NCBI RefSeq assembly: GCF_014084125.1
Contig: NZ_CP048405.1
Coordinates: 5,952,001-6,016,000, forward strand
Direction: 5' to 3'
DNA: 64,000 nucleotides
Source: Streptacidiphilus sp. PB12-B1b
GTDB lineage: Bacteria > Actinomycetota > Actinomycetes > Streptomycetales > Streptomycetaceae
The position numbers and the translations under genes were made by a program. This document shows, piece after piece, positions 1 through 64,000 of the stretch (position 1 is the stretch's first letter; each line of letters starts with the position of its first letter). The notes below the pieces were generated by a model. The model worked only from the letters and a program-made list of their open reading frames with translations, did no database searches and was not told the origin of the DNA.

Positions 1-290
1 CGCCCCTCCCGGCATCGCCCGTCCCGGCCCCGCCCGCCGCGCCCGGCCCGGCCCGGCCCGCAGGCCGACACGTGCCGGGCCCCCGATCGGCGCGCCCCGG
101 CGGCAGGGGGCGCGGGCGGCGCTGCCCGCCACCGGTGACCGGGAGCGGGCGAAGGCACGGTCACCGGCCGCGACGGCGACTGCGCCGGGGCAGCGGATCT
201 GACGGCCCCGGCCGTGCTGCGGGGGCAGCCGGGCAGGACCGGCCACGGCAGCCGCGACCCCAACGGCGCCCCCGCCGGCGGCGGCGGTCG
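1..290. other. Window start, noncoding or unrecognised
   Basis: Very GC-rich with tandem CCCGG/GCCCG runs near 40-60. Open frames exist on both strands but have no family features; I support no gene here. Confidence 0.4.
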
Positions 291-1961
291 TCAGTTGTCC
301 TGGGAGCCGGCGCGGGAGCGGGCCTTGTAGGCGGCCTTGCGGGCCTCCTTCGCGGTGGGCCGGTCGGGGTGGAGCTCGCCCACGGCTTCCAGCACCGCCG
401 TGGTGTACGGGTGGTCCACCCGCCACAGGTCGGCGAAGAGCAGATCGATCTGCTGCCCCTCGGTCAGGTGCTGGATCAGCTCGCGGAAGAGGTCGTCCTG
501 CGCCGAGGAGTCGATCAACTGCGCGGCCAGGGAGTCGATCTGGCTCCACAGCAGCACCGACCGGCTCAGCTCGGGGAGCCCCTGGGCGCCCCGGCCGAGC
601 AGCCAGCCGGTGGCCATCCCGGCCAGCTCCGGATCGTCCAGCACCGCCCGTACGGACGGCTCGGCCGGCTCGCCCAGGCGGTCCAGCGCGACCAGGCAGA
701 ACATCCGGCGGACCGGCGCCACCACGTCGTTGCCGCGCGAGGCGGCCAGCAGCTCGGCGGCGGCGGCCTGCGGCTCGCGCCCGGCCAGCCACTCGCCGAT
801 CTCCTCCTCCGGCAGGACGTTGGCCGAGCCGCAGATGCCGGTGAGCAGCTCGACCGCGTCGCCGCGGGCGTGCTCGCCGACGAGCGGGGCGTCGTAGCCG
901 TCCTCCAGCAGCCACTGGCGTACGCCGTGCACGCCGAGCGGGGTGAGCCGGGCCATGCCGAAGCGGGCGGCCTGCGCGGCGTCGGCCTCCGGGGTCGCGT
1001 CCGGGCCGCCGGGGGCACCGGCCTCCTCGGCGCCCTCGCCGCCCTCGGCCTCCTCGAACAGGGTGGGGTCGATCGGGCTGTAGTCGACCATGCCGATCCC
1101 GGCCAGGTCCTGCAGCATGGGGTCGAGCGTGACCATGACCGCGGTGATGTCGCCCAGCATCTCCTCATCCGGCTCCTGGCCGTCCGGGGTGACCAGCAGC
1201 GCGGCGAGCACGCCCAGTGAGACGGTCTGCTCGGCCTCGGTGGCGGCGAAGGCCCGGGCCTCGTAGAGCACCTGCAGGGCGTCGTCGAGCAGGCCCTGGG
1301 TCTCCTCGCGGTCCTCCTCCAGCTGCGCGTACTCGGCCTCGCTCTCGTCCTCGGAGACCTTCTCCGGGTCGTCCGGGACGCCGAGGTCGATCTCGGCCTC
1401 GACGGCGGTCCCGGCGACGATGGAGGCGGCGGTCTCCCACGCCTCCAGCACGGTGTCCGGGTCGGCGCCCTCGGGCGAGCCGAGGGCCTCCAGCCCGGTG
1501 CCGGGGCGGGCCACCTCTCCCTGGACGGCCTCGCCGTCGATGCTCTCGCCCTCGACCGCGTCGCCGACCTCGATCAGCTCCAGGTCCACCGCCAGCGACC
1601 AGGCGGCGGCGATCCGGCCCAGGGCGACGTCGGCGTCGCCGTCGTCCGGCACCAGGTCCAGCGCCAGCGCGGCCTGGGTCTCCAGCTCCGCGCCCAGCTC
1701 GCCCCACTGGTCGACCGGGCGGAACGGCGCGACCCAGCGGGCCAGCCGGATGGCGTCCGACAGCAGCGGCACCCGCAGCGCGGCCGCCGCCAGCTCCTCG
1801 CGCGGCAGCAGCCGCACCGGCGGTACGACGATCAGCTCGGCGTCCTCGTCGTCGACCGGGTCCTCACCCCTGGCGACGGCCCCGTACAGGGTCTCCAGGT
1901 CGACGTCGGCCGGGAGCGATCCCGCCGAGCTGTCGTTCTTCTTACGGCTCGAACCCGCCAT
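291..1961 (-). CDS. Conserved acidic protein of unknown function, about 556 aa
   Basis: I do not recognise a named family. The N-terminus is basic and Ser-rich (MAGSSRKKNDSS); the body is Ala/Leu/Glu/Asp-rich and very acidic between about residues 190 and 320, and the last 60 residues turn basic (KEARKAAYKARSR). The C-terminal half reads as alternating short helices, compatible with a HEAT-like or other helical repeat fold, but this is inference. No signal peptide or membrane segment is seen. I start at the ATG at 1961 because a GGTGAGGGAGA ribosome site lies just upstream; the GTG six codons earlier would lie inside that site. It lies downstream of, and codirectional with, the suf operon, separated by about 220 bases, so it may be a separate unit. 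Confidence 0.75.
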   Translation of the reverse strand: MAGSSRKKNDSSAGSLPADVDLETLYGAVARGEDPVDDEDAELIVVPPVRLLPREELAAAALRVPLLSDAIRLARWVAPFRPVDQWGELGAELETQAALALDLVPDDGDADVALGRIAAAWSLAVDLELIEVGDAVEGESIDGEAVQGEVARPGTGLEALGSPEGADPDTVLEAWETAASIVAGTAVEAEIDLGVPDDPEKVSEDESEAEYAQLEEDREETQGLLDDALQVLYEARAFAATEAEQTVSLGVLAALLVTPDGQEPDEEMLGDITAVMVTLDPMLQDLAGIGMVDYSPIDPTLFEEAEGGEGAEEAGAPGGPDATPEADAAQAARFGMARLTPLGVHGVRQWLLEDGYDAPLVGEHARGDAVELLTGICGSANVLPEEEIGEWLAGREPQAAAAELLAASRGNDVVAPVRRMFCLVALDRLGEPAEPSVRAVLDDPELAGMATGWLLGRGAQGLPELSRSVLLWSQIDSLAAQLIDSSAQDDLFRELIQHLTEGQQIDLLFADLWRVDHPYTTAVLEAVGELHPDRPTAKEARKAAYKARSRAGSQDN

Positions 1962-2183
1962 GGCCGTGCTCTCCCTCACCGGTCCCGCGAGGCGGCGGTA
2001 CCCGCCGTCGCGCTCTGCCCGACGACACTATCCCGCACCGGCTCTCCGGCGGGGCACTGTCGCGCCGGACGCGTCGCCGGTCGGCGGCGGCCCCGGGCAG
2101 GACCGGACGCCGGGCAGGACGACGCCGCGCCGCCCGCCCCGGAGCGGGGGCGGACGGCGCGGCGCGGTGCGGCGGAGCCGCGG

Positions 2184-2588
2184 TCAGACGTTGAAGCCGA
2201 GGGCGCGCAGCTGGTCGCGGCCGTCGGGGGTGATCTTGTCCGGGCCCCACGGCGGCATCCAGACCCAGTTGATCTTCAGATCCTGGACCAGGCCGTCGGT
2301 GGCGGTACGGGCCTGGTCCTCGATGACGTCGGTCAGCGGGCAGGCCGCCGAGGTGAGCGTCATGTCGATGGTGGCCACGTCCGACTCGTCGATGTGGACG
2401 CCGTAGATCAGGCCCAGGTTGACGACGTCGATGCCCAGCTCCGGGTCGACGACGTCCAGCAGCGCCTCCATCAGGTCGTCCACGGCGACGGTGCCCGCCG
2501 TGGTGCCGACGAAGGTGCTCTCGGCCTCGCTCCCGGCGGCGGCAGCCGCCTCGGCCGGGGCCTGCTCGCTCTGCGCGGTGTCGCTCAT
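2184..2588 (-). CDS. sufT: SufT-like metal-sulfur cluster assembly factor (DUF59/MIP18)
   Basis: Predicted 134 aa. After a 40-residue Ala/Glu-rich leader comes the DUF59 core with DPELGIDVVNLGLIY and the TSAACP motif, whose Cys is the conserved residue of the family. MIP18/SufT proteins help mature Fe-S proteins, probably by cluster carriage or delivery. It is the last gene of the suf operon and overlaps the sufU stop by four bases (ATGA). The start ATG at 2588 has AAGGAG six bases upstream. The family assignment is firm; the exact step it serves is inferred from context. Confidence 0.9.
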   Translation of the reverse strand: MSDTAQSEQAPAEAAAAAGSEAESTFVGTTAGTVAVDDLMEALLDVVDPELGIDVVNLGLIYGVHIDESDVATIDMTLTSAACPLTDVIEDQARTATDGLVQDLKINWVWMPPWGPDKITPDGRDQLRALGFNV

Positions 2589-3040
2589 GCGCTCTCCTTG
2601 ACGGGTGTGTCGGCCAGCGCCTGCGCGGTGGCGTCCTTCCAGGCCATCCAGCTCAGCAGGGCGCACTTGACCCGCGCCGGGTACTTGGAGACGCCGGCGA
2701 ACGCGATCGCGTCCTCCAGCACCTCCTCGTCGCCCTCGGACTGGCCCTTGCTCTGCATCAGCTCCAGGAACGCCTCCTGGATCCGCTGCGCCTCACCGAC
2801 CGGCTTGCCCACGACCAGGTCGTTCAGCACCGAGGCGCTGGCCTGGCTGATCGAACAGCCCTGCGACTCGTACGAGACGTCCGCGACGGTGCCGCCGTCC
2901 AGCCGCACCCGCAGGGTGATCTCGTCGCCGCAGGTCGGGTTGACATGGTGCACTTCGGCGTCGCCGTCGCGCAGCCCCTTGCCGTGCGGGTGCTTGTAGT
3001 GGTCCAGGATGATCTCCTGGTACATGGAGTCCATCTTCAT
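2585..3040 (-). CDS. sufU: SufU, zinc-dependent sulfur-transfer / scaffold-like protein
   Basis: 151 aa, the usual length for actinobacterial SufU. The three conserved Cys are present at C37 (NPTCGDEI), C62 (SQGCSIS) and C126 (RVKCALLSW), with the zinc ligand D39. In Gram-positives SufU accepts persulfide sulfur from SufS and passes it to the SufBCD scaffold. The C-terminal insertion and RVKCALLSWMAWKD end match the SufU rather than the IscU branch. It lies about 35 bases after sufS and overlaps sufT. Confidence 0.95.
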   Translation of the reverse strand: MKMDSMYQEIILDHYKHPHGKGLRDGDAEVHHVNPTCGDEITLRVRLDGGTVADVSYESQGCSISQASASVLNDLVVGKPVGEAQRIQEAFLELMQSKGQSEGDEEVLEDAIAFAGVSKYPARVKCALLSWMAWKDATAQALADTPVKESA

Positions 3041-3074
3041 CGCGTCGCGCCTCCTCTCTCGACCAAAGCTCCGG

Positions 3075-4348
3075 CTATCCGAAGAAGTTGCGGACCTGGT
3101 GCAGGCCCTGGATCAGGGCGTCCACCTCCGCCTCCGTGGAGTACAGGTAGAACGACGCCCGCGTGGTCGCCGGAATTCCGTACCGCAGGCAGACCGGCCG
3201 GGCGCAGTGGTGGCCGACCCGGACGGCGACGCCCTGCTCGTCCAGCACCTGGCCGACGTCGTGCGGGTGGATGTCGCCGAGCGTGAAGGAGATCGCCGCG
3301 CCCCGGCCCTCGGCGGTGTCCGGGCCGATGATCTTCAGCTCGGGCACCTCCCGCAGCCGCTCGATCGCGTACTCGGTGATCCGGTGCTCGTGCGCCGCGA
3401 CCGCGTCCATGCCGACCGCCGTGAGGTAGTCGATGGCCGCGCCCAGGCCGACGGCCTGCGAGATCGGCGGCGTGCCCGCCTCGAACTTGTGCGGCGCCGG
3501 GGCGTAGGTGGAGGAGCTCATCGAGACGGTCTCGATCATCTCGCCGCCGCCCAGGAACGGCGGCAGGTCCTCCAGCAGCTCCTGACGGCCCCAGAGCACG
3601 CCGATGCCGGTGGGGGCCAGCATCTTGTGCCCGGTGAAGGCGACGAAGTCGGCGCCCAGCGCCTGCACGTCCAGCACCATGTGCGGCGCGGCCTGCGAGG
3701 CGTCGATGACCACCAGCGCACCGACGTCCTGCGCGCGCCGGACGATGGCCTCGACCGGGTTGACCGTGCCCAGGATGTTGGACACCAGGACGAACGAGAC
3801 GACCTTGGTCCTCTCGGTGATGACCTCGTCGATGGTGGACAGGTCGAGCCGGCCGCCGTCGGTGAGGCCGAACCACTTCAGCTTCGCGCCGGTGCGCTGC
3901 GCCAGCAGCTGCCACGGGACGATGTTGGAGTGGTGCTCCATCTCCGTGATCACGATCTCGGAGTCGGGGCCGACCCGGTAGGGCTCGTCGGCCCAGCCCA
4001 GCATGTTGGCGACCAGGTTGAGCGACTCGGAGGCGTTCTTGGTGAAGACCACCTCGTCCCGGCTGGGCGCGTTGACGAAGGACGCGACCTTGTCGCGGGC
4101 GCCCTCGTACAGCGCCGTGGCCTCCTCCGCGAGCGTGTGCACGCCGCGGTGGACGTTGGCGTTGTGCTGCTCGTAGTAGGCGCCCATGGCGTCGAGCACC
4201 TGACGGGGCTTCTGCGAGGTGGCCGCGTTGTCCAGGTAGACCAGCGGCTTGCCGTCGTGCACCAGCCGCTGCAGGATCGGGAAGTCCTTGCGGATGGCGT
4301 CGACGTCCAGCGGGGCGGGCACGGTCAGGCCGGGGCGGGGGGTGTGGA

Positions 4349-4352
<4 letters not shown>
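3075..4352 (-). CDS. sufS: SufS cysteine desulfurase
   Basis: 425-aa class II PLP-dependent desulfurase that strips sulfur from L-cysteine and holds it as persulfide. The PLP Schiff-base lysine is K243 in FTGHKMLAPTGIG; the active-site Cys is C383 in RVGHHCARPVCLRYG. EMEHHSNIVPW and DASQ are further cofactor motifs. It starts at a GTG overlapping the sufC stop (GTGA at 4352), so translation is probably coupled. The physiological sulfur acceptor is the SufU encoded next. Confidence 0.96.
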
Positions 4353-5113
<761 letters not shown>

Positions 5114-5117
5114 GGGC

Positions 5118-5453
5118 TCAGGACTCCTGGGTGACGGAGACGAGCACATCGTCCCCTTCGATCTTGACGGGGTACACGGGGACGGGGCGGGTGGCCGGAA
5201 GCCCGGAGGGCCTGCCGGTGCGCAGGTCGAAGGTGGACCCGTGGAGCCAGCACTCGATGGCGCAGTCCTCCACCTCGCCCTCGGAGAGGGAGACGTTGGC
5301 GTGCGAGCAGATGTCATGGATGGCGAAGACCTCGCCCTCCGTGCGCACCAGCGACACCGGGACTCCGCCGACCTCGACCCGCTTGGGCGTGTCGGCCTCC
5401 AGCTCGCTCAGTGCGGCGACCCGCACGTAGCCCTGCGTGGTTTCCGTGGTCAT
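5118..5453 (-). CDS. Rieske-type non-heme ferredoxin in the suf operon
   Basis: 111 aa, the size of the bacterial Rieske ferredoxins that accompany dioxygenases or the actinobacterial suf operon. The [2Fe-2S] ligands are C49 and H51 (CSH) and C68 and H71 (CWLH). Position between sufD and sufC suggests it supplies electrons for cluster assembly or repair; that role is inferred from context. Its ATG overlaps the sufD stop (ATGA). Confidence 0.92.
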   Translation of the reverse strand: MTTETTQGYVRVAALSELEADTPKRVEVGGVPVSLVRTEGEVFAIHDICSHANVSLSEGEVEDCAIECWLHGSTFDLRTGRPSGLPATRPVPVYPVKIEGDDVLVSVTQES

Positions 5454-6688
5454 GCGACCGTCGCCTCCAGCTCGGCGTCGATCGTGGCGATCAGCCGCTC
5501 CTCCAGCTCGGGCAGGCCGATCTGCTGCACCAGTTCGGCGAAGAAGCCGCGCACCACCAGGCGCCGGGCCTCGTCGGCGGGGATGCCGCGGGACTGGAGG
5601 TAGAACAGCTGCTCGTCGTCGAAGCGGCCGGTCGCCGAGGCGTGGCCGGCGCCGACGATCTCGCCGGTCTCGATCTCCAGGTTGGGCACCGAGTCCACCC
5701 GGGCGCCGTCGGTGAGCACCAGGTTGCGGTTGAGCTCGTAGGTGTCGGTGCCCTCGGCGGCGGCGCGGATCAGCACGTCGCCGATCCACACGGCCCGCGC
5801 GTCCCGCCCCTGCAGCGCGCCCTTGTAGGCGACGTTGCTGCGGCAGTGCGGGGTGTCGTGGTCGATGAACAGCCGGTGCTCCAGGTGCTGGCCCGAGTCG
5901 GCGAAGTAGACGCCGAACAGGTCGGCCTCGCCGCCGGTGGAGCCGTACACCACCCGCGGGTGCAGCCGGACCAGGTCGCCGCCGACGGTGACCACCACGG
6001 ACTTGAACGAGGCGTCCCGGCCGATCAGCGCGGTGTGCTGGGCGACGTGGACGGCGCCGTCCTCCCAGTCCTGGATGGAGACCACGGTGAGCTTGGCGCC
6101 GTCGCCGATCAGGTACTCGACGTTGGCGGCCAGCACGGCGTCGCCGGTGTGCTCGATGACGACCGTCGCCTCGGAGAACGCGCCCAGCTCGACGACCTGG
6201 TGGCCGTAGGCGGTGCCGCCCTGGCCGTGCACGGCGATCCGGATCGGCTCCGGCAGCCGGGTGTCGCGCGGCACCGAGACCACCCCGGCCTGCTCGAAGG
6301 CGCTGAACGCCTGGGCGGCGACCCGGTCGACCGGCTTGCCGGCCTTGCCGACGCGCGGGTCGGAGCGCTCCACCAGCTCCACGACCACCCCGGCGGGCGC
6401 GCTGACGTCCACCTTGACCGCGTCCGCGTCGGCCTTGGCCGAGCCGTCGTGCAGGCCGCGCAGGCGGGCCAGCGGGGTGAACCGCCAGTTCTCCTCGCGC
6501 CCGGTGGGGACGGGGAAGTCCTCGACGTCGTAGGAGGCGACGGCGGCGAGCCGGGCGTCCACCGGGTGGGCGGCGGCTTCCTCGCGGCCGGTGCCCGGCC
6601 CGGCCAGCTGCGCTCCGGCGCCGGCCGTGCCGACCTCGATCGATCCGGCCGTGGTCGAGCCGCCGGGGGTGTTTGAGACCTCAGCCAT
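5450..6688 (-). CDS. sufD: SufD, scaffold subunit of the Fe-S assembly complex
   Basis: 412 aa, SufBD family. The middle and C-terminal parts form the beta-helix core (DWEDGAVHVAQHTALIGRDA, HCRSNVAYKGAL, GHASATGRFDDEQLFYLQSRG). The last segment, ADEARRLVVRGFFAEL, is the family C-terminal helix. SufD pairs with SufB and binds SufC. The open frame runs on upstream, but the ATG at 6688 is the natural start because the protein would otherwise overrun sufB. Confidence 0.95.
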   Translation of the reverse strand: MAEVSNTPGGSTTAGSIEVGTAGAGAQLAGPGTGREEAAAHPVDARLAAVASYDVEDFPVPTGREENWRFTPLARLRGLHDGSAKADADAVKVDVSAPAGVVVELVERSDPRVGKAGKPVDRVAAQAFSAFEQAGVVSVPRDTRLPEPIRIAVHGQGGTAYGHQVVELGAFSEATVVIEHTGDAVLAANVEYLIGDGAKLTVVSIQDWEDGAVHVAQHTALIGRDASFKSVVVTVGGDLVRLHPRVVYGSTGGEADLFGVYFADSGQHLEHRLFIDHDTPHCRSNVAYKGALQGRDARAVWIGDVLIRAAAEGTDTYELNRNLVLTDGARVDSVPNLEIETGEIVGAGHASATGRFDDEQLFYLQSRGIPADEARRLVVRGFFAELVQQIGLPELEERLIATIDAELEATVA

Positions 6689-6747
6689 AGCTGATGAACT
6701 GCTCTCTTTTCGTAACGGACGTCTGGTTGCGAAAGGGGGGCGGGCCG

Positions 6748-8160
6748 TCAGCCGACCGAGCCCTCCATCTGCAGCTCGATCAGCCGGTTCAGCTCCAGGG
6801 CGTACTCCATCGGCAGCTCCTTGGCGATCGGCTCGACGAAGCCGCGGACGATCATCGCCATCGCCTCGAACTCGGTCATGCCCCGGCTCATCAGGTAGAA
6901 CAGCTGGTCGTCGCTGACCTTGGAGACCGTCGCCTCGTGGCCCATGGAGACGTCGTCCTCGCGGACGTCCACATAGGGGTAGGTGTCCGAGCGGGAGACG
7001 GTGTCCACCAGCAGCGCGTCGCAGAGCACGTTCGACTTGGCGCCCTTGGAGCCCTCGCCGATCTCGATCAGCCCGCGGTAGGAGGTCCGGCCGCCGCCGC
7101 GCGCCACCGACTTGGAGACGATGTTGGACGAGGTGTTGGGCGCCATGTGGACCATCTTGGCCCCGGCGTCCTGGTGCTGGCCCGCACCGGCGAAGGCGAT
7201 GGAGAGGGTCTCGCCCTTGGCGTGCTCGCCCATCAGGTACACGGCCGGGTACTTCATGGTGACCTTGGAGCCGATGTTGCCGTCGACCCACTCCATGGTG
7301 GCGCCCTCGTACGCGACGGCGCGCTTGGTCACCAGGTTGTAGACGTTGTTCGACCAGTTCTGGATGGTCGTGTAGCGGCAGCGGCCGCCCTTCTTCACGA
7401 TGATCTCCACCACGGCGCTGTGCAGCGAGTCCGAGGAGTAGATCGGGGCGGTGCAGCCCTCGACGTAGTGGACGTAGGCGTCCTCGTCGACGATGATCAG
7501 CGTCCGCTCGAACTGGCCCATGTTCTCGGTGTTGATCCGGAAGTAGGCCTGCAGCGGGATCTCCACGTGCACGCCCTTCGGCACGTAGATGAACGAGCCG
7601 CCGGACCACACGGCGCTGTTCAGCGAGGCGAACTTGTTGTCGCCGACCGGGATGACGGTGCCGAAGTACTCCTGGAAGATCTCCGGGTGCTCCTTGAGGG
7701 CGGTGTCGGTGTCCATGAAGATGACACCCTTCGCCTCCAGCTCCTGGTTGATCTGGTGGTAGACCACCTCGGACTCGTACTGGGCGGCGACGCCGGCCAC
7801 CAGGCGCTGCTTCTCCGCCTCCGGGATGCCCAGCTTGTCGTAGGTGTTCTTGATGTCCTCGGGCAGGTCCTCCCAGGACTCCGCCTGCTTCTCGGTCGAC
7901 CGCACGAAGTACTTGATGTTGTCGAAGTCGATGCCGGTGAGGTCCGAACCCCAGGTCGGCATGGGCTTCTTGGCGAACAGCTTGAGGCCCTTGAGCCGCA
8001 GGTTCAGCATCCACTCCGGCTCGGACTTCTTCGCCGAGATGTCGCGGACGACAGCCTCGGACAGGCCGCGCTTGGCGGCGGCGCCCGCGGTGTCGGGGTC
8101 GGACCAGCCGAACTCGTACGTTCCCAGGCCTTCAAGCTCCGGGTGAGCGGTCGTGGTCAT
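6748..8160 (-). CDS. sufB: SufB, main scaffold subunit for Fe-S cluster assembly
   Basis: 470 aa, full length for SufB. Family hallmarks include [34 protein letters not shown] and the C-terminal [18 protein letters not shown]. SufB receives sulfur from SufS/SufU and builds the nascent cluster with SufC and SufD. Its ATG at 8160 overlaps the sufR stop by four bases, so regulator and structural genes are cotranscribed and the operon is autoregulated. Confidence 0.97.
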
Positions 8161-8915
8161 GCGGGGTTCCTCCCGGAGACTTCGGTGGTGGCGGCGGATG
8201 GCGGTACGGCGGGGGCGGGCACGAAGGTGGTGCAGACCCCGTCGCCGTGGGCGATGGTGGCCAGCCGCTGCACATGGGTGCCCAGCAGCTGCGAGAAGAC
8301 CTCGGTCTCGGCCTCGCAGAACTGCGGGAACTGCTCGGCGATGTGCGCCACCGGGCAGTGGTGCTGGCAGAGCTGCTCTCCGAGGGGGGCACGCCGCACC
8401 GTGGCAGCGTACCCGTCGCCGGACAGCGCGCCGGCGAGCGCCTCGGTGGGGGTGGACTCGCCCGGCTGGGCGGCCTCGGCGATCTCGGCGCGGTAGCGGT
8501 CGGCGTCCTTGGCCAGCCGCGAGCGGGCGAAGGCGGCCAGCGCCTGCCGCCCGGCCTCGCCGCCCCCGGCCGCCTCCGCGAGGAAGCGCAGGGCGTCGGC
8601 GGCGAGCTGGTCGTACGCCTGGTAGAAGGCGTCCCGGCCGGAGTCGGTGAGCGCGAAGACCTTGGCCGGACGGCCCCGGCCGCGGTGCCCGTACACCTTC
8701 TGCTCACGGGCGGTGACCAGCCCGGCGGCGAGCAGCGCGTCCAAGTGCCTGCGGACGGCCGCCTGGGTGATGCCGAGGCGGTCGGCGAGGTCGGCGGCGC
8801 TGCTGGGGCCGTGGTCCAGGATGGAGCGGGCCACCCGGTCGCGTGAGGGCACGGGGCCGTGGGGGGCCGCGGGTACGGCCTCCTGGCTCTCATTCCGCTC
8901 ACGCATGTTTTTCAC
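8157..8915 (-). CDS. sufR: SufR, Fe-S-sensing transcriptional repressor of the suf operon
   Basis: About 252 aa from the GTG at 8915, or 249 from the ATG at 8906; neither has a clear ribosome site, so a leaderless or near-leaderless message is possible. A winged HTH ([30 protein letters not shown]) is followed by an ArsR/DeoR-like body and a Cys-rich C-terminal part ([22 protein letters not shown]) holding the likely [4Fe-4S] ligands. Known SufR proteins repress suf when loaded with cluster. A CAAC-N6-GTTG palindrome sits on the GTG start itself. Confidence 0.93.
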
Positions 8916-8928
8916 AACGCCATTGTTG
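8915..8928. promoter_or_regulatory. SufR-type operator palindrome, CAAC-N6-GTTG
   Basis: The + strand reads CAACGCCATTGTTG, a perfect 4-6-4 palindrome at the 5' end of sufR. It matches the CAAC-N6-GTTG box described for SufR, so autoregulation at this site is the simplest reading. It overlaps the GTG start candidate, which favours an initiation site very close to the start codon. Confidence 0.7.
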
Positions 8929-9087
8929 CGTAATTCATTCCATGCCGACAACTCCCCGGGAAGCCGCCCCCTGTCTGATCGGTCACTAAGGATTACCTAA
9001 CTTCACCTGCGCTTTTGCTGAATTCCGCAGACGCGCACATCCTCCCCGGCGCACCGGCGGCCGCGCCCGCTTCGTAGACTCGCCCCC

Positions 9088-10023
9088 ATGCACTCCGATG
9101 CCGCAGAGGCCGCAGTCGAGATCAGGGGCCTGGTCAAACGCTACGGCGACAAGACCGCCGTGGACGGGCTGGACCTCACCGTGGCCCGTGGCGCGGTCAC
9201 CGCCGTGCTCGGCCCCAACGGCGCGGGCAAGACCACCACCGTCGAGACCTGCGAGGGCTACCGCCGTCCCGACGCCGGCACCGTCCGCGTCCTCGGCCTG
9301 GACCCGGTCGCCGACGCCGCCCGGCTGCGCCCGCGGATCGGCGTGATGCTCCAGTCCGGCGGCATCTACCCGGGCGCGCGCGCCCTGGAGATGCTCCGGC
9401 ACACCGCCCGGCTGCACGCGCACCCGCTGGACGTGGACGCCCTGGCCGAGCGGCTCGGCCTCGGCTCCTGCGGCCGGACCGCCTACCGCCGGCTCTCCGG
9501 CGGGCAGCAGCAGCGGCTGGCGCTGGCCATGGCCGTCGTCGGCCGACCGGAGCTGGTCTTCCTGGACGAGCCCACCGCCGGGCTCGACCCGCACGCCCGC
9601 CACGCCACCTGGGAGCTGGTCCGCGACCTGCGCGCGGACGGCGTCGCCGTGGTGCTCACCACCCACCACATGGACGAGGCCGAGCAGCTCGCCGACCACG
9701 TCGCCATCGTGGACGCCGGCCGGGTGATCGCCGAGGGCAGCCCGGACCAGCTGTGCCGGTCGGACGCCGGCAACACGGTCCGCTTCCGCGCCCACGCCGG
9801 GCTGGACATCGCCTCGCTGCTGAAGGCGCTGCCCGACGGCAGCAGGGTCAGCGAGCCCGCCCCCGGCAGCTACCTGGTCGAGGGCGCGGTCGATCCGCAG
9901 CTGCTGGCCACCGTCACCACCTGGTGCGCCCAGTCCGGGGTGATGCCGGAGCGGCTCGCCGTGGAACGCAACACCCTCGAAGACGTCTTCCTCGAACTGA
10001 CCGGACGGGACCTGCGCGGATGA
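9088..10023 (+). CDS. ABC-2 type exporter, ATP-binding subunit
   Basis: 311 aa. Walker A GPNGAGKTT, signature LSGGQQQR, Walker B VFLDEPTAGLD and switch His in TTHHMDEAEQL are intact, and a C-terminal domain of about 90 residues follows, as in DrrA/NatA-type subunits. It powers the membrane subunit encoded immediately downstream with an ATGA overlap. The substrate is not evident. The pair lies divergent from sufR. Confidence 0.9.
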   Translation: MHSDAAEAAVEIRGLVKRYGDKTAVDGLDLTVARGAVTAVLGPNGAGKTTTVETCEGYRRPDAGTVRVLGLDPVADAARLRPRIGVMLQSGGIYPGARALEMLRHTARLHAHPLDVDALAERLGLGSCGRTAYRRLSGGQQQRLALAMAVVGRPELVFLDEPTAGLDPHARHATWELVRDLRADGVAVVLTTHHMDEAEQLADHVAIVDAGRVIAEGSPDQLCRSDAGNTVRFRAHAGLDIASLLKALPDGSRVSEPAPGSYLVEGAVDPQLLATVTTWCAQSGVMPERLAVERNTLEDVFLELTGRDLRG

Positions 10024-10784
10024 CCACCTACACCCCCCGGCCGGGCGCCGCGCCGATCGGCCGGATGCTCCGCGCGCAGACCGCGCTGGAGACCCGGATG
10101 CTGCTGCGCAACGGCGAGCAGCTGCTGCTCACCGTGGTCATCCCGAGCGTGCTGCTGGTGCTGTTCAGCGCCGTGGACATCGTCAGCACCACCGGCCCGG
10201 GGGCGCGGGTGGACTTCCTCGCGCCGGGGCTGCTGGCGCTGGCGGTGATGTCCACCGCCTTCACCGGCCAGGCCATCGGCACCGGCTTCGAGCGCCGCTA
10301 CGGGGTGCTGAAGCGGCTGGGCGCCAGCCCGCTGCCGCGCTGGGCGCTGATGACCGCCAAGACGGGCAGCGTGCTGGCCACCGAGGTGCTGCAGGTGGCG
10401 CTGCTGTCGGTGATCGCGCTGGCCCTCGGCTGGCACCCGCACGGCGACCCGGCGGCGGTGGTGGCGCTGCTGCTGCTGGGCACCGCCGCCTTCTCCGGCC
10501 TCGGCCTGCTGATGGCCGGTACGCTGCGCGCGGAGGCCACGCTGGCCGCCGCCAACCTGGTGTTCGTCCTGCTGCTGCTGGCGGGCGGGGTGATCGTCCC
10601 GATGGCCAGGTACCCGGCCGGGGTCCGCCCGGTGCTGGAGGCGCTGCCGATCAGCGCGCTCTCCGACGGCCTGCGTACGGTGCTGCAGCAGGGCGCGGCC
10701 GTGCCGTGGTCGGATCTGGGCATCCTGGCGGCCTGGGCGGTGCTGGGGCTGGCCGCGGCCGGGCGCTTCTTCCGCTGGGAGTGA
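10020..10784 (+). CDS. ABC-2 type exporter, permease subunit
   Basis: 254 aa with about six hydrophobic segments, including LLLTVVIPSVLLVLFS near residue 40 and LVFVLLLLAGGVIVPMARYP near 190; the latter is the conserved ABC-2 loop. Start ATG at 10020 overlaps the ATPase stop. Members of this family export lipids, antibiotics or other small molecules; no substrate can be assigned. The stop codon lies inside a 20-bp tandem repeat. Confidence 0.9.
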   Translation: MTTYTPRPGAAPIGRMLRAQTALETRMLLRNGEQLLLTVVIPSVLLVLFSAVDIVSTTGPGARVDFLAPGLLALAVMSTAFTGQAIGTGFERRYGVLKRLGASPLPRWALMTAKTGSVLATEVLQVALLSVIALALGWHPHGDPAAVVALLLLGTAAFSGLGLLMAGTLRAEATLAAANLVFVLLLLAGGVIVPMARYPAGVRPVLEALPISALSDGLRTVLQQGAAVPWSDLGILAAWAVLGLAAAGRFFRWE

Positions 10785-10838
10785 CGGCGGGGCCTTGGAG
10801 GTGACGGTGCGGCCCTGGAGGGTGACGGCGGGGCCATG
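10781..10838. repeat. 20-bp tandem repeat, about 2.9 copies, spanning the permease stop codon
   Basis: Units begin GTGACGGCGGGGCCTTGGAG (10781), GTGACGGTGCGGCCCTGGAG (10801) and, after one extra G, GTGACGGCGGGGCCATG (10822). Each copy holds a TGA in the same place as the real stop at 10782-10784. No hairpin is evident, so it looks like a duplicated gene end rather than a terminator. Confidence 0.8.
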
Positions 10839-10987
10839 CCAATAGGATCATCACAATAGGGAAACGCTTTCTCCATAACTCCCGCGCACCGTGTTCGGCG
10901 CCAGGGCCCCGCCTCTAGCATCAGCGCAGTCGGGGGGACGCCCCCTCGCCTGCAGCTCCGATCCATGCCTAGCGGGGACGTACGTTC

Positions 10988-12142
10988 GTGCCACTCAACG
11001 ATTCACCCCGCGACATCGCCGTCGTCTTCGGGACGCGGCCGGAGATCATCAAGCTCGCCGGGATCATCACCGAGCTCGACGACCGCGCCCGGATCGTCCA
11101 CACCGGGCAGCACTACGACAACGCCCTCTCCAGCGCCTTCTTCGCCAACTTCGGCCTGCCCCAGCCGCACCTGCTGCTGGACGGCGCCACCGGCCCCTGG
11201 GGCCGCGGCCACCAGGTCGGCACCCTGATCGCCGAGCTCACCCGGGAGTTCACCCTGGCGCCGCCGCGCGCGGTCATCGTCCAGGGCGACACCAACAGCA
11301 CCTCGGCCGGGGCGCAGGCGGCCCACTACTGCGGCATCCCGGTGGTCCACGTCGAGGCCGGGCTGCGCTCGCGCGACCGCTCCATGCCGGAGGAGATCAA
11401 CCGCCAGGTCGTCGGCGTCATCGCCGACATCCACTGCGCGGCCACCCCCGAGGCGGCCGACAACCTGCTGGCCGAGGGCGTCGCCCCGGAACGGATCAGG
11501 ATCACCGGCAACACCGTGGTCGAGGCCACCCTGCGCTCGCTCCCCCGCCCGGAGGCCGTGGACGCGCTGCTGGCCCGGCTGGACATCCCGGACGCCTTCG
11601 TCCTGGCCACCTTCCACCGGCCGGAGAACTCCGACGACCCGGTCCGGCTGGCCGCCGTCCTGGAGTCGCTGGCCGGCCTCGGACTGCCCGCCGTGGTGCC
11701 GCTGCACCCGCGCACCCGGGCCAAGATCAAGGAGTTCGGCCTGGAGCCGGCCGCCGAGCGGCTGTTGCTGGTGGAGCCGGTGGACCACCCGACCTTCCTC
11801 GCCCTGGCCGGCCGGGCCCGGCTGCTGGTCTCCGACTCCGGCGGCGTCCAGGAGGAGACCACCGTGCTGAAGAAGCCGCTGCTGGTGGTGCGCACCAGCA
11901 CCGAGCGGCCCGAGGCCGTCCGCGCGGGCTTCGCCCACCTGGTCGAGCCCGGCCGCGAGCTGCTCACCACCGCGCGCCGCCTGCTCGCCGACGCCGGGCT
12001 CGGCGACCGGCTGGCCGCGACCGCCTCCCCCTACGGGGACGGCACCGCCTCGGTCCGGATCAGCGCCATCGCCCGGGCGCTGGCCGACGGAGCGCCCGTA
12101 CCGGAACCGCTGCCCCAGCCGCTGTCGGCCACCGGCAGCTGA
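10988..12142 (+). CDS. UDP-N-acetylglucosamine 2-epimerase (non-hydrolysing, WecB-like)
   Basis: 384 aa. Motifs of the family are FGTRPEIIK near the N-terminus, HTGQHYDN, QGDTNSTSAGA, HVEAGLRSRDRSMPEEINR and LLVSDSGGVQEE. The enzyme interconverts UDP-GlcNAc and UDP-ManNAc, feeding cell-surface polysaccharide synthesis. Start is a GTG at 10988. Downstream follow a tiny LAXTG-type peptide and a membrane glycosyltransferase, so a surface-glycan role is likely. Its exact polymer is unknown. Confidence 0.9.
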   Translation: MPLNDSPRDIAVVFGTRPEIIKLAGIITELDDRARIVHTGQHYDNALSSAFFANFGLPQPHLLLDGATGPWGRGHQVGTLIAELTREFTLAPPRAVIVQGDTNSTSAGAQAAHYCGIPVVHVEAGLRSRDRSMPEEINRQVVGVIADIHCAATPEAADNLLAEGVAPERIRITGNTVVEATLRSLPRPEAVDALLARLDIPDAFVLATFHRPENSDDPVRLAAVLESLAGLGLPAVVPLHPRTRAKIKEFGLEPAAERLLLVEPVDHPTFLALAGRARLLVSDSGGVQEETTVLKKPLLVVRTSTERPEAVRAGFAHLVEPGRELLTTARRLLADAGLGDRLAATASPYGDGTASVRISAIARALADGAPVPEPLPQPLSATGS

Positions 12143-12178
12143 ACCACACCCCCCACCAGATGAACTGAGAGGAGCACC

Positions 12179-12355
12179 ATGTACGGAACCGCAGGCAAGG
12201 GTGCCGTCGGCGCAGGCGCAGTCCTCGGCGGCGCGCAGCTCGCCGACACCGGCTTCGGACTGCCCGGCGTCGCCATCACCGTGCTGGCCGTGGGCCTGGT
12301 CCTGGCCGGACTGCTGATGATGCGTTCGGCCCGGGTCGCCCGCGCCAAGCGCTGA
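12179..12355 (+). CDS. 58-aa peptide with LADTG sortase-type sorting signal
   Basis: The frame opens at ATG 12179 after GAGAGGAGCACC, a strong ribosome site, and ends TGA at 12355. It starts MYGTAGKGAVGAGAVLGGAQ, then LADTG at residues 21-25, a hydrophobic stretch (residues about 28-48) and a basic tail RSARVARAKR. That order is a cell-wall sorting signal; LAXTG is the form recognised by class E sortases, as in chaplins. There is almost no mature region before the motif and no classical signal peptide. It may be an orphan anchor for glycan or a small membrane peptide; function unknown. Confidence 0.75.
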   Translation: MYGTAGKGAVGAGAVLGGAQLADTGFGLPGVAITVLAVGLVLAGLLMMRSARVARAKR

Positions 12356-12368
12356 CCGCGCCCGCAGC

Positions 12369-12392
12369 ACCCGCGCACCCGCGCACCCGCGC
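12369..12392. repeat. 8-bp tandem repeat, three perfect copies of ACCCGCGC
   Basis: Three adjacent copies at 12369-12376, 12377-12384 and 12385-12392 lie just before the hairpin at 12396. Probably slippage in noncoding DNA. Confidence 0.8.
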
Positions 12393-12395
12393 ACC

Positions 12396-12423
12396 GGGCC
12401 CGACCGCACTGGCGGTCGGGCCC
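12396..12423 (+). terminator. Terminator hairpin after the LADTG peptide gene
   Basis: A perfect 12-bp stem (GGGCCCGACCGC with GCGGTCGGGCCC) closes a 4-base ACTG loop. No U-run follows, which is usual for terminators in high-GC actinobacteria. Confidence 0.75.
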
Positions 12424-12509
12424 ACCGCTCCCCCAGGCCCGCCCCGGCGGCGCCCGCGGCGTTCCGCACCACCCCCACCCGCCGGAACCTGATCTGGAAG
12501 TACCAGCCC

Positions 12510-13889
12510 ATGACCGCCCCCGCCTCCTCCGGCCTGCTCTCCCTGGTCTCCCAGATCACTCTGGTCCTCAGCTTCCTCTTCCCGCTGTACCTGGTCGGCC
12601 TGGTGCTCCCGCTGCTGGTGCGCCGCAGCCGCCGACCCGGCCGGGCGAGCGACTACGACTGGCACCTCTTCGTCCCCTGCCGCGACGAGGAGGCCGTCAT
12701 CGGCCAGACCCTGGAGTACCTGCGCGCCGCCTGCCCGACCGCGCACATCTGGGTGATCGACGACGACTCCGACGACGCCACCGGCGACATCGTCCGCTGG
12801 GCCGCGCAGCGCGACCACGGCATCCACCTGGTGCAGCGCCGCCGCCCGGAGGCCCGGCAGGGCAAGGGCGAGGCCCTGAACGCCGCCTACCGGATGCTCA
12901 ACGCCTGGCTCCCGCCCGGCGCCGACCGGGCCCGCACCATCGTCGGCGTGTTCGACGCCGACGGCCGCCCCGAGCCCGGCTGCCTCGACCACGTCGCCGC
13001 CCGGCGCTTCCTGGGCCGCCCCGAGGTCGGCGGGGTGCAGATCGAGGTGCGGATGATGAACCGGGTCGAGCACCGCCCGCACCCCGACGCCGGACGCCTG
13101 CGCAACCTCTACGCCCGGCTGCTGATACGCATGCAGGACCTGGAGTTCCGCGCCCCGGTGGCCGCGCTCCAGCACGCGCGCAAGACCTCCCGCAGCGTCT
13201 GCCTCGGCGGCAACGGCCAGTTCGCCCGGCTGTGTGCGCTGGACGACCTCACCGCCGCCCGCGGCCGCCCCTGGACCGGCCGGCTGCTGGAGGACTTCGA
13301 GCTGGGCATGCACCTGCTGCTGGCCGGCTGGATCAACAGCTTCTGCGCCGACACCTACGTCGAGCAGGAGGCGCTGTTCGACACCAAGCGCTTCCTCACC
13401 CAGCGCACCCGCTGGGCCCAGGGCGTGATGCAGTGCCTGCGCTACATCGGCTCGGTCTGGCGCTCCGACCTCATCCCCAACCTCGGCTTCCTGGAGCTGA
13501 CCTTCTTCCTGGTCCAGCCCTGGCTGCAGCTGCTGGGCGCACTGCTGTACCCGATCCCGATGATCGCCCTGCTCACCTCGTACGCCCGGCACCCCGGCAC
13601 GGCCGCCACGTACCTCGCCTCCGGCGGCTGGCGCGGACTGACGCTCTACGTCGCCATGGCCTTCGGCCAGTTCGTCATCTGGGGCCCGATCTACCGCCGC
13701 AAGTGCGAGCCCGAGAGCGGCTTCTGGCGCGCCCTGGGCTGGGGCTTCGTCTACCCGGTCTACCTGTTCTCGCTGTACGTGGTCTCCTGGCGCGCGGTCG
13801 GCCGCATCGTCATGGGCCGCAACGGCTGGGCCAAGACCCGCCGCAACGCGGAACGCGCGGTCACCGGCCCGGTCGCCAAGGAGGCCTGA
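12510..13889 (+). CDS. Membrane-bound processive family 2 glycosyltransferase
   Basis: 459 aa. One N-terminal membrane segment (residues about 10-37) precedes a GT2 domain with DDDSDDA, the FDADG metal-binding motif, a later LLEDFELG and the QRTRWAQG motif (QxxRW) typical of processive enzymes such as cellulose, chitin or hyaluronan synthases. Three to four further membrane segments follow from about residue 325 on. It likely makes or extrudes a surface polysaccharide. Its neighbours, a UDP-GlcNAc epimerase and an anchor peptide, fit this. Which sugar is used cannot be seen. Confidence 0.88.
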   Translation: MTAPASSGLLSLVSQITLVLSFLFPLYLVGLVLPLLVRRSRRPGRASDYDWHLFVPCRDEEAVIGQTLEYLRAACPTAHIWVIDDDSDDATGDIVRWAAQRDHGIHLVQRRRPEARQGKGEALNAAYRMLNAWLPPGADRARTIVGVFDADGRPEPGCLDHVAARRFLGRPEVGGVQIEVRMMNRVEHRPHPDAGRLRNLYARLLIRMQDLEFRAPVAALQHARKTSRSVCLGGNGQFARLCALDDLTAARGRPWTGRLLEDFELGMHLLLAGWINSFCADTYVEQEALFDTKRFLTQRTRWAQGVMQCLRYIGSVWRSDLIPNLGFLELTFFLVQPWLQLLGALLYPIPMIALLTSYARHPGTAATYLASGGWRGLTLYVAMAFGQFVIWGPIYRRKCEPESGFWRALGWGFVYPVYLFSLYVVSWRAVGRIVMGRNGWAKTRRNAERAVTGPVAKEA

Positions 13890-13978
13890 CCGGCGGAGCG
13901 GGGACGCGCGGCGCGGGCCCGGGGCGGCCCGGTTCGCGCCCGGTCGGACCCTGGGCGAAGATCCGTAACCGGGCAATC

Positions 13979-13990
13979 TACGATGATTCG
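13979..13990 (+). promoter_or_regulatory. Possible -10 box giving a leaderless ctaA message
   Basis: TACGAT at 13979-13984 ends six bases before the GTG start of ctaA at 13991, and no ribosome site precedes that GTG. A -10 at this distance would start RNA at or next to the start codon. The -35 is poor. Confidence 0.4.
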
Positions 13991-14959
13991 GTGCGTACTC
14001 CCTTCTCCCTCCTCGCCGAGCGGGTCACCGTCCCCGACCGGGTGATCCGCTGGACCGCCCTCGCCACCCTGGTGGCCAGCGTGCTCATCGTGGTCACCGG
14101 CGGCGCGGTCCGGCTCACCAGCTCCGGCCTGGGCTGCCCCACCTGGCCCACCTGCACCGGCGGCGACCTCGCGCCCACGGCGGCCATGGGGATCCACGGG
14201 ATCATCGAGTTCACCAACCGGATGCTCACCGACGTCGTCTGCGTGGTGGTCGGCCTGGCCATCATCGCCGCTCGCTGCGGCAGCCCCTGGCGGCGCAGCG
14301 TCTCCCGGCTCGGCTGGGCCCAGTTCTGGATCATCGTCGTGGACGCCGTGCTCGGCGGCATCACCGTGCTCACCCACCTGAACCCGTTCGTGGTGGCCGT
14401 GCACTTCCTCACCTCGATGCTGCTGATCCTCACCGCGCTGGCGATGTGGCAGCGCGCCCGCGAGGGCGACGGCGAGCCGGTGCGCACCGTCGGCCGTCCG
14501 ATCCAGCACCTGTCCCGGCTGACCATCGCGGTCACCGCGCTGCTGATCGTGGCCGGCACCCTGGCCACCGGCACCGGCCCGCACTCCGGCGACGGCACCG
14601 CGGTCAAGCGGATGCCCTTCGACTGGGAGAAGGTCACCCAGTTCCACGCCGACTTCGCCATGGTCACCATCGGCCTCGCGCTGGCCATGGTCTTCGTCCT
14701 GCTGGCCGTGGACGCCCCGCACCAACCGCGCAGGCGCGCCCGGGAGTTCCTGGTGGTGCTGCTGGCCCAGGCCGTCATCGGCTTCGTCCAGTACTTCACC
14801 CACCTGCCAGAACTCGTCGTCGGCGTCCACCTGCTGGGCGCGGCCCTGGTCTGGGTCGCGGTGCTGCGACTGCACCTGTCGCTGCGCACCCGCCCCGAGC
14901 CCGGCGCCCTCACCCGCCCGCCCGGCATCGAGACCATGGCCGACCTGGCCGCCGTCTGA
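13991..14959 (+). CDS. ctaA: Heme A synthase (CtaA)
   Basis: 322 aa with about eight membrane helices. Heme-ligand motifs are visible: GIHGIIEFTNRM, VAVHFLTSM, QFHADFAM and VGVHLLGAA, each with one His in a helix. The Cys pair in LGCPTWPTCTGG is the family's extracellular disulfide. It oxidises heme O to heme A for cytochrome aa3 oxidase. CtaB, which makes heme O, is encoded about 1.3 kb away on the other strand. Start is GTG at 13991. Confidence 0.93.
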   Translation: MRTPFSLLAERVTVPDRVIRWTALATLVASVLIVVTGGAVRLTSSGLGCPTWPTCTGGDLAPTAAMGIHGIIEFTNRMLTDVVCVVVGLAIIAARCGSPWRRSVSRLGWAQFWIIVVDAVLGGITVLTHLNPFVVAVHFLTSMLLILTALAMWQRAREGDGEPVRTVGRPIQHLSRLTIAVTALLIVAGTLATGTGPHSGDGTAVKRMPFDWEKVTQFHADFAMVTIGLALAMVFVLLAVDAPHQPRRRAREFLVVLLAQAVIGFVQYFTHLPELVVGVHLLGAALVWVAVLRLHLSLRTRPEPGALTRPPGIETMADLAAV

Positions 14960-15015
14960 CCGCGCCCGCCTGCGCCCCGGCGGGCGGTCGAACCGCTGTG
15001 CCATCATGGTCCGCC

Positions 15016-15687
15016 ATGAGCACCCTGACGGAGGAGCAGGTCAACGAGCGGGAGACCGGGCGGCTGTTCGGGCTGTCCGACGGCGTGTTCGCCATCGCCA
15101 TGACCCTGCTCGCGCTGGACCTCCAGGTGCCGGACCTCCCGAGCGGGCACGCGAGCGACCACGCACTGACCAAGGCCCTGCTCGCCCTGGGCCCGCGCTA
15201 CCTGGCCTTCGGGCTCAGCTTCTACGTGATCGCCGGTTACTGGCGCCGCCACAACGCGGAGATGCGCACCGTCCACGCCGGCCACCCGGCCCTGCTGGCA
15301 CGCACCATCCCGCTCCTGCTGCTGGTGTGCACGCTCCCGTTCGCCACCGGCCTGCTCGGCAGGTACGGCTCGCAGGACGGCATCGCCATCGCCGTCTACG
15401 CCGGGGTCAACATCCTCGCCACGGTCTCCCTGCTGCTGATCCGCCACGAGGCCCGGCTCCGCGGCCTCTCCCGCGACGCCCGCCCCCACCCGAGCGAGCT
15501 GGAGATCTGGTTCGACCTCGTCGCACTCGTCCTGGCCGTGCCCTCGGGCTACCTCTTCCCCCGCCACGGCATCGTGGTCCTGGTCGTCCTGATGGTCATC
15601 AGCGGCATCGCCGGCGCCCTAACCACCCGCCACCGCACCACCCCCACCACCGACGCACCCGAAACCGTCCCCGCCCCGGCCGCCTGA
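15016..15687 (+). CDS. TMEM175-family membrane protein (DUF1211), putative K+ channel
   Basis: 223 aa. Residues about 16-30 hold RLFGLSDGVFAIAMT, the TMEM175 signature FSDGVFAIA-like motif on the first membrane helix. Six hydrophobic segments are visible overall, including YLAFGLSFYVIAGYWR, TIPLLLLVCTLPFATGL and GIVVLVVLMVISG. Bacterial TMEM175 proteins form tetrameric potassium-leak channels. The start ATG at 15016 avoids overlap with ctaA. The tail is Thr/Pro-rich. Confidence 0.85.
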   Translation: MSTLTEEQVNERETGRLFGLSDGVFAIAMTLLALDLQVPDLPSGHASDHALTKALLALGPRYLAFGLSFYVIAGYWRRHNAEMRTVHAGHPALLARTIPLLLLVCTLPFATGLLGRYGSQDGIAIAVYAGVNILATVSLLLIRHEARLRGLSRDARPHPSELEIWFDLVALVLAVPSGYLFPRHGIVVLVVLMVISGIAGALTTRHRTTPTTDAPETVPAPAA

Positions 15688-15759
15688 CCCTCCCGGGCAA
15701 CTTCCCATCCCCTGGGCGGACTTGCGGCTGCCTTCGGCCGGCTCCGGGCGGGGTGGGGG

Positions 15760-16128
15760 TCAGGCGGCGGGGGTGTGGGGCTGGGTGCCGCCGAGTTGGA
15801 GGCCGGCCATGCGCTGCCACTCGTAGGGGCTGGTGCGGACCTTGAGGGCGAGGTCGCCGTCGAAGGCGTCGTGCAGGGTGATGCCGGAGAGTTCGGCCGC
15901 GCGGGTGGCGACGGCGGGGGTGGGGGCGACCTGGTCGCCCCAGGCGCCGTCCGCGCCGACCAGGACGATGCGGGTGGAGATCCGGCCCACGTACTCCACC
16001 ACGCCGTCGGCGCTGCCGCCGTGCGCGGCGGCGAAGGCGCGGATGTGCTTGGCGATGCGCTTGGCGCGGCGCTCGTCGCTCGCGGAGGCGGACGAGGCGG
16101 CCGGGGCGGTGGGGGTCTCTTCGCTCAT
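15760..16128 (-). CDS. Conserved small actinobacterial protein of unknown function
   Basis: 122 aa. A Ser/Ala/Thr-rich leader is followed by ERRAKRIAKHIRAFAAAHGG and a C-terminal domain with VEYVGRISTRIVLVGADGAWGDQV, and it ends TSPYEWQRMAGLQLGG. No membrane segment. It sits between the TMEM175 gene and ctaB, transcribed with ctaB but separated from it by a strong hairpin. I do not know a function. Confidence 0.7.
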   Translation of the reverse strand: MSEETPTAPAASSASASDERRAKRIAKHIRAFAAAHGGSADGVVEYVGRISTRIVLVGADGAWGDQVAPTPAVATRAAELSGITLHDAFDGDLALKVRTSPYEWQRMAGLQLGGTQPHTPAA

Positions 16129-16166
16129 GCCGCTGATGCTACCGAGCGGTAGCCCGGTTGACGACA

Positions 16167-16200
16167 GCGACCCGGTGTGCTGCGTGGCACACCGGGTCGC
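16167..16200 (-). terminator. Terminator hairpin downstream of ctaB
   Basis: A perfect 14-bp stem (GCGACCCGGTGTGC with GCACACCGGGTCGC) closes a 6-base loop, 17 bases past the ctaB stop. It separates ctaB from the following small gene. Confidence 0.85.
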
Positions 16201-16216
16201 AGAGAGCGGCAGAGGG

Positions 16217-17158
16217 CTACTTGAGGAAGGGGTCGATGGCGATCTCGACGAACAGCAGCGTCAGGTAGGTGATCGACCAGTGGAACAGCCGCATCTCCTT
16301 GAGCTTGGCGCCGACCACCCCGGCCTTGGCGCGCGCCAGCAGCCCGTGCGCCTCCTTGAGCCAGAGCGCGCCCAGCGCCACCGCCGCGACCGGGTACAGC
16401 CAGCTGGTGTGGCCCAGTGGCCACAGCGCCAGCGACACCGCGACCATCACCCAGCTGTAGACCACGATCTGCTTGGCCACGGCCTCGTTGGTGGCGACCA
16501 CCGGCAGCATCGGGACGCCGGCGTTGATGTAGTCGTCCTTGACCTTCATCGACAGCGGCCAGTAGTGCGGCGGCGTCCAGAAGAAGATGACCAGGAACAG
16601 CACCACCGGCGCCCAGGACAGCGAGTTGGTGACGGCGGCCCAGCCGACGAACACCGGCATGCAGCCGGCGATCCCGCCCCAGACGATGTTCTGCGCGGTG
16701 CGGCGCTTGAGGCCCAGGGTGTAGACGAAGACGTAGAACAGCAGGGCGCTGAGCGCCAGCAGCGACGACAGCGGGTTGACCAGCAGCCAGAGCCAGACGG
16801 TCGAGCCGACCGCCAGCGAGATGCCGAAGACCAGGCACTCGCGCGGCGACACCATGCCGGTGACCAGCGGGCGCTGCTCGGTGCGGTGCATGAGCGCGTC
16901 GATGTCGCGGTCGATGTACATGTTGAGGGCGTTGGCGCCACCGGCCGACAGGTAGCCGCCGAACACGACCTCCAGCACCAGCAGCAGGTTCGGCACCCCG
17001 TGCTGGGCCAGGAACATCACCGGGACGGTGGTGATGAGCAGCAGCTCGATGATCCGCGGTTTGGTCAGTGCGACGAACGCCCCGGCACGGGCCGCAAACG
17101 GCCGGTGCCCGGGGTTCGCCTTGACCAGCCCGGCTGGGCGGGATTCGACGGCGGTCAC
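16217..17158 (-). CDS. ctaB: Protoheme IX farnesyltransferase (heme O synthase)
   Basis: 313 aa, UbiA prenyltransferase superfamily. Aspartate-rich motifs for farnesyl diphosphate are [18 protein letters not shown] and [14 protein letters not shown]. Seven to nine membrane helices. It adds a farnesyl group to heme b; CtaA then converts heme O to heme A. I choose the GTG at 17158 because CCAGGGG lies six bases upstream and the product begins [10 protein letters not shown] as in relatives; the open frame continues 30 codons further. Confidence 0.93.
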
Positions 17159-17529
17159 GAACACCCCTGGTTGATGGAGATCCGCAGGCACCGGTCCTGG
17201 CGTTCCCGGGGCGGTCCTGCGCGTACCACGCCACCTTAGACGTTGCATATGTCCGCTCCTGCGCCGGGTCCTGGTTCAGGTAACCGTGTTGCCCCGTTCA
17301 GCGGGCGGACCGCTCGGCGATCCATCAGGCTGGCACCGTGCGTGTGGGTCCTTACGCCTCGGGCAGGTGCTCGGATGTCCGCTGGTTGGGCGGTCGCGGG
17401 GATGAGCGTACGCATGAGCGGTAGGCTCGATCCCGTCAAGCGGGTCAACGCTCTGTGACCAGGTCCGCCACCGTCGACGGTCCCCGGCCACCGGGTCGAA
17501 TGACGAAACGGAAGGAGCCCTGATTCAGG
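17159..17529. other. Divergent intergenic region between ctaB and tkt
   Basis: About 370 bases with no convincing gene. It should hold the promoters for ctaB (leftward) and the tkt-tal-zwf-opcA-pgl operon (rightward). A TAGGCT hexamer at 17422 could be a -10 for tkt, but no good -35 accompanies it. AAGGAG near 17512 is the probable tkt ribosome site. Confidence 0.5.
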
Positions 17530-19605
17530 GTGAGTACGACGCCGAGCACTACCTTTGAGTGGACCGATCTCGACCAGCGGGCGGTGGACACGGTTCGCGT
17601 TCTGGCGGCGGACGCCGTGCAGAAGGTCGGGAACGGCCACCCGGGCACGGCCATGTCGCTGGCCCCGGCCGCGTACCTGTTGTTCCAGCGCTTCCTCCAG
17701 CACGACCCGGCGGACCCCGCGTGGACCGGCCGCGACCGTTTCGTCCTGTCGCCCGGCCACACCAGCCTCACCCTCTACATCCAGCTGTACCTGTCGGGTT
17801 ACGGTCTGACCCTGGCGGATCTGGAGTCCTTCCGCACCTGGGGCTCGCTGACTCCCGGTCACCCCGAGCACGGCCACACCGCCGGCGTCGAGACCACCAC
17901 CGGACCGCTCGGCCAGGGCGTCGGCAACGCGGTCGGCATGGCGATGGCGGCCCGCTACGAGCGCGGCCTGTTCGACCCGGACGCCGCCCCCGGCACCTCC
18001 CCGTTCGACCACACCATCTGGGGCATCTGCTCCGACGGCGACCTGGAGGAGGGCGTCTCCGGTGAGGCGTCCTCGCTGGCCGGCCACCAGAAGCTGGGCA
18101 ACCTGGTCTTCCTCTACGACGACAACCACATCTCGATCGAGGGCGACACCGAGACCGCCTTCTCCGAGGACGTGCTGAAGCGCTACGAGGCGTACGGCTG
18201 GCACGTGCAGCGCATCTCGCAGGCGCCGAGCGGCGACTTCGACCTGGAGCAGCTGCACGCCGCGCTGGCCGCCGCCAAGGCCGAGACCGAGCGTCCCTCG
18301 ATCATCGCCGCCCGCACCATCATCGCCTGGCCCGCGCCGAACGCCCAGGGCACCGAGGAGTCGCACGGCTCCGCGCTGGGCAAGGACGAGGTGGCCGCGA
18401 CCAAGCGGGTGCTGGGCTTCGACCCGGAGAAGTCCTTCCAGGTCGCCGACGAGGTGCTGGCGCACGCCCGCGCGGTGGGCGACCGCGGGCGCGAGGCGCA
18501 CGCCGCGTGGACCAAGCGCTACCAGGACTGGCGGACGGCCAACCCGGCCCGCGCGGCCGAGTTCGACCGCATCGCCTCGGGCGAGCTGCCCGACGGCTGG
18601 GAGAAGGCGCTGCCGGTGTTCGCGGCGGGCAAGGACGTCGCCACCCGCAAGGCGTCCGGCGAGGTGCTCAAGGCGCTCGGCCCGATCGTCCCGGAGCTGT
18701 GGGGCGGCTCGGCCGACCTGGCCGGCTCCAACCTGACGACCATCGACGCGAACTCCTCGTTCCTGCCGACCGGAAACCCGCTGCCGGGCGCCGACCCGTA
18801 CGGCCGGACGATCCACTTCGGCATCCGCGAGCACGCCATGGGCGCGGTCATGAACGGCATCGTGCTGCACGGCAACACCCGCGTCTACGGCGGCACCTTC
18901 CTGACCTTCTCCGACTACATGCGCGGCGCGGTGCGGCTGGCGGCGCTGATGAAGCTGCCGGTCACCTACGTCTGGACGCACGACTCCATCGGCCTGGGCG
19001 AGGACGGCCCCACCCACCAGCCGGTCGAGCACATGGCCGCGCTGCGCGCCATCCCGGGGCTGAACATGGTCCGCCCCGCCGACGCCAACGAGACCGCGAT
19101 CATCTGGGCCGAGGTGCTGCGCCGGCACGCGAGCAAGCCCGCCCCGCACGGCCTGGCGCTGACCCGGCAGAACGTCCCCACCTACGAGGCCAACCCGCTC
19201 GCCGCCAAGGGCGGTTACGTGCTGGCCGAGGCCGAGGGCGGCGCCGCGCAGGTCATCCTCATCGGCACCGGCTCCGAGGTGCAGCTGGCCGTCGAGGCCC
19301 GCGAGACGCTGCAGGCCGCGGGCATCCCAACCCGGGTGGTGTCCATGCCCTGCGTCGAGTGGTTCGAGGAGCAGGACCGCGCCTACCGCGACACGGTGCT
19401 GCCGCCCGCGGTCCGCGCCCGGGTCTCGGTCGAGGCCGGGATCGCGCTGACCTGGTACCGCTACGTCGGCGACGCCGGACGCACCGTCAGCCTGGAGCAC
19501 TTCGGCGCCTCCGCCGACTACCAGACCCTCTACCGGGAGTTCGGCATCACCGCCGAGGCCGTGGTCGCCGCCGCCCACGAGTCCCTCGCCGACGCCAACC
19601 GCTGA
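17530..19605 (+). CDS. tkt: Transketolase
   Basis: 691 aa, full length. The thiamine diphosphate motif is [20 protein letters not shown] ending in the DDN that binds the metal; [19 protein letters not shown] and the pyrimidine-domain segments [14 protein letters not shown] and [18 protein letters not shown] are intact. It shuttles two-carbon ketol units in the non-oxidative pentose-phosphate pathway. First gene of a five-gene pentose-phosphate operon; GTG start at 17530. Confidence 0.96.
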
Positions 19606-19636
19606 ACCGCACACATTCCAGAGGAGAAGCACCACC

Positions 19637-20763
19637 ATGACTGACGCTCTGAAGCGCCTCAGCGACGAAGGCGTGGCGATCTGGCTGGACGACCTCAGCC
19701 GCACGCGCCTGACCAGCGGCAATCTTGCCGACCTGGTCCGTGAGAAGCACGTCGTCGGGGTCACCACCAACCCGACCATCTTCCAGAAGGCCATCGGCGG
19801 CAGCAGTGACGCCTATGACCAGCAGCTGCGCGACCTCGCCGTGCGCGGCGTCACCGTGGACGAGGCGGTGCGGATGATGACCGCCGCCGACGTCCGCGAG
19901 GCCGCCGACGTGCTGCGCCCGGTCTACGACGCCAGCAACGGCCGCGACGGCCGGGTCTCCATCGAGGTGGACCCGCGGCTGGCGCACCACACCGAGGCGA
20001 CCATCGCCGAGGCCCGCCAGCTGGCCTGGCTGGTGGACCGCCCGAACACCCTGATCAAGATCCCGGCGACCAAGGCCGGGCTGCCCGCCATCGCCACCGT
20101 CATCGGCGAGGGCATCAGCGTCAACGTCACGCTGATCTTCTCGCTGGAGCGGTACCGGGGCGTGATGGACGCCTTCCTGACCGGTCTGGAGCGCGCCCAG
20201 GCGGCCGGCCACGACCTGTCCCAGATCGAGTCGGTCGCCTCCTTCTTCGTGTCCCGGGTGGACACCGAGATCGACAAGCGGCTGGACAAGATCGACAGCG
20301 ACGCCGCCCGGGCCGCCAAGGGCAAGGCCGCCGTGGCCAACGCCCGGCTGGCGTACGAGGCGTACGAGGCGGTCTTCAGCTCGGACCGGTGGAAGGCGCT
20401 GCAGGCCGCCGGCGCCAAGCCGCAGCGCCCGCTGTGGGCCTCGACCGGCGTCAAGGACCCGGCGTACGACGACACCATGTACGTGGTGGAGCTGGTCGCC
20501 CCCGGCACCGTCAACACCATGCCCGAGGCCACCCTGGACGCCGTCGCCGACCACGGCGTGGTCCGCGGCGACACGGTCAAGGGCAGCTACGCGGAAGCCA
20601 AGGCCGAGCTGGACGCCCTGGCCGCTCTCGGCATCTCCTACGACGACGTCGTCCAGCTGCTGGAGGACGAGGGCGTGGAGAAGTTCGAGGCGTCCTGGAA
20701 GGAGCTGCTCGACACGGTCTCCGCCTCCCTGCAGAAGTTCACCGTGAAGGGGGGCTCAGCCAA

Positions 20764-20767
<4 letters not shown>
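19637..20767 (+). CDS. tal: Transaldolase
   Basis: 376 aa, the long actinobacterial form. [13 protein letters not shown] and the Schiff-base lysine K141 in [12 protein letters not shown] are clear, as is [13 protein letters not shown]. It transfers a dihydroxyacetone unit between sugar phosphates. A GAGGAGAAG ribosome site precedes the ATG. The stop overlaps the zwf start (GTGA). Confidence 0.96.
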
Positions 20768-22331
<1,564 letters not shown>

Positions 22332-22335
<4 letters not shown>

Positions 22336-23462
22336 AGATCGATCTAACGGACACCACCTCCAGCAAGATCAACTCCGGGCTGATCGACGCCCGCCGCTCG
22401 ATCGGCGCCGGGGCCGTCGGCATGGTCCTGACCCTGGTCATCGTCACCGACGAGGGCAGCGCCTACGACGCCCTGAAGGCGGCCGGGGAGGCCTCGCGCG
22501 AGCACCCCTCGCGCATCCTGGCCGTGATCAGCCGCCCGGGGCGCTCGCCCCGGGCCCGCGCCGAGGCGCGGCTGGACGCCGAGATCCGGGTCGGCTCCGA
22601 CGCGGGCACCGGCGAGACGGTGCTGCTGCGGCTGCACGGCGAGCTGGCCTCGCAGGCCCAGTCGGTCGTCCTGCCGCTGCTGCTGCCGGACGCCCCGGTG
22701 GTGGTCTGGTGGCCCGAGAACGCCCCGGAGAACCCGGCCAAGGACCCCCTGGGCGCGCTGGCCCAGCGCCGGATCACCGACGCCGTCTCGGCGGAGTCCC
22801 CGGTCGCGCAGCTGGCGACCCGGGCGGTCACCTACAGCCCCGGCGACACCGACCTGGCCTGGACCCGGATCACCCCCTGGCGCTCCATGCTGGCGGCCGC
22901 GCTGGACCAGCGGCACGCCGAGGTCGAGTCGGCGGTGGTCGAGGGCGAGTCGTACAACCCCAGCGCGGAACTGCTCGCGCTGTGGCTCGCCAGCCGGCTG
23001 AAGATCGACGTCGACCGGGTGGTCACCGACGGCCCGGGGCTGACCGCGGTCCGGCTGCGGACGGCCGGCGGCGACGTCACGCTGGACCGCAGCGACGGCC
23101 TGCTGGCCAAGCTCTCCATGCCCGACCAGCCGGACCGGATGGTGGCGCTGAAGCGCCGCGACACGGCCGAGCTGATCGCCGAGGAGCTGCGCCGGCTCGA
23201 CCCGGACGACATCTACGCGACCTCGGTCAAGTACGGCGTGGACAACCTGCACCAGGGCGCGGACGGTACGGAGACGGTCGAGGCCCCGGCGTCCGGGAGC
23301 CGGAAGAAGGCCCCGGAGAAGGCGTCGGAGAAGGGCTCGGACAAGTCCGAGGACAAGGCCGAGGAGAAGGCCCCCAAGCTGCCGCAGACCGGCCCGGTCG
23401 CCTCGGCGACCCGGACCAAGGCGGCGCCGAAGGCCGAGGGACGCAAGTCGGGCTCCTCATGA
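22332..23462 (+). CDS. opcA: Glucose-6-phosphate dehydrogenase assembly protein OpcA
   Basis: 376 aa. The folded part (to about residue 310) has the family segments LPLLLPDAPVVVWWPENAP and YNPSAELLALWLASRL. The last 65 residues form a Lys/Glu/Ala/Ser-rich tail (PEKASEKGSDKSEDKAEEK) that looks disordered. OpcA is required for proper Zwf oligomer formation in actinobacteria and cyanobacteria. It overlaps both neighbours by four bases. Confidence 0.94.
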
Positions 23463-24241
23463 CCGCCGCGCAGCTGGTCGTCCACCGCGACAAGGAGCTG
23501 ATGGCGCAGGCCGCGGCGGCCCGGCTGATCACCCGGATCGTCGACGCGCAGTCCGCGCGGGGCAGCGCCTCAGTGGTGCTGACCGGCGGGCGCAACGGCA
23601 ACGGGCTGCTGGCGGCGCTGGCCTCGTCCCCGGCCCGGGACGCGGTGGACTGGTCGCGGCTGGAGCTGTGGTGGGGTGACGAGCGGTTCCTGCCCGAGGG
23701 CGATCCGGAGCGCAACGACACCCAGGCCCGGGCGGAGCTGCTGGACGCGGTGGGGCTGGACCCGGCCCGGGTGCACCCGATGCCGGCGTCGGACGGCCCG
23801 GACGGCGACGACCCGGAGGCGGCGGCGGAACGTTACGCCGCCGAGCTGGCGAAGGCGTGCGGGCCCGGCGACCATGCCGGGGTGCCGTCCTTCGACGTGC
23901 TGCTGCTGGGCGTCGGCCCGGACACCCACATCGCCTCGCTGTTCCCGGAGCTCCCGGGCGTCCGCGAGACCGCGCTCACCGTCGTCGGTGTGCGCGGGGC
24001 GCCCAAGCCGCCGCCGACGCGGATCTCGCTGACCCTCCCGGCGATCCGGGCGGCCCGCGAGGTGTGGCTGCTGGCGGCGGGCGAGGACAAGGCCGAGGCG
24101 GTCGCCCTGGCACTGTCCGAGCCCGGCGAGATCCAGGCCCCGGCCTCCGGCGCGCGCGGTCAGCAGCGCACGCTGTGGCTGCTGGACAGGGCCGCGGCGG
24201 CCAAGCTCCCGCCGCAGCTCTACCCCCCGGCCTCGGCCTGA
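23459..24241 (+). CDS. pgl: 6-phosphogluconolactonase
   Basis: 260 aa, DevB/Pgl type. The sugar-phosphate isomerase-like motifs VVLTGGRNGNGLL, WWGDERFLPEGDPERND and FDVLLLGVGPDTHIASLFP are present. It hydrolyses the lactone made by Zwf. Last gene of the operon, ending at a strong bidirectional terminator. In Streptomyces coelicolor a pgi gene lies between this gene and rbpA; it is absent here. Confidence 0.94.
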   Translation: MTAAQLVVHRDKELMAQAAAARLITRIVDAQSARGSASVVLTGGRNGNGLLAALASSPARDAVDWSRLELWWGDERFLPEGDPERNDTQARAELLDAVGLDPARVHPMPASDGPDGDDPEAAAERYAAELAKACGPGDHAGVPSFDVLLLGVGPDTHIASLFPELPGVRETALTVVGVRGAPKPPPTRISLTLPAIRAAREVWLLAAGEDKAEAVALALSEPGEIQAPASGARGQQRTLWLLDRAAAAKLPPQLYPPASA

Positions 24242-24247
24242 CCGCGA

Positions 24248-24292
24248 CGCCGACGGCCCCGCACCCCTCGTCGGGGAGCGGGGCCGTCGGCG
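24248..24292. terminator. Bidirectional terminator between pgl and rbpA
   Basis: A perfect 15-bp stem (CGCCGACGGCCCCGC with its complement at 24278-24292) has a 15-base loop that can itself pair CCC with GGG. It serves the two convergent genes. Confidence 0.88.
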
Positions 24293-24317
24293 TTCCGTAC
24301 GGCTGTGCGGGCTGCGG

Positions 24318-24653
24318 CTAGACCTCGCCGCGGAGCTTGGCCAGGGCCTCGGCGAGGATGGCCTCGCCGTCGGCGTCGCTGCGGCGCTCGCGGACGTACG
24401 CGAGGTGCGTCTTGTACGGCTCGGTGCGCGGCGGCGCCGGGGGGTTCTCCTCGTCCGGGCCCGCCGGGAATCCGCAGCGGGGGCAGTCCCAGGTCTCCGG
24501 GATCTGCGCGTCGGAGGCGAAGGACGGACGGGTCTCGTGCCCGTTGGCACACCAGAAGGAGATCCGCAGCCGAGGGGCGGACTCGCCGCGCTCGGCCTCG
24601 CCCATGGGTCCTGCGCCGACCCTGCTGCCACGGATAGCGTTGCCACTTGCCAC
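24318..24653 (-). CDS. rbpA: RNA polymerase-binding protein RbpA
   Basis: 111 aa. Core with SFWCANGHETRPSF and TWDCPRCGFPAG, whose Cys and His residues bind zinc in many relatives, then the basic linker and the sigma-interacting C-terminal domain KTHLAYVRERRSDADGEAILAEALAKLRG. RbpA stabilises the open complex with the principal sigma factor HrdB. I set the start at GTG 24653 (VASGNAIRGSRVG), preceded by CAGGGAG; the longer upstream frame is noise. Confidence 0.94.
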   Translation of the reverse strand: MASGNAIRGSRVGAGPMGEAERGESAPRLRISFWCANGHETRPSFASDAQIPETWDCPRCGFPAGPDEENPPAPPRTEPYKTHLAYVRERRSDADGEAILAEALAKLRGEV

Positions 24654-24960
24654 AGTGTGACTCCCTGCGTGATGGTGCAATGCGTAGGCCACCTGGGAGT
24701 TCCCCGCGCTGTGAAGCCCGGCCCCCGCGGTGTTCCGGCCGCCCCCGCAGGCTGTGGACCGCCGACGGGCACGTACCGGCCCACGGACCGCATGGGTACG
24801 CTCCGTGACCGGCACTGACGACAACAGCCACCATGATAGGCGGCCGGGCGACGCCCCGTCAGTTGTCACCCGGACGGGACGGCCCGAACCGCCCGGCCCA
24901 GCGGGCACGCTGGGCGGGCACGGCCGTCACCGGGCCTTCGTCAGCCCTTCTCGGCCTTCG
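24654..24960. other. Intergenic region upstream of rbpA
   Basis: Roughly 300 bases without a convincing gene. On the minus strand GGAAC followed by 18 bases and TTG (about 24715 down to 24690) is reminiscent of the SigR consensus GGAAT-N18-GTT known at rbpA, but the match is imperfect. The right end holds 20-bp repeats copied from the secG tail. Confidence 0.35.
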
Positions 24961-24985
24961 TCAGCCGTTCTTGGCCTTCATCAGC
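24933..24985. repeat. 20-bp tandem repeat duplicating the secG 3' end
   Basis: Units start GGCCTTCGTCAGCCCTTCTC (24933), GGCCTTCGTCAGCCGTTCTT (24953) and GGCCTTCATCAGCAG (24973). The true secG stop (TCA on the + strand at 24961) is in the second unit; the first carries an equivalent stop. Confidence 0.8.
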
Positions 24986-25200
24986 AGCGACAGGATGACG
25001 ATGCAGGCGAACCAGCCGACGCCCATGAAGATGGTGATGCGGTCCAGGTTGCGCTCGGCCACGGCGGAGCCGCCGCCGGTGGAGGACACGCCGCCACCGA
25101 ACATGTCCGACAGGCCGCCGCCCTTGCCCTTGTGGAGCAGGACCAGGACGACCATCATCACGCTGAAGAAGATCAACGCGATCGAGAAGCCGAGGATCAC
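24961..25200 (-). CDS. secG: SecG, preprotein translocase subunit
   Basis: 79 aa with two membrane helices (LGFSIALIFFSVMMVVLVL and ITIFMGVGWFACIVILSLLM) joined by the conserved cytoplasmic loop HKGKGGGLSDMFGGG. Minor subunit of the SecYEG channel. Start GTG at 25200 matches the usual length; the frame upstream is unconserved. Position just after tpiA is standard in actinobacteria. Confidence 0.93.
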   Translation of the reverse strand: MILGFSIALIFFSVMMVVLVLLHKGKGGGLSDMFGGGVSSTGGGSAVAERNLDRITIFMGVGWFACIVILSLLMKAKNG

Positions 25201-25342
25201 GGCGGAACCAATCTCTTGTGTGGATGCTTGGCGTTGCTGCGGGTGGTGCGGGTGGTGCTCGGTGCTGCCGGCCCCGCGCGGCAGGGCCGGAGCAGCGGCA
25301 CCCGCCACTGCTCCGGCCCTAGACTACGACGGGAAGGGTCCG

Positions 25343-26146
<804 letters not shown>

Positions 26147-26149
26147 CTC

Positions 26150-27355
26150 TCAGTTCTCCAGTGCGGCGAGGCCGGGGAGGGTCTTGCCCTCCAGGTATTC
26201 GAGGCTGGCGCCGCCACCCGTCGAGATGTGGCCGAACGTCTTCTCGTCGAATCCCAGGATGCGCACGGCGGCGGCCGAGTCGCCACCGCCGACCACGGAG
26301 AAGGCGTCGCCCTCGGACAGCGCCCGGGCCACGGCGCGGGTGCCCTCGGCGAAGGCCGGGTGCTCGAAGACGCCCATCGGGCCGTTCCAGAAGACGGTGC
26401 GGGCGTCCGCCAGCTTGGCCGCGAACAGCTCGCAGGAGGCCGGGCCGATGTCCAGGCCGCCCTTGCCGGCCGGCATGGCGTCGGCGGGGACGACCTCGAA
26501 GTCCTCGACCGGGGCCTGCGCCTTCAGGTCGGGGAAGCTGCCGGAGACGGCGGCGTCGACCGGCAGGACGAACTCCACGCCGTTCTTCTCGGCACGCTCC
26601 AGGTACTCCAGCACGGTCGGGATCTGGTCGGCCTGCAGCAGGCTGCTGCCGACCTCGTAGCCCTTGGCGGCGAGGAAGGTGAAGGCCATGCCGCCGCCGA
26701 TGAGGATGCGGTCGGCCTTGCCGAGCAGGTTGTCGATCACACCCAGCTTGTCGGAGACCTTGGAGCCGCCCAGCACCACCACGTACGGGCGCTCGACCTC
26801 CTCGGTGAGGCGCTTGAGCACGGCCACCTCGGCCGCGATCAGCAGGCCCACCGCGTGCGGCAGCCGGGCCGGGAGGTCGTACACCGAGGCGTGCTTGCGG
26901 TGGACCGCGCCGAAGCCGTCGCCGACGTACAGGTCGGCGAGGGAGGCCAGGCTGTCCGCGAAGGCGCCGCGCTCGGCGTCGTCCTTGCTGGTCTCGCCCG
27001 GGTTGAAGCGGAGGTTCTCCAGCAGCACGACCTGGCCGTCGGCGAGGGCGTCCACGGCGCCGCGGGCGCTGTCGCCCACGGTGTCGGCGGCGAAGACCAC
27101 CTCCTGGCCGAGGATCTCACCGAGCCGGACGGCCACCGGGGCCAGGCTGAACTGCGGGTCGGGCTTGCCCTTGGGGCGGCCCAGGTGCGAGGCGACGATC
27201 ACCCGGGCGCCCGCGGCGACCAGCTTGGCGAGGGTCGGGGCGACGGCGCGGATCCGGCCGTCGTCGGTGATGGTGGTGCCGGACAGCGGCACATTGAGGT
27301 CGGCGCGGACGAATACCCGCTTGCCGGCGACGTCGAGGTCGTCGATGGTCTGCAC
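26150..27355 (-). CDS. pgk: Phosphoglycerate kinase
   Basis: 401 aa. RADLNVPLSG at the N-terminus, ASHLGRPKGKPD, GGSKVSDKLGVIDNLL and the C-terminal nucleotide motif VVGGGDSAAAV are clear. It makes ATP from 1,3-bisphosphoglycerate. GTG start at 27355 with AGGAG eight bases upstream. Confidence 0.96.
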   Translation of the reverse strand: MQTIDDLDVAGKRVFVRADLNVPLSGTTITDDGRIRAVAPTLAKLVAAGARVIVASHLGRPKGKPDPQFSLAPVAVRLGEILGQEVVFAADTVGDSARGAVDALADGQVVLLENLRFNPGETSKDDAERGAFADSLASLADLYVGDGFGAVHRKHASVYDLPARLPHAVGLLIAAEVAVLKRLTEEVERPYVVVLGGSKVSDKLGVIDNLLGKADRILIGGGMAFTFLAAKGYEVGSSLLQADQIPTVLEYLERAEKNGVEFVLPVDAAVSGSFPDLKAQAPVEDFEVVPADAMPAGKGGLDIGPASCELFAAKLADARTVFWNGPMGVFEHPAFAEGTRAVARALSEGDAFSVVGGGDSAAAVRILGFDEKTFGHISTGGGASLEYLEGKTLPGLAALEN

Positions 27356-27466
27356 GGTCTGGAAGCTCCTGTGGGAGGAAGGGACGGCGGAGTGGGGTCG
27401 CAGGCACGCAGGCAGGGCCCGGACGCCCGTCCGGACCCTGCCCTCAGCTCACCTGTGCTGTGCTCG

Positions 27467-28546
<1,080 letters not shown>

Positions 28547-28707
28547 CTACCCCGCGAGCGTGGCGTAGAGCACATCAGGCTTGCCCCGGAACCGCGTGCC
28601 GACGGCCCCGCGCCCGGCCCGCGCGGGGCCGGTCACGACCCCTGCCGGACCGACGCCGTTGCCCGGCAGGGCCGTTGCGGAGCCGGCCGGCCCCGGGGCG
28701 GCGCCCG

Positions 28708-29693
28708 TCAGCCGGCGACCATCTCCTCGGCCTCCGACAGGTTGTGCTCGGTGCTGGGCAGCCCCAGCTCGGACGCCCGCTTGTCGGCCATCGCCAGCAG
28801 CCGCCGGATCCGGCCCGCGACCGCGTCCTTGGTCAGCGGCGGATCCGCCAGCGAGCCCAGCTCCTCCAGCGACGCCTGCTTGTGCTCCATCCGCAGCCGG
28901 CCCGCCGCCGCCAGGTGCTCGGGGACCTCCTCGCCGAGGATCTCCAGCGCCCGCTGCACCCGGGCCCCGGCCGCGACCGCCGCCCGCGCCGAGCGGCGCA
29001 GGTTGGCGTCGTCGAAGTTGGCCAGCCGGTTGGCCGTCGCCCGGACCTCGCGGCGCATCCGCCGCTCCTCCCAGGCCAGCACCGACTCGTGCGCGCCCAG
29101 CCGGGTCAGCAGCGCGCCGATCGCGTCGCCGTCCCGGATCACCACCCGGTCCACCCCGCGCACCTCGCGGGCCTTGGCCGGGATGCCCAGCCGCCGGGCC
29201 GCGCCGACCAGGGCCAGCGCCGCCTCCGAACCGGGGCAGGTGACCTCCAGCGAGGAGGACCTGCCGGGCTCGGTGAGCGAGCCGTGCGCCAGGAACGCCC
29301 CGCGCCACGCCGCCTCGGCGTCGCAGGTCGCCCCGGACACCACCGCCGGGGGAGACCCCGGATGGGGCGCCCGCGCCCGTCCACCAGACCCGTCTGCCGG
29401 GCCAGCAGTTCGCCGTCCTTCACCACCCGCACCACGTACCGGCTGCCGCGCCGCAGACCGCCGGGGGCCATCACCACCAGCTCCGAGGAGTGTCCGAAGA
29501 TCTCCAGCAGATCCTTGCGCAGTCGCCGTGCCGCGACTCCGGTGTCCAGCTCCGCCTCGATCACGATGCGTCCGCTCACAATGTGCAGACCGCCCGCGAA
29601 CCGCAGGATCGCCGACACCTCCGCCTTGCGGCAGCATGCCCGGGTGACGGGGAGCCGGCTGATTTCGTCCTTCACCGCTGCCGTCATCGCCAT
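28708..29693 (-). pseudogene. whiA: whiA, sporulation regulator, interrupted by an apparent one-base frameshift
   Basis: The N-terminal part reads [20 protein letters not shown] to [13 protein letters not shown] in one frame (29693 to about 29350); the rest, [21 protein letters not shown] to the end, is in another frame (to 28708). The span is 986 bases, one short of a multiple of three. The break is at a run of five G at 29348-29352; a sixth would restore GLPPAVVSG and a 328-aa WhiA. WhiA (LAGLIDADG-like domain plus HTH, visible as [22 protein letters not shown]) is needed for sporulation septation. Everything else is well conserved, so a sequencing error is as likely as a real mutation. Confidence 0.9.
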
Positions 29694-30703
29694 GGCGCGA
29701 TCCTTCCATGCGTTCTGAAGATCCGGTCGTACGCGGCGGCCAGAAGCTCCGGGTCGTGTCGCCCGGAGGGCTGCCCGGCGGCGTCGGGCACCGAGACGTC
29801 GTCGAGCACGAGTTCGGCCCCGAGACGCTTGGCCGCGCTGCGCAGCGCCTCCGGATCGGCCACCGCGGCCTTGTCGGCCAGAACGAAGTCCACGCCCAGC
29901 TCCGGCGCGTGCTCCTGGAACACCTCCAGGTGCCGCTGCGGCGAGAAGCCCTCGGTCTCGCCGGGCTGGGCAACCAGGTTGAGCGCCAGGACCTTTCGGC
30001 CCCGGGTCTCGACCAGCGCGGTGCGCAGCTGCGGCACCATCAGGTGCGGCAGCACGCTGGTGAACCAGGAGCCCGGGCCGAGCACCACCCAGTCCGCGTC
30101 CAGCACCGCGGCGACCGCCTCCGGCGCCGCCGGAGGGTCCTGCGGCAGCAGCCGCACCGCCTCCACCTCGCCCGGGGTGACCGCGACTTCGGCCTGCCCG
30201 CGGACGGTGTCCAGCCGGTCCGGGTGGGCCGGGTCCAGGCCGCGCACGCTGGCCTCGATGTCCAGCGGCACCGCCGACATCGGCAGCACCCGGCCGTGCG
30301 CGCCGAGCAGCCGGCCGACGTACTCCAGCGCCTCGACCGGATCGCCCAACTTCTCCCACAGGGCCACGATCAGCAGATTGCCCACCGCGTGGCCGTGCAG
30401 GTCGCCGTCGCTCTGGAACCGGTGCTGGATCACCTCGGACCAGGTCCGGCCCCACTCGTCGTCCCCGCACAGCGCGGCCAGCGCCTTGCGCAGGTCGCCC
30501 GGGGGCAGCACGCCCAACTCGGCGCGCAGCCGACCGCTGGAGCCGCCGTCGTCGGCCACGGTGACCACGGCCGTCAGCCCGCCGGTGAGCCGGCGCAGCG
30601 CCGACAGGGAGGCGGACAGTCCCTGGCCGCCGCCCAGTGCCGTGATCCTCGGGGCCCCGCGACGGCGGCGGGTCTGCCGCCCACCCATGATGTGTGACGC
30701 CAC
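29684..30703 (-). CDS. yvcK: YvcK/CofD-like protein (gluconeogenesis factor family)
   Basis: 339 aa. N-terminal nucleotide-binding motif [14 protein letters not shown], then [27 protein letters not shown] and [15 protein letters not shown]. YvcK binds UDP-sugars and affects cell-wall/carbon balance in Bacillus and Mycobacterium. It overlaps the whiA start by 10 bases and lies in the conserved rapZ-yvcK-whiA order. Confidence 0.93.
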
Positions 30704-30732
30704 CCGTGCCCCTCTGCTGATCTGCCGTGCGG

Positions 30733-31671
30733 CTACTCGCGGCCCATGTCGCGGTGCACCAGGACAGTCTCCAGTCCGTCGGCGATCAGGCGCTTGGCCA
30801 GACGCTCCGACATGGCGACACTGCGGTGCTTGCCTCCGGTGCAGCCTACGGCAAGTGTCATATAGCGCTTGCCCTCCCGGCGGTAGCCCTCGGTGACGAT
30901 GCGCAGCAGATCGGCGTACTGGTCCAGGAACTCCTTGGCCCCGGGCTGGTCGAAGACGTAGCGGGCGACCTCCTCGTCGGTGCCGGTGCGGGAGCGCAGC
31001 TCGGGCACCCAGTGCGGGTTGGGCAGGAACCGGCAGTCGACGACCAGGTCGGCGTCGACCGGCAGCCCGTACTTGAAGCCGAAGGACATGACCGTGGCCC
31101 GCAGTTGCGGCTCCTGGTCGTCGGAGAACTGGGCGTCCATCTTGGCGCGCAGCTCATGGACGTTCAGGCTGGAGGTGTCGATCACCAGGTCGGCCTCGCC
31201 GCGCAGGTCCCGCAGCAGGGTGCGCTCCTGGGCGATGCCGTCCACGATGCGGGCGTCGCCCTGCAACGGGTGCGGGCGGCGGACGCTCTCGAAACGGCGG
31301 ACCAGGGCGTCGTCCGAGGCCTCCAGGAAGACCACCCGGAGCCGGACGCCGCGCCGTTCCAGATCCTCCAGCGAGGCCAGCAGGTCGTCGAAGAAACTGC
31401 GGCCGCGGACGTCCACCACGGCCCCTATCCGGGCCACCGCGCCCTGCGAGCGCGCACCGAGGTCGACCATGGTCGGTATCAGCGACGGCGGCAGGTTGTC
31501 CACGACGAACCAGCCGAGGTCCTCCAGGCACTTGGCGGCCGTGCTGCGGCCGGCGCCGGACATGCCGGAGATGATCACCAGCTCGGGCACCGTCCCCGAT
31601 GCCTCGGGGGTACAGCCGGACGGGCCGCCGCCGGGGGCGGGGCCGCTGGGGGCACTACCGGACACGCTCAC
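30733..31671 (-). CDS. rapZ: RapZ-family nucleotide-binding protein
   Basis: 312 aa. Walker [13 protein letters not shown] near residue 34 and the C-terminal RapZ domain ([49 protein letters not shown]). In E. coli RapZ adapts sRNA decay to glucosamine-6-phosphate; in actinobacteria the role is not settled. The first 30 residues are a Pro/Gly/Ser-rich extension. The start overlaps the uvrC stop by four bases. Confidence 0.94.
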
Positions 31672-33677
31672 TTCTCATCCCCGCTTTCGGTCGCATCAGT
31701 ACAGACAACGCTCGCGGGTGCCTGCGGCTTCCCTGTGTCACCCGCATGAGTGACATCACCCCCGATGATCTCCCCGGTGGCCGTGTTGACCGAGGGAGCG
31801 GCGGGTGTCCTGGAGGCCAACGCTGCGGCAACAGCCTCCGCCGTGCGCCTGCCGACGCCGGGGACCTCGCAGATCTCCTCGACCGTCGCCGCCTTCAGCC
31901 GCTTCAGCGAGCCGAAGTGCTTCAGCAGCGCCTGCCGGCGGCTCTCGCCGAGGCCGGGGACGTCGTCCAGGCCGCCCGTGGTGAGCCGCTTGGCGCGCTT
32001 CTGCCGCTGGTAGGCGATGGCGAAGCGGTGCGCCTCGTCGCGGACCCGTTGCAGCAGGTACAGGCCCTCGCTGCTGCGGGGCAGCACCACCGGATCGTCC
32101 TCCCCCGGCAGCCAGACCTCCTCCAGCCGCTTGGCCAGGCCGCACAGGGCGACGTCGGTGACGCCCAGCTCCATCAGCGCCCGCTGCGCGGCCGCCACCT
32201 GCGGCTCGCCGCCGTCGACCACGATCAGCTGCGGGGGGTAGGCGAAGCGGCGCGGGCGGCCGGTCTCCTCGTCCCGCTCGGCGGGCTGCTCGGTGTGCCG
32301 GAACCGGCGGGTGATCACCTCGTGCATGGACCGGACGTCGTCCTGGCCCTCGAAGCCCTTGATGGCGAAGCGGCGGTACTCGCTCTTGCGGGCCAGGCCG
32401 TCCTCGAACACCACCATGGAGGCCACCACGTCCTGCCCCTGGAGGTGCGAGATGTCGTAGCACTCGATCCGCAGCGGCGCGGTGTCCAGGCCCAGCGCGT
32501 CGGCGATCTCCTGGAGCGCGACGCTGCGGGTGGTCAGGTCCGAGGCCCGCTTGGTCTTGTGCAGCGCCAGCGCCTGGGCGGCGTTGCGGCCCACGGTCAC
32601 CATCAGCTCGCGCTTGTCGCCGCGCTGCGGGATGCGCAGGTCCACCCGGCTGCCCCGGCGGCCGGCCAGCCACTCGGCGATCGGCTCGACCGGCTCGGGC
32701 AGCGCCGGGACCAGCACCTCGCGCGGCACCGCCTCGCCGCTCTCCTCGCCGTACAACTGCAGCAGGGCGTGCTCGACCAGCCCGGCGGTGTCGACGTTCT
32801 CGACCTTGTCGGTGACCCAGCCGCGCTGGCCGCGCACCCGGCCGCCGCGCACGTGGAAGATCTGCACGGCCGCCTCCAACTCGTCCTCGGCGACGGCCAG
32901 CAGGTCGGCATCGGTGCCGTCGGCCAGGACGACGGCGTTCTTCTCCATGGCGCGGCGCAGCGCCTCCATGTCGTCCCGCAGCCGCCCGGCGCGTTCGTAC
33001 TCCATCTCGGCGGCGGCGGCCTTCATCTCCTGCTCCAGCCGGCGCAGGTAGGCGCCGGTCCGCCCGGCCATGAAGTCGCAGAACTCCTCGGCGAGTTCGC
33101 GGTGCTCCTCGGGCGAGATCCGGCCGACGCAGGGCGCCGAGCACTTGCCGATGTAGCCCAGCAGGCAGGGCCGGCCCACCTGCTCCGCCCGTTTGAACAC
33201 CCCGGTGGAGCAGGTCCGCACCGGGAACACCCGGAGCATCAGGTCGACGGTCTCGCGGATCGCCCAGGCGTGGCCGTACGGGCCGAAGTAGCGCACCCCG
33301 CGCTTCTTCGGCCCGCGCATCACCTGGACCCGCGGGAACTCCTCGTTCAGCGTGACCGCCAGCGACGGGTAGCTCTTGTCGTCGCGGTACTTGACGTTGA
33401 AGCGCGGGTCGAATTCCTTGATCCAGCTGTACTCCAGCTGCAGCGCCTCGACCTCGGTGCCGACCACCGTCCACTCGACGGAGGCGGCCGTGGTGACCAT
33501 CTGCCTGGTCCGGGGGTGCAGGTTGGCCAGGTCCTGGAAGTAGCTGCTGAGCCTGGGCCGCAGGCTCTTGGCCTTGCCGACGTAGATCACCCGGGAGTCG
33601 GCGTCACGGAACTTGTAGACGCCCGGCGAGGCCGGGATCTGCCCGGGCGCGGGGCGGTAGGTGGACGGGTCGGCCAT
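31668..33677 (-). CDS. uvrC: Excinuclease ABC subunit C
   Basis: 669 aa. GIY-YIG nuclease at the N-terminus ([21 protein letters not shown]), a Cys-rich iron-sulfur-like segment ([20 protein letters not shown]), a UVR motif near residue 210, an RNase H-like nuclease domain ([23 protein letters not shown]) and C-terminal helix-hairpin-helix repeats ([18 protein letters not shown]). It makes the incisions in nucleotide excision repair. Confidence 0.96.
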
Positions 33678-33829
33678 CAGGACACCCCCGCCCGGCGCAC
33701 ACGAGTTCGTGACATGCGAGTACTCCCCTGGAGACGGAGGTGCCGAGTTACTGAAACACTAGCGCCCGGCTACGACAGGGCGTCGGGCTCGCGGCCGACC
33801 CGTGGCCCCGGCCCCCGCGGCGGCGGCCG

Positions 33830-34912
33830 TCAGCGGCGCGCGGCCCCGGCGTCGCCCCCGAGCCGCCCGCCCGCGGCGTCCAGCTCCGCCGCCAGCAGCC
33901 GGACCAGCTCGGCGGCGGGCAGCGGCCGGGCCAGCCGGTGGCCCTGGCCCGCCCACAGCGCCATGCCCTGCGGATCCCCGGCCCGGGCGGCGGCCCGGCG
34001 CAGGCCTGAGGTGAGGTGGTGCACCTGCGGGTAGGCCGCCGGGGCGTGCGCGCCGTGCTCGGCGATGAAGCGGTTGGCCAGGCCGCGCGCCGGGCGGCCG
34101 GAGAAGGCCCGGGTGAGCACCGTCCCGGGGAAGCCCGGGTCGGTCAGGGCCTGCTTGTGCAGCGGGTGGGCCCCGGACTCCGGGCACGCCAGGAACGCCG
34201 TGCCCAGCTGCGCGGCGCAGGCCCCGGCCGCCAGCACGGCGGCGATCTGCGCGCCGCGCATCAGCCCGCCGGCCGCGACCACGGGCAGCGGGACGGCCTC
34301 GCCGACCGCGGCCAGCAGGGACAGCAGCCCCAGGCCGGAGCCGTCGCGGAGCGGGTCGTCGCGGTGGGTGCCCTGGTGGCCGCCCGCCTCGATGCCCTGG
34401 ACGCACAGGGCGTCCGCCCCGGCCCGGTGCGCCGCCCGGGCCTCCTCGGCCCCGGTCACGGTGACCACGGTGGTGCTGCCCGCGCCCGCCAGGGCCGCCA
34501 GCACCTCGGGCTCGGGGCAGCCGAAGGTGAACGAGACGACCGGCACCGGATCGGCGGTCAGCAGCGCCACCTTGGCCCGGTAGTCGTCGTCCGCGCCGTG
34601 CTCCGGATCGCCCAGCGGGGTCGCGTAGGCGGCGGACTCCCCGGCCAGTTCACGGGCGTAGCGGTGGACCGCCGCCGGGTCGGCGGGGGCGGGCTGGGGC
34701 AGGAACAGGTTGACGCCGAAGCTCCGGCCGGTGAGCCCGCGCAGCGCCTCGATCTCCAGCCGCACGGCCTCGGCCGTCTTGTACCCGGCGGCCAGGAAGC
34801 CGAGGCCGCCGGCCTCGGACACGGCCGCGGCCAGCGCGGGGCAGGAGCCGCCCCCGGCCATGGGGGCCTGCCAGACCGGGTAGCGACTGAGTGAGGCCAC
34901 GGCGGAGTCCAT
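33830..34912 (-). CDS. Nitronate monooxygenase family flavoprotein
   Basis: 360 aa, FMN-dependent TIM barrel. N-terminal QAPMAGGGSCPALAAAVSEAGGLGFLA, the FGVNLFLPQP segment, and VQGIEAGGHQGTHRDD, which carries the conserved GGHxG with the catalytic His. It oxidises alkyl nitronates; relatives include 2-nitropropane dioxygenases. Transcribed alone between uvrC and the Rieske gene. Confidence 0.88.
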   Translation of the reverse strand: MDSAVASLSRYPVWQAPMAGGGSCPALAAAVSEAGGLGFLAAGYKTAEAVRLEIEALRGLTGRSFGVNLFLPQPAPADPAAVHRYARELAGESAAYATPLGDPEHGADDDYRAKVALLTADPVPVVSFTFGCPEPEVLAALAGAGSTTVVTVTGAEEARAAHRAGADALCVQGIEAGGHQGTHRDDPLRDGSGLGLLSLLAAVGEAVPLPVVAAGGLMRGAQIAAVLAAGACAAQLGTAFLACPESGAHPLHKQALTDPGFPGTVLTRAFSGRPARGLANRFIAEHGAHAPAAYPQVHHLTSGLRRAAARAGDPQGMALWAGQGHRLARPLPAAELVRLLAAELDAAGGRLGGDAGAARR

Positions 34913-34955
34913 GACGGCATCGTGCCACAGCGCCCACCCGCCCGGGCTGGGTGCT

Positions 34956-35465
34956 TCAGAGCGTGACGACGATCTTTCCGCCGGTGACGGCCAGGGTCCT
35001 GCCGGGCAGCGGGGCGGTGGCCGGGCCGGTCACCACGTCGCCGGTGCTGATGTCGAACTGGCTGCCGTGGCACGGGCACTGGATGACGCCGTGGGTCACC
35101 CCGTCCACCGTGCAGCCGGCATGGGTGCAGATGGCGCTGAACGCCTTGAACACCCCGGCGGTGGGCTGGGTCACCACGACCTTGTCGGAGCGGTACAGCT
35201 TGCCGCCGCCCACCGGGACGTCCGTGCTCGGACCGAGGGTGGTCGGGCCGCTCGCGGTGGAGCCGGAGGAGCCGCTGGAGCAGGCGGCCAGGGCCAGACC
35301 GGCCGCCCCGGCCACGCCGACCGCCGCCGCGCCGCGCAGCAGGCCGCGGCGGGTGGCGCCGGAGCAGCAGGCGCCGCAGTCGGCCGGGGCGGCGGCCTGG
35401 CCGTCGGGGGCGGCGGGGTCGGTCACGGGGGCGGGGTCGGTCAGGGGCGTGCTGGGCTGCGCCAT
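34956..35465 (-). CDS. Exported Rieske (2Fe-2S) lipoprotein
   Basis: 169 aa. A twin-arginine motif (TRRGLLRG) precedes a hydrophobic stretch and a lipobox LAAC, so it should be exported by Tat and lipid-anchored. The Rieske domain has CTHAGC and CPCHGSQFD ligands. A Cys-rich DCGACCSG segment precedes the signal. I use ATG 35465; the frame upstream looks unconserved. Electron partner unknown. Confidence 0.88.
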   Translation of the reverse strand: MAQPSTPLTDPAPVTDPAAPDGQAAAPADCGACCSGATRRGLLRGAAAVGVAGAAGLALAACSSGSSGSTASGPTTLGPSTDVPVGGGKLYRSDKVVVTQPTAGVFKAFSAICTHAGCTVDGVTHGVIQCPCHGSQFDISTGDVVTGPATAPLPGRTLAVTGGKIVVTL

Positions 35466-35550
35466 GGCTCTGTCTGCTCCGTGCGGTCGGCTGGGGTGCA
35501 CCCGGCACAACGCCCGGCACCCGGAGCCGGTTGCGGCCCCGGGTGCACCT

Positions 35551-35602
35551 TATGCGCCCGATATATGCGTCCGGTATGAGCGCCCGGTAGGGGCGCCCGG
35601 TC
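35551..35602. repeat. 13-bp imperfect tandem repeat, four copies
   Basis: Units TATGCGCCCGATA, TATGCGTCCGGTA, TGAGCGCCCGGTA and GGGGCGCCCGGTC lie head to tail between the Rieske gene and the uvrA 3' end. Conservation of GCGCCCGGTA falls across the array. Confidence 0.85.
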
Positions 35603-35612
35603 CGGGGCCGCC

Positions 35613-38681
<3,069 letters not shown>

Positions 38682-39060
38682 GCTTCTGGACCTTCCGGAG
38701 CGGGTGTCGGGCGGTCCTGGATGGGGCGATCCGGGGCCGCCCGACGTACATGGGGATGATGCGGGGGCGGCGCAGGCGCGCGCAGGACCGGGTGATGCCC
38801 ACCATGGTAGGCATCCGGCCGCCGCGGGTGCTGCGGTACTGAGACTATGGGAGCACGTGTTCGATTTTCAGGGCAATCGAGAAGCCTCACCCGAACGAGT
38901 GACGCGGGCGAGCGTTCACCGCGACGGTAGCGTGATCCCTGCCGCACCCGGTGAACGATCGGGACAGCCCGGGGGACACGTGCCCCCGGAACCCGTCCCC
39001 ATGCAGACGCCCCCGTGCAGCCAGCTTCATGCAGACGCCCCAGCCGACGGGAGACCGCTG
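38682..39060. other. Divergent intergenic region upstream of uvrA
   Basis: About 380 bases between uvrA (leftward) and the mycothiol-type enzyme (rightward). It holds a LexA-like half box at 38849-38864 and otherwise no gene that I can support. Confidence 0.5.
38849..38864 (-). promoter_or_regulatory. Possible LexA (SOS) box upstream of uvrA
   Basis: On the minus strand TCGAACACGTGCTCCC matches the left half of the actinobacterial SOS box TCGAAC-N4-GTTCGA perfectly but only three of six bases in the right half. It lies about 170 bases before uvrA. Confidence 0.4.
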
Positions 39061-39720
39061 ATGACCGACCCCGTACCGCCCGCCACCGTCGCCGCCGCCG
39101 AGGAACGGCTGCTGCGCACCGTCGGGCGGATGCGACCCGAGCAGGTCTTCGAGCCGTCCGCGCTGCCCGGCTGGACCAGGGGCCATGTGCTGACCCACCT
39201 GGCCCGCAACGCGGACGCCCTGGTCAATCTGCTCACCGGGGCCCGGACCGGCACGCCCGTCCCGATGTACCCCTCCGCCGAGGCCCGGGACCGCGACATC
39301 GAGGCCGGGGCCGGGCGCCCGCTGGACGAGCAGCTGGCCGACCTGCGCGCGGCCGGGCAGCGGTTCGCCGCCGCGGCGGCGGCGATGCCGGAGGCGGCCT
39401 GGGCCGTCGAGGTCCCGCACCGCCTGGGCGCCTTCCCCGCCTCGGGGGTGCCGCGCAAGCGCTACAACGAGGTCGAGTACCACCACGTCGACCTGGGCCT
39501 GGACTACACCCCGGGGCAGTGGCCGGCCGACTTCGTCGACCACGAGCTGGAGCCGCTCACCGACCGCCACCTGCGCGCCGGCGCGCTCACCGGGGCGCTG
39601 CGGGACGCGATCGCCGCCGCCCCCGGCCACGCCCGGCTGGCCTGGCTGTCCGGCCGCTCGGACGGTGCGGGCCTGGGCGTCCCGGTGTCCGCCCTGCCGA
39701 CGCTCCCCCCGCTAAGCTGA
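39061..39720 (+). CDS. Maleylpyruvate-isomerase family mycothiol-dependent enzyme
   Basis: 219 aa, DinB-like fold. [21 protein letters not shown] and, later, [15 protein letters not shown] contain the His/Glu/His set that binds the catalytic metal. Relatives use mycothiol as cofactor for isomerisation or conjugation. It is followed by an MBL-fold enzyme only five bases later, so the two form an operon. Confidence 0.85.
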
Positions 39721-39725
39721 GCGGC

Positions 39726-40379
39726 ATGTCGTACCACGGAGCGGTGAAGGTCGGCGGGACTCCCGACGTGCGCGAGCTGGCGCACCTGGTGATCACCAAG
39801 GTCGCCGTAGGGCCCATGGACAACAACGCCTACCTGCTGCGCTGCCGCGCCACCGACGAGCAGCTACTCATCGACGCCGCGGCCGACGCGCCGGTGCTGC
39901 TGGAGACCGTCGGCCACAGCCTGGCCACGGTCGTCACCACGCACCGGCACCAGGACCACTGGGGGGCGCTGGCCGAGGTGGTGGCCGCCACCGGCGCGCG
40001 CACCGCGGCCGGCCGGATCGACGCCGAGGGCATCGAGGTCGGCACCGACCTGCTGCTGGACGACGGTGACACGCTGCGCGTGGGCGAGTGCGCGCTGACC
40101 GTCCGGCACATCGTCGGGCACACGCCGGGCGCGATCGTGCTGGTCTACGACGACCCGCAGGGCCACGCGCACGTCTTCGCCGGGGACTGCCTGTTCCCCG
40201 GCGGCGTGGGCAACACCTGGGGCGACCCGGCCGCCTTCGCCAGTCTGCTGGGCGACATCGAGGCCAAGGTCTTCGAGCCGCTGGCGGACGAGACCTGGGT
40301 GTACCCGGGCCACGGCGCCGACACCACCCTGGGCGCGGAGCGCCCGCACCTCGGCGAGTGGCGCGCCCGGGGCTGGTAG
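39726..40379 (+). CDS. MBL-fold metallo-hydrolase, glyoxalase II-like
   Basis: 217 aa. Motif THRHQDHWGAL (a HxHxDH variant with RHQDH), HIVGHTPGAIVL with a further metal-binding His, AGDCLFPGGVGNT and the C-terminal VYPGHG. This is the glyoxalase II/hydroxyacylglutathione-hydrolase-like subgroup; with the mycothiol-type partner upstream it may process mycothiol thioesters. The pairing is the main functional clue. Confidence 0.88.
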   Translation: MSYHGAVKVGGTPDVRELAHLVITKVAVGPMDNNAYLLRCRATDEQLLIDAAADAPVLLETVGHSLATVVTTHRHQDHWGALAEVVAATGARTAAGRIDAEGIEVGTDLLLDDGDTLRVGECALTVRHIVGHTPGAIVLVYDDPQGHAHVFAGDCLFPGGVGNTWGDPAAFASLLGDIEAKVFEPLADETWVYPGHGADTTLGAERPHLGEWRARGW

Positions 40380-40424
40380 CCCCGCGGCCGCGACCCCGCC
40401 AGACGGCCCGGCCAGACGGCCCGG

Positions 40425-40748
40425 CTAGGCGGCCACCTCCGGCTCGACGGTGCCCAGCGGTGAGCCGTCGAGGCCGTAGAGGGCGATCCGGTCCGGCGGC
40501 ACCTTCCCGGTGTCGGCGAAGTGCCGCCTGACCTCCACCAGCACCCCGGGCAGCACCGCGGCGACCCGGTCCGGGAGCTGGCCCTCCGTCAGCCAGTGCA
40601 GGGAGAGGCTCCAATGGCGACGCTCGCTGATGTGGCGCGGCGCGGTGGGCTCCGCCTCCAGGCCCAGCCGGTCGAGGAGGTCGAGGATCACATTCATGTC
40701 GGTGCCGTCGATGTGCACGAAGTTCTCTTCGATCAGTACCTCAGTCAT
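40425..40748 (-). CDS. Conserved hypothetical protein, 107 aa
   Basis: Begins MTEVLIEENFVHIDGTDMNVIL and ends LYGLDGSPLGTVEPEVAA; no membrane segment, no known motif. It has a coherent amino-acid composition and a proper start, so it is likely expressed. Convergent with the MBL gene; no function evident. Confidence 0.65.
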   Translation of the reverse strand: MTEVLIEENFVHIDGTDMNVILDLLDRLGLEAEPTAPRHISERRHWSLSLHWLTEGQLPDRVAAVLPGVLVEVRRHFADTGKVPPDRIALYGLDGSPLGTVEPEVAA

Positions 40749-40870
40749 GCAGCCGCACTACCCATGGTTCGCACCCGGCATCCGGTTTGCGGAGCGGCAG
40801 TTTCACTTCTGTCGTACACCTGACGACTTGTGACCGGTATTTTGCTGGAATCCACGGCGGACCGGGAGTG

Positions 40871-42325
40871 ATGACTGGCATGGGCACCACCGTGAACATA
40901 CCCGGGGCGGACACGGCTCCGCCCATCGACACCTCACCGCCCGGGCGCCTGCGGGAGCGCGCCGTCGGCCGGTGGCCGCACCTGGCGCTCGGCGCGGCGT
41001 TCTGCGCGGCCTGGACCGTGCTCTCGGTCGCCCGCTACCTGCGCTTCGGGGCCCAGGAGTGGGATCTGGCGATCTTCACCCAGGGCGTGCGCGGCTACGC
41101 CCACCTGGGAGCGCCGGTCTCCGACATCAAGGGCCCCGGCTTCAGCCTGCTGGGCGACCACTTCTCGCCCATCATCGCGGTACTGGCCCCGTTCTACCGG
41201 GTGTTCCCGTCCGCGGTCACCCTGCTGGTCGCCCAGGCCGTGCTGTTCGCCGTCTCCGTGGTGGTGGTCTCCGTCACCGCCGAGCAGCTGACCACCCGCG
41301 CCAAGGGGCTGGCGGTCGGTGCCGCGTACGGGCTCTCCTGGGGGCTGCAGCGCGCGGTGGACGCGGACTTCCACGAGATCGCCTTCGCCGTCCCGATCAT
41401 CGCCGTGGTGGCGCGGCAGCTGCTGCTGAAGCGCTGGGACCGGGCCGCCTGGTGGTCGCTGCCGCTGCTGCTGGTCAAGGAGGACATGGGGCTGACCGTC
41501 GCCGCCGTGGGCGTGCTGCTGCTGCTCAACCGGCGCTGGCAGAGCGGCGCGCTGCTGGTCTCCGGCGGGGTCGCGGCGGTGTCGGTGATCGTCTACCGGG
41601 TGATCCCCTGGTTCGCCCCCGACCACCACTACGCCTACTTCACCGCCCTGCCCGGCGGCAGCGCCGCCCATGCCCACCTCGGCTCGATGCTGCTGGGCCT
41701 GGTGTGGCCGGTGGTCAAGTGGCGCACGGTGGCCTGGGTGGTCGGCATCACCGGGCTGCTCTGCCTGCGCTCCCCGCTGATGGTGCTGGCCCTGCCGACG
41801 CTCGGCTGGCGCTTCGCCTCCTCCGACCAGTCGTACTGGGGCACCGCCTGGCACTACAGCGCGGTGCTCATGCCGGTGGTGTTCCTGGCGGCGGTGGACG
41901 GCATGGTCCGGCTGGAGCGGTCCGGCCCGCCCTGGGCGCGCGCCTACGCGCGGCAGGGGGTGCCGCTGATGGTCGGCGCGGCGGTGGCGGTCAGCGCCGC
42001 CATGTCGCTGACGCTGTCGGAGCTGGCCGACCCGGCGACGTACCAGGGCGGCGCGCACGCGGCGGCACTGCGCGCGGCCGACCGGCTGATCCCGGACGGC
42101 GCCACGGTGGAGACCGGCAATCCGCAGCTGGCCGCGCTGGCCTCGCGCTGCACCGTGTTCTGGCCCGGCGGCGATCCGGTGGCCCCGCAGTACATCACCC
42201 TGGACCTGGCCTGGTGGTCGCCGGGGATGACCCCGGTGGCCTACGCGGAGATGGCCCACCGCGGCTCGGTCTACGTCCAGACCTTCGACCAGCAGCAGGT
42301 GGTGGTGCTGCGCCGGGTCGGCTGA
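40871..42325 (+). CDS. DUF2079 polytopic membrane protein
   Basis: 484 aa with about ten membrane helices. Family motifs: FGAQEWDLAIFTQGVRGYAH near residue 50 and LLGDHFSPIIAVLAPFYRVFPS, and DFHEIAFAVP. DUF2079 proteins are glycosyltransferase-like (GT-C fold) membrane enzymes of uncertain substrate. Start is uncertain: GTG 40868, ATG 40871 or ATG 40880 share one GGGAG site, and the last has the best spacing. Confidence 0.85.
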   Translation: MTGMGTTVNIPGADTAPPIDTSPPGRLRERAVGRWPHLALGAAFCAAWTVLSVARYLRFGAQEWDLAIFTQGVRGYAHLGAPVSDIKGPGFSLLGDHFSPIIAVLAPFYRVFPSAVTLLVAQAVLFAVSVVVVSVTAEQLTTRAKGLAVGAAYGLSWGLQRAVDADFHEIAFAVPIIAVVARQLLLKRWDRAAWWSLPLLLVKEDMGLTVAAVGVLLLLNRRWQSGALLVSGGVAAVSVIVYRVIPWFAPDHHYAYFTALPGGSAAHAHLGSMLLGLVWPVVKWRTVAWVVGITGLLCLRSPLMVLALPTLGWRFASSDQSYWGTAWHYSAVLMPVVFLAAVDGMVRLERSGPPWARAYARQGVPLMVGAAVAVSAAMSLTLSELADPATYQGGAHAAALRAADRLIPDGATVETGNPQLAALASRCTVFWPGGDPVAPQYITLDLAWWSPGMTPVAYAEMAHRGSVYVQTFDQQQVVVLRRVG

Positions 42326-42346
42326 GAGCGCCCCGGAAGCACCGGG

Positions 42347-42394
42347 CGGCGGCAACACACGACGGCGGCAGCACACGACCGTGGCAGCACACGG
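42347..42394. repeat. 16-bp tandem repeat, three copies
   Basis: CGGCGGCAACACACGA, CGGCGGCAGCACACGA and CCGTGGCAGCACACGG lie 22 bases past the DUF2079 stop, just before a strong hairpin. Confidence 0.8.
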
Positions 42395-42437
42395 CTGTGC
42401 GGCCCGTGCCGGTCGGTCGGGCACGGGCCGCACAGCC
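42393..42437. terminator. Bidirectional terminator, 18-bp perfect stem
   Basis: GGCTGTGCGGCCCGTGCC pairs perfectly with 42420-42437 across a 9-base loop, between convergent genes. It is the longest uninterrupted stem in the window. Confidence 0.88.
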
Positions 42438-42456
42438 GGATGGGGCGCGGCAGGGA

Positions 42457-42690
42457 TCAGCCGCGGGCGGCGAACACCCCGGCCACGCTGTGGTGGACGA
42501 GCACCGCGTGACCCGACGGGCCGTCGTAGGCCACCCCGTCGCCGTTGGCGGCCGCCGCACCGAAGACGGCGCCACCGCTGGTGACGGTCGGCAGCGAGGG
42601 CACGCAGTCGGCAAGGGCAGTGCCCGCGCCCATCGCAACACAGAGCGTCGCCATCACTGCCACGACGGACGTACGGAGGTTGGTGCGCAC
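42457..42690 (-). CDS. Small secreted protein of unknown function
   Basis: 77 aa. MRTNLRTSVVAVMATLCVAMGAGTALA is a classical Sec signal peptide with AxA-type cleavage near residue 27. The mature part, DCVPSLPTVTSGGAVFGAAAANGDGVAYDGPSGHAVLVHHSVAGVF in outline, is short and Gly/Ala/Val-rich with one Cys. No family recognised. Confidence 0.7.
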   Translation of the reverse strand: MRTNLRTSVVAVMATLCVAMGAGTALADCVPSLPTVTSGGAVFGAAAANGDGVAYDGPSGHAVLVHHSVAGVFAARG

Positions 42691-42800
42691 GATTCGATCT
42701 CCTTGGTTGAAGCAGGTCGGTCCTGGAGATCAAATCCGGCGCTTCCGGCGAAGCCCGGCAACTCACTCGAAGGTGGGCAAGCCGCTCGCCCGGACAGCGG

Positions 42801-43034
42801 CTAGGGCTGCGGGTCGGTCGGCGGCTGGGCCGCCGGAGGCTGGCCGGTCGGGGGCTGGGCCGCCGGGGGCTGGCCGCCGATCTGCTGGTCGAGCCTGCCC
42901 TGGACCATGTCGACCTGGCTCTTGTACTTGTCGCCGGTCTTCTTGTCGACCATGTCCCCGGCCTTCTCGACTCCCTGGTGGGCCTGGCTCTCGTGGCCCT
43001 TGAGCATGTCTTTCAGCTTGTCCATCACCGACAT
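42801..43034 (-). CDS. Rv0909-like small antitoxin-family protein
   Basis: 77 aa. MSVMDKLKDMLKGHESQAHQG and the following KAGDMVDKKTGDKYKSQVDMVQ are typical of the small helical Rv0909/antitoxin family common in actinobacteria. The last 25 residues are Pro/Gln repeats (QPPAAQPPTG). No adjacent toxin is seen, so an antitoxin role is doubtful here. Confidence 0.75.
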   Translation of the reverse strand: MSVMDKLKDMLKGHESQAHQGVEKAGDMVDKKTGDKYKSQVDMVQGRLDQQIGGQPPAAQPPTGQPPAAQPPTDPQP

Positions 43035-43159
43035 GACGACCTCCTCGCGGAATGCTGACCCCTCCAGCATCCGTGCACCTTCCCCGCGCCGCATCTCCAG
43101 GCAGCGCCCGTCAATGGCGAAGCCCCGCACCTCGGCGGTGCGGGGCCTGCTGCCACGCG

Positions 43160-43363
43160 TCAGATGACGGTGATGTTCTCGGCCTGCGGGCCCTTCTGGC
43201 CCTGCGCGACGTCGAACTCGACCTTCTGGCCCTCCTGCAGCTCGCGGAAGCCCTGCGCGTTGATGTTCGAGTAGTGCGCGAAGACGTCGGCGCCGCCGCC
43301 GTCCTGGGCGATGAAGCCGAAGCCCTTTTCGGCGTTGAACCACTTCACGGTGCCACTGGCCAT
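43160..43363 (-). CDS. Cold-shock protein, CspA family (copy 1)
   Basis: 67 aa, a single OB-fold cold-shock domain. RNA-binding motifs [12 protein letters not shown] and [10 protein letters not shown] are intact (RNP1 and RNP2). It binds single-stranded RNA/DNA. It differs from copies 2 and 3 at the start (MASGTV) and by IAQ for IEQ, RELQ for RELL, and DVAQ. Its leader shares a GTGGTTC element with the other two. Confidence 0.96.
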
Positions 43364-43515
43364 GTGCTGCTCCCTGTCGGGGAATGGGGAACTGACGGTT
43401 CAGCTCCCCCGGGTGATGAGGTGATCGCCCTGGTCCTCCGACAACTGCCAGACAGCACAACGCCCTTGGCGCGAGCGCCGGCGTCGACCTGCGAACCACG
43501 ACTGCTAGCAGGAAA
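43364..43515 (-). promoter_or_regulatory. Leader of cold-shock gene copy 1
   Basis: A GATAAC -10 candidate at 43521-43516 is followed after 16 bases by GTGGTTC (43499-43493), the element shared by all three cold-shock leaders. A short GGCG/CGCC hairpin and GGGCGTTGTGCTG follow, the latter resembling copy 3's GGGCGTTCGTGC. The ribosome site is AGGGAG before the ATG. Confidence 0.5.
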
Positions 43516-43584
43516 GTTATCGGATCTGCGTTCGTACGGCTACTAGGTGTTGGGGCCGGCATCGGCGGGCCGGGCGCCGGAGGC

Positions 43585-43830
43585 TCAGCCGAGCCAGCCG
43601 ATCTCCAGGATCTCCACCTGCTCGGACCGGAGCGCGTACTGCATCCAGCAACAGCCGAAATGCGCCTCGCGGACGTCCTCGGAGCAGGCCGCGTCGGCCG
43701 CGTGGGGCCAGGCGTAGGGGGCGTCACGAATCGTGCGCAGCAGGGTGAGCGCGGCCTCCCTGCCCTCCTCCGGGAACTCGCGGAGAAGCTCGCCGGCCAG
43801 GTCTTCGAGCAGGGCACCGTGCTGGTTCAT
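43585..43830 (-). CDS. Conserved small protein, 81 aa
   Basis: MNQHGALLEDLAGELLREFP then EEGREAALTLLRTIRDAPYAW; the C-terminal half has HFGCCWMQYALRSEQVEIL with two adjacent Cys. No membrane segment. Lies between cold-shock copies 1 and 2 on the same strand. Function unknown. Confidence 0.65.
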   Translation of the reverse strand: MNQHGALLEDLAGELLREFPEEGREAALTLLRTIRDAPYAWPHAADAACSEDVREAHFGCCWMQYALRSEQVEILEIGWLG

Positions 43831-43861
43831 GCCCGGTTCAACGCGGGCCGGGCCCCGCAGG

Positions 43862-44068
43862 TCACGTTCGGCGGGCGGGGGGCGGCCCGGCGTCCACGAA
43901 GTCCAGGCAGCGGGGGCAGGTCACCGGGGCGGCGGAGAGCACCGTGTAGTAGCCGGCGGCCGGTGTGAAGCCGCACGGCGTCCGGGCGCTGGTGCCGCTG
44001 CGGGCGGCGACGTGCACCAGCGAGCTGCCGGAGGGGCTGATCCTCAGGGGGTACGGGCTGCCGTCCAC
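43862..44068 (-). CDS. Small protein with CPRC motif next to cold-shock genes
   Basis: 68 aa: MDGSPYPLRISPSGSSLVHV in the first part and VTCPRCLDFVDAGPP in the last; a lone Cys at about residue 32 could add a third metal ligand. Upstream GGAGACC lies close to the ATG. Small CPRC-bearing proteins are seen beside csp genes in other streptomycetes, to my memory. Function unknown. Confidence 0.6.
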   Translation of the reverse strand: MDGSPYPLRISPSGSSLVHVAARSGTSARTPCGFTPAAGYYTVLSAAPVTCPRCLDFVDAGPPPARRT

Positions 44069-44213
44069 GCGGTCTCCTCACACGACCCCCCGCTCCCGGC
44101 CCCCGGGCTCCACAGAAGCACGCGCCGGTGCGCCGCGCACCCCCGGACGCGCGGCGCCCCCGCCCGGAGAACCGGACGGGGGCGCTGTGGTGCGCACGCG
44201 AGGCCGAGCGGCC

Positions 44214-44587
<374 letters not shown>

Positions 44588-44673
44588 CACGATGGGCGCG
44601 ACGCCGACCACGCGGGGCAGTCCTGGCCCGGTCGGCGGGCTCCCCGAGTCGTGTGTCCGATCCTCGGGATCTG

Positions 44674-44704
44674 TTGACGCGCCCCGGGCAGGGCCCTGTA
44701 TTCT
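44674..44704 (+). promoter_or_regulatory. Promoter of cold-shock gene copy 3
   Basis: TTGACG at 44674-44679 and TATTCT at 44699-44704 (spacing 19, or 18 if GTATTC is the -10) make a good HrdB-type promoter for the rightward copy. Initiation is expected near 44711. Confidence 0.6.
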
Positions 44705-44710
44705 GGTGAT

Positions 44711-45074
<364 letters not shown>

Positions 45075-45103
45075 CGTTCTCGTCAGCTGACGTCTGCGTG
45101 TCG

Positions 45104-45142
45104 GCGGCGCCCCGCACCGGTTTCTCCGGAGCGGGGCGCCGC
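45104..45142 (+). terminator. Terminator after cold-shock copy 3
   Basis: A perfect 12-bp stem (GCGGCGCCCCGC with GCGGGGCGCCGC) with a 15-base loop, 30 bases past the stop. Confidence 0.8.
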
Positions 45143-45156
45143 TGCCGTGCGCGGGG

Positions 45157-45258
45157 CTAGCGCCTGCGGTAGTTCGGCCCGCCGATCATGCCCAGCACCA
45201 GCCCGACCACGAGGGCGATCACGATCACCGAGAACGCCAGGATCTTCAGCACCACCAT
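45157..45258 (-). CDS. 33-aa single-helix membrane peptide
   Basis: Minus-strand frame MVVLKILAFSVIVIALVVGL then VLGMIGGPNYRRR with a stop at 45157. It is one hydrophobic helix with a basic, cytoplasmic-type C-terminus. AAGGGTGAGG lies just before the ATG at 45258, a strong ribosome site, which is why I call it real despite its length. Function unknown; many such peptides tune membrane partners. Confidence 0.6.
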   Translation of the reverse strand: MVVLKILAFSVIVIALVVGLVLGMIGGPNYRRR

Positions 45259-45334
45259 GAGCCTCACCCTTCCTCGGCCCCCGCTCGCGTCCCCCTTCCG
45301 ACGCTAGGCGAGATCCGGGCGGCCCGCAGCGCGG

Positions 45335-46768
45335 CTACCCGCCCGCGCCGGTGGGGCGGGGTTCGGCGGCCGGCTGCGGGGCTGATCCTGCGGCGCGGTG
45401 ACGGACGGCGTCCCCGGCCGTTGGGTGCAGCCGGACCGCGTCGGCGGTGGCCAGCAGGGCGAGCAGCGCCAGCAGTCCGAAGGCCGTTCCGTAGGCGGTG
45501 CCCGGGGCGGAGCCGATCTCGCCGCCGAGCCGCAGCCCGACGGTGGCGACGGCGACCCCGAATCCGGCCGCCGTCTGCGAGAAGGTCGCCGAGAGGGTGT
45601 TGGCGTCGCTCATCCGCTCCGGCGGGATCTCGCTCATGGCCAGCACCGAGTAGCCGGTCAGGCCGACCGAGCGGGCCGCGCCGCTGACCGCGGCCAGCGC
45701 CGCGATCAGCGCCACCGGTGTGCCTGCGGTGAGGAAGGCGAAGCCGACCACGGTCGCCGCCAGGCACGCGGTGCTGAGGACCAGCAGCGGCCGGAAGCCG
45801 TAGCGGTTCAGCAGGCCGGTGGTGGCGGGCTTGATGCCGATGTTGCCGACGAACACGAACAGCACCACCGCGCCGGACTTCACCGCGCTCCAGCCGAAGA
45901 CCTCTTCGAACAGCAGCGGCAGCAGGAACGGCACCGCCCCGACCACCAGCCAGTACAGCGAGCCGCCGACGACCGAGGAGCGCAGTCCCCGGTCGGCCAG
46001 GACGCGCAGGTTGACCAGCGGGTGCGGGGTGCGCAGCAGGTGCCGGGCGGCGGCGGCCAGGGCCAGTGCGGAGAGCGCGGCCAGGGCGGCGGCGGTCGCC
46101 CAGGGGGTGCGGCTCTCGGAGAACAGGTGCGCGGTCCAGGTGGCCCCGGCCAGTCCGGCGCAGCTGAGCAGCACCCCGGCCCAGTCCAGCGGCGGCGGGC
46201 TCTGCCGGGGGCCGGGGGTGACCAGCCGCCAGGCGACGGCGAAGGCGGCGGCGCCCAGCGGCAGGTTCACCAGGAACAGCCAGTGCCAGTCGGCGTAGGT
46301 GGTGATCACCCCGCCGGCCAGGGGCGCGACCACCGGGGCGACCAGGCCGGGCCAGACGATGTAGGCCATCAGCCGGGGTATGTCCGGCTTCTCGGCCCGG
46401 CCGAGCACCGCCATGCGTCCGACCGGGACCATCATCGCGCCGCCGACGCCCTGGAGCACCCGCATGGCCACCAGTTGGCCCAGGCTGTCGCAGCCCGCGC
46501 AGGCCAGCGAGGCGAGGGTGAACAGGGCGATCGCGCCGAGCAGGATGCGCCGGGGGCCGAAGCGCAGCGCCAGCCAGCCGCTGAGCGGGATCAGGGTGGC
46601 CACGGTCAGCAGGTAGGAGGTGATCACCAGCCCGACCGAGGCCGGGGCGGTGTGCAGCGAGGCCCCGATCTGCGGCGCGGCGGTGGAGACGATGGTGCCG
46701 TCCAGCATCTCCATGAAGAAGCAGCCGGCGACGAGCAGGGCCGTACGCCGGCGCCGAGTGTCGATCAT
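45335..46768 (-). CDS. MFS drug exporter, DHA2 (EmrB/QacA) type
   Basis: 477 aa from the ATG at 46768 (MIDTRRRR), chosen for GAGGG six bases upstream. About 14 hydrophobic segments. Motif C of drug:H+ antiporters is recognisable as MLDGTIVSTAAPQI near residue 22, and a motif A-like WLALRFGPRRILL at about 65. Its promoter faces a LysR regulator only about 140 bases away, so it is probably controlled by that regulator. Substrate unknown. Confidence 0.9.
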   Translation of the reverse strand: MIDTRRRRTALLVAGCFFMEMLDGTIVSTAAPQIGASLHTAPASVGLVITSYLLTVATLIPLSGWLALRFGPRRILLGAIALFTLASLACAGCDSLGQLVAMRVLQGVGGAMMVPVGRMAVLGRAEKPDIPRLMAYIVWPGLVAPVVAPLAGGVITTYADWHWLFLVNLPLGAAAFAVAWRLVTPGPRQSPPPLDWAGVLLSCAGLAGATWTAHLFSESRTPWATAAALAALSALALAAAARHLLRTPHPLVNLRVLADRGLRSSVVGGSLYWLVVGAVPFLLPLLFEEVFGWSAVKSGAVVLFVFVGNIGIKPATTGLLNRYGFRPLLVLSTACLAATVVGFAFLTAGTPVALIAALAAVSGAARSVGLTGYSVLAMSEIPPERMSDANTLSATFSQTAAGFGVAVATVGLRLGGEIGSAPGTAYGTAFGLLALLALLATADAVRLHPTAGDAVRHRAAGSAPQPAAEPRPTGAGG

Positions 46769-46910
46769 GTAGTCCCTCAACCAGGTGTGTGCGGGTGGGC
46801 CAGGTGTCTGCGGCCAGGTGTCTGCGGAGCCCGGATCCGGGCACGGTTCCATGCTGGCGTCCGCCATTGCTGACTACAAGTTCCCCGTTGTCAGACTAGG
46901 ATTGCGTTTC

Positions 46911-47861
46911 GTGCAACTCCCGGACATGAACCTGCTGCCCGCCCTGGACGCCCTGCTGCGCGAGGGCAGCGTCACCGGCGCCGCAGCCGAGCTGAACGTC
47001 TCGCCGTCGGCGATGAGCCGGACGCTGGGGCGGCTGCGCCGGGTGGTCGGCGATCCGCTGCTGGTGCCGGCCGGGCGGGGGCTGGCGCTCACCCCGCGCG
47101 CCCGCGAGCTGCGCCCCCGGGTGGAGGCCGCGCTGGCCCAGGCACTGGCGGCGCTGCAGCCGCCGGTGCCGGTCGACATCGCCGCCCTGGAGCGGGAGTT
47201 CGCCGTCCGGGCCAGTGACGCGGTGCTGGTGGTGCTGGGCCCGGCGATGACCGCGCGGATCGCCCGGGAGGCCCCGGGCGTGCGGCTGAGGATCCTGCCG
47301 GAGGGCACGGAGGATCCGGCAAACCTGCGCGACCGGATCGATCTGGACCTCGGCGCGCTGCCGGAGCTGCCGCCGGACGTCCGCAGCTGTGTGCTGTACC
47401 GCAGCGGCCGGCACGCGGTGGTGCTGCGCGCCGACTCCCCCTGCCTCACCGACGGGCAACGGGAGATGACGCTCGACCAGTTCGTCTCGCTGCCGCATGT
47501 CGCGGTCTCACGCCGGGGCCGGGCCCGGGGCGTGGTGGACCAGCGGCTGGCCGAACTCGGCCTGAGCCGACTGGTGCTGGCGACCGTGCCGACCCACAGC
47601 GCGGCCTGCTTCCTGGCCCTGGAGTCGGACGTACTGGCGCTGCTGCCACGGGAGTTCGCCGAGCGCGCGGCGCGGGCGATGCCGCTGGCGGTGCTGGACG
47701 CCCCGCTGGAACTCCCGGGCATGGAGCTGGGCATGGCCTGGCACCTGCGGCTGGAGGCGGACCCGGGGCACCGGTGGCTGCGCGAGGTGGTCATCGGCAC
47801 GGCCCGGGAGTTGATGGCGGGGAGGGACGCAGCGACGGCGCCCGCCCTTCCCCTTCCCTGA
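46911..47861 (+). CDS. LysR-family transcriptional regulator
   Basis: 316 aa from GTG at 46911. N-terminal winged HTH (LREGSVTGAAAELNVSPSAMSRTLGRLRR) then a periplasmic-binding-like effector domain. It stands divergent from the MFS exporter with a shared 142-base intergenic region, the usual layout for LysR control of the neighbour. The effector is unknown. Confidence 0.92.
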   Translation: MQLPDMNLLPALDALLREGSVTGAAAELNVSPSAMSRTLGRLRRVVGDPLLVPAGRGLALTPRARELRPRVEAALAQALAALQPPVPVDIAALEREFAVRASDAVLVVLGPAMTARIAREAPGVRLRILPEGTEDPANLRDRIDLDLGALPELPPDVRSCVLYRSGRHAVVLRADSPCLTDGQREMTLDQFVSLPHVAVSRRGRARGVVDQRLAELGLSRLVLATVPTHSAACFLALESDVLALLPREFAERAARAMPLAVLDAPLELPGMELGMAWHLRLEADPGHRWLREVVIGTARELMAGRDAATAPALPLP

Positions 47862-47896
47862 CCGCAGGCCCCTGACCGCTGGCCCCGGGGTGTGCC

Positions 47897-48205
47897 CTAC
47901 AGCGCGCCCTTGGCCGGCTCCCCCGCCGGGTGCGGGGTCAGCTGCACCAGATCGGCCGGGCCGGCCAGCAGACCGGTCAGCTCCGCGTTCAGCGCGGCCA
48001 GGGCCGCGCCCTGGCTGTGGCGCTGCAACTGCTCCTCACCGGCCCACTTCTCGATCAGCACGATGTCGTCGCCGCTGACGTGCAGCGCGTACAGCTCGCA
48101 GCCGGGCTCCTGGTGGACCGTGCCGACATGGCGGGCGAAAGCAGCCAGCACCTCGTCCAACCGTCCGGGCGCGGGGTGGACGGTCGCGGTGAGGACGACG
48201 CTCAT
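47897..48205 (-). CDS. Putative quinol monooxygenase (ABM domain)
   Basis: 102 aa, one antibiotic-biosynthesis-monooxygenase domain of the YgiN type: VVLTATVHPAPGRLDEVLAAF, HQEPGCELYALH and EKWAGEEQLQRHSQG. Such small dimers oxidise quinols or detoxify electrophiles. AAGGAG precedes the ATG at 48205; the frame upstream is discarded. Confidence 0.85.
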   Translation of the reverse strand: MSVVLTATVHPAPGRLDEVLAAFARHVGTVHQEPGCELYALHVSGDDIVLIEKWAGEEQLQRHSQGAALAALNAELTGLLAGPADLVQLTPHPAGEPAKGAL

Positions 48206-48277
48206 GGTGTGCTCCTTGGTACGGGGGGTGCGTGACAGGGCCGGGCTCCGCCGGTGCAACAACGGCCGCGTACCGGA

Positions 48278-49261
48278 TTAGTCCCGCTCGGCGGCTTGCT
48301 CCCGGCGCGAGGCGACCAGGCTGGTGGCGGTGGTGACCGCCAGGACCACGACGATGAAGGCCAGCGAGAAGGGGATGCCGATCTCCGGCGCGGCGTGCAC
48401 GCCCGCCTCGTGCAGGGCGTGCAGCAGCAGCTTCACGCCGATGAAGCCGAGGATCACCGACAGCCCGTAGGAGAGGTGCACCAGCCGCTTCAGCAGCCCG
48501 CCGATCAGGAAGTACAGCTGGCGCAGCCCCATCAGCGCGAAGGCGTTGGCGGTGAAGACGATGTACGGGTCCTGGGTGAGACCGAAGATCGCCGGAATGG
48601 AGTCCATGGCGAACAGCACGTCGGTGGTGCCGACGGCCAGGATGACGATCAGCATCGGCGTGGCCATCCGCCGGCCGTTCTTCCTGATCAGCAGCTTGGT
48701 GCCGTGGTAGCGGTCGGCCACCGGGAAGCGCTTCTCGACGGCCCGCAGCACCGCGTTCTCCTGGTAGGCCTCCGGCTCGGCGCCGGCGTCGTGGCTCCGC
48801 TCGGCCCGGGCCTCCTTGATGAGCTTCCAGGCGGTCCAGATCAGGAAGGCGCCGAAGATGAAGAACACCCAGGAGAAGCCGGCGATGATCGCGGCCCCGG
48901 CGGCGATGAAGACCGCCCGCAGGACCAGTGCGATCAGCACGCCGATCATCAGCACCCGCTGCTGGTAGGCGGCGGGCACCGCGAACTTCGCCATGATCAG
49001 CACGAAGACGAAGAGGTTGTCGACGCTCAGCGACTTCTCGGTGATGTACCCGGCGAAGAACTGCCCGGCCGGAGTGGCCCCGGAGTGCCACCACAGGAAG
49101 CCACCGAAGGCGACCGCCAGGGCGATCCAGACGCCGGTCCAGATTCCGGCCTCCTTCAGGGAGACCTCGTGCGGCTTGCGCCCGCCGATGAAGAAGTCGG
49201 CGGCGATCAGGGCGACCAGCACCGCGATCGTGGTGGCCCACAGGGCCATGGAGACGTCCAT
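48278..49261 (-). CDS. TerC/Alx-family membrane protein, probable manganese exporter
   Basis: 327 aa, eight or nine membrane helices. Conserved acidic signatures are SLSVDNLFVFVLIMAKF and VLFAMDSIPAIFGLTQDPYIVFTANAFALMGLR, both essential in the TerC family. Alx/TerC proteins export Mn2+, and some metallate exoenzymes. A probable manganese riboswitch lies in its leader. It is followed downstream by a monooxygenase and preceded by a TerD gene on the same strand. Confidence 0.93.
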   Translation of the reverse strand: MDVSMALWATTIAVLVALIAADFFIGGRKPHEVSLKEAGIWTGVWIALAVAFGGFLWWHSGATPAGQFFAGYITEKSLSVDNLFVFVLIMAKFAVPAAYQQRVLMIGVLIALVLRAVFIAAGAAIIAGFSWVFFIFGAFLIWTAWKLIKEARAERSHDAGAEPEAYQENAVLRAVEKRFPVADRYHGTKLLIRKNGRRMATPMLIVILAVGTTDVLFAMDSIPAIFGLTQDPYIVFTANAFALMGLRQLYFLIGGLLKRLVHLSYGLSVILGFIGVKLLLHALHEAGVHAAPEIGIPFSLAFIVVVLAVTTATSLVASRREQAAERD

Positions 49262-49295
49262 GGTGTGCTGCTCCTCCGGCAGTGGAACGGGCTGC

Positions 49296-49438
49296 CGGAG
49301 GTCTCCTCCACCCGAGCGCGCCGGGGACGGACTCCCTGGCGCGGTTGGGCCGACGCCACCGGGCGGGCCGCAGGCCGGTCCGCCGTGCTGACGAGGACGT
49401 CACGCTGCCGGTGAGGGCAGCGGGGGTACTCCCCTCCG
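49296..49438 (-). ncRNA. Probable yybP-ykoY (Mn2+) riboswitch before terC
   Basis: In the leader of the TerC gene, the minus-strand RNA begins GCGGAGGGGAGTACC and ends GGAGGAGACCTCCG. CGGAGG and CCTCCG pair as P1, and GGGGAGUA and GAGACC are the conserved loop pieces of the yybP-ykoY class. Internal stems such as GCTGCC/GGCAGC (49418-49403) fit. This class often controls TerC/Alx genes. Confidence 0.65.
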
Positions 49439-49450
49439 CTGCTTCACAGG

Positions 49451-49475
49451 ATAACAGTAGGGTAAAGGCGGGGTA
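49451..49475 (-). promoter_or_regulatory. Promoter of the terC transcript
   Basis: On the minus strand TTACCC, 17 bases, then TATCCT lie just upstream of the riboswitch, an acceptable HrdB-type promoter. Confidence 0.45.
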
Positions 49476-49480
49476 AGGAT

Positions 49481-50059
49481 TCAGAGGTAGGGCGTGATGG
49501 CGGGCAGCATGTCCTGGAACGTCCGGCCGCGCGCGGGGGCGCCGATCGCCGCCATCTGCCAGCCGCCGTCGGCGTCGCGCATCACCTTGGCCATCACCTG
49601 GCCGGTGTGCGCGCCGCCGCCGCTCAGGCTGTAGCGGGCCAGCTCCTGGCCGCTGCTCTCGTCCACCAGCCGGCAGTGCGCCTGGCGGACCTCCGCGAAG
49701 GTCTGCCCGGTGTAGGAGTTCACCGTGAAGACGATCTGCGTGACGTGCTCGGGAACCCGCGCCAGGTCGACCACGATCGACTCGTCGTCCTCCCCGCCGG
49801 CGCCGCCGGTCAGGTTGTCCCCGGTGTGCCGGACCGAGCCGTCGTTGCTGACCAGGTGCTGGAAGAACACCACGTCGGCCAGCTGGCGCTCGGCGAACAT
49901 GACCGCCGAGGCGTCCAGGTCGATCTGCCGCGACTTGCTGCCGAACAGCCCGCGCCGCGGAGCAGCCTGCCAGCCCAGGCCCATCCGCACCACGGAGAGC
50001 GAACCGCCGCCGGACTTCTGCAGGCTGACGCTCTGTCCCTTGCTCAGGCTCACCGACAT
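49481..50059 (-). CDS. TerD-family calcium-binding stress protein
   Basis: 192 aa. MSVSLSKGQSVSLQKSGGGSL, LDASAVMFAERQ and HTGDNLTGGAGGEDDESIVVDLARVP are classic TerD motifs; the acidic loop binds Ca2+. Found in tellurite/general stress ter clusters and in streptomycete development. Located just upstream of the terC leader on the same strand. Confidence 0.94.
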   Translation of the reverse strand: MSVSLSKGQSVSLQKSGGGSLSVVRMGLGWQAAPRRGLFGSKSRQIDLDASAVMFAERQLADVVFFQHLVSNDGSVRHTGDNLTGGAGGEDDESIVVDLARVPEHVTQIVFTVNSYTGQTFAEVRQAHCRLVDESSGQELARYSLSGGGAHTGQVMAKVMRDADGGWQMAAIGAPARGRTFQDMLPAITPYL

Positions 50060-50168
50060 GACGGACGGCCTCCCCAGCCCTCGGTACCGCTGCTTCTTCT
50101 CATCAAGGCTTCCCGGGGAAACCTTACGCAGTCCGAGGGCCCGTCGGTTCCGGCCGTGCCGCCGGGGG

Positions 50169-52277
50169 TCAGGCCACGCCCGCCTCGCGCATCTGCCGCA
50201 GCTCCTTCTTGAGTTCGTTGACCTCGTCCCGCAGCCGGGCGGCGACCTCGAACTGCAGCTCGGCGGCGGCGGTGTGCATCCGCTCCGTCAGCTCGGTGAT
50301 GATGTCGGCCAGCTCGGCGGCGGGCAGCCCCTTGCTGTCGCGCTTGGCGGACGCCCCCAGCGCGGGCACCGGGGCCCGGCCGCCCCGGACGCCGCCCTTG
50401 GCGCTCTGCCGGTAGCCGCTGCTCAGCAGCTCGCCGGTGTCGACGTCCTCGCGGGCGATGGAGTCCAGGATGTCCCCGATCCGCTTGCGCAGCGGCTGCG
50501 GGTCGATGCCGTGCTCGGCGTTGTACGCCTGCTGGATGGCGCGGCGCCGGTTGGTCTCGTCGATGGCCTTCTCCATCGCCGGGGTGATCCGGTCCGCGTA
50601 CATGTGGACCTGGCCGGAGACGTTGCGGGCGGCGCGGCCGATGGTCTGGATGAGGGAGGTGCCGGAGCGCAGGAAGCCCTCCTTGTCGGCGTCCAGGATC
50701 GAGACCAGCGAGACCTCGGGCAGGTCCAGGCCCTCGCGGAGCAGGTTGATGCCGATCAGGACGTCGTACTCGCCGGCCCGCAGCTCGCGCAGCAGCTCGA
50801 CCCGGCGCAGCGTGTCGATGTCGCTGTGCAGGTAGCGGACCCGGATGTCGAGGTTGAGCATGTAGTCGGTGAGGTCCTCGGACATCTTCTTGGTGAGCGT
50901 GGTGACCAGTACCCGCTCGTCCCGCTCGGTGCGCAGCCGGATCTCGTGGATCAGGTCGTCGATCTGGCCCTCGGTGGGCTTGATCACGACCTCCGGGTCG
51001 ATCAGCCCGGTGGGCCGGATGATCTGGTCGACCTGGCCGTTTCCGCGCGACAGTTCGAAGGGTCCAGGGGTGGCCGAGAGGTAGACGGTCTGGCCGATGC
51101 GCTCCAGGAACTCCTCCCACTTGAGCGGGCGGTTGTCCATGGCCGAGGGCAGCCGGAAGCCGTGCTCGACCAGGGCGCGCTTGCGCGAGGCGTCCCCCTC
51201 GTACATGGCGCCGATCTGCGGGACCGTGACGTGGGACTCGTCGATGACCAGGAGGAAGTCCTCCGGGAAGAAGTCCATCAGGGTGTTGGGCGCGGAGCCC
51301 TGGTCGCGGCCGTCGATGTGCCGGGAGTAGTTCTCGATGCCGGAGCAGGTGCCGATCTGCCGCATCATCTCGATGTCGTAGGTGGTGCGCATCCGCAGCC
51401 GCTGGGCCTCCAGCAGCTTGCCCTGCTTCTCCATGGTGGCCAGCGTCTGCTCCAGCTCGGCCTCGATCCCGGCGATGGCGCGCTCCATCCGCTCCGGGCC
51501 CGCCACGTAGTGGGAGGCCGGAAAGACGAACAGCTCGCGGTCCTCGCTGATGACCTCGCCGGTGAGCGGGTGCAGCGTGGTCAGCGCCTCGATCTCGTCG
51601 CCGAACATCTCGATCCGGACGGCCAGCTCCTCGTAGACCGGGAAGATCTCGATGGTGTCGCCGCGCACCCGGAAGGTGCCGCGGGTGAAGGCGACGTCGT
51701 TGCGGGCGTACTGGATGTCCACGAAGCGCCGCAGCAGGGCGTCCCGGTCGATCTCCTCGCCGACCCGGAGCCGGACCATCCGGTCGACGTACTCCTGCGG
51801 GGTGCCCAGGCCGTAGATGCACGACACCGAGGCCACCACCACGACGTCGCGCCGGGTGAGCAGCGAGTTGGTGGCGGAGTGGCGCAGCCGCTCCACCTCC
51901 TCGTTGATGGAGGAGTCCTTCTCGATGTAGGTGTCCGTCTGGGCGATGTACGCCTCGGGCTGGTAGTAGTCGTAGTACGAGACGAAGTACTCGACGGCGT
52001 TGTTGGGCAGCAGCTCGCGGAACTCGTTGGCGAGCTGCGCGGCCAGCGTCTTGTTCGGCGCCATCACCAGGGTCGGCCGCTGGAGCTTCTCGATCATCCA
52101 GGCGGTGGTGGCGGACTTGCCGGTGCCGGTGGCGCCGAGCAGGACGACGTCCTGCTCGCCCGCGCGGATGCGGCGTTCCAGGTCGGCGATGGCGGTGGGC
52201 TGGTCGCCGCTGGGCTGGTAGGGACTGACGACCTCGAAGGGCGCCACGGTTCGCTCAAGATCGGTGATGGGTCTCAC
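50169..52277 (-). CDS. uvrB: Excinuclease ABC subunit B
   Basis: 702 aa. Helicase motifs: Walker A GATGTGKS near residue 40, VIDESH (motif II), the beta-hairpin [11 protein letters not shown] that clamps damaged DNA, SATPG, and QTIGRAARN (motif VI). A C-terminal UVR motif binds UvrC. I choose GTG 52277 ([14 protein letters not shown]), the family's usual start, though the ribosome site is weak. It verifies damage passed on by UvrA. Confidence 0.96.
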
Positions 52278-52347
52278 GCAATCAACCGTACGACCTGCCA
52301 CTGACAATCCCCGCCCGAACGGCTCCCCGGGCCCGGGAGGGCCTGCC

Positions 52348-52385
52348 CGGCCTTCGGCGCAGACCGGGCTCTGCGCCGGAGGCCG
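52348..52385 (-). terminator. Terminator hairpin after zapE
   Basis: A 16-bp stem with one G-U (CGGCCTTCGGCGCAGA against 52370-52385) and a 6-base loop lies downstream of zapE and ahead of uvrB. Confidence 0.78.
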
Positions 52386-52388
52386 GGC

Positions 52389-52417
52389 CCTAGGAGGCCG
52401 GGCCTAGGAGGCCGGGG
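52389..52417. repeat. 14-bp direct repeat including the zapE stop
   Basis: CCTAGGAGGCCGGG occurs twice, head to tail, the second copy carrying the zapE stop (CTA on the + strand at 52404-52406). Confidence 0.75.
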
Positions 52418-53492
52418 TGGCCGCCCGGCCGCCCTCCCGGGCCAGCGCCACCAGCCGCGACACCGCCCGCAGGTACTTCTTGCGGTAGCCGCCGTTCAGC
52501 ATCTCCTCGCTGAAGACGGCGTCGAAGGGGGCGCCGGAGGCGATCACCGGCAGCTCGCGGTCGTACATCCGGTCCGCCAGCACCACCAGCCGCAGCGCGG
52601 TGCTCTGGTCCTCGACCGGCCGCACGCCGGTCAGGCAGACCGTCTCCACGCCGTCCAGCAGCGCCCCGTACTTGCTGGGGTGGACCACCGCGAGGTGGGC
52701 CAGCAGCTCGCCGAAGCCGTCGAAGGAGACGCCCGGGCCGAGCCGCGCGGCCAGCCCGGCGACCTCGGCGTCGCCGTACGGCGGCGGGGCCTGGGGCAGC
52801 CCGCGGTGCCGGTAGTCCTGGCCGTCGATGCGGACGCTGCGGAAGCGCGACGACAGGCCCTGTATCTCGCGCAGGAAGTCGGCGGCGGCGAAGCGGCCCT
52901 CACCGAGCTTGCCGGGCAGCGTGTTGGAGGTCGCGGCCAGCTTGACCCCGGCCTCGGCCAGCCGGCTGAGCAGGGTGGAGACCAGCACGGTGTCGCCCGG
53001 GTCGTCCAGCTCGAACTCGTCGATGCAGAGCAGGCTGTGCCCGGAGAGCGCCTGCACGGCGTGCTGGAAGCCGAGCGCGCCGACCAGGTTGGTCAGCTCC
53101 ACGAAGGTGCCGAACGCCTTGGGGCCCGGCGCGGCGTGCCACAGCGAGGCCAGCAGGTGGGTCTTGCCGACGCCGTAGCCGCCGTCCAGGTAGATGCCGC
53201 CGGGGCCGCCGGCGGCCGGGGCGCTGCGGCCGAACCAGCGCTTGCGGCCCGCACCGGAGCCGCCGGCGCCACCGGATCGGCCCAGCGTGGCCGCGAAGCC
53301 TTCGAGGACGGTCACGGCCTCGCTCTGGCTGGGCTGCGCCGGATCCGGCAGGTAGGTGGCGAAGCGCGCCTCCATGAAGCGCGGCGGCGGCACCATCTCG
53401 GCGACCAGGCGGTCGGCGGGCACCACCGGCGTCCGCGCGCTCAGGGATATCGCTTCAGCGGGACGGTCGGCAGGGAGGTCAGCGGGAGGCAC
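52404..53492 (-). CDS. zapE: ZapE-like AFG1 ATPase
   Basis: 362 aa from GTG 53492. Walker A YLDGGYGVGKTHLL near residue 105 and Walker B LLCIDEFELDDPGD, then SNTLPGKLGEGRF, are typical of the AFG1/ZapE AAA-like ATPases. In E. coli ZapE associates with the division ring. It is divergent from the RibD-like gene with 45 bases between them, so promoters overlap. Confidence 0.9.
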   Translation of the reverse strand: MPPADLPADRPAEAISLSARTPVVPADRLVAEMVPPPRFMEARFATYLPDPAQPSQSEAVTVLEGFAATLGRSGGAGGSGAGRKRWFGRSAPAAGGPGGIYLDGGYGVGKTHLLASLWHAAPGPKAFGTFVELTNLVGALGFQHAVQALSGHSLLCIDEFELDDPGDTVLVSTLLSRLAEAGVKLAATSNTLPGKLGEGRFAAADFLREIQGLSSRFRSVRIDGQDYRHRGLPQAPPPYGDAEVAGLAARLGPGVSFDGFGELLAHLAVVHPSKYGALLDGVETVCLTGVRPVEDQSTALRLVVLADRMYDRELPVIASGAPFDAVFSEEMLNGGYRKKYLRAVSRLVALAREGGRAATPAS

Positions 53493-53537
53493 AGTCCCCA
53501 AGCGTACGGTCCGCGTCCTCGTGGAAGACTCCCAACC

Positions 53538-54350
53538 ATGCGCCGACTGCTTCCCCAGCACCCCGATGTGACGGACCTCACCAGCCTGGAGGGGCTGGCC
53601 CAGGCGTACGCGTACCCCGAGGCCACCGGCGGCGGCACCGGCCCGGACGGCGCACCGCGCCCGGGCACGCCCTGGCTGCGCGGCAACATGGTCTCCAGCC
53701 TGGACGGCGCGGCCCAGCTGGACGGGCTCTCCGAGGGCCTGTCCTCGGCGGCCGACAAGCGGATCTTCGGGGTGCTGCGGGCGCTGGCGGACGTCGTGGT
53801 GGTGGGCGCGGAGACGGTGCGGGCCGAGGGCTACCGCCCGGCGCGGGCGCGCGAGCAGTTCGCGGCAGCCCGGGCCGCGCGGGGCGTGGGCCCGGCACCG
53901 GCCGTGGCGGTGGTCTCGGCCCGGCTGGATCTGGATCTGACGCTGCCGCTGTTCACCGCGCCGCTGGTGCCGACGACGGTGGTGACCTGCGCGAACGCAC
54001 CGGCCGAGGCGCTGCGGGCGGTGCGCGCGGCGGCCGATGTGATCATCGCCGGGGAGGAGCGGGTGGACCCGGCCCTGGCGGTGGCGGCGCTGGCCGAGCG
54101 CGGCTGGACCCGGCAGCTGACCGAGGGCGGGCCGACCCTGCTGGGCCAGTTCGTCGCGGCGGGCGTGCTGGACGAGCTGTGCCTGTCGCTGGCCCCGCTG
54201 CTGGCCGTCGGCGACTCGCCGCGGATCGCGCACGGGGCAGCGGGCCCGGGAGCCGCGGCAGCGGCCGAACAGATGGATCTTGTTGCGCTACTCGAGGAGA
54301 AAGGTTTCCTCTTTGCGCGCTACACCCGTAGCGTGACTGGTGCCGCATAA
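53538..54350 (+). CDS. Pyrimidine reductase-like protein (RibD C-terminal domain)
   Basis: 270 aa. WLRGNMVSSLDGAAQLDG, DVVVVGAETVRAEGY and RQLTEGGPTLLGQFVAAGVLDELCLS are the hallmarks of the RibD-C/dihydrofolate-reductase-like fold that binds NADPH. Stand-alone versions are often annotated as riboflavin-type reductases; substrate here is unknown. Confidence 0.88.
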   Translation: MRRLLPQHPDVTDLTSLEGLAQAYAYPEATGGGTGPDGAPRPGTPWLRGNMVSSLDGAAQLDGLSEGLSSAADKRIFGVLRALADVVVVGAETVRAEGYRPARAREQFAAARAARGVGPAPAVAVVSARLDLDLTLPLFTAPLVPTTVVTCANAPAEALRAVRAAADVIIAGEERVDPALAVAALAERGWTRQLTEGGPTLLGQFVAAGVLDELCLSLAPLLAVGDSPRIAHGAAGPGAAAAAEQMDLVALLEEKGFLFARYTRSVTGAA

Positions 54351-54452
54351 CGGAAGCCGATCCTCCGAGCGGCAGGAGACCCTCGTCACCGGACAGCACG
54401 CGGCCCGCCGCGCGGCCTGCCGGAGCCGGGGGCCGAGCAGATAGGGACACAC

Positions 54453-54920
54453 GTGTTCACGACCGTACTGCTGATCGAGAAGACCCTCTCGAACGCGGAC
54501 CTCAACCTGATCACCTCGCTGCACGGCGACGAGAAGGTCACCTTCCACGTCCTCATGCAGCCCCGGGGCAAGCAGGACGAACTCCTGCGCGCCGTGGACG
54601 ACGTGGCCTTCGGCTACCTCGACCGCGCCCTGCACGAGCACGACGAGCCGCGCGGCGAGGAGGCGGTGACCGCCGCCGCGGCCGAGCTCCGGCACACGCT
54701 GGAGCAGCTGCGGGCGGCCGGCGCCGAGGCCACCGGCCAGGTCGTCGAGGAGGACCCGCTGCGCAGCCTGACCGAGCTGGTCGACCAGGTGGGCGCGGAC
54801 GAGGTGGTGGTGCTGGCCGCCCCCCAGTGGATCGAGGGCCTGTTCCACCGCGACTGGGCCTCGCAGGCCCGGCACAAGGTGGGCGTCCCGGTGCTCCAGC
54901 TCTTCGCCCAGCAGGACTGA
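54453..54920 (+). CDS. Conserved actinobacterial protein, universal-stress-like fold possible
   Basis: 155 aa, GTG start. MFTTVLLIEKTLSNADLNLI, a helical middle (AVTAAAAELRHTLEQLRAAGAEA), then VDQVGADEVVVLAAPQWIEG and VGVPVLQLFAQQD. The alpha/beta pattern with a C-terminal GVPVL strand resembles UspA-like proteins, which is only inference. Sometimes labelled indole-glycerol-phosphate synthase in databases, but none of that enzyme's motifs are present. Confidence 0.75.
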   Translation: MFTTVLLIEKTLSNADLNLITSLHGDEKVTFHVLMQPRGKQDELLRAVDDVAFGYLDRALHEHDEPRGEEAVTAAAAELRHTLEQLRAAGAEATGQVVEEDPLRSLTELVDQVGADEVVVLAAPQWIEGLFHRDWASQARHKVGVPVLQLFAQQD

Positions 54921-54926
54921 TCCCCG

Positions 54927-54954
54927 GGCCCCGGCGGCCACCGCCGCCGGGGCC
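54927..54954 (+). terminator. Terminator hairpin before murC
   Basis: GGCCCCGGCGG pairs perfectly with 54944-54954 across a 6-base loop, seven bases past the stop of the preceding gene. Confidence 0.75.
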
Positions 54955-54961
54955 GCCGGAC

Positions 54962-55008
54962 CGGGCGGCACGCGTGCTGTCGGAGCGGGCGGCACGCGTG
55001 CTGTCGGA
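54962..55008. repeat. 23-bp perfect direct repeat upstream of murC
   Basis: The block beginning CGGGCGGCACGCGTGCTGTC is present at 54962-54984 and again at 54986-55008, one base apart. Each copy contains the palindrome GGCACGCGTGC-like core (GCACGCGTGC). Confidence 0.85.
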
Positions 55009-55074
55009 CCCGGTGGCTCCGGTACGGCAGAATCGGTGCCGACAGCTGTAGGCCCGACCCCGGGAGAGCCACCC

Positions 55075-56457
55075 GTGAGCGCACCTGACCTCTCCGCACC
55101 CCACTTCATCGCCATCGGCGGCGTGGGGATGTCCGGCATCGCCAAGATCCTGGCCCTGCGCGGAGCGGCCGTCTCCGGGAGCGACTCCAAGGACTCGGCG
55201 ACGGTGCACGCGCTCGAACGACTGGGCGCCAAGGTCTTCGTCGGCCACGCGGCCGAGAACCTCCCGGCCGGGGCCAGCTGCGTGGTGGTCTCCAGCGCCA
55301 TCCGCGACAGCAATCCGGAGCTGGTCGCCGCCCGCGAGCGCGGCCTGCCGGTGATCCACCGCGCGGACGCGCTGGCCGCGATCATGGTGGGCTACCGCAC
55401 CCTCGCCGTGGCCGGCACCCACGGCAAGACCACCACCACCAGCATGCTGGCGGTCAGCCTCACCGCGCTCGGCGCCGACCCCTCGTACTCCGTCGGCGGC
55501 GACCTGGACGAGCCCGGCAGCAACGCCCACAACGGCACCGGCGAGATCTTCGTCGCCGAGGCCGACGAGAGCGACCGCAGCTTCCAGAAGTACTCCCCCG
55601 AGGTGGCGATCATCCTCAACGTGGAGCTGGACCACCACGCCAACTACGGCTCCATGGAAGAGATCCACCAGTCGTTCGAGGCGTTCGTGGACCGGATCGT
55701 CCCCGGCGGCACCCTGGTCGTCTCCGCCGACCAGAGCGGCGCCCGCGAGCTGACCGCCCGCATCGGCGCCCGCCCCGGACTGAGCGTGGTCACCGTCGGC
55801 GAGTCCGCCGACGCCACCGTGCGCATCGTCCGGATCACCCCGCGCGGCATGACCAGCGAGGTCGTCGTCCTGGTGGACGGCGCGGAGCTGGCCTTCACCG
55901 TGGCCGTCCCCGGCCGCCACTACGCGCACAACGCCGTCGCCGCCCTCGCCGCCGGGACCGCCCTCGGCGTCCCCGCCGTCGAGCTGGCCCGCGCGCTCGG
56001 CGGCTACACCGGCGTCCGCCGCCGCCTGCAGCTCAAGGGCACCGCCCAGGACGTCCAGGTCATCGACTCGTACGCGCACCACCCCACCGAGATCGCCGCC
56101 GACCTCGAGGCCATCCGCCAGGCCGCCGGGGACGGCCGGGTCCTGGTCGTCTTCCAGCCGCACCTGTTCAGCCGGACGCAGCAGCTGGGCGCGGAGATGG
56201 GCGAGGCGCTCGCGCTGGCCGACGCCGTCGTCGTGCTGGACATCTACCCGGCCCGCGAGGACCCGCTCCCCGGCATCACCAGCGCCCTGGTGATCGACGC
56301 CGCCCGCAGCCACGGCGCGGACACCACCGAGGCGCACACCCTGGCCGAGGTCCCGGAGCTGATCGCGGGAATGGCCAAGCCCGGTGACCTTGTTCTCACC
56401 ATGGGTGCCGGGGACGTGACCACCCTCGGCCCGGAGATCCTCGCCCGCCTCGCCTGA
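55075..56457 (+). CDS. murC: UDP-N-acetylmuramate--L-alanine ligase
   Basis: 460 aa, Mur ligase family. Rossmann GIGGVGMSGIA at the N-terminus, the ATP loop VAGTHGKTTTTSML near residue 115, VEADESD-like FVAEADESDRSF, and the central NVELDHHANYG. It adds the first amino acid to UDP-MurNAc in peptidoglycan synthesis. GTG at 55075 has GGGAGAG nine bases upstream. It stands outside any visible dcw cluster, as in streptomycetes. Confidence 0.95.
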   Translation: MSAPDLSAPHFIAIGGVGMSGIAKILALRGAAVSGSDSKDSATVHALERLGAKVFVGHAAENLPAGASCVVVSSAIRDSNPELVAARERGLPVIHRADALAAIMVGYRTLAVAGTHGKTTTTSMLAVSLTALGADPSYSVGGDLDEPGSNAHNGTGEIFVAEADESDRSFQKYSPEVAIILNVELDHHANYGSMEEIHQSFEAFVDRIVPGGTLVVSADQSGARELTARIGARPGLSVVTVGESADATVRIVRITPRGMTSEVVVLVDGAELAFTVAVPGRHYAHNAVAALAAGTALGVPAVELARALGGYTGVRRRLQLKGTAQDVQVIDSYAHHPTEIAADLEAIRQAAGDGRVLVVFQPHLFSRTQQLGAEMGEALALADAVVVLDIYPAREDPLPGITSALVIDAARSHGADTTEAHTLAEVPELIAGMAKPGDLVLTMGAGDVTTLGPEILARLA

Positions 56458-56509
56458 ACGCCCGCCCCGCCTGAACGCCCGCTCGTCTCGCCCGAAAGGC
56501 AGGAAGTCC

Positions 56510-56917
56510 ATGTCCTACGAGATCGACAAGACCGAAGCCGAGTGGCGGGACCAGCTGACCCCGCAGGAGTACCACGTGCTGCGCGAGGCCGGCACCGAGC
56601 GCCCCGGCGTCGGCGAGTACACCGACACCAAGACCGTCGGCACCTACTCCTGCCGCGCCTGCGGCAACGAGCTGTTCAGCTCGGAGACCAAGTTCGACAG
56701 CCACTGCGGCTGGCCCAGCTACTTCTCCCCGCTGGCGGAGGACCGCGTCCAGTACATCGAGGACACCACCATGGGCATGCGCCGGGTCGAGGTCCGCTGC
56801 GCCCGCTGCGGCTCGCACCTCGGCCACGTCTTCGAGGGCGAGGGCTACAACACCCCCACCGACCAGCGCTACTGCATCAACTCCATCTCCCTGAAGCTCC
56901 ACCCCGCAGAGAGCTGA
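56510..56917 (+). CDS. msrB: Peptide-methionine (R)-S-oxide reductase
   Basis: 135 aa. Zinc site from two CxxC pairs (SCRACGNE, RCARCGSH); the substrate and catalytic segments are FDSHCGWPSYF and RYCINSISL, the latter with the catalytic Cys. It repairs methionine-R-sulfoxide in proteins using thioredoxin. AAAGGCAGGAAG precedes its ATG. Confidence 0.96.
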   Translation: MSYEIDKTEAEWRDQLTPQEYHVLREAGTERPGVGEYTDTKTVGTYSCRACGNELFSSETKFDSHCGWPSYFSPLAEDRVQYIEDTTMGMRRVEVRCARCGSHLGHVFEGEGYNTPTDQRYCINSISLKLHPAES

Positions 56918-56927
56918 CCACACCCCC

Positions 56928-56962
56928 CAGCCCCCGGCGACCCGCTCGGCCGCCGGGGGCTG
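56928..56962. terminator. Bidirectional terminator between msrB and VOC gene
   Basis: CAGCCCCCGGCG pairs with CGCCGGGGGCTG at 56951-56962 (12 bp, 11-base loop) between convergent genes. Confidence 0.82.
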
Positions 56963-56986
56963 TGCCGCGTCCGGGGGTTGCCGGTG

Positions 56987-57385
56987 TCAGCGGGCGAACT
57001 TGGCGATGGCGGCCGGGGTGACCGGGGTGAAGAAGTTGACGAGGTTGCCGTCCGGGTCGCGGAGCAGGAGCGAGCGGTTGCCCCAGGGCATGGTGGTGGG
57101 CTCGGTGACGAAGTCGGGGACGAAGCCGGCCAGGTCCGCGTGGACGCGGTCCACGTCGTCCACCAGGAATTCGATGATCACGCTGTGGTTGTCCGCCGGG
57201 CGGGCGGAGCCCGGGGCGAACAGCGGGACAGTGCGGGTGCTGCCGATGGCCAGAGTGGCGCGCGGGGTGGTGAGTTCGGCGAAGTCCTCGGTGGCCCAGG
57301 CCGCCGGAACGCCGGTGGCCTTCTCGTAGAAGCCGACGAGGCGTGCGATGTCGCCGGTGATGATGCGGATCGAAACCAGGTCCAT
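56987..57385 (-). CDS. VOC-family (glyoxalase/bleomycin-resistance-like) protein
   Basis: 132 aa. Two beta-alpha-beta-beta-beta modules: VSIRIITGDIARLVGFYEKATG and IIEFLVDDVDRVHADLAGF, ending LLLRDPDGNLVNFFTP with the conserved Glu/Asn-type metal or substrate residues. The paired promoter with the WYL regulator (95 bases apart, divergent) suggests control by it. Substrate unknown. Confidence 0.88.
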   Translation of the reverse strand: MDLVSIRIITGDIARLVGFYEKATGVPAAWATEDFAELTTPRATLAIGSTRTVPLFAPGSARPADNHSVIIEFLVDDVDRVHADLAGFVPDFVTEPTTMPWGNRSLLLRDPDGNLVNFFTPVTPAAIAKFAR

Positions 57386-57479
57386 GGTGTTCTCCCAGGT
57401 GGGTGTCTTTGGGCTGTGCTCCGCAGGCTAGGACGGATAGAGGACAGAACCGGTCCGGTATCCGGGTTAGGCTCGGCCC

Positions 57480-58469
57480 ATGTCTCGACCTACCGGGCGC
57501 GTGCTGACTCTGCTGGAGCTGCTGCAGTCGGGCGGCGTCCGGACGGTGGCCGAGCTCGCCGAGCGGCTCGGCGTCGACGGGCGGACCGTGCGGCGGTACG
57601 TGCAGCAGCTGGTCGACCTCGACCTGCCGGTGGAGACGGTGCGGGGCCGCTACGGCGGGTATCGGCTCGCCCCCGGCTACCGGCTTCCGCCGCTGATGCT
57701 CAGCGACGACGAGGCGCTCGCGGTGCTGCTCGGCCTGGTCGCCGGCCGCCGGGCGGGCCTGATGACCACGACGGACACGGCGAGCGAGACGGCGGCGGCC
57801 AAGATCCGCCGGGTGCTGCCGAAACGCCTGGCCGGTCGGCTGGACACGCTCCTGGGATCCCTGGCGTTCACGGCCCTGCCCAGCGCCTCCGCCGCCCCGG
57901 ACGCCGAGGTCCTGCTCACCCTCGCCGACGCGGTGCGGCACCGGCGGCCGGTCTCGATCCGCTACACCGACCGCGACGGCCGGCGCAGCGAACGGCCGCT
58001 GCACGCGTACGGGATCGTCGCCCACGCGGGCCGCTGGTACGTCACCGGCACGGACCCCGGGATCGGCGAGGACCGGACCTTCCGGCTGGACCGGATCGCG
58101 GGCGTGCGGGCGCTGCCGGGCTCGTTCGAGGCCCCGGCCGGGCTCGATCCGGCCCAGCGGGTGCTGTCGGGCTTCGCCACGGCCGCCTACCGGTACGAGG
58201 TGACCGTGCGGATCCACGGGACGGTCGAGCAGATCCGCGCCCGCCTCCCGGCCGCCGTCGCGGCCCTGGAGCAGCCCGCACCCGAGGGGGGCGCCGATCC
58301 GGCGGCCGAGCGCTGGCACCGGGTCGAGCTCCGGGCGGAGGCACTCGACTGGCTGCCGCCGCTGCTCGCCTCGCTCGACCGACCGTTCGTCATCGAGCGC
58401 CCCGAGGAACTGCGCACCCTGGTCCTCGCCTTCGCCGACCGCCTCTCCTCCCACGCCCGCCAGACCTGA
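57480..58469 (+). CDS. WYL-domain transcriptional regulator (YafY type)
   Basis: 329 aa. N-terminal HTH (LLQSGGVRTVAELAERLGVDGRTVRRY), then a WYL domain with VSIRYTDRDGRRSERPLHAYGIVAHAGRWYVTG and RTFRLDRIAGV, then a C-terminal WCX segment. Regulators of this kind usually sense a ligand and act on a divergent neighbour, here the VOC gene. Confidence 0.92.
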   Translation: MSRPTGRVLTLLELLQSGGVRTVAELAERLGVDGRTVRRYVQQLVDLDLPVETVRGRYGGYRLAPGYRLPPLMLSDDEALAVLLGLVAGRRAGLMTTTDTASETAAAKIRRVLPKRLAGRLDTLLGSLAFTALPSASAAPDAEVLLTLADAVRHRRPVSIRYTDRDGRRSERPLHAYGIVAHAGRWYVTGTDPGIGEDRTFRLDRIAGVRALPGSFEAPAGLDPAQRVLSGFATAAYRYEVTVRIHGTVEQIRARLPAAVAALEQPAPEGGADPAAERWHRVELRAEALDWLPPLLASLDRPFVIERPEELRTLVLAFADRLSSHARQT

Positions 58470-58489
58470 CCGCCCCCTCCCCCACCACC

Positions 58490-59644
58490 TCAGGCCCGCC
58501 CGACACTGACGCGCCACCCGCCCCGCGACAGCACGGTCCGCCCGTCCGGGGTGATGGTGACCGCCGCCCCGTACCCGGGGAGCGCCCCCTCCGACAGCCA
58601 GTCATGGCGGATGCCGTCCAGGACGTCCCACAGCCGCCTGGGCCCCGCCTGGTGGACGGTCGGCGGCTCACCGTGGCGGCCGGTGGCCCGCGCCCATGAA
58701 CCGTCGGCATGGACCATGACCGCCGTCCGCACGCCGTCCGCGTCCTGCCGGTAGCCGTGCTGCACACCGGGGGTCGTCAGGGCGAACGCCGACAGCAGCT
58801 CCCAGGTCTCCGCAACGTGGACGACGGGGTACCGGCCGGGGCCGACCTCTTCGCCCTCGTCGGTCCAGGCGCGCCGGGTGCCGGGCGACGGCGGGTAGTC
58901 GTCACCCGAGCGGGTGGCCATGAACCCCGCGCGCTCCCAGGTGACCCTTCCCCGCGCGCTGCCGTCGGGCGCCTTGTCGGCGGTGACGACCAGGCCGGTC
59001 CCGGCGAGGTTGGTGACCAGCCGGCCGCCGTCCCTGAGCGCCGCCAACCAGCTTGCGGGAACGCCGGGCAGGCCGACCGTGGACACGATCCGGTCGTACC
59101 TCCCTGGCAGCGGCCCGGTGAGGTCGCAGACCGCCAGCGTCGGGTGCAGCCCGAGCGCATCCAGCCGGCCGGAGGCGGCCCGGACGAGGTACGGGTCCAC
59201 GTCCACGCTGGTGACCTGCTGGTCACCGAGCCGGCGGGCGAGCAGCGCGGTGCCGTAGCCGCTGCCGGTGACGCACAGCACCTCGGTCGTGTCGGTGATC
59301 AGCGCGTGCTCGAACATCGACAACACCAGGGCCGGGAGCGTGCTGGACGAGGTGGGCAGGCCCTCCGGGTGGTCGTCCGGCCCGGCAGCGTCGGCGTGGG
59401 CGCTGCCGACCCGGGTGACCAATGTCCGGTTGCTGTACGCGGCGTTGAGCCACCGCGCGGGGTCGTCCGCCCCCACTCGCAGCGCCATGCCGCCCTCGTC
59501 CGCCAGGTACCGCCACCAGCGCGGCACCAGCAGATGCCGAGGGGTCGCGGCGACGGCGCCGTGCCACGGCGACGAGGGGTGCACGACCTCGTCCGCCAGC
59601 GCCGCCGCGCGCGGCTCCCAGTCCAGGACAACGCCCATGTTCAT
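58490..59644 (-). CDS. PIMT-like O-methyltransferase of a peptide/protein-modification locus
   Basis: 384 aa from ATG 59644 (MNMGVVLDWEP). The N-terminal third has ATPRHLLVPRWW and the methyltransferase core EVLCVTGSGYGTALLARRLGDQQVTSVDVDP, a SAM-binding G-rich loop; the ST-rich PTSSSTLPALVLSMFE replaces the GQTIS motif of true L-isoaspartyl methyltransferases. This matches the PIMT-related methyltransferases seen with RiPP maturases (ATP-grasp or FxLD systems). A C-terminal domain of about 150 aa follows. It starts seven bases after the radical SAM stop, so the two form an operon. Confidence 0.8.
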   Translation of the reverse strand: MNMGVVLDWEPRAAALADEVVHPSSPWHGAVAATPRHLLVPRWWRYLADEGGMALRVGADDPARWLNAAYSNRTLVTRVGSAHADAAGPDDHPEGLPTSSSTLPALVLSMFEHALITDTTEVLCVTGSGYGTALLARRLGDQQVTSVDVDPYLVRAASGRLDALGLHPTLAVCDLTGPLPGRYDRIVSTVGLPGVPASWLAALRDGGRLVTNLAGTGLVVTADKAPDGSARGRVTWERAGFMATRSGDDYPPSPGTRRAWTDEGEEVGPGRYPVVHVAETWELLSAFALTTPGVQHGYRQDADGVRTAVMVHADGSWARATGRHGEPPTVHQAGPRRLWDVLDGIRHDWLSEGALPGYGAAVTITPDGRTVLSRGGWRVSVGRA

Positions 59645-59651
59645 CAACCTC

Positions 59652-60620
59652 TCAGTACTTCGGATTGCAGGCCGGAGTTTCCGCCGGGGAGCAGTCACTG
59701 CCGTCGCTGTTCGGGTTGCACGCGGTCGCCCGGAAGTCCTCCCAGGGGTCGACGCCCGGAGACGGTTGGCACGAATCCTCCTTCGGTGTGCAGGAGTCGG
59801 GCGCACACGCCCCGTTCGCCTGCAGAGTCGGGACGCGGACGGCGATGTTTCGCCACGCCTGACTGTCGAGGATGTCCGCCAGCCGCATGCCGTGCACGTT
59901 GCCAGCTGTCATCATCCCGGCCGACATCACGCACCCGGCCACGTCGCCGTTCGGCATGACGGCTGCCCGGCCGCGCGTACAGTTTCCGCACAACTCAGCC
60001 GGATCCTGCCCCTCGCCCGTTTCGGCTCCGCGACCGATGCCCCGCATGCGGTCGGTGCGGATGCTGGTCACGCCGAGTGCGCGCAGCTCGGCTTGGGCCT
60101 CTTCGCTCCGCTGGCCCTCCCGCATGTCCACCAGCGCTGCCCGCACCGGAATGCCGTAGTCCAGGGCCCTGATGATGTTCGCCTTGGTCTTCGCATAGGA
60201 ACCCCGGCGCTTGGTGATGCGTTCGTGCTCGTCGGCCCGGTCGCTGTAGTACGAGGTCGCCAGCGTCACCCCACGCCGGCGCAGTACGCACCACACCTCG
60301 GGCCGGATGTGGATCAGGTTGCTGAATACCTCCACGGCCATACCCTGGTCGACGGCGCGATTCACCAGCTCAGGCAGGTCAGGATGCAGGGTGGCCTCGC
60401 CGCCGATGAACTGGATCTGGTTCACACCCAAGTCGGCGGCCTGGTCCAGCACGCCCAACCAGTCGTCGCGGGTCATATCCCCGTCCGTGCCGCTCGGCCC
60501 GGACGAGTTGTAGCAGTGTGCACATTGAGCCTGGCACATGCGCGTGATGTCCAGTGCGAGGAACCGGGTCGTCCTGCTCGCTCCGGTCTGCGCCGCTTCA
60601 TTGGTCGTGATCACTGTCAC
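59652..60620 (-). CDS. Radical SAM/SPASM-like protein with Cys/Pro/Asn-rich tail
   Basis: 322 aa. DITRMCQAQCAHCYNSS gives the CxxxCxxC [4Fe-4S] motif near residue 32; GGEATLHPDL follows, then auxiliary-cluster-type Cys in CGNCTRGRAAVMPNGDVAGC. The last 50 residues are rich in Cys, Pro and Asn (CAPDSCTPKEDSCQPSPG, later ACNPNSDGSDCSPAETPACN), ending in Tyr. Such proteins modify peptides or proteins; no precursor gene is seen. Start is GTG 60620 or 60614, with AAGGAG upstream. It forms an operon with the methyltransferase. Confidence 0.85.
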   Translation of the reverse strand: MTVITTNEAAQTGASRTTRFLALDITRMCQAQCAHCYNSSGPSGTDGDMTRDDWLGVLDQAADLGVNQIQFIGGEATLHPDLPELVNRAVDQGMAVEVFSNLIHIRPEVWCVLRRRGVTLATSYYSDRADEHERITKRRGSYAKTKANIIRALDYGIPVRAALVDMREGQRSEEAQAELRALGVTSIRTDRMRGIGRGAETGEGQDPAELCGNCTRGRAAVMPNGDVAGCVMSAGMMTAGNVHGMRLADILDSQAWRNIAVRVPTLQANGACAPDSCTPKEDSCQPSPGVDPWEDFRATACNPNSDGSDCSPAETPACNPKY

Positions 60621-60799
60621 GTGCTCCTTCTGACGAGTAGTGCAACCCTGAGCGCCCATTGGGGGTTTTCAGGATGCCCGGGCAGATCGTGGGACGCCTT
60701 CGGCCGGCGTGCGGTGAGGCACTCTCTGCTCAGGCGAGCGGTGACCTGAGCCAGCTACCGGTTTCGCGCCAGCCCCTGCCGGGGCATGTCCTGATGTGA

Positions 60800-60877
60800 C
60801 GCTCACTCAGTGTCAGGGAGCCGTCGCTCAGAGACCAAGGCCCTGCGTATGAGCGCTCGATCGCTCATATATGAGCG
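60800..60877. promoter_or_regulatory. Array of five TGAGCG/CGCTCA boxes between radical SAM and XRE genes
   Basis: CGCTCA at 60800, 60825 and 60862 and TGAGCG at 60850 and 60872; the last three are heptamers ATGAGCG/CGCTCAT forming a palindrome plus a direct repeat across 60849-60877. It lies in the divergent promoter region and is the natural operator candidate for the XRE regulator. Confidence 0.6.
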
Positions 60878-60904
60878 CATTGTCATTCATAGGGAGGATG
60901 CGCG

Positions 60905-61978
60905 TTGGCACGGCCGAAGAAGCCGCAGTCGCCGCCGAATGGCGCGGCAGTCCTGTGGGGTGAGGAACTCCAGTTCTGGCGTAGCCAAGCCGGTCTGACC
61001 CAAGGCCAACTGGCTGCGAGGATCCCTTGTGACCAGTCCTGGATCTCTGGCCTTGAGAATGGGAAGGCCGTGGCCACAGCGGCCATTGCTACACAGATCG
61101 ATGGTGCGCTGGGTACCGGCGGAGTACTGCTGCGAAGCCTCAAGTACGTAGTGCGGGAGGCCACCAGCGGGTTCTATCCCGATTGGTTCAAACAGTACGT
61201 CGCGCTTGAAGCACAGGCAGTGACCTTGCACGAGTGGTATCCCATGAGCATGCCAGGCCTGCTGCAGACCGAGCTGTACATGCGTCACCAACTTGCGCTG
61301 TGGGGACACAGCCCGGAGCGGGTGAACGAGCTGACCGAGGCCCGACTGTCCAGGCAAGAGCTACTCCGGGGAACGACCCCTTTGCGAGTGCTCGCCGTCC
61401 TGCACGAGTCGGTCCTCCACAATCAAGTAGGCGGACCCAAGGTGATGGCACATCAGCTCGCCCATCTCTTGCGCATGACTTGTCTTCCCAGCGTCACCGT
61501 GCAAGTGGTACCCGCACAGGCACCCCTCCTCACGTGGCTCGACAGCACCGTGGCGCTCGTCGGGATGCCTGATGGCGAAACGTGGTCCTATGCGGAGGCA
61601 CTTGACAGGGGTTGGGTCACCAAAGAGCCAGCAGCGGTACAAGGTACCGTCGCCCGTTACGATCGGGTTCGGGCCTCAGCACTGTCGGCACACGAGTCCC
61701 GCGAAGTGATCCGCCGCGCAATGGGAGAGCTGGTCAACATGACGCCCGCTATCGATCTGTCCAAGGTCTCTGTCTTCAAGTCGTCCTACTCCGGCGGGAA
61801 CGCCGGATGCGTCGGCACGACCCGTGATCTCGTCTCCGCCGGCCTGGCCCCCGTCGTGGACACCACGCTGGGACTCGCCTCGCCCGTTCTGCCGTTCACC
61901 ACAGCGGCCTTCGCCTCGTTCGTCGCGGCCGTGAAGGCAGGCGAGTTCCCCGCCGGCGAGAAGTACGTCACCGCTTGA
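60905..61978 (+). CDS. XRE/DUF5753 regulator fused to a DUF397 domain
   Basis: 357 aa from a TTG at 60905, with AGGGAGG seven bases upstream. HTH near residues 20-50 (FWRSQAGLTQGQLAARIPCDQSWISGLENG), then a DUF5753 domain (LLQTELYMRHQLAL, VLHESVLHNQVGG). From about residue 279 the protein continues into a DUF397 domain (VSVFKSSYSGGNAGCV, FTTAAFASFVAAVKAGEF), normally a separate 60-80 aa gene. An in-frame ATG at 61739, preceded by GGGAGAG, could still start the DUF397 part alone. GC content looks lower by eye than in its neighbours. Confidence 0.9.
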   Translation: MARPKKPQSPPNGAAVLWGEELQFWRSQAGLTQGQLAARIPCDQSWISGLENGKAVATAAIATQIDGALGTGGVLLRSLKYVVREATSGFYPDWFKQYVALEAQAVTLHEWYPMSMPGLLQTELYMRHQLALWGHSPERVNELTEARLSRQELLRGTTPLRVLAVLHESVLHNQVGGPKVMAHQLAHLLRMTCLPSVTVQVVPAQAPLLTWLDSTVALVGMPDGETWSYAEALDRGWVTKEPAAVQGTVARYDRVRASALSAHESREVIRRAMGELVNMTPAIDLSKVSVFKSSYSGGNAGCVGTTRDLVSAGLAPVVDTTLGLASPVLPFTTAAFASFVAAVKAGEFPAGEKYVTA

Positions 61979-61998
61979 GCAGAGCAGTTGTCCCGACC

Positions 61999-62040
61999 GC
62001 CGACAATCCCCACGGCCTGACGTTCGTTGGGATTGTCGGC
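61999..62040. terminator. Bidirectional terminator after the XRE-DUF397 gene
   Basis: GCCGACAATCCC pairs perfectly with GGGATTGTCGGC (12 bp, 18-base loop); CCCTTTAG follows. Confidence 0.8.
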
Positions 62041-62069
62041 GAGCCCCTTTAGTCGGCCCTGACGCCTAG

Positions 62070-64000
62070 TCAGCAGCCGTTCAGGCCGGACCAGTCGGAG
62101 ACGGTGTCGGTGGCGGTGTAGGTGGTGCCGGCGCCGTTGAAGTAGAAGCTGCGGTTGGGTTGGGTGGCGCAGGAGGGGGCTTCTTCGGCGTTGGTCCAGG
62201 TGCCGTTGAGGTCGAACTTGTAGGCCAGGGTGGTGCCCGGGACGGCCGGGACGACGGCCTGCCAGGTGTCGGTGCCGGTCCGGGTCATCGGGTAGAGGCC
62301 GGCCGACCAGTCGGCGGACGAGGGCATGCCGGTGCCCAGGGCGGAGAAGGCGCCGGCGATGTAGACGGTGCCCGAACTCGGGGTGTCGGAGGGCACGGTG
62401 ACGTCGATGACCGCCTCGGCGCTGCCGCAGGTGTTCGGGCCGCCCCAGTTGAGGACGGTGTCGGCGGTGGTGCCGTCGGCGACGGTGAGGGCGCGGTTGG
62501 CGGTGTCGGCGCAGCCCGCGGTCTTCTCCACGTTGCTCCAGGAGGCGCCCAGCACGTACTTGTAGGAGAGCGCCGCGCGGCTGGTGGCGACGACGGTGGC
62601 GGTGTAGTGGGTGTCGTCGACCTTGGTCATGGCGATGCCGGAGGCCGCCCAGTCGGTGCCTCCGGTGCCGAGGACGGAGAAGTTGCCGTCCAGGTAGACG
62701 CCGTCGCCGGTGGCGGCGGTGTTCACCGGCACCGTGACGTCCACGGTCTGGGTGTGGCCGCTGCCGGTGGTGGCGGTCACGGCGGCCGAAGGGGCGGACG
62801 TCCCGGCCGAGTTGTAGGACTCGACGGTGTAGCTGTAGGAGGTGCCGGCGGTCAGTCCGGTGTCGGTGTAGCCGGTACCGGTGCTGGTGCCGACCTGGGC
62901 GCCGTTGCGCAGGATCCGGTAGCCGGTCGGGGAGTTGCCGGAGGCGCTCCAACTCAGGCTGGCCGTGGTGGGGGTGGTGCCGGTGACGGTCAGGCCGGTC
63001 GGGGTGGTGGGCGTGAATGCGGCGCAGGTGCCGAAGGTGGTGCAGACGATGCCGGGGGTGTCCAGGTCGCTGCCGTGGGAGATGTCGTTGGCCAGCCGCA
63101 CGTACTGCCCCATGGCCCACATCAGCGGGGTGGAGGAGTTGTCGGGCTGCCCCAGCGTCCAGCCGTTGACGGAGGAGGGGGTGCTGTTGCCCCAGACCTG
63201 TTCGGTGATCTGTCCGCCGGGGGTGGCCGCGCCCTGCATGGTCTGCAGCATGGCCTGGGCGTCGGCGGTGTCGCCGAGCGCCACGTCGTACTCGCCGCGT
63301 TCACCGGTCAGTACCGGCCAGGGGTTGCCGACGCCGGCGCCGGTGTAGTCCGCGCCGGTGGAGGTCTCGCCGTAGCCGTCGTGGGTGTAGCGGTGCCAGA
63401 CCGGGCCCTCGGGGGTGGTGGTCCTGATGCTGGCGTCCACCGCGGCGACCGAGTCGGTGATGTCGGTGGCCGAGGCGGACTTGATGCCGAGCCGGACCAG
63501 TTCCAGGAAGCCCGCGTCGGTGACGGCGCGGTCGTCGTAGCTGCCGCCGCCGTTGGCCAGCGAGATGGTGGCGCCGGAGTTGGGATTGCCGTCCTGGGTG
63601 ATCCGCAGGAAGTAGTCGCCGTTGCCGTAGCTGCCGGTGGTGGTGTACGTCCAGCTGTCGACGTCGGCGGCCCAGGTCCTGGCGGTGGCCAGGTAGGTGG
63701 CGGCGTCGGCGCTGTCGCCGTTGTCGGTGGCGATGGCGGAGGCGCAGACCAGTCCGGCGATCTCGGCGGCGATGGTGGAGGGCGAGTAGCCGCCGATCTC
63801 CTCCCAGCGCTCCTCGCCGGTCACCGGGCCGTTGCTGACCAGGTAGCCGGCCTCCTCCTTGAGCGTGGCCCAGGTGGTGGCGTCGGTGACGCCCAACTGG
63901 TAGGCGAGGATGATCGGGTCGGCGACCTCGTCCAGTTGCTGGCCGCTCCACTCCGGGGTGCCGTTGAGCCAGCTGTTCTGTTTGACGTAGCCGCTGGAGG
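62070..64000 (-). CDS. GH15 glucoamylase-type enzyme with FN3 and two starch-binding modules (partial)
   Basis: The 5' end lies beyond the window. The visible 640-odd residues begin SSGYVKQNSWLNGTPEWSGQ and run into QLDEVADPIILAYQLG, the GH15 signature; the (alpha/alpha)6 barrel runs on to about 63000. A fibronectin type III module follows (TGLTVTGTTPTTASLSWSAS), then two homologous starch-binding modules, each with VYLDGNFSVLG- or VYIAGAFSALG-type and YKYVLGASW- or YKFDLNGTW-type motifs. Such enzymes release glucose from starch or related glucans outside the cell. It ends at 62070. Confidence 0.88.
   Translation of the reverse strand, partial: SSGYVKQNSWLNGTPEWSGQQLDEVADPIILAYQLGVTDATTWATLKEEAGYLVSNGPVTGEERWEEIGGYSPSTIAAEIAGLVCASAIATDNGDSADAATYLATARTWAADVDSWTYTTTGSYGNGDYFLRITQDGNPNSGATISLANGGGSYDDRAVTDAGFLELVRLGIKSASATDITDSVAAVDASIRTTTPEGPVWHRYTHDGYGETSTGADYTGAGVGNPWPVLTGERGEYDVALGDTADAQAMLQTMQGAATPGGQITEQVWGNSTPSSVNGWTLGQPDNSSTPLMWAMGQYVRLANDISHGSDLDTPGIVCTTFGTCAAFTPTTPTGLTVTGTTPTTASLSWSASGNSPTGYRILRNGAQVGTSTGTGYTDTGLTAGTSYSYTVESYNSAGTSAPSAAVTATTGSGHTQTVDVTVPVNTAATGDGVYLDGNFSVLGTGGTDWAASGIAMTKVDDTHYTATVVATSRAALSYKYVLGASWSNVEKTAGCADTANRALTVADGTTADTVLNWGGPNTCGSAEAVIDVTVPSDTPSSGTVYIAGAFSALGTGMPSSADWSAGLYPMTRTGTDTWQAVVPAVPGTTLAYKFDLNGTWTNAEEAPSCATQPNRSFYFNGAGTTYTATDTVSDWSGLNGC

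Follow-up and report, generated by a model that had tools for sequence, protein, structure and literature searches.

The radical SAM (rSAM) protein described here, from Streptacidiphilus sp. PB12-B1b, is in our view probably enzyme and precursor in one: its own C-terminal tail would be the substrate, on which an adjacent PIMT-like peptide Asp O-methyltransferase (PAMT) would then act. We place the probability of this reading at roughly 0.65. The features lie in the 64,000-nucleotide stretch of DNA that was analysed, hereafter the window, and are listed in Table 1. An earlier sequence-only reading had offered three substrates, namely a product encoded elsewhere, the tail of the rSAM protein, or a host protein; the second, though unproven, is favoured because of a family-wide Cys-x-Pro (CxP) rule, tandem repeats and the predicted disorder of the tail.

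Table 1. Features of the rSAM/PAMT locus (window coordinates).
Feature	Coordinates	Strand	Basis or remarks
Radical SAM enzyme with SPASM(Twitch) domain and a CxP tail fused at the C-terminus	59652..60659	-	335 aa; Pfam matches, solved folds, 118 distinct homologues
PIMT-like peptide Asp O-methyltransferase (PAMT)	58490..59644	-	TIGR04188, 244.9 bits (curated cut-off 380); 16-member alignment
XRE-DUF5753-DUF397 regulator, divergent from the rSAM/PAMT pair	60905..61978	+	Pfam
CxxxCxxC (C42, C46, C49), SAM-binding 4Fe-4S cluster	60513..60536	-	Cys fractions 0.98, 0.99, 0.99 over 118 homologues
Twitch cysteines C224, C227, C243	59931..59990	-	Cys fraction 1.0 over 118 homologues
Tail, residues 277-335, proposed substrate/core peptide	59655..59831	-	Six Cys: C285, C290, C297, C314, C323, C331
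DGSDC (D319-C323), proposed Asp methylation site of the PAMT	59691..59705	-	D[GSN]xDC family motif

The leftward pair of rSAM and methyltransferase genes facing a divergent regulator, as the sequence-only reading had described it, was found with all ORFs in place. Pfam matches comprise Radical_SAM (65.4 bits) and SPASM (26.9 bits) for the rSAM protein, DUF5753, HTH_31 and DUF397 for the regulator, and PCMT (40.7 bits, scored on the long ORF 58490-59806) for the methyltransferase. The last ORF was listed from a GTG; we have adopted as its start the ATG at 59644, 7 nt past the rSAM stop, giving a protein of 384 aa. The likeliest rSAM start, judged from the sequence, is a GTG some 15 codons inside the listed ATG, with AAGGAG nine bases upstream. 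A reading of the locus as a defence system was rejected, the PADLOC matches (pVip, pVip-kinase, mad2, HTH_VI, RmrA) being weak throughout.

A search of genome contigs with the rSAM sequence alone gave no matches; with an alignment as query 80 loci were kept of 368 candidates. The family sample consists of 118 distinct homologues, the window included and 8 duplicate loci removed; L036, L113, L121 and L123 are cut by contig ends, and L065 and L073 were omitted from A1 and A3. A PAMT gene lies downstream of the rSAM gene in 75 of the 118, a pairing that exceeds chance. Apart from these two, the XRE regulator is the commonest neighbour family (55 ORFs; all others number 28 or fewer). Its relatives occur in 51 of 117 homologous loci, in 38 of them divergent and upstream, and it probably provides local control of the pair.

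All six cysteines of the window tail stand in C-x-P. Across the 118 homologues 530 of the 543 cysteines found in tails follow this rule, whereas in the protein bodies only 4 of 831 do; shuffling the residues inside each tail gave an expected mean of 99 such cysteines and a maximum of 127 in 1000 rounds, and in 60 mutually dissimilar tails the count is 306 of 319. The middle residue can be any of the 20 amino acids, and tail length (mostly 22-104 residues) and cysteine number (2-14) vary as well; therefore CxP itself seems to be under selection. At least one cysteine outside CxP is present in 10 of 117 tails; L221, a tail adjacent to a PAMT, has such a cysteine. In an AlphaFold model built without clusters the core is confident while pLDDT is below 50 over residues 283-328 and 330-335, and the tail is predicted to be disordered.

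The closest solved folds to the rSAM protein are SkfB (Z 25.3), SuiB (22.8), CteB (19.7), anSMEcpe (19.3) and EpeE (18.9). These top matches are peptide-modifying rSAMs; BlsE, PqqE and viperin-like chains score in the same range, and identity to the sactipeptide, ranthipeptide and sulfatase-maturing rSAMs is 22% or less. Between barrel and tail the only columns with Cys in more than half of the rows are C224, C227 and C243, which by the ligand scheme of SkfB, CteB and MoaA (PMC6231123, section 7) are the probable ligands of an Aux I cluster, possibly with one open site. In CteB, as described in the part of PMC6231123 concerned, such an open site binds a substrate Cys; the window tail comes right after the last Twitch helix and would, by analogy, be positioned where the last Aux I ligands originate. 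The first CxP cysteine, C285, has a Cys fraction of 1.0 in the PAMT group and could play a structural part by ligating Aux I.

This conservation of C285, at a position where Twitch domains would place their last Aux I ligands (from the same part of PMC6231123), favours a tail that is a metal- or Fe-S-binding extension, serving auxiliary clusters or a redox relay, the true substrate being a host protein or a distant peptide. We regard this as unlikely. The number of cysteines varies from tail to tail (2 to 14), and the Aux II motif CX2CX5CX3C occurs in none of the 118 tails, so the tail as an Aux II cluster was rejected. The disorder in the model, which lacks clusters, also argues weakly against a metal site, and we know of no cluster rule demanding a Pro at +2.

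The tail as substrate agrees with what is missing from the neighbourhood. The sequence-only reading had seen no precursor, and for CxP-type peptides this was borne out: in six frames, read stop to stop, the window has no segment with at least four CxP and more than 60% of its Cys in CxP (a filter that the rSAM protein itself fails, owing to its cluster cysteines), and the 117 homologous loci have no further ORF of at least 25 aa with at least four CxP and more than 70% of Cys in CxP. Nor did the scan for CxP-dense ORFs, with the region also read by eye, reveal a separate small precursor beside the PAMT of the kind known from imiditides/pamtides. That reading had further reasoned that homologues lying beside a recognised precursor or in a known pathway would mark the locus as a fragment or a known system, and none were seen for the rSAM family. 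A precursor encoded at a distance, with the tail as recognition element or decoy, strikes us as improbable. In its favour, the CxP-peptide scan spans the window and the homologous loci, and certain PAMT loci repeatedly have small uncharacterised CxP-free ORFs on their upstream side (neighbour families 8 and 9, with 14 and 11 ORFs); a separate CxP-dense ORF in none of 117 loci, and the XRE regulator as the only further neighbour family above 28 ORFs, speak against it.

The motif D[GSN]xDC was found in 67 of 75 PAMT-adjacent tails; among the 43 tails where no PAMT was detected only 2 have it, and these two loci are cut by contig ends; its exact form is absent from 8 of the 75 PAMT loci. D41, D44 and C45 are invariant in 12 aligned tails. 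The Asp unit is present as two whole copies in L041, L053, L060, L061 and L129, and L041 and L053 hold an additional third, degenerate copy. Known substrate sites of PAMTs are TxDGC and D(T/S)AD (e.g. DTAD), which the tail motif resembles.

The best NCBIfam match of the methyltransferase is TIGR04188, "ATP-grasp peptide maturase system methyltransferase", which covers profile positions 2-362 of 363 at a score below the curated cut-off; on sequence similarity the PAMT is nearest to the graspetide-type subfamily. As in the imiditides/pamtides, it is a PIMT homologue with an extra C-terminal domain (384 aa, near full-length though sub-cut-off for TIGR04188). PAMTs of the lasso, graspetide and imiditide systems have a WxxxGxP motif, which the last 90 residues of the window enzyme and of 74 of 74 homologous methyltransferase ORFs lack; most of these show GxLP near that position. 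A survey from the PAMT side covered 54 places of 55 listed rows (L221, which is G147, was included; the second half of the split G013 gene was excluded; L203 and L195 were assigned by visual inspection): 25 adjoin a CxP-tailed rSAM and none an rSAM without CxP. One place, L192, was labelled "tail, no rSAM" and looks by eye like chance. In 16 of the 54, PAMT relatives stand beside an ATP-grasp-like motif, recognised by motif rather than profile; these look like graspetide loci and display the kinship of the methyltransferases. A motif search of the window in six frames gave no match to this ATP-grasp-like motif, which in related PAMT loci marks the ligase expected of a graspetide cluster. DG and DS are isoAsp-prone sites and certain RiPP PIMT homologues methylate isoAsp too, and so the PAMT might merely maintain the Asp of a spontaneously isomerising tail while the rSAM acts elsewhere, a repair role that we consider very improbable, given a PAMT nearest to a RiPP subfamily (TIGR04188), relatives in loci with an ATP-grasp-like motif, and CxP kept also in clades without PAMT.

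The sister rSAMs without PAMT retain CxP and lack the D(G/S/N)xDC motif, and in one such clade 24 of 24 have a protein of kinase fold (APH-like) as their partner. PAMT-less rSAMs form three clades in the FastTree result; the mixture-model tree, built on 113 rows and in our view the better one, makes the link between PAMT and motif one independent event (SH-aLRT 89). Since this tree requires a single change in PAMT state and seven in the motif, the Fisher p of 6e-23 overstates the association. At L065 an IS30-like insertion splits the rSAM core from the tail (DDSSDC) and PAMT; in the homologue counts and Fisher table this locus was nevertheless scored as PAMT-less and motif-less. Two clade A loci, L057 and L046, have distant PAMT relatives (27.8% and 31%) farther away, and L048 has a PAMT plus, 2.1 kb on, a kinase relative. 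Tentatively, and at slightly less than even odds, we suggest a RiPP-like class in which an rSAM carries its own substrate as C-terminal CxP repeats, whose cysteines would all receive a common and possibly new radical modification, and is joined in the operon by an exchangeable second tailoring enzyme, PAMT in the window group or kinase-fold phosphotransferase in the sister clades, according to the type of tail.

We infer the role of the tail as substrate, the order of steps, both chemistries, release and the biological role as follows. Barrel and Twitch domain would act on the disordered tail of the same chain or, within a dimer, of the partner chain. Their targets would be the C-x-P cysteines, each of which would most likely become linked through sulfur to carbon (a thioether) or be oxidised. 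Given how seldom Arg stands at +4 (20 of 525 sites), FGly chemistry, by analogy to the sulfatase CxPxR, is kept as no more than one possibility. Once the tail is modified, the PAMT would methylate the leading Asp of its D(G/S/N)xDC motif; the ester would collapse to an aspartimide and then open to isoAsp. Afterwards the tail could be cut off or left attached. Release is unsupported, since no protease or exporter was identified near the homologous loci, where most neighbour families are without annotation.

Two-gene clusters of rSAM and PAMT have been published, 249 of them, with no substrate found (PMC10787088). The window has the same two kinds of gene, adjacent and likewise without a neighbouring precursor, and its family would correspond to those clusters, matched by description rather than by member list. 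The section concerned names no substrate; we propose the CxP tail of the rSAM itself, and a fused substrate would explain why none could be found. A 2026 review of PAMT-modified peptides (PMC13001092) does not use the word "radical" in its main text, and neither a CxP tail nor a precursor-fused rSAM was described in the literature covered, a scope short of many subscription papers, bioRxiv and supplements. Imiditides/pamtides and lanthi-, lasso- and graspimiditides share the PIMT-like methyltransferase and a conserved Asp, after which a small residue usually comes; unlike the proposed fused tail, their substrate is a separate precursor. SkfB, CteB, SuiB and anSME have the fold and Twitch/SPASM domain in common with the window rSAM; SkfB performs Cys-directed chemistry comparable to that proposed here, and sulfatase sites likewise start C-x-P. 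The sactipeptide/ranthipeptide and sulfatase-maturing enzymes, however, act on separate substrates. SkfB carries an N-terminal RRE, for which the window protein has no room: at most 41 residues, of low model confidence, precede CxxxCxxC. Among homologues, taken as longest open frames, this stretch is 45 residues or fewer in 57 of 107 (median 42) and 80 or fewer in 78 of 107; the remainder carry longer ones, up to 366 residues in mechanically extended frames. The seven-Cys SPASM motif of the anaerobic sulfatase-maturing enzymes, with Aux I and Aux II, is incomplete in the window protein.

The nearest parallel in architecture is borosins (OphMA), whose precursor is fused to its own modifying enzyme and auto-modified. 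Their enzyme is a backbone N-methyltransferase, and borosins are not known to involve a radical SAM enzyme or a CxP rule. A fused substrate could be checked by mass spectrometry on a single purified protein. If our reading is true, a simple Cys-x-Pro code would serve for finding and designing such peptides. The self-substrate architecture, which we have seen described for borosins only, would then extend to radical SAM peptide chemistry, the rSAM and its tail acting like a borosin with radical chemistry.

Relatives of the radical SAM/SPASM protein of the window (rSAM) at E ≤ 1e-40 occur in at least 44 of 297 genomes of the organism's family; a relative at E 1e-20 is present in 28 plasmid records, and GTDB contigs contributed 80 further loci, mostly from Streptomyces and other actinomycetes. 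One of the latter loci comes from a record titled as an Acidobacteriota MAG. The comparison set comprised 118 distinct proteins, 8 duplicates having been taken out. Behind the last helix of the Twitch domain all compared rSAMs carry a tail (residues 277-335 in the window), with the exception of L065, where an IS30-type-like transposase sequence (L065:7730-9211) lies between core and tail. In these 118 homologues 530 of the 543 tail cysteines occur as Cys-any-Pro (CxP), compared with a mean of 99 and a maximum of 127 after shuffling within tails, and 107 of the 117 tails that contain cysteine show no exception to this rule. Proline at other offsets from a tail cysteine is rare (+1, 31; +3, 9; +4, 15; +5, 43), and only 4 of 831 cysteines in the rSAM bodies are in CxP. 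Since the middle residue may be any of the 20 amino acids, and CxP spacing and number vary, the rule is not explained by descent of one fixed sequence. Some tails contain a repeated unit, for example CPPNDSNDCSPANTPACNPAY in L053 (repeats also in L041, L060, L061 and L129). The AlphaFold model of the window protein scores mostly >90 in the core and 35-45 in the blocks from residue 281 onward.

Main features of the window locus and of the loci with other partners
Feature	Location	Orientation or group	Basis or type
Radical SAM/SPASM protein + PIMT-like methyltransferase pair	58490-60659	leftward	ORFs, profile matches
XRE-DUF5753-DUF397 regulator	60905-61978	faces away from pair	profile matches
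k7 protein	L062:7856-8653 + 23 other clade A loci	same strand as rSAM	kinase-fold (APH-like)
AAA ATPase between CxP-tailed rSAM and APH-type protein	L143:5899-6648; also L134, L138, L149, L157	clade B	

The window lies in one contig of a 7.67 Mb genome. The methyltransferase begins with an ATG at 59644, leaving a gap of 7 nt to the rSAM gene. Its closest profile is TIGR04188 (graspetide-type methyltransferase; 244.9 bits, below the cut-off of 380) and the next TIGR04364 (FxLD), and hence it resembles the peptide Asp O-methyltransferases (PAMTs) of the literature. Of the 117 homologous loci, 51 contain an XRE-DUF5753 relative, which in 38 is divergent upstream; about 3 loci would be expected from the density in the window genome (16 per 7.67 Mb), other genomes possibly being denser.

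A same-strand PAMT follows rSAM in 75 of the 118 homologues. Eight of these (L038, L039, L040, L077, L080, L082, L089 and L103) have CxxxCxxxC (e.g. CQLTCASHCY) in place of the canonical CxxxCxxC, and in the L063 rSAM the first Cys of that motif is Tyr. At L079 (CP109288.1) the pair is located on a 126 kb circular plasmid where an annotated phage portal protein lies ca. 1 kb away; this suggests a phage-plasmid carrier. The Asp motif D[GSN]xDC is found in 67/75 tails of PAMT loci and in 2/43 tails lacking a detected PAMT, both of whose loci run into a contig end; L065, with motif and PAMT behind the inserted IS, is a third such locus. Known PAMT substrate motifs include TxDGC in lanthipeptides and D(T/S)AD in lasso peptides (PMC13001092, PMC10787088). 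These statistics are weaker than they appear, because on the mixture-model tree one change suffices for PAMT presence; the FastTree tree has three PAMT-less clades.

Viewed from the PAMT side (54 places), a CxP-tailed rSAM adjoins in 25, counting L210 (broken), L065 (IS-split) and L221 (2/3 tail Cys in CxP); 16 have an ATP-grasp motif as neighbour, 1 is at the edge of its contig and 12 are other, and in none of the 54 does an rSAM without CxP stand beside the PAMT. Four of the 12 (L194, L202, L203, L195) show apparent tail remnants immediately ahead of the PAMT and have no rSAM core. At L202:3851-3986 the PAMT is preceded by a short ORF (MGKAKNTVSAAKNAIRRDTGKL...) that has a good ribosome site and shares its DNA with a CNPNLDGSDCAPAETPACDP stretch read in another frame; the region may be a remnant or may once have encoded a free-standing precursor. 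At L194:2830-3986 a clade A-type kinase, a tail remnant and the PAMT stand in a row, as if two cassette versions had recombined.

The PAMT-less clades A, B and C were defined on the FastTree tree. In 24/24 loci of clade A a k7-family protein is encoded in the same direction as rSAM, 0-69 bp downstream of it. It has conserved kinase-like residues and a confident predicted model (mean pLDDT 92.6), with APH(9)-Ia as nearest fold; a Pfam search of the representative gave no match, and among 11 members Pfam APH matches 3 and TCAD9 matches 7 at E up to 1. This protein may phosphorylate the rSAM tail. Of the 10 clade B loci, 7 have a downstream APH-type relative (k13) in the orientation of rSAM and one more, L131, has it on the opposite strand; in 5 an AAA ATPase is directly behind rSAM. 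Neither type of partner was found in the 6 loci of clade C, five of which (L067, L068, L070, L071, L073) have CTPPQFLPMCGPCGPCVPSVGHCDP in common in their tails and no common gene directly downstream, except one family in L070 and L071. Tails of clade A mostly have ...CxPGxP...CxPR/K endings, those of clade B runs such as CxPxCxPxCxP.

The best-scoring solved structures for rSAM are SkfB (Z 25.3) and SuiB (22.8); BlsE, viperin-like enzymes, PqqE, CteB (19.7), anSMEcpe (19.3) and EpeE (18.9) rank below them. The fold supports peptide chemistry, short of proof. Three Twitch cysteines are invariant among the homologues. The auxiliary cluster Aux I is described as having an open site in SkfB, MoaA and CteB, occupied in CteB by a substrate Cys (PMC6231123). 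Because the rSAM tail exits the fold at roughly this place, its cysteines could bind there in turn. The window rSAM has no room before the barrel for an RRE, the N-terminal domain present in SkfB, and a tethered substrate would lead one to expect this; the argument draws on the window protein together with roughly half of the homologues. From this observed anatomy we infer, with odds of about two in three, that rSAM modifies the CxP cysteines of its own tail, most likely to thioethers and secondly by sulfatase-kind oxidation, and that the Asp motif would then be aspartimidylated. Sulfatase sites likewise begin with CxP (PMC11500405). Such an rSAM-first order fits, since most PAMTs require a cyclised precursor (PMC11285071).

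Our literature search returned no account of a CxP-tailed rSAM or of an rSAM fused to its precursor. The rSAM and PAMT gene pair itself is already published, without a substrate in the available text of PMC10787088, and borosins have fused precursors (PMC11285071). PAMT RiPPs, rSAM RiPPs and fused precursors are thus each known separately.
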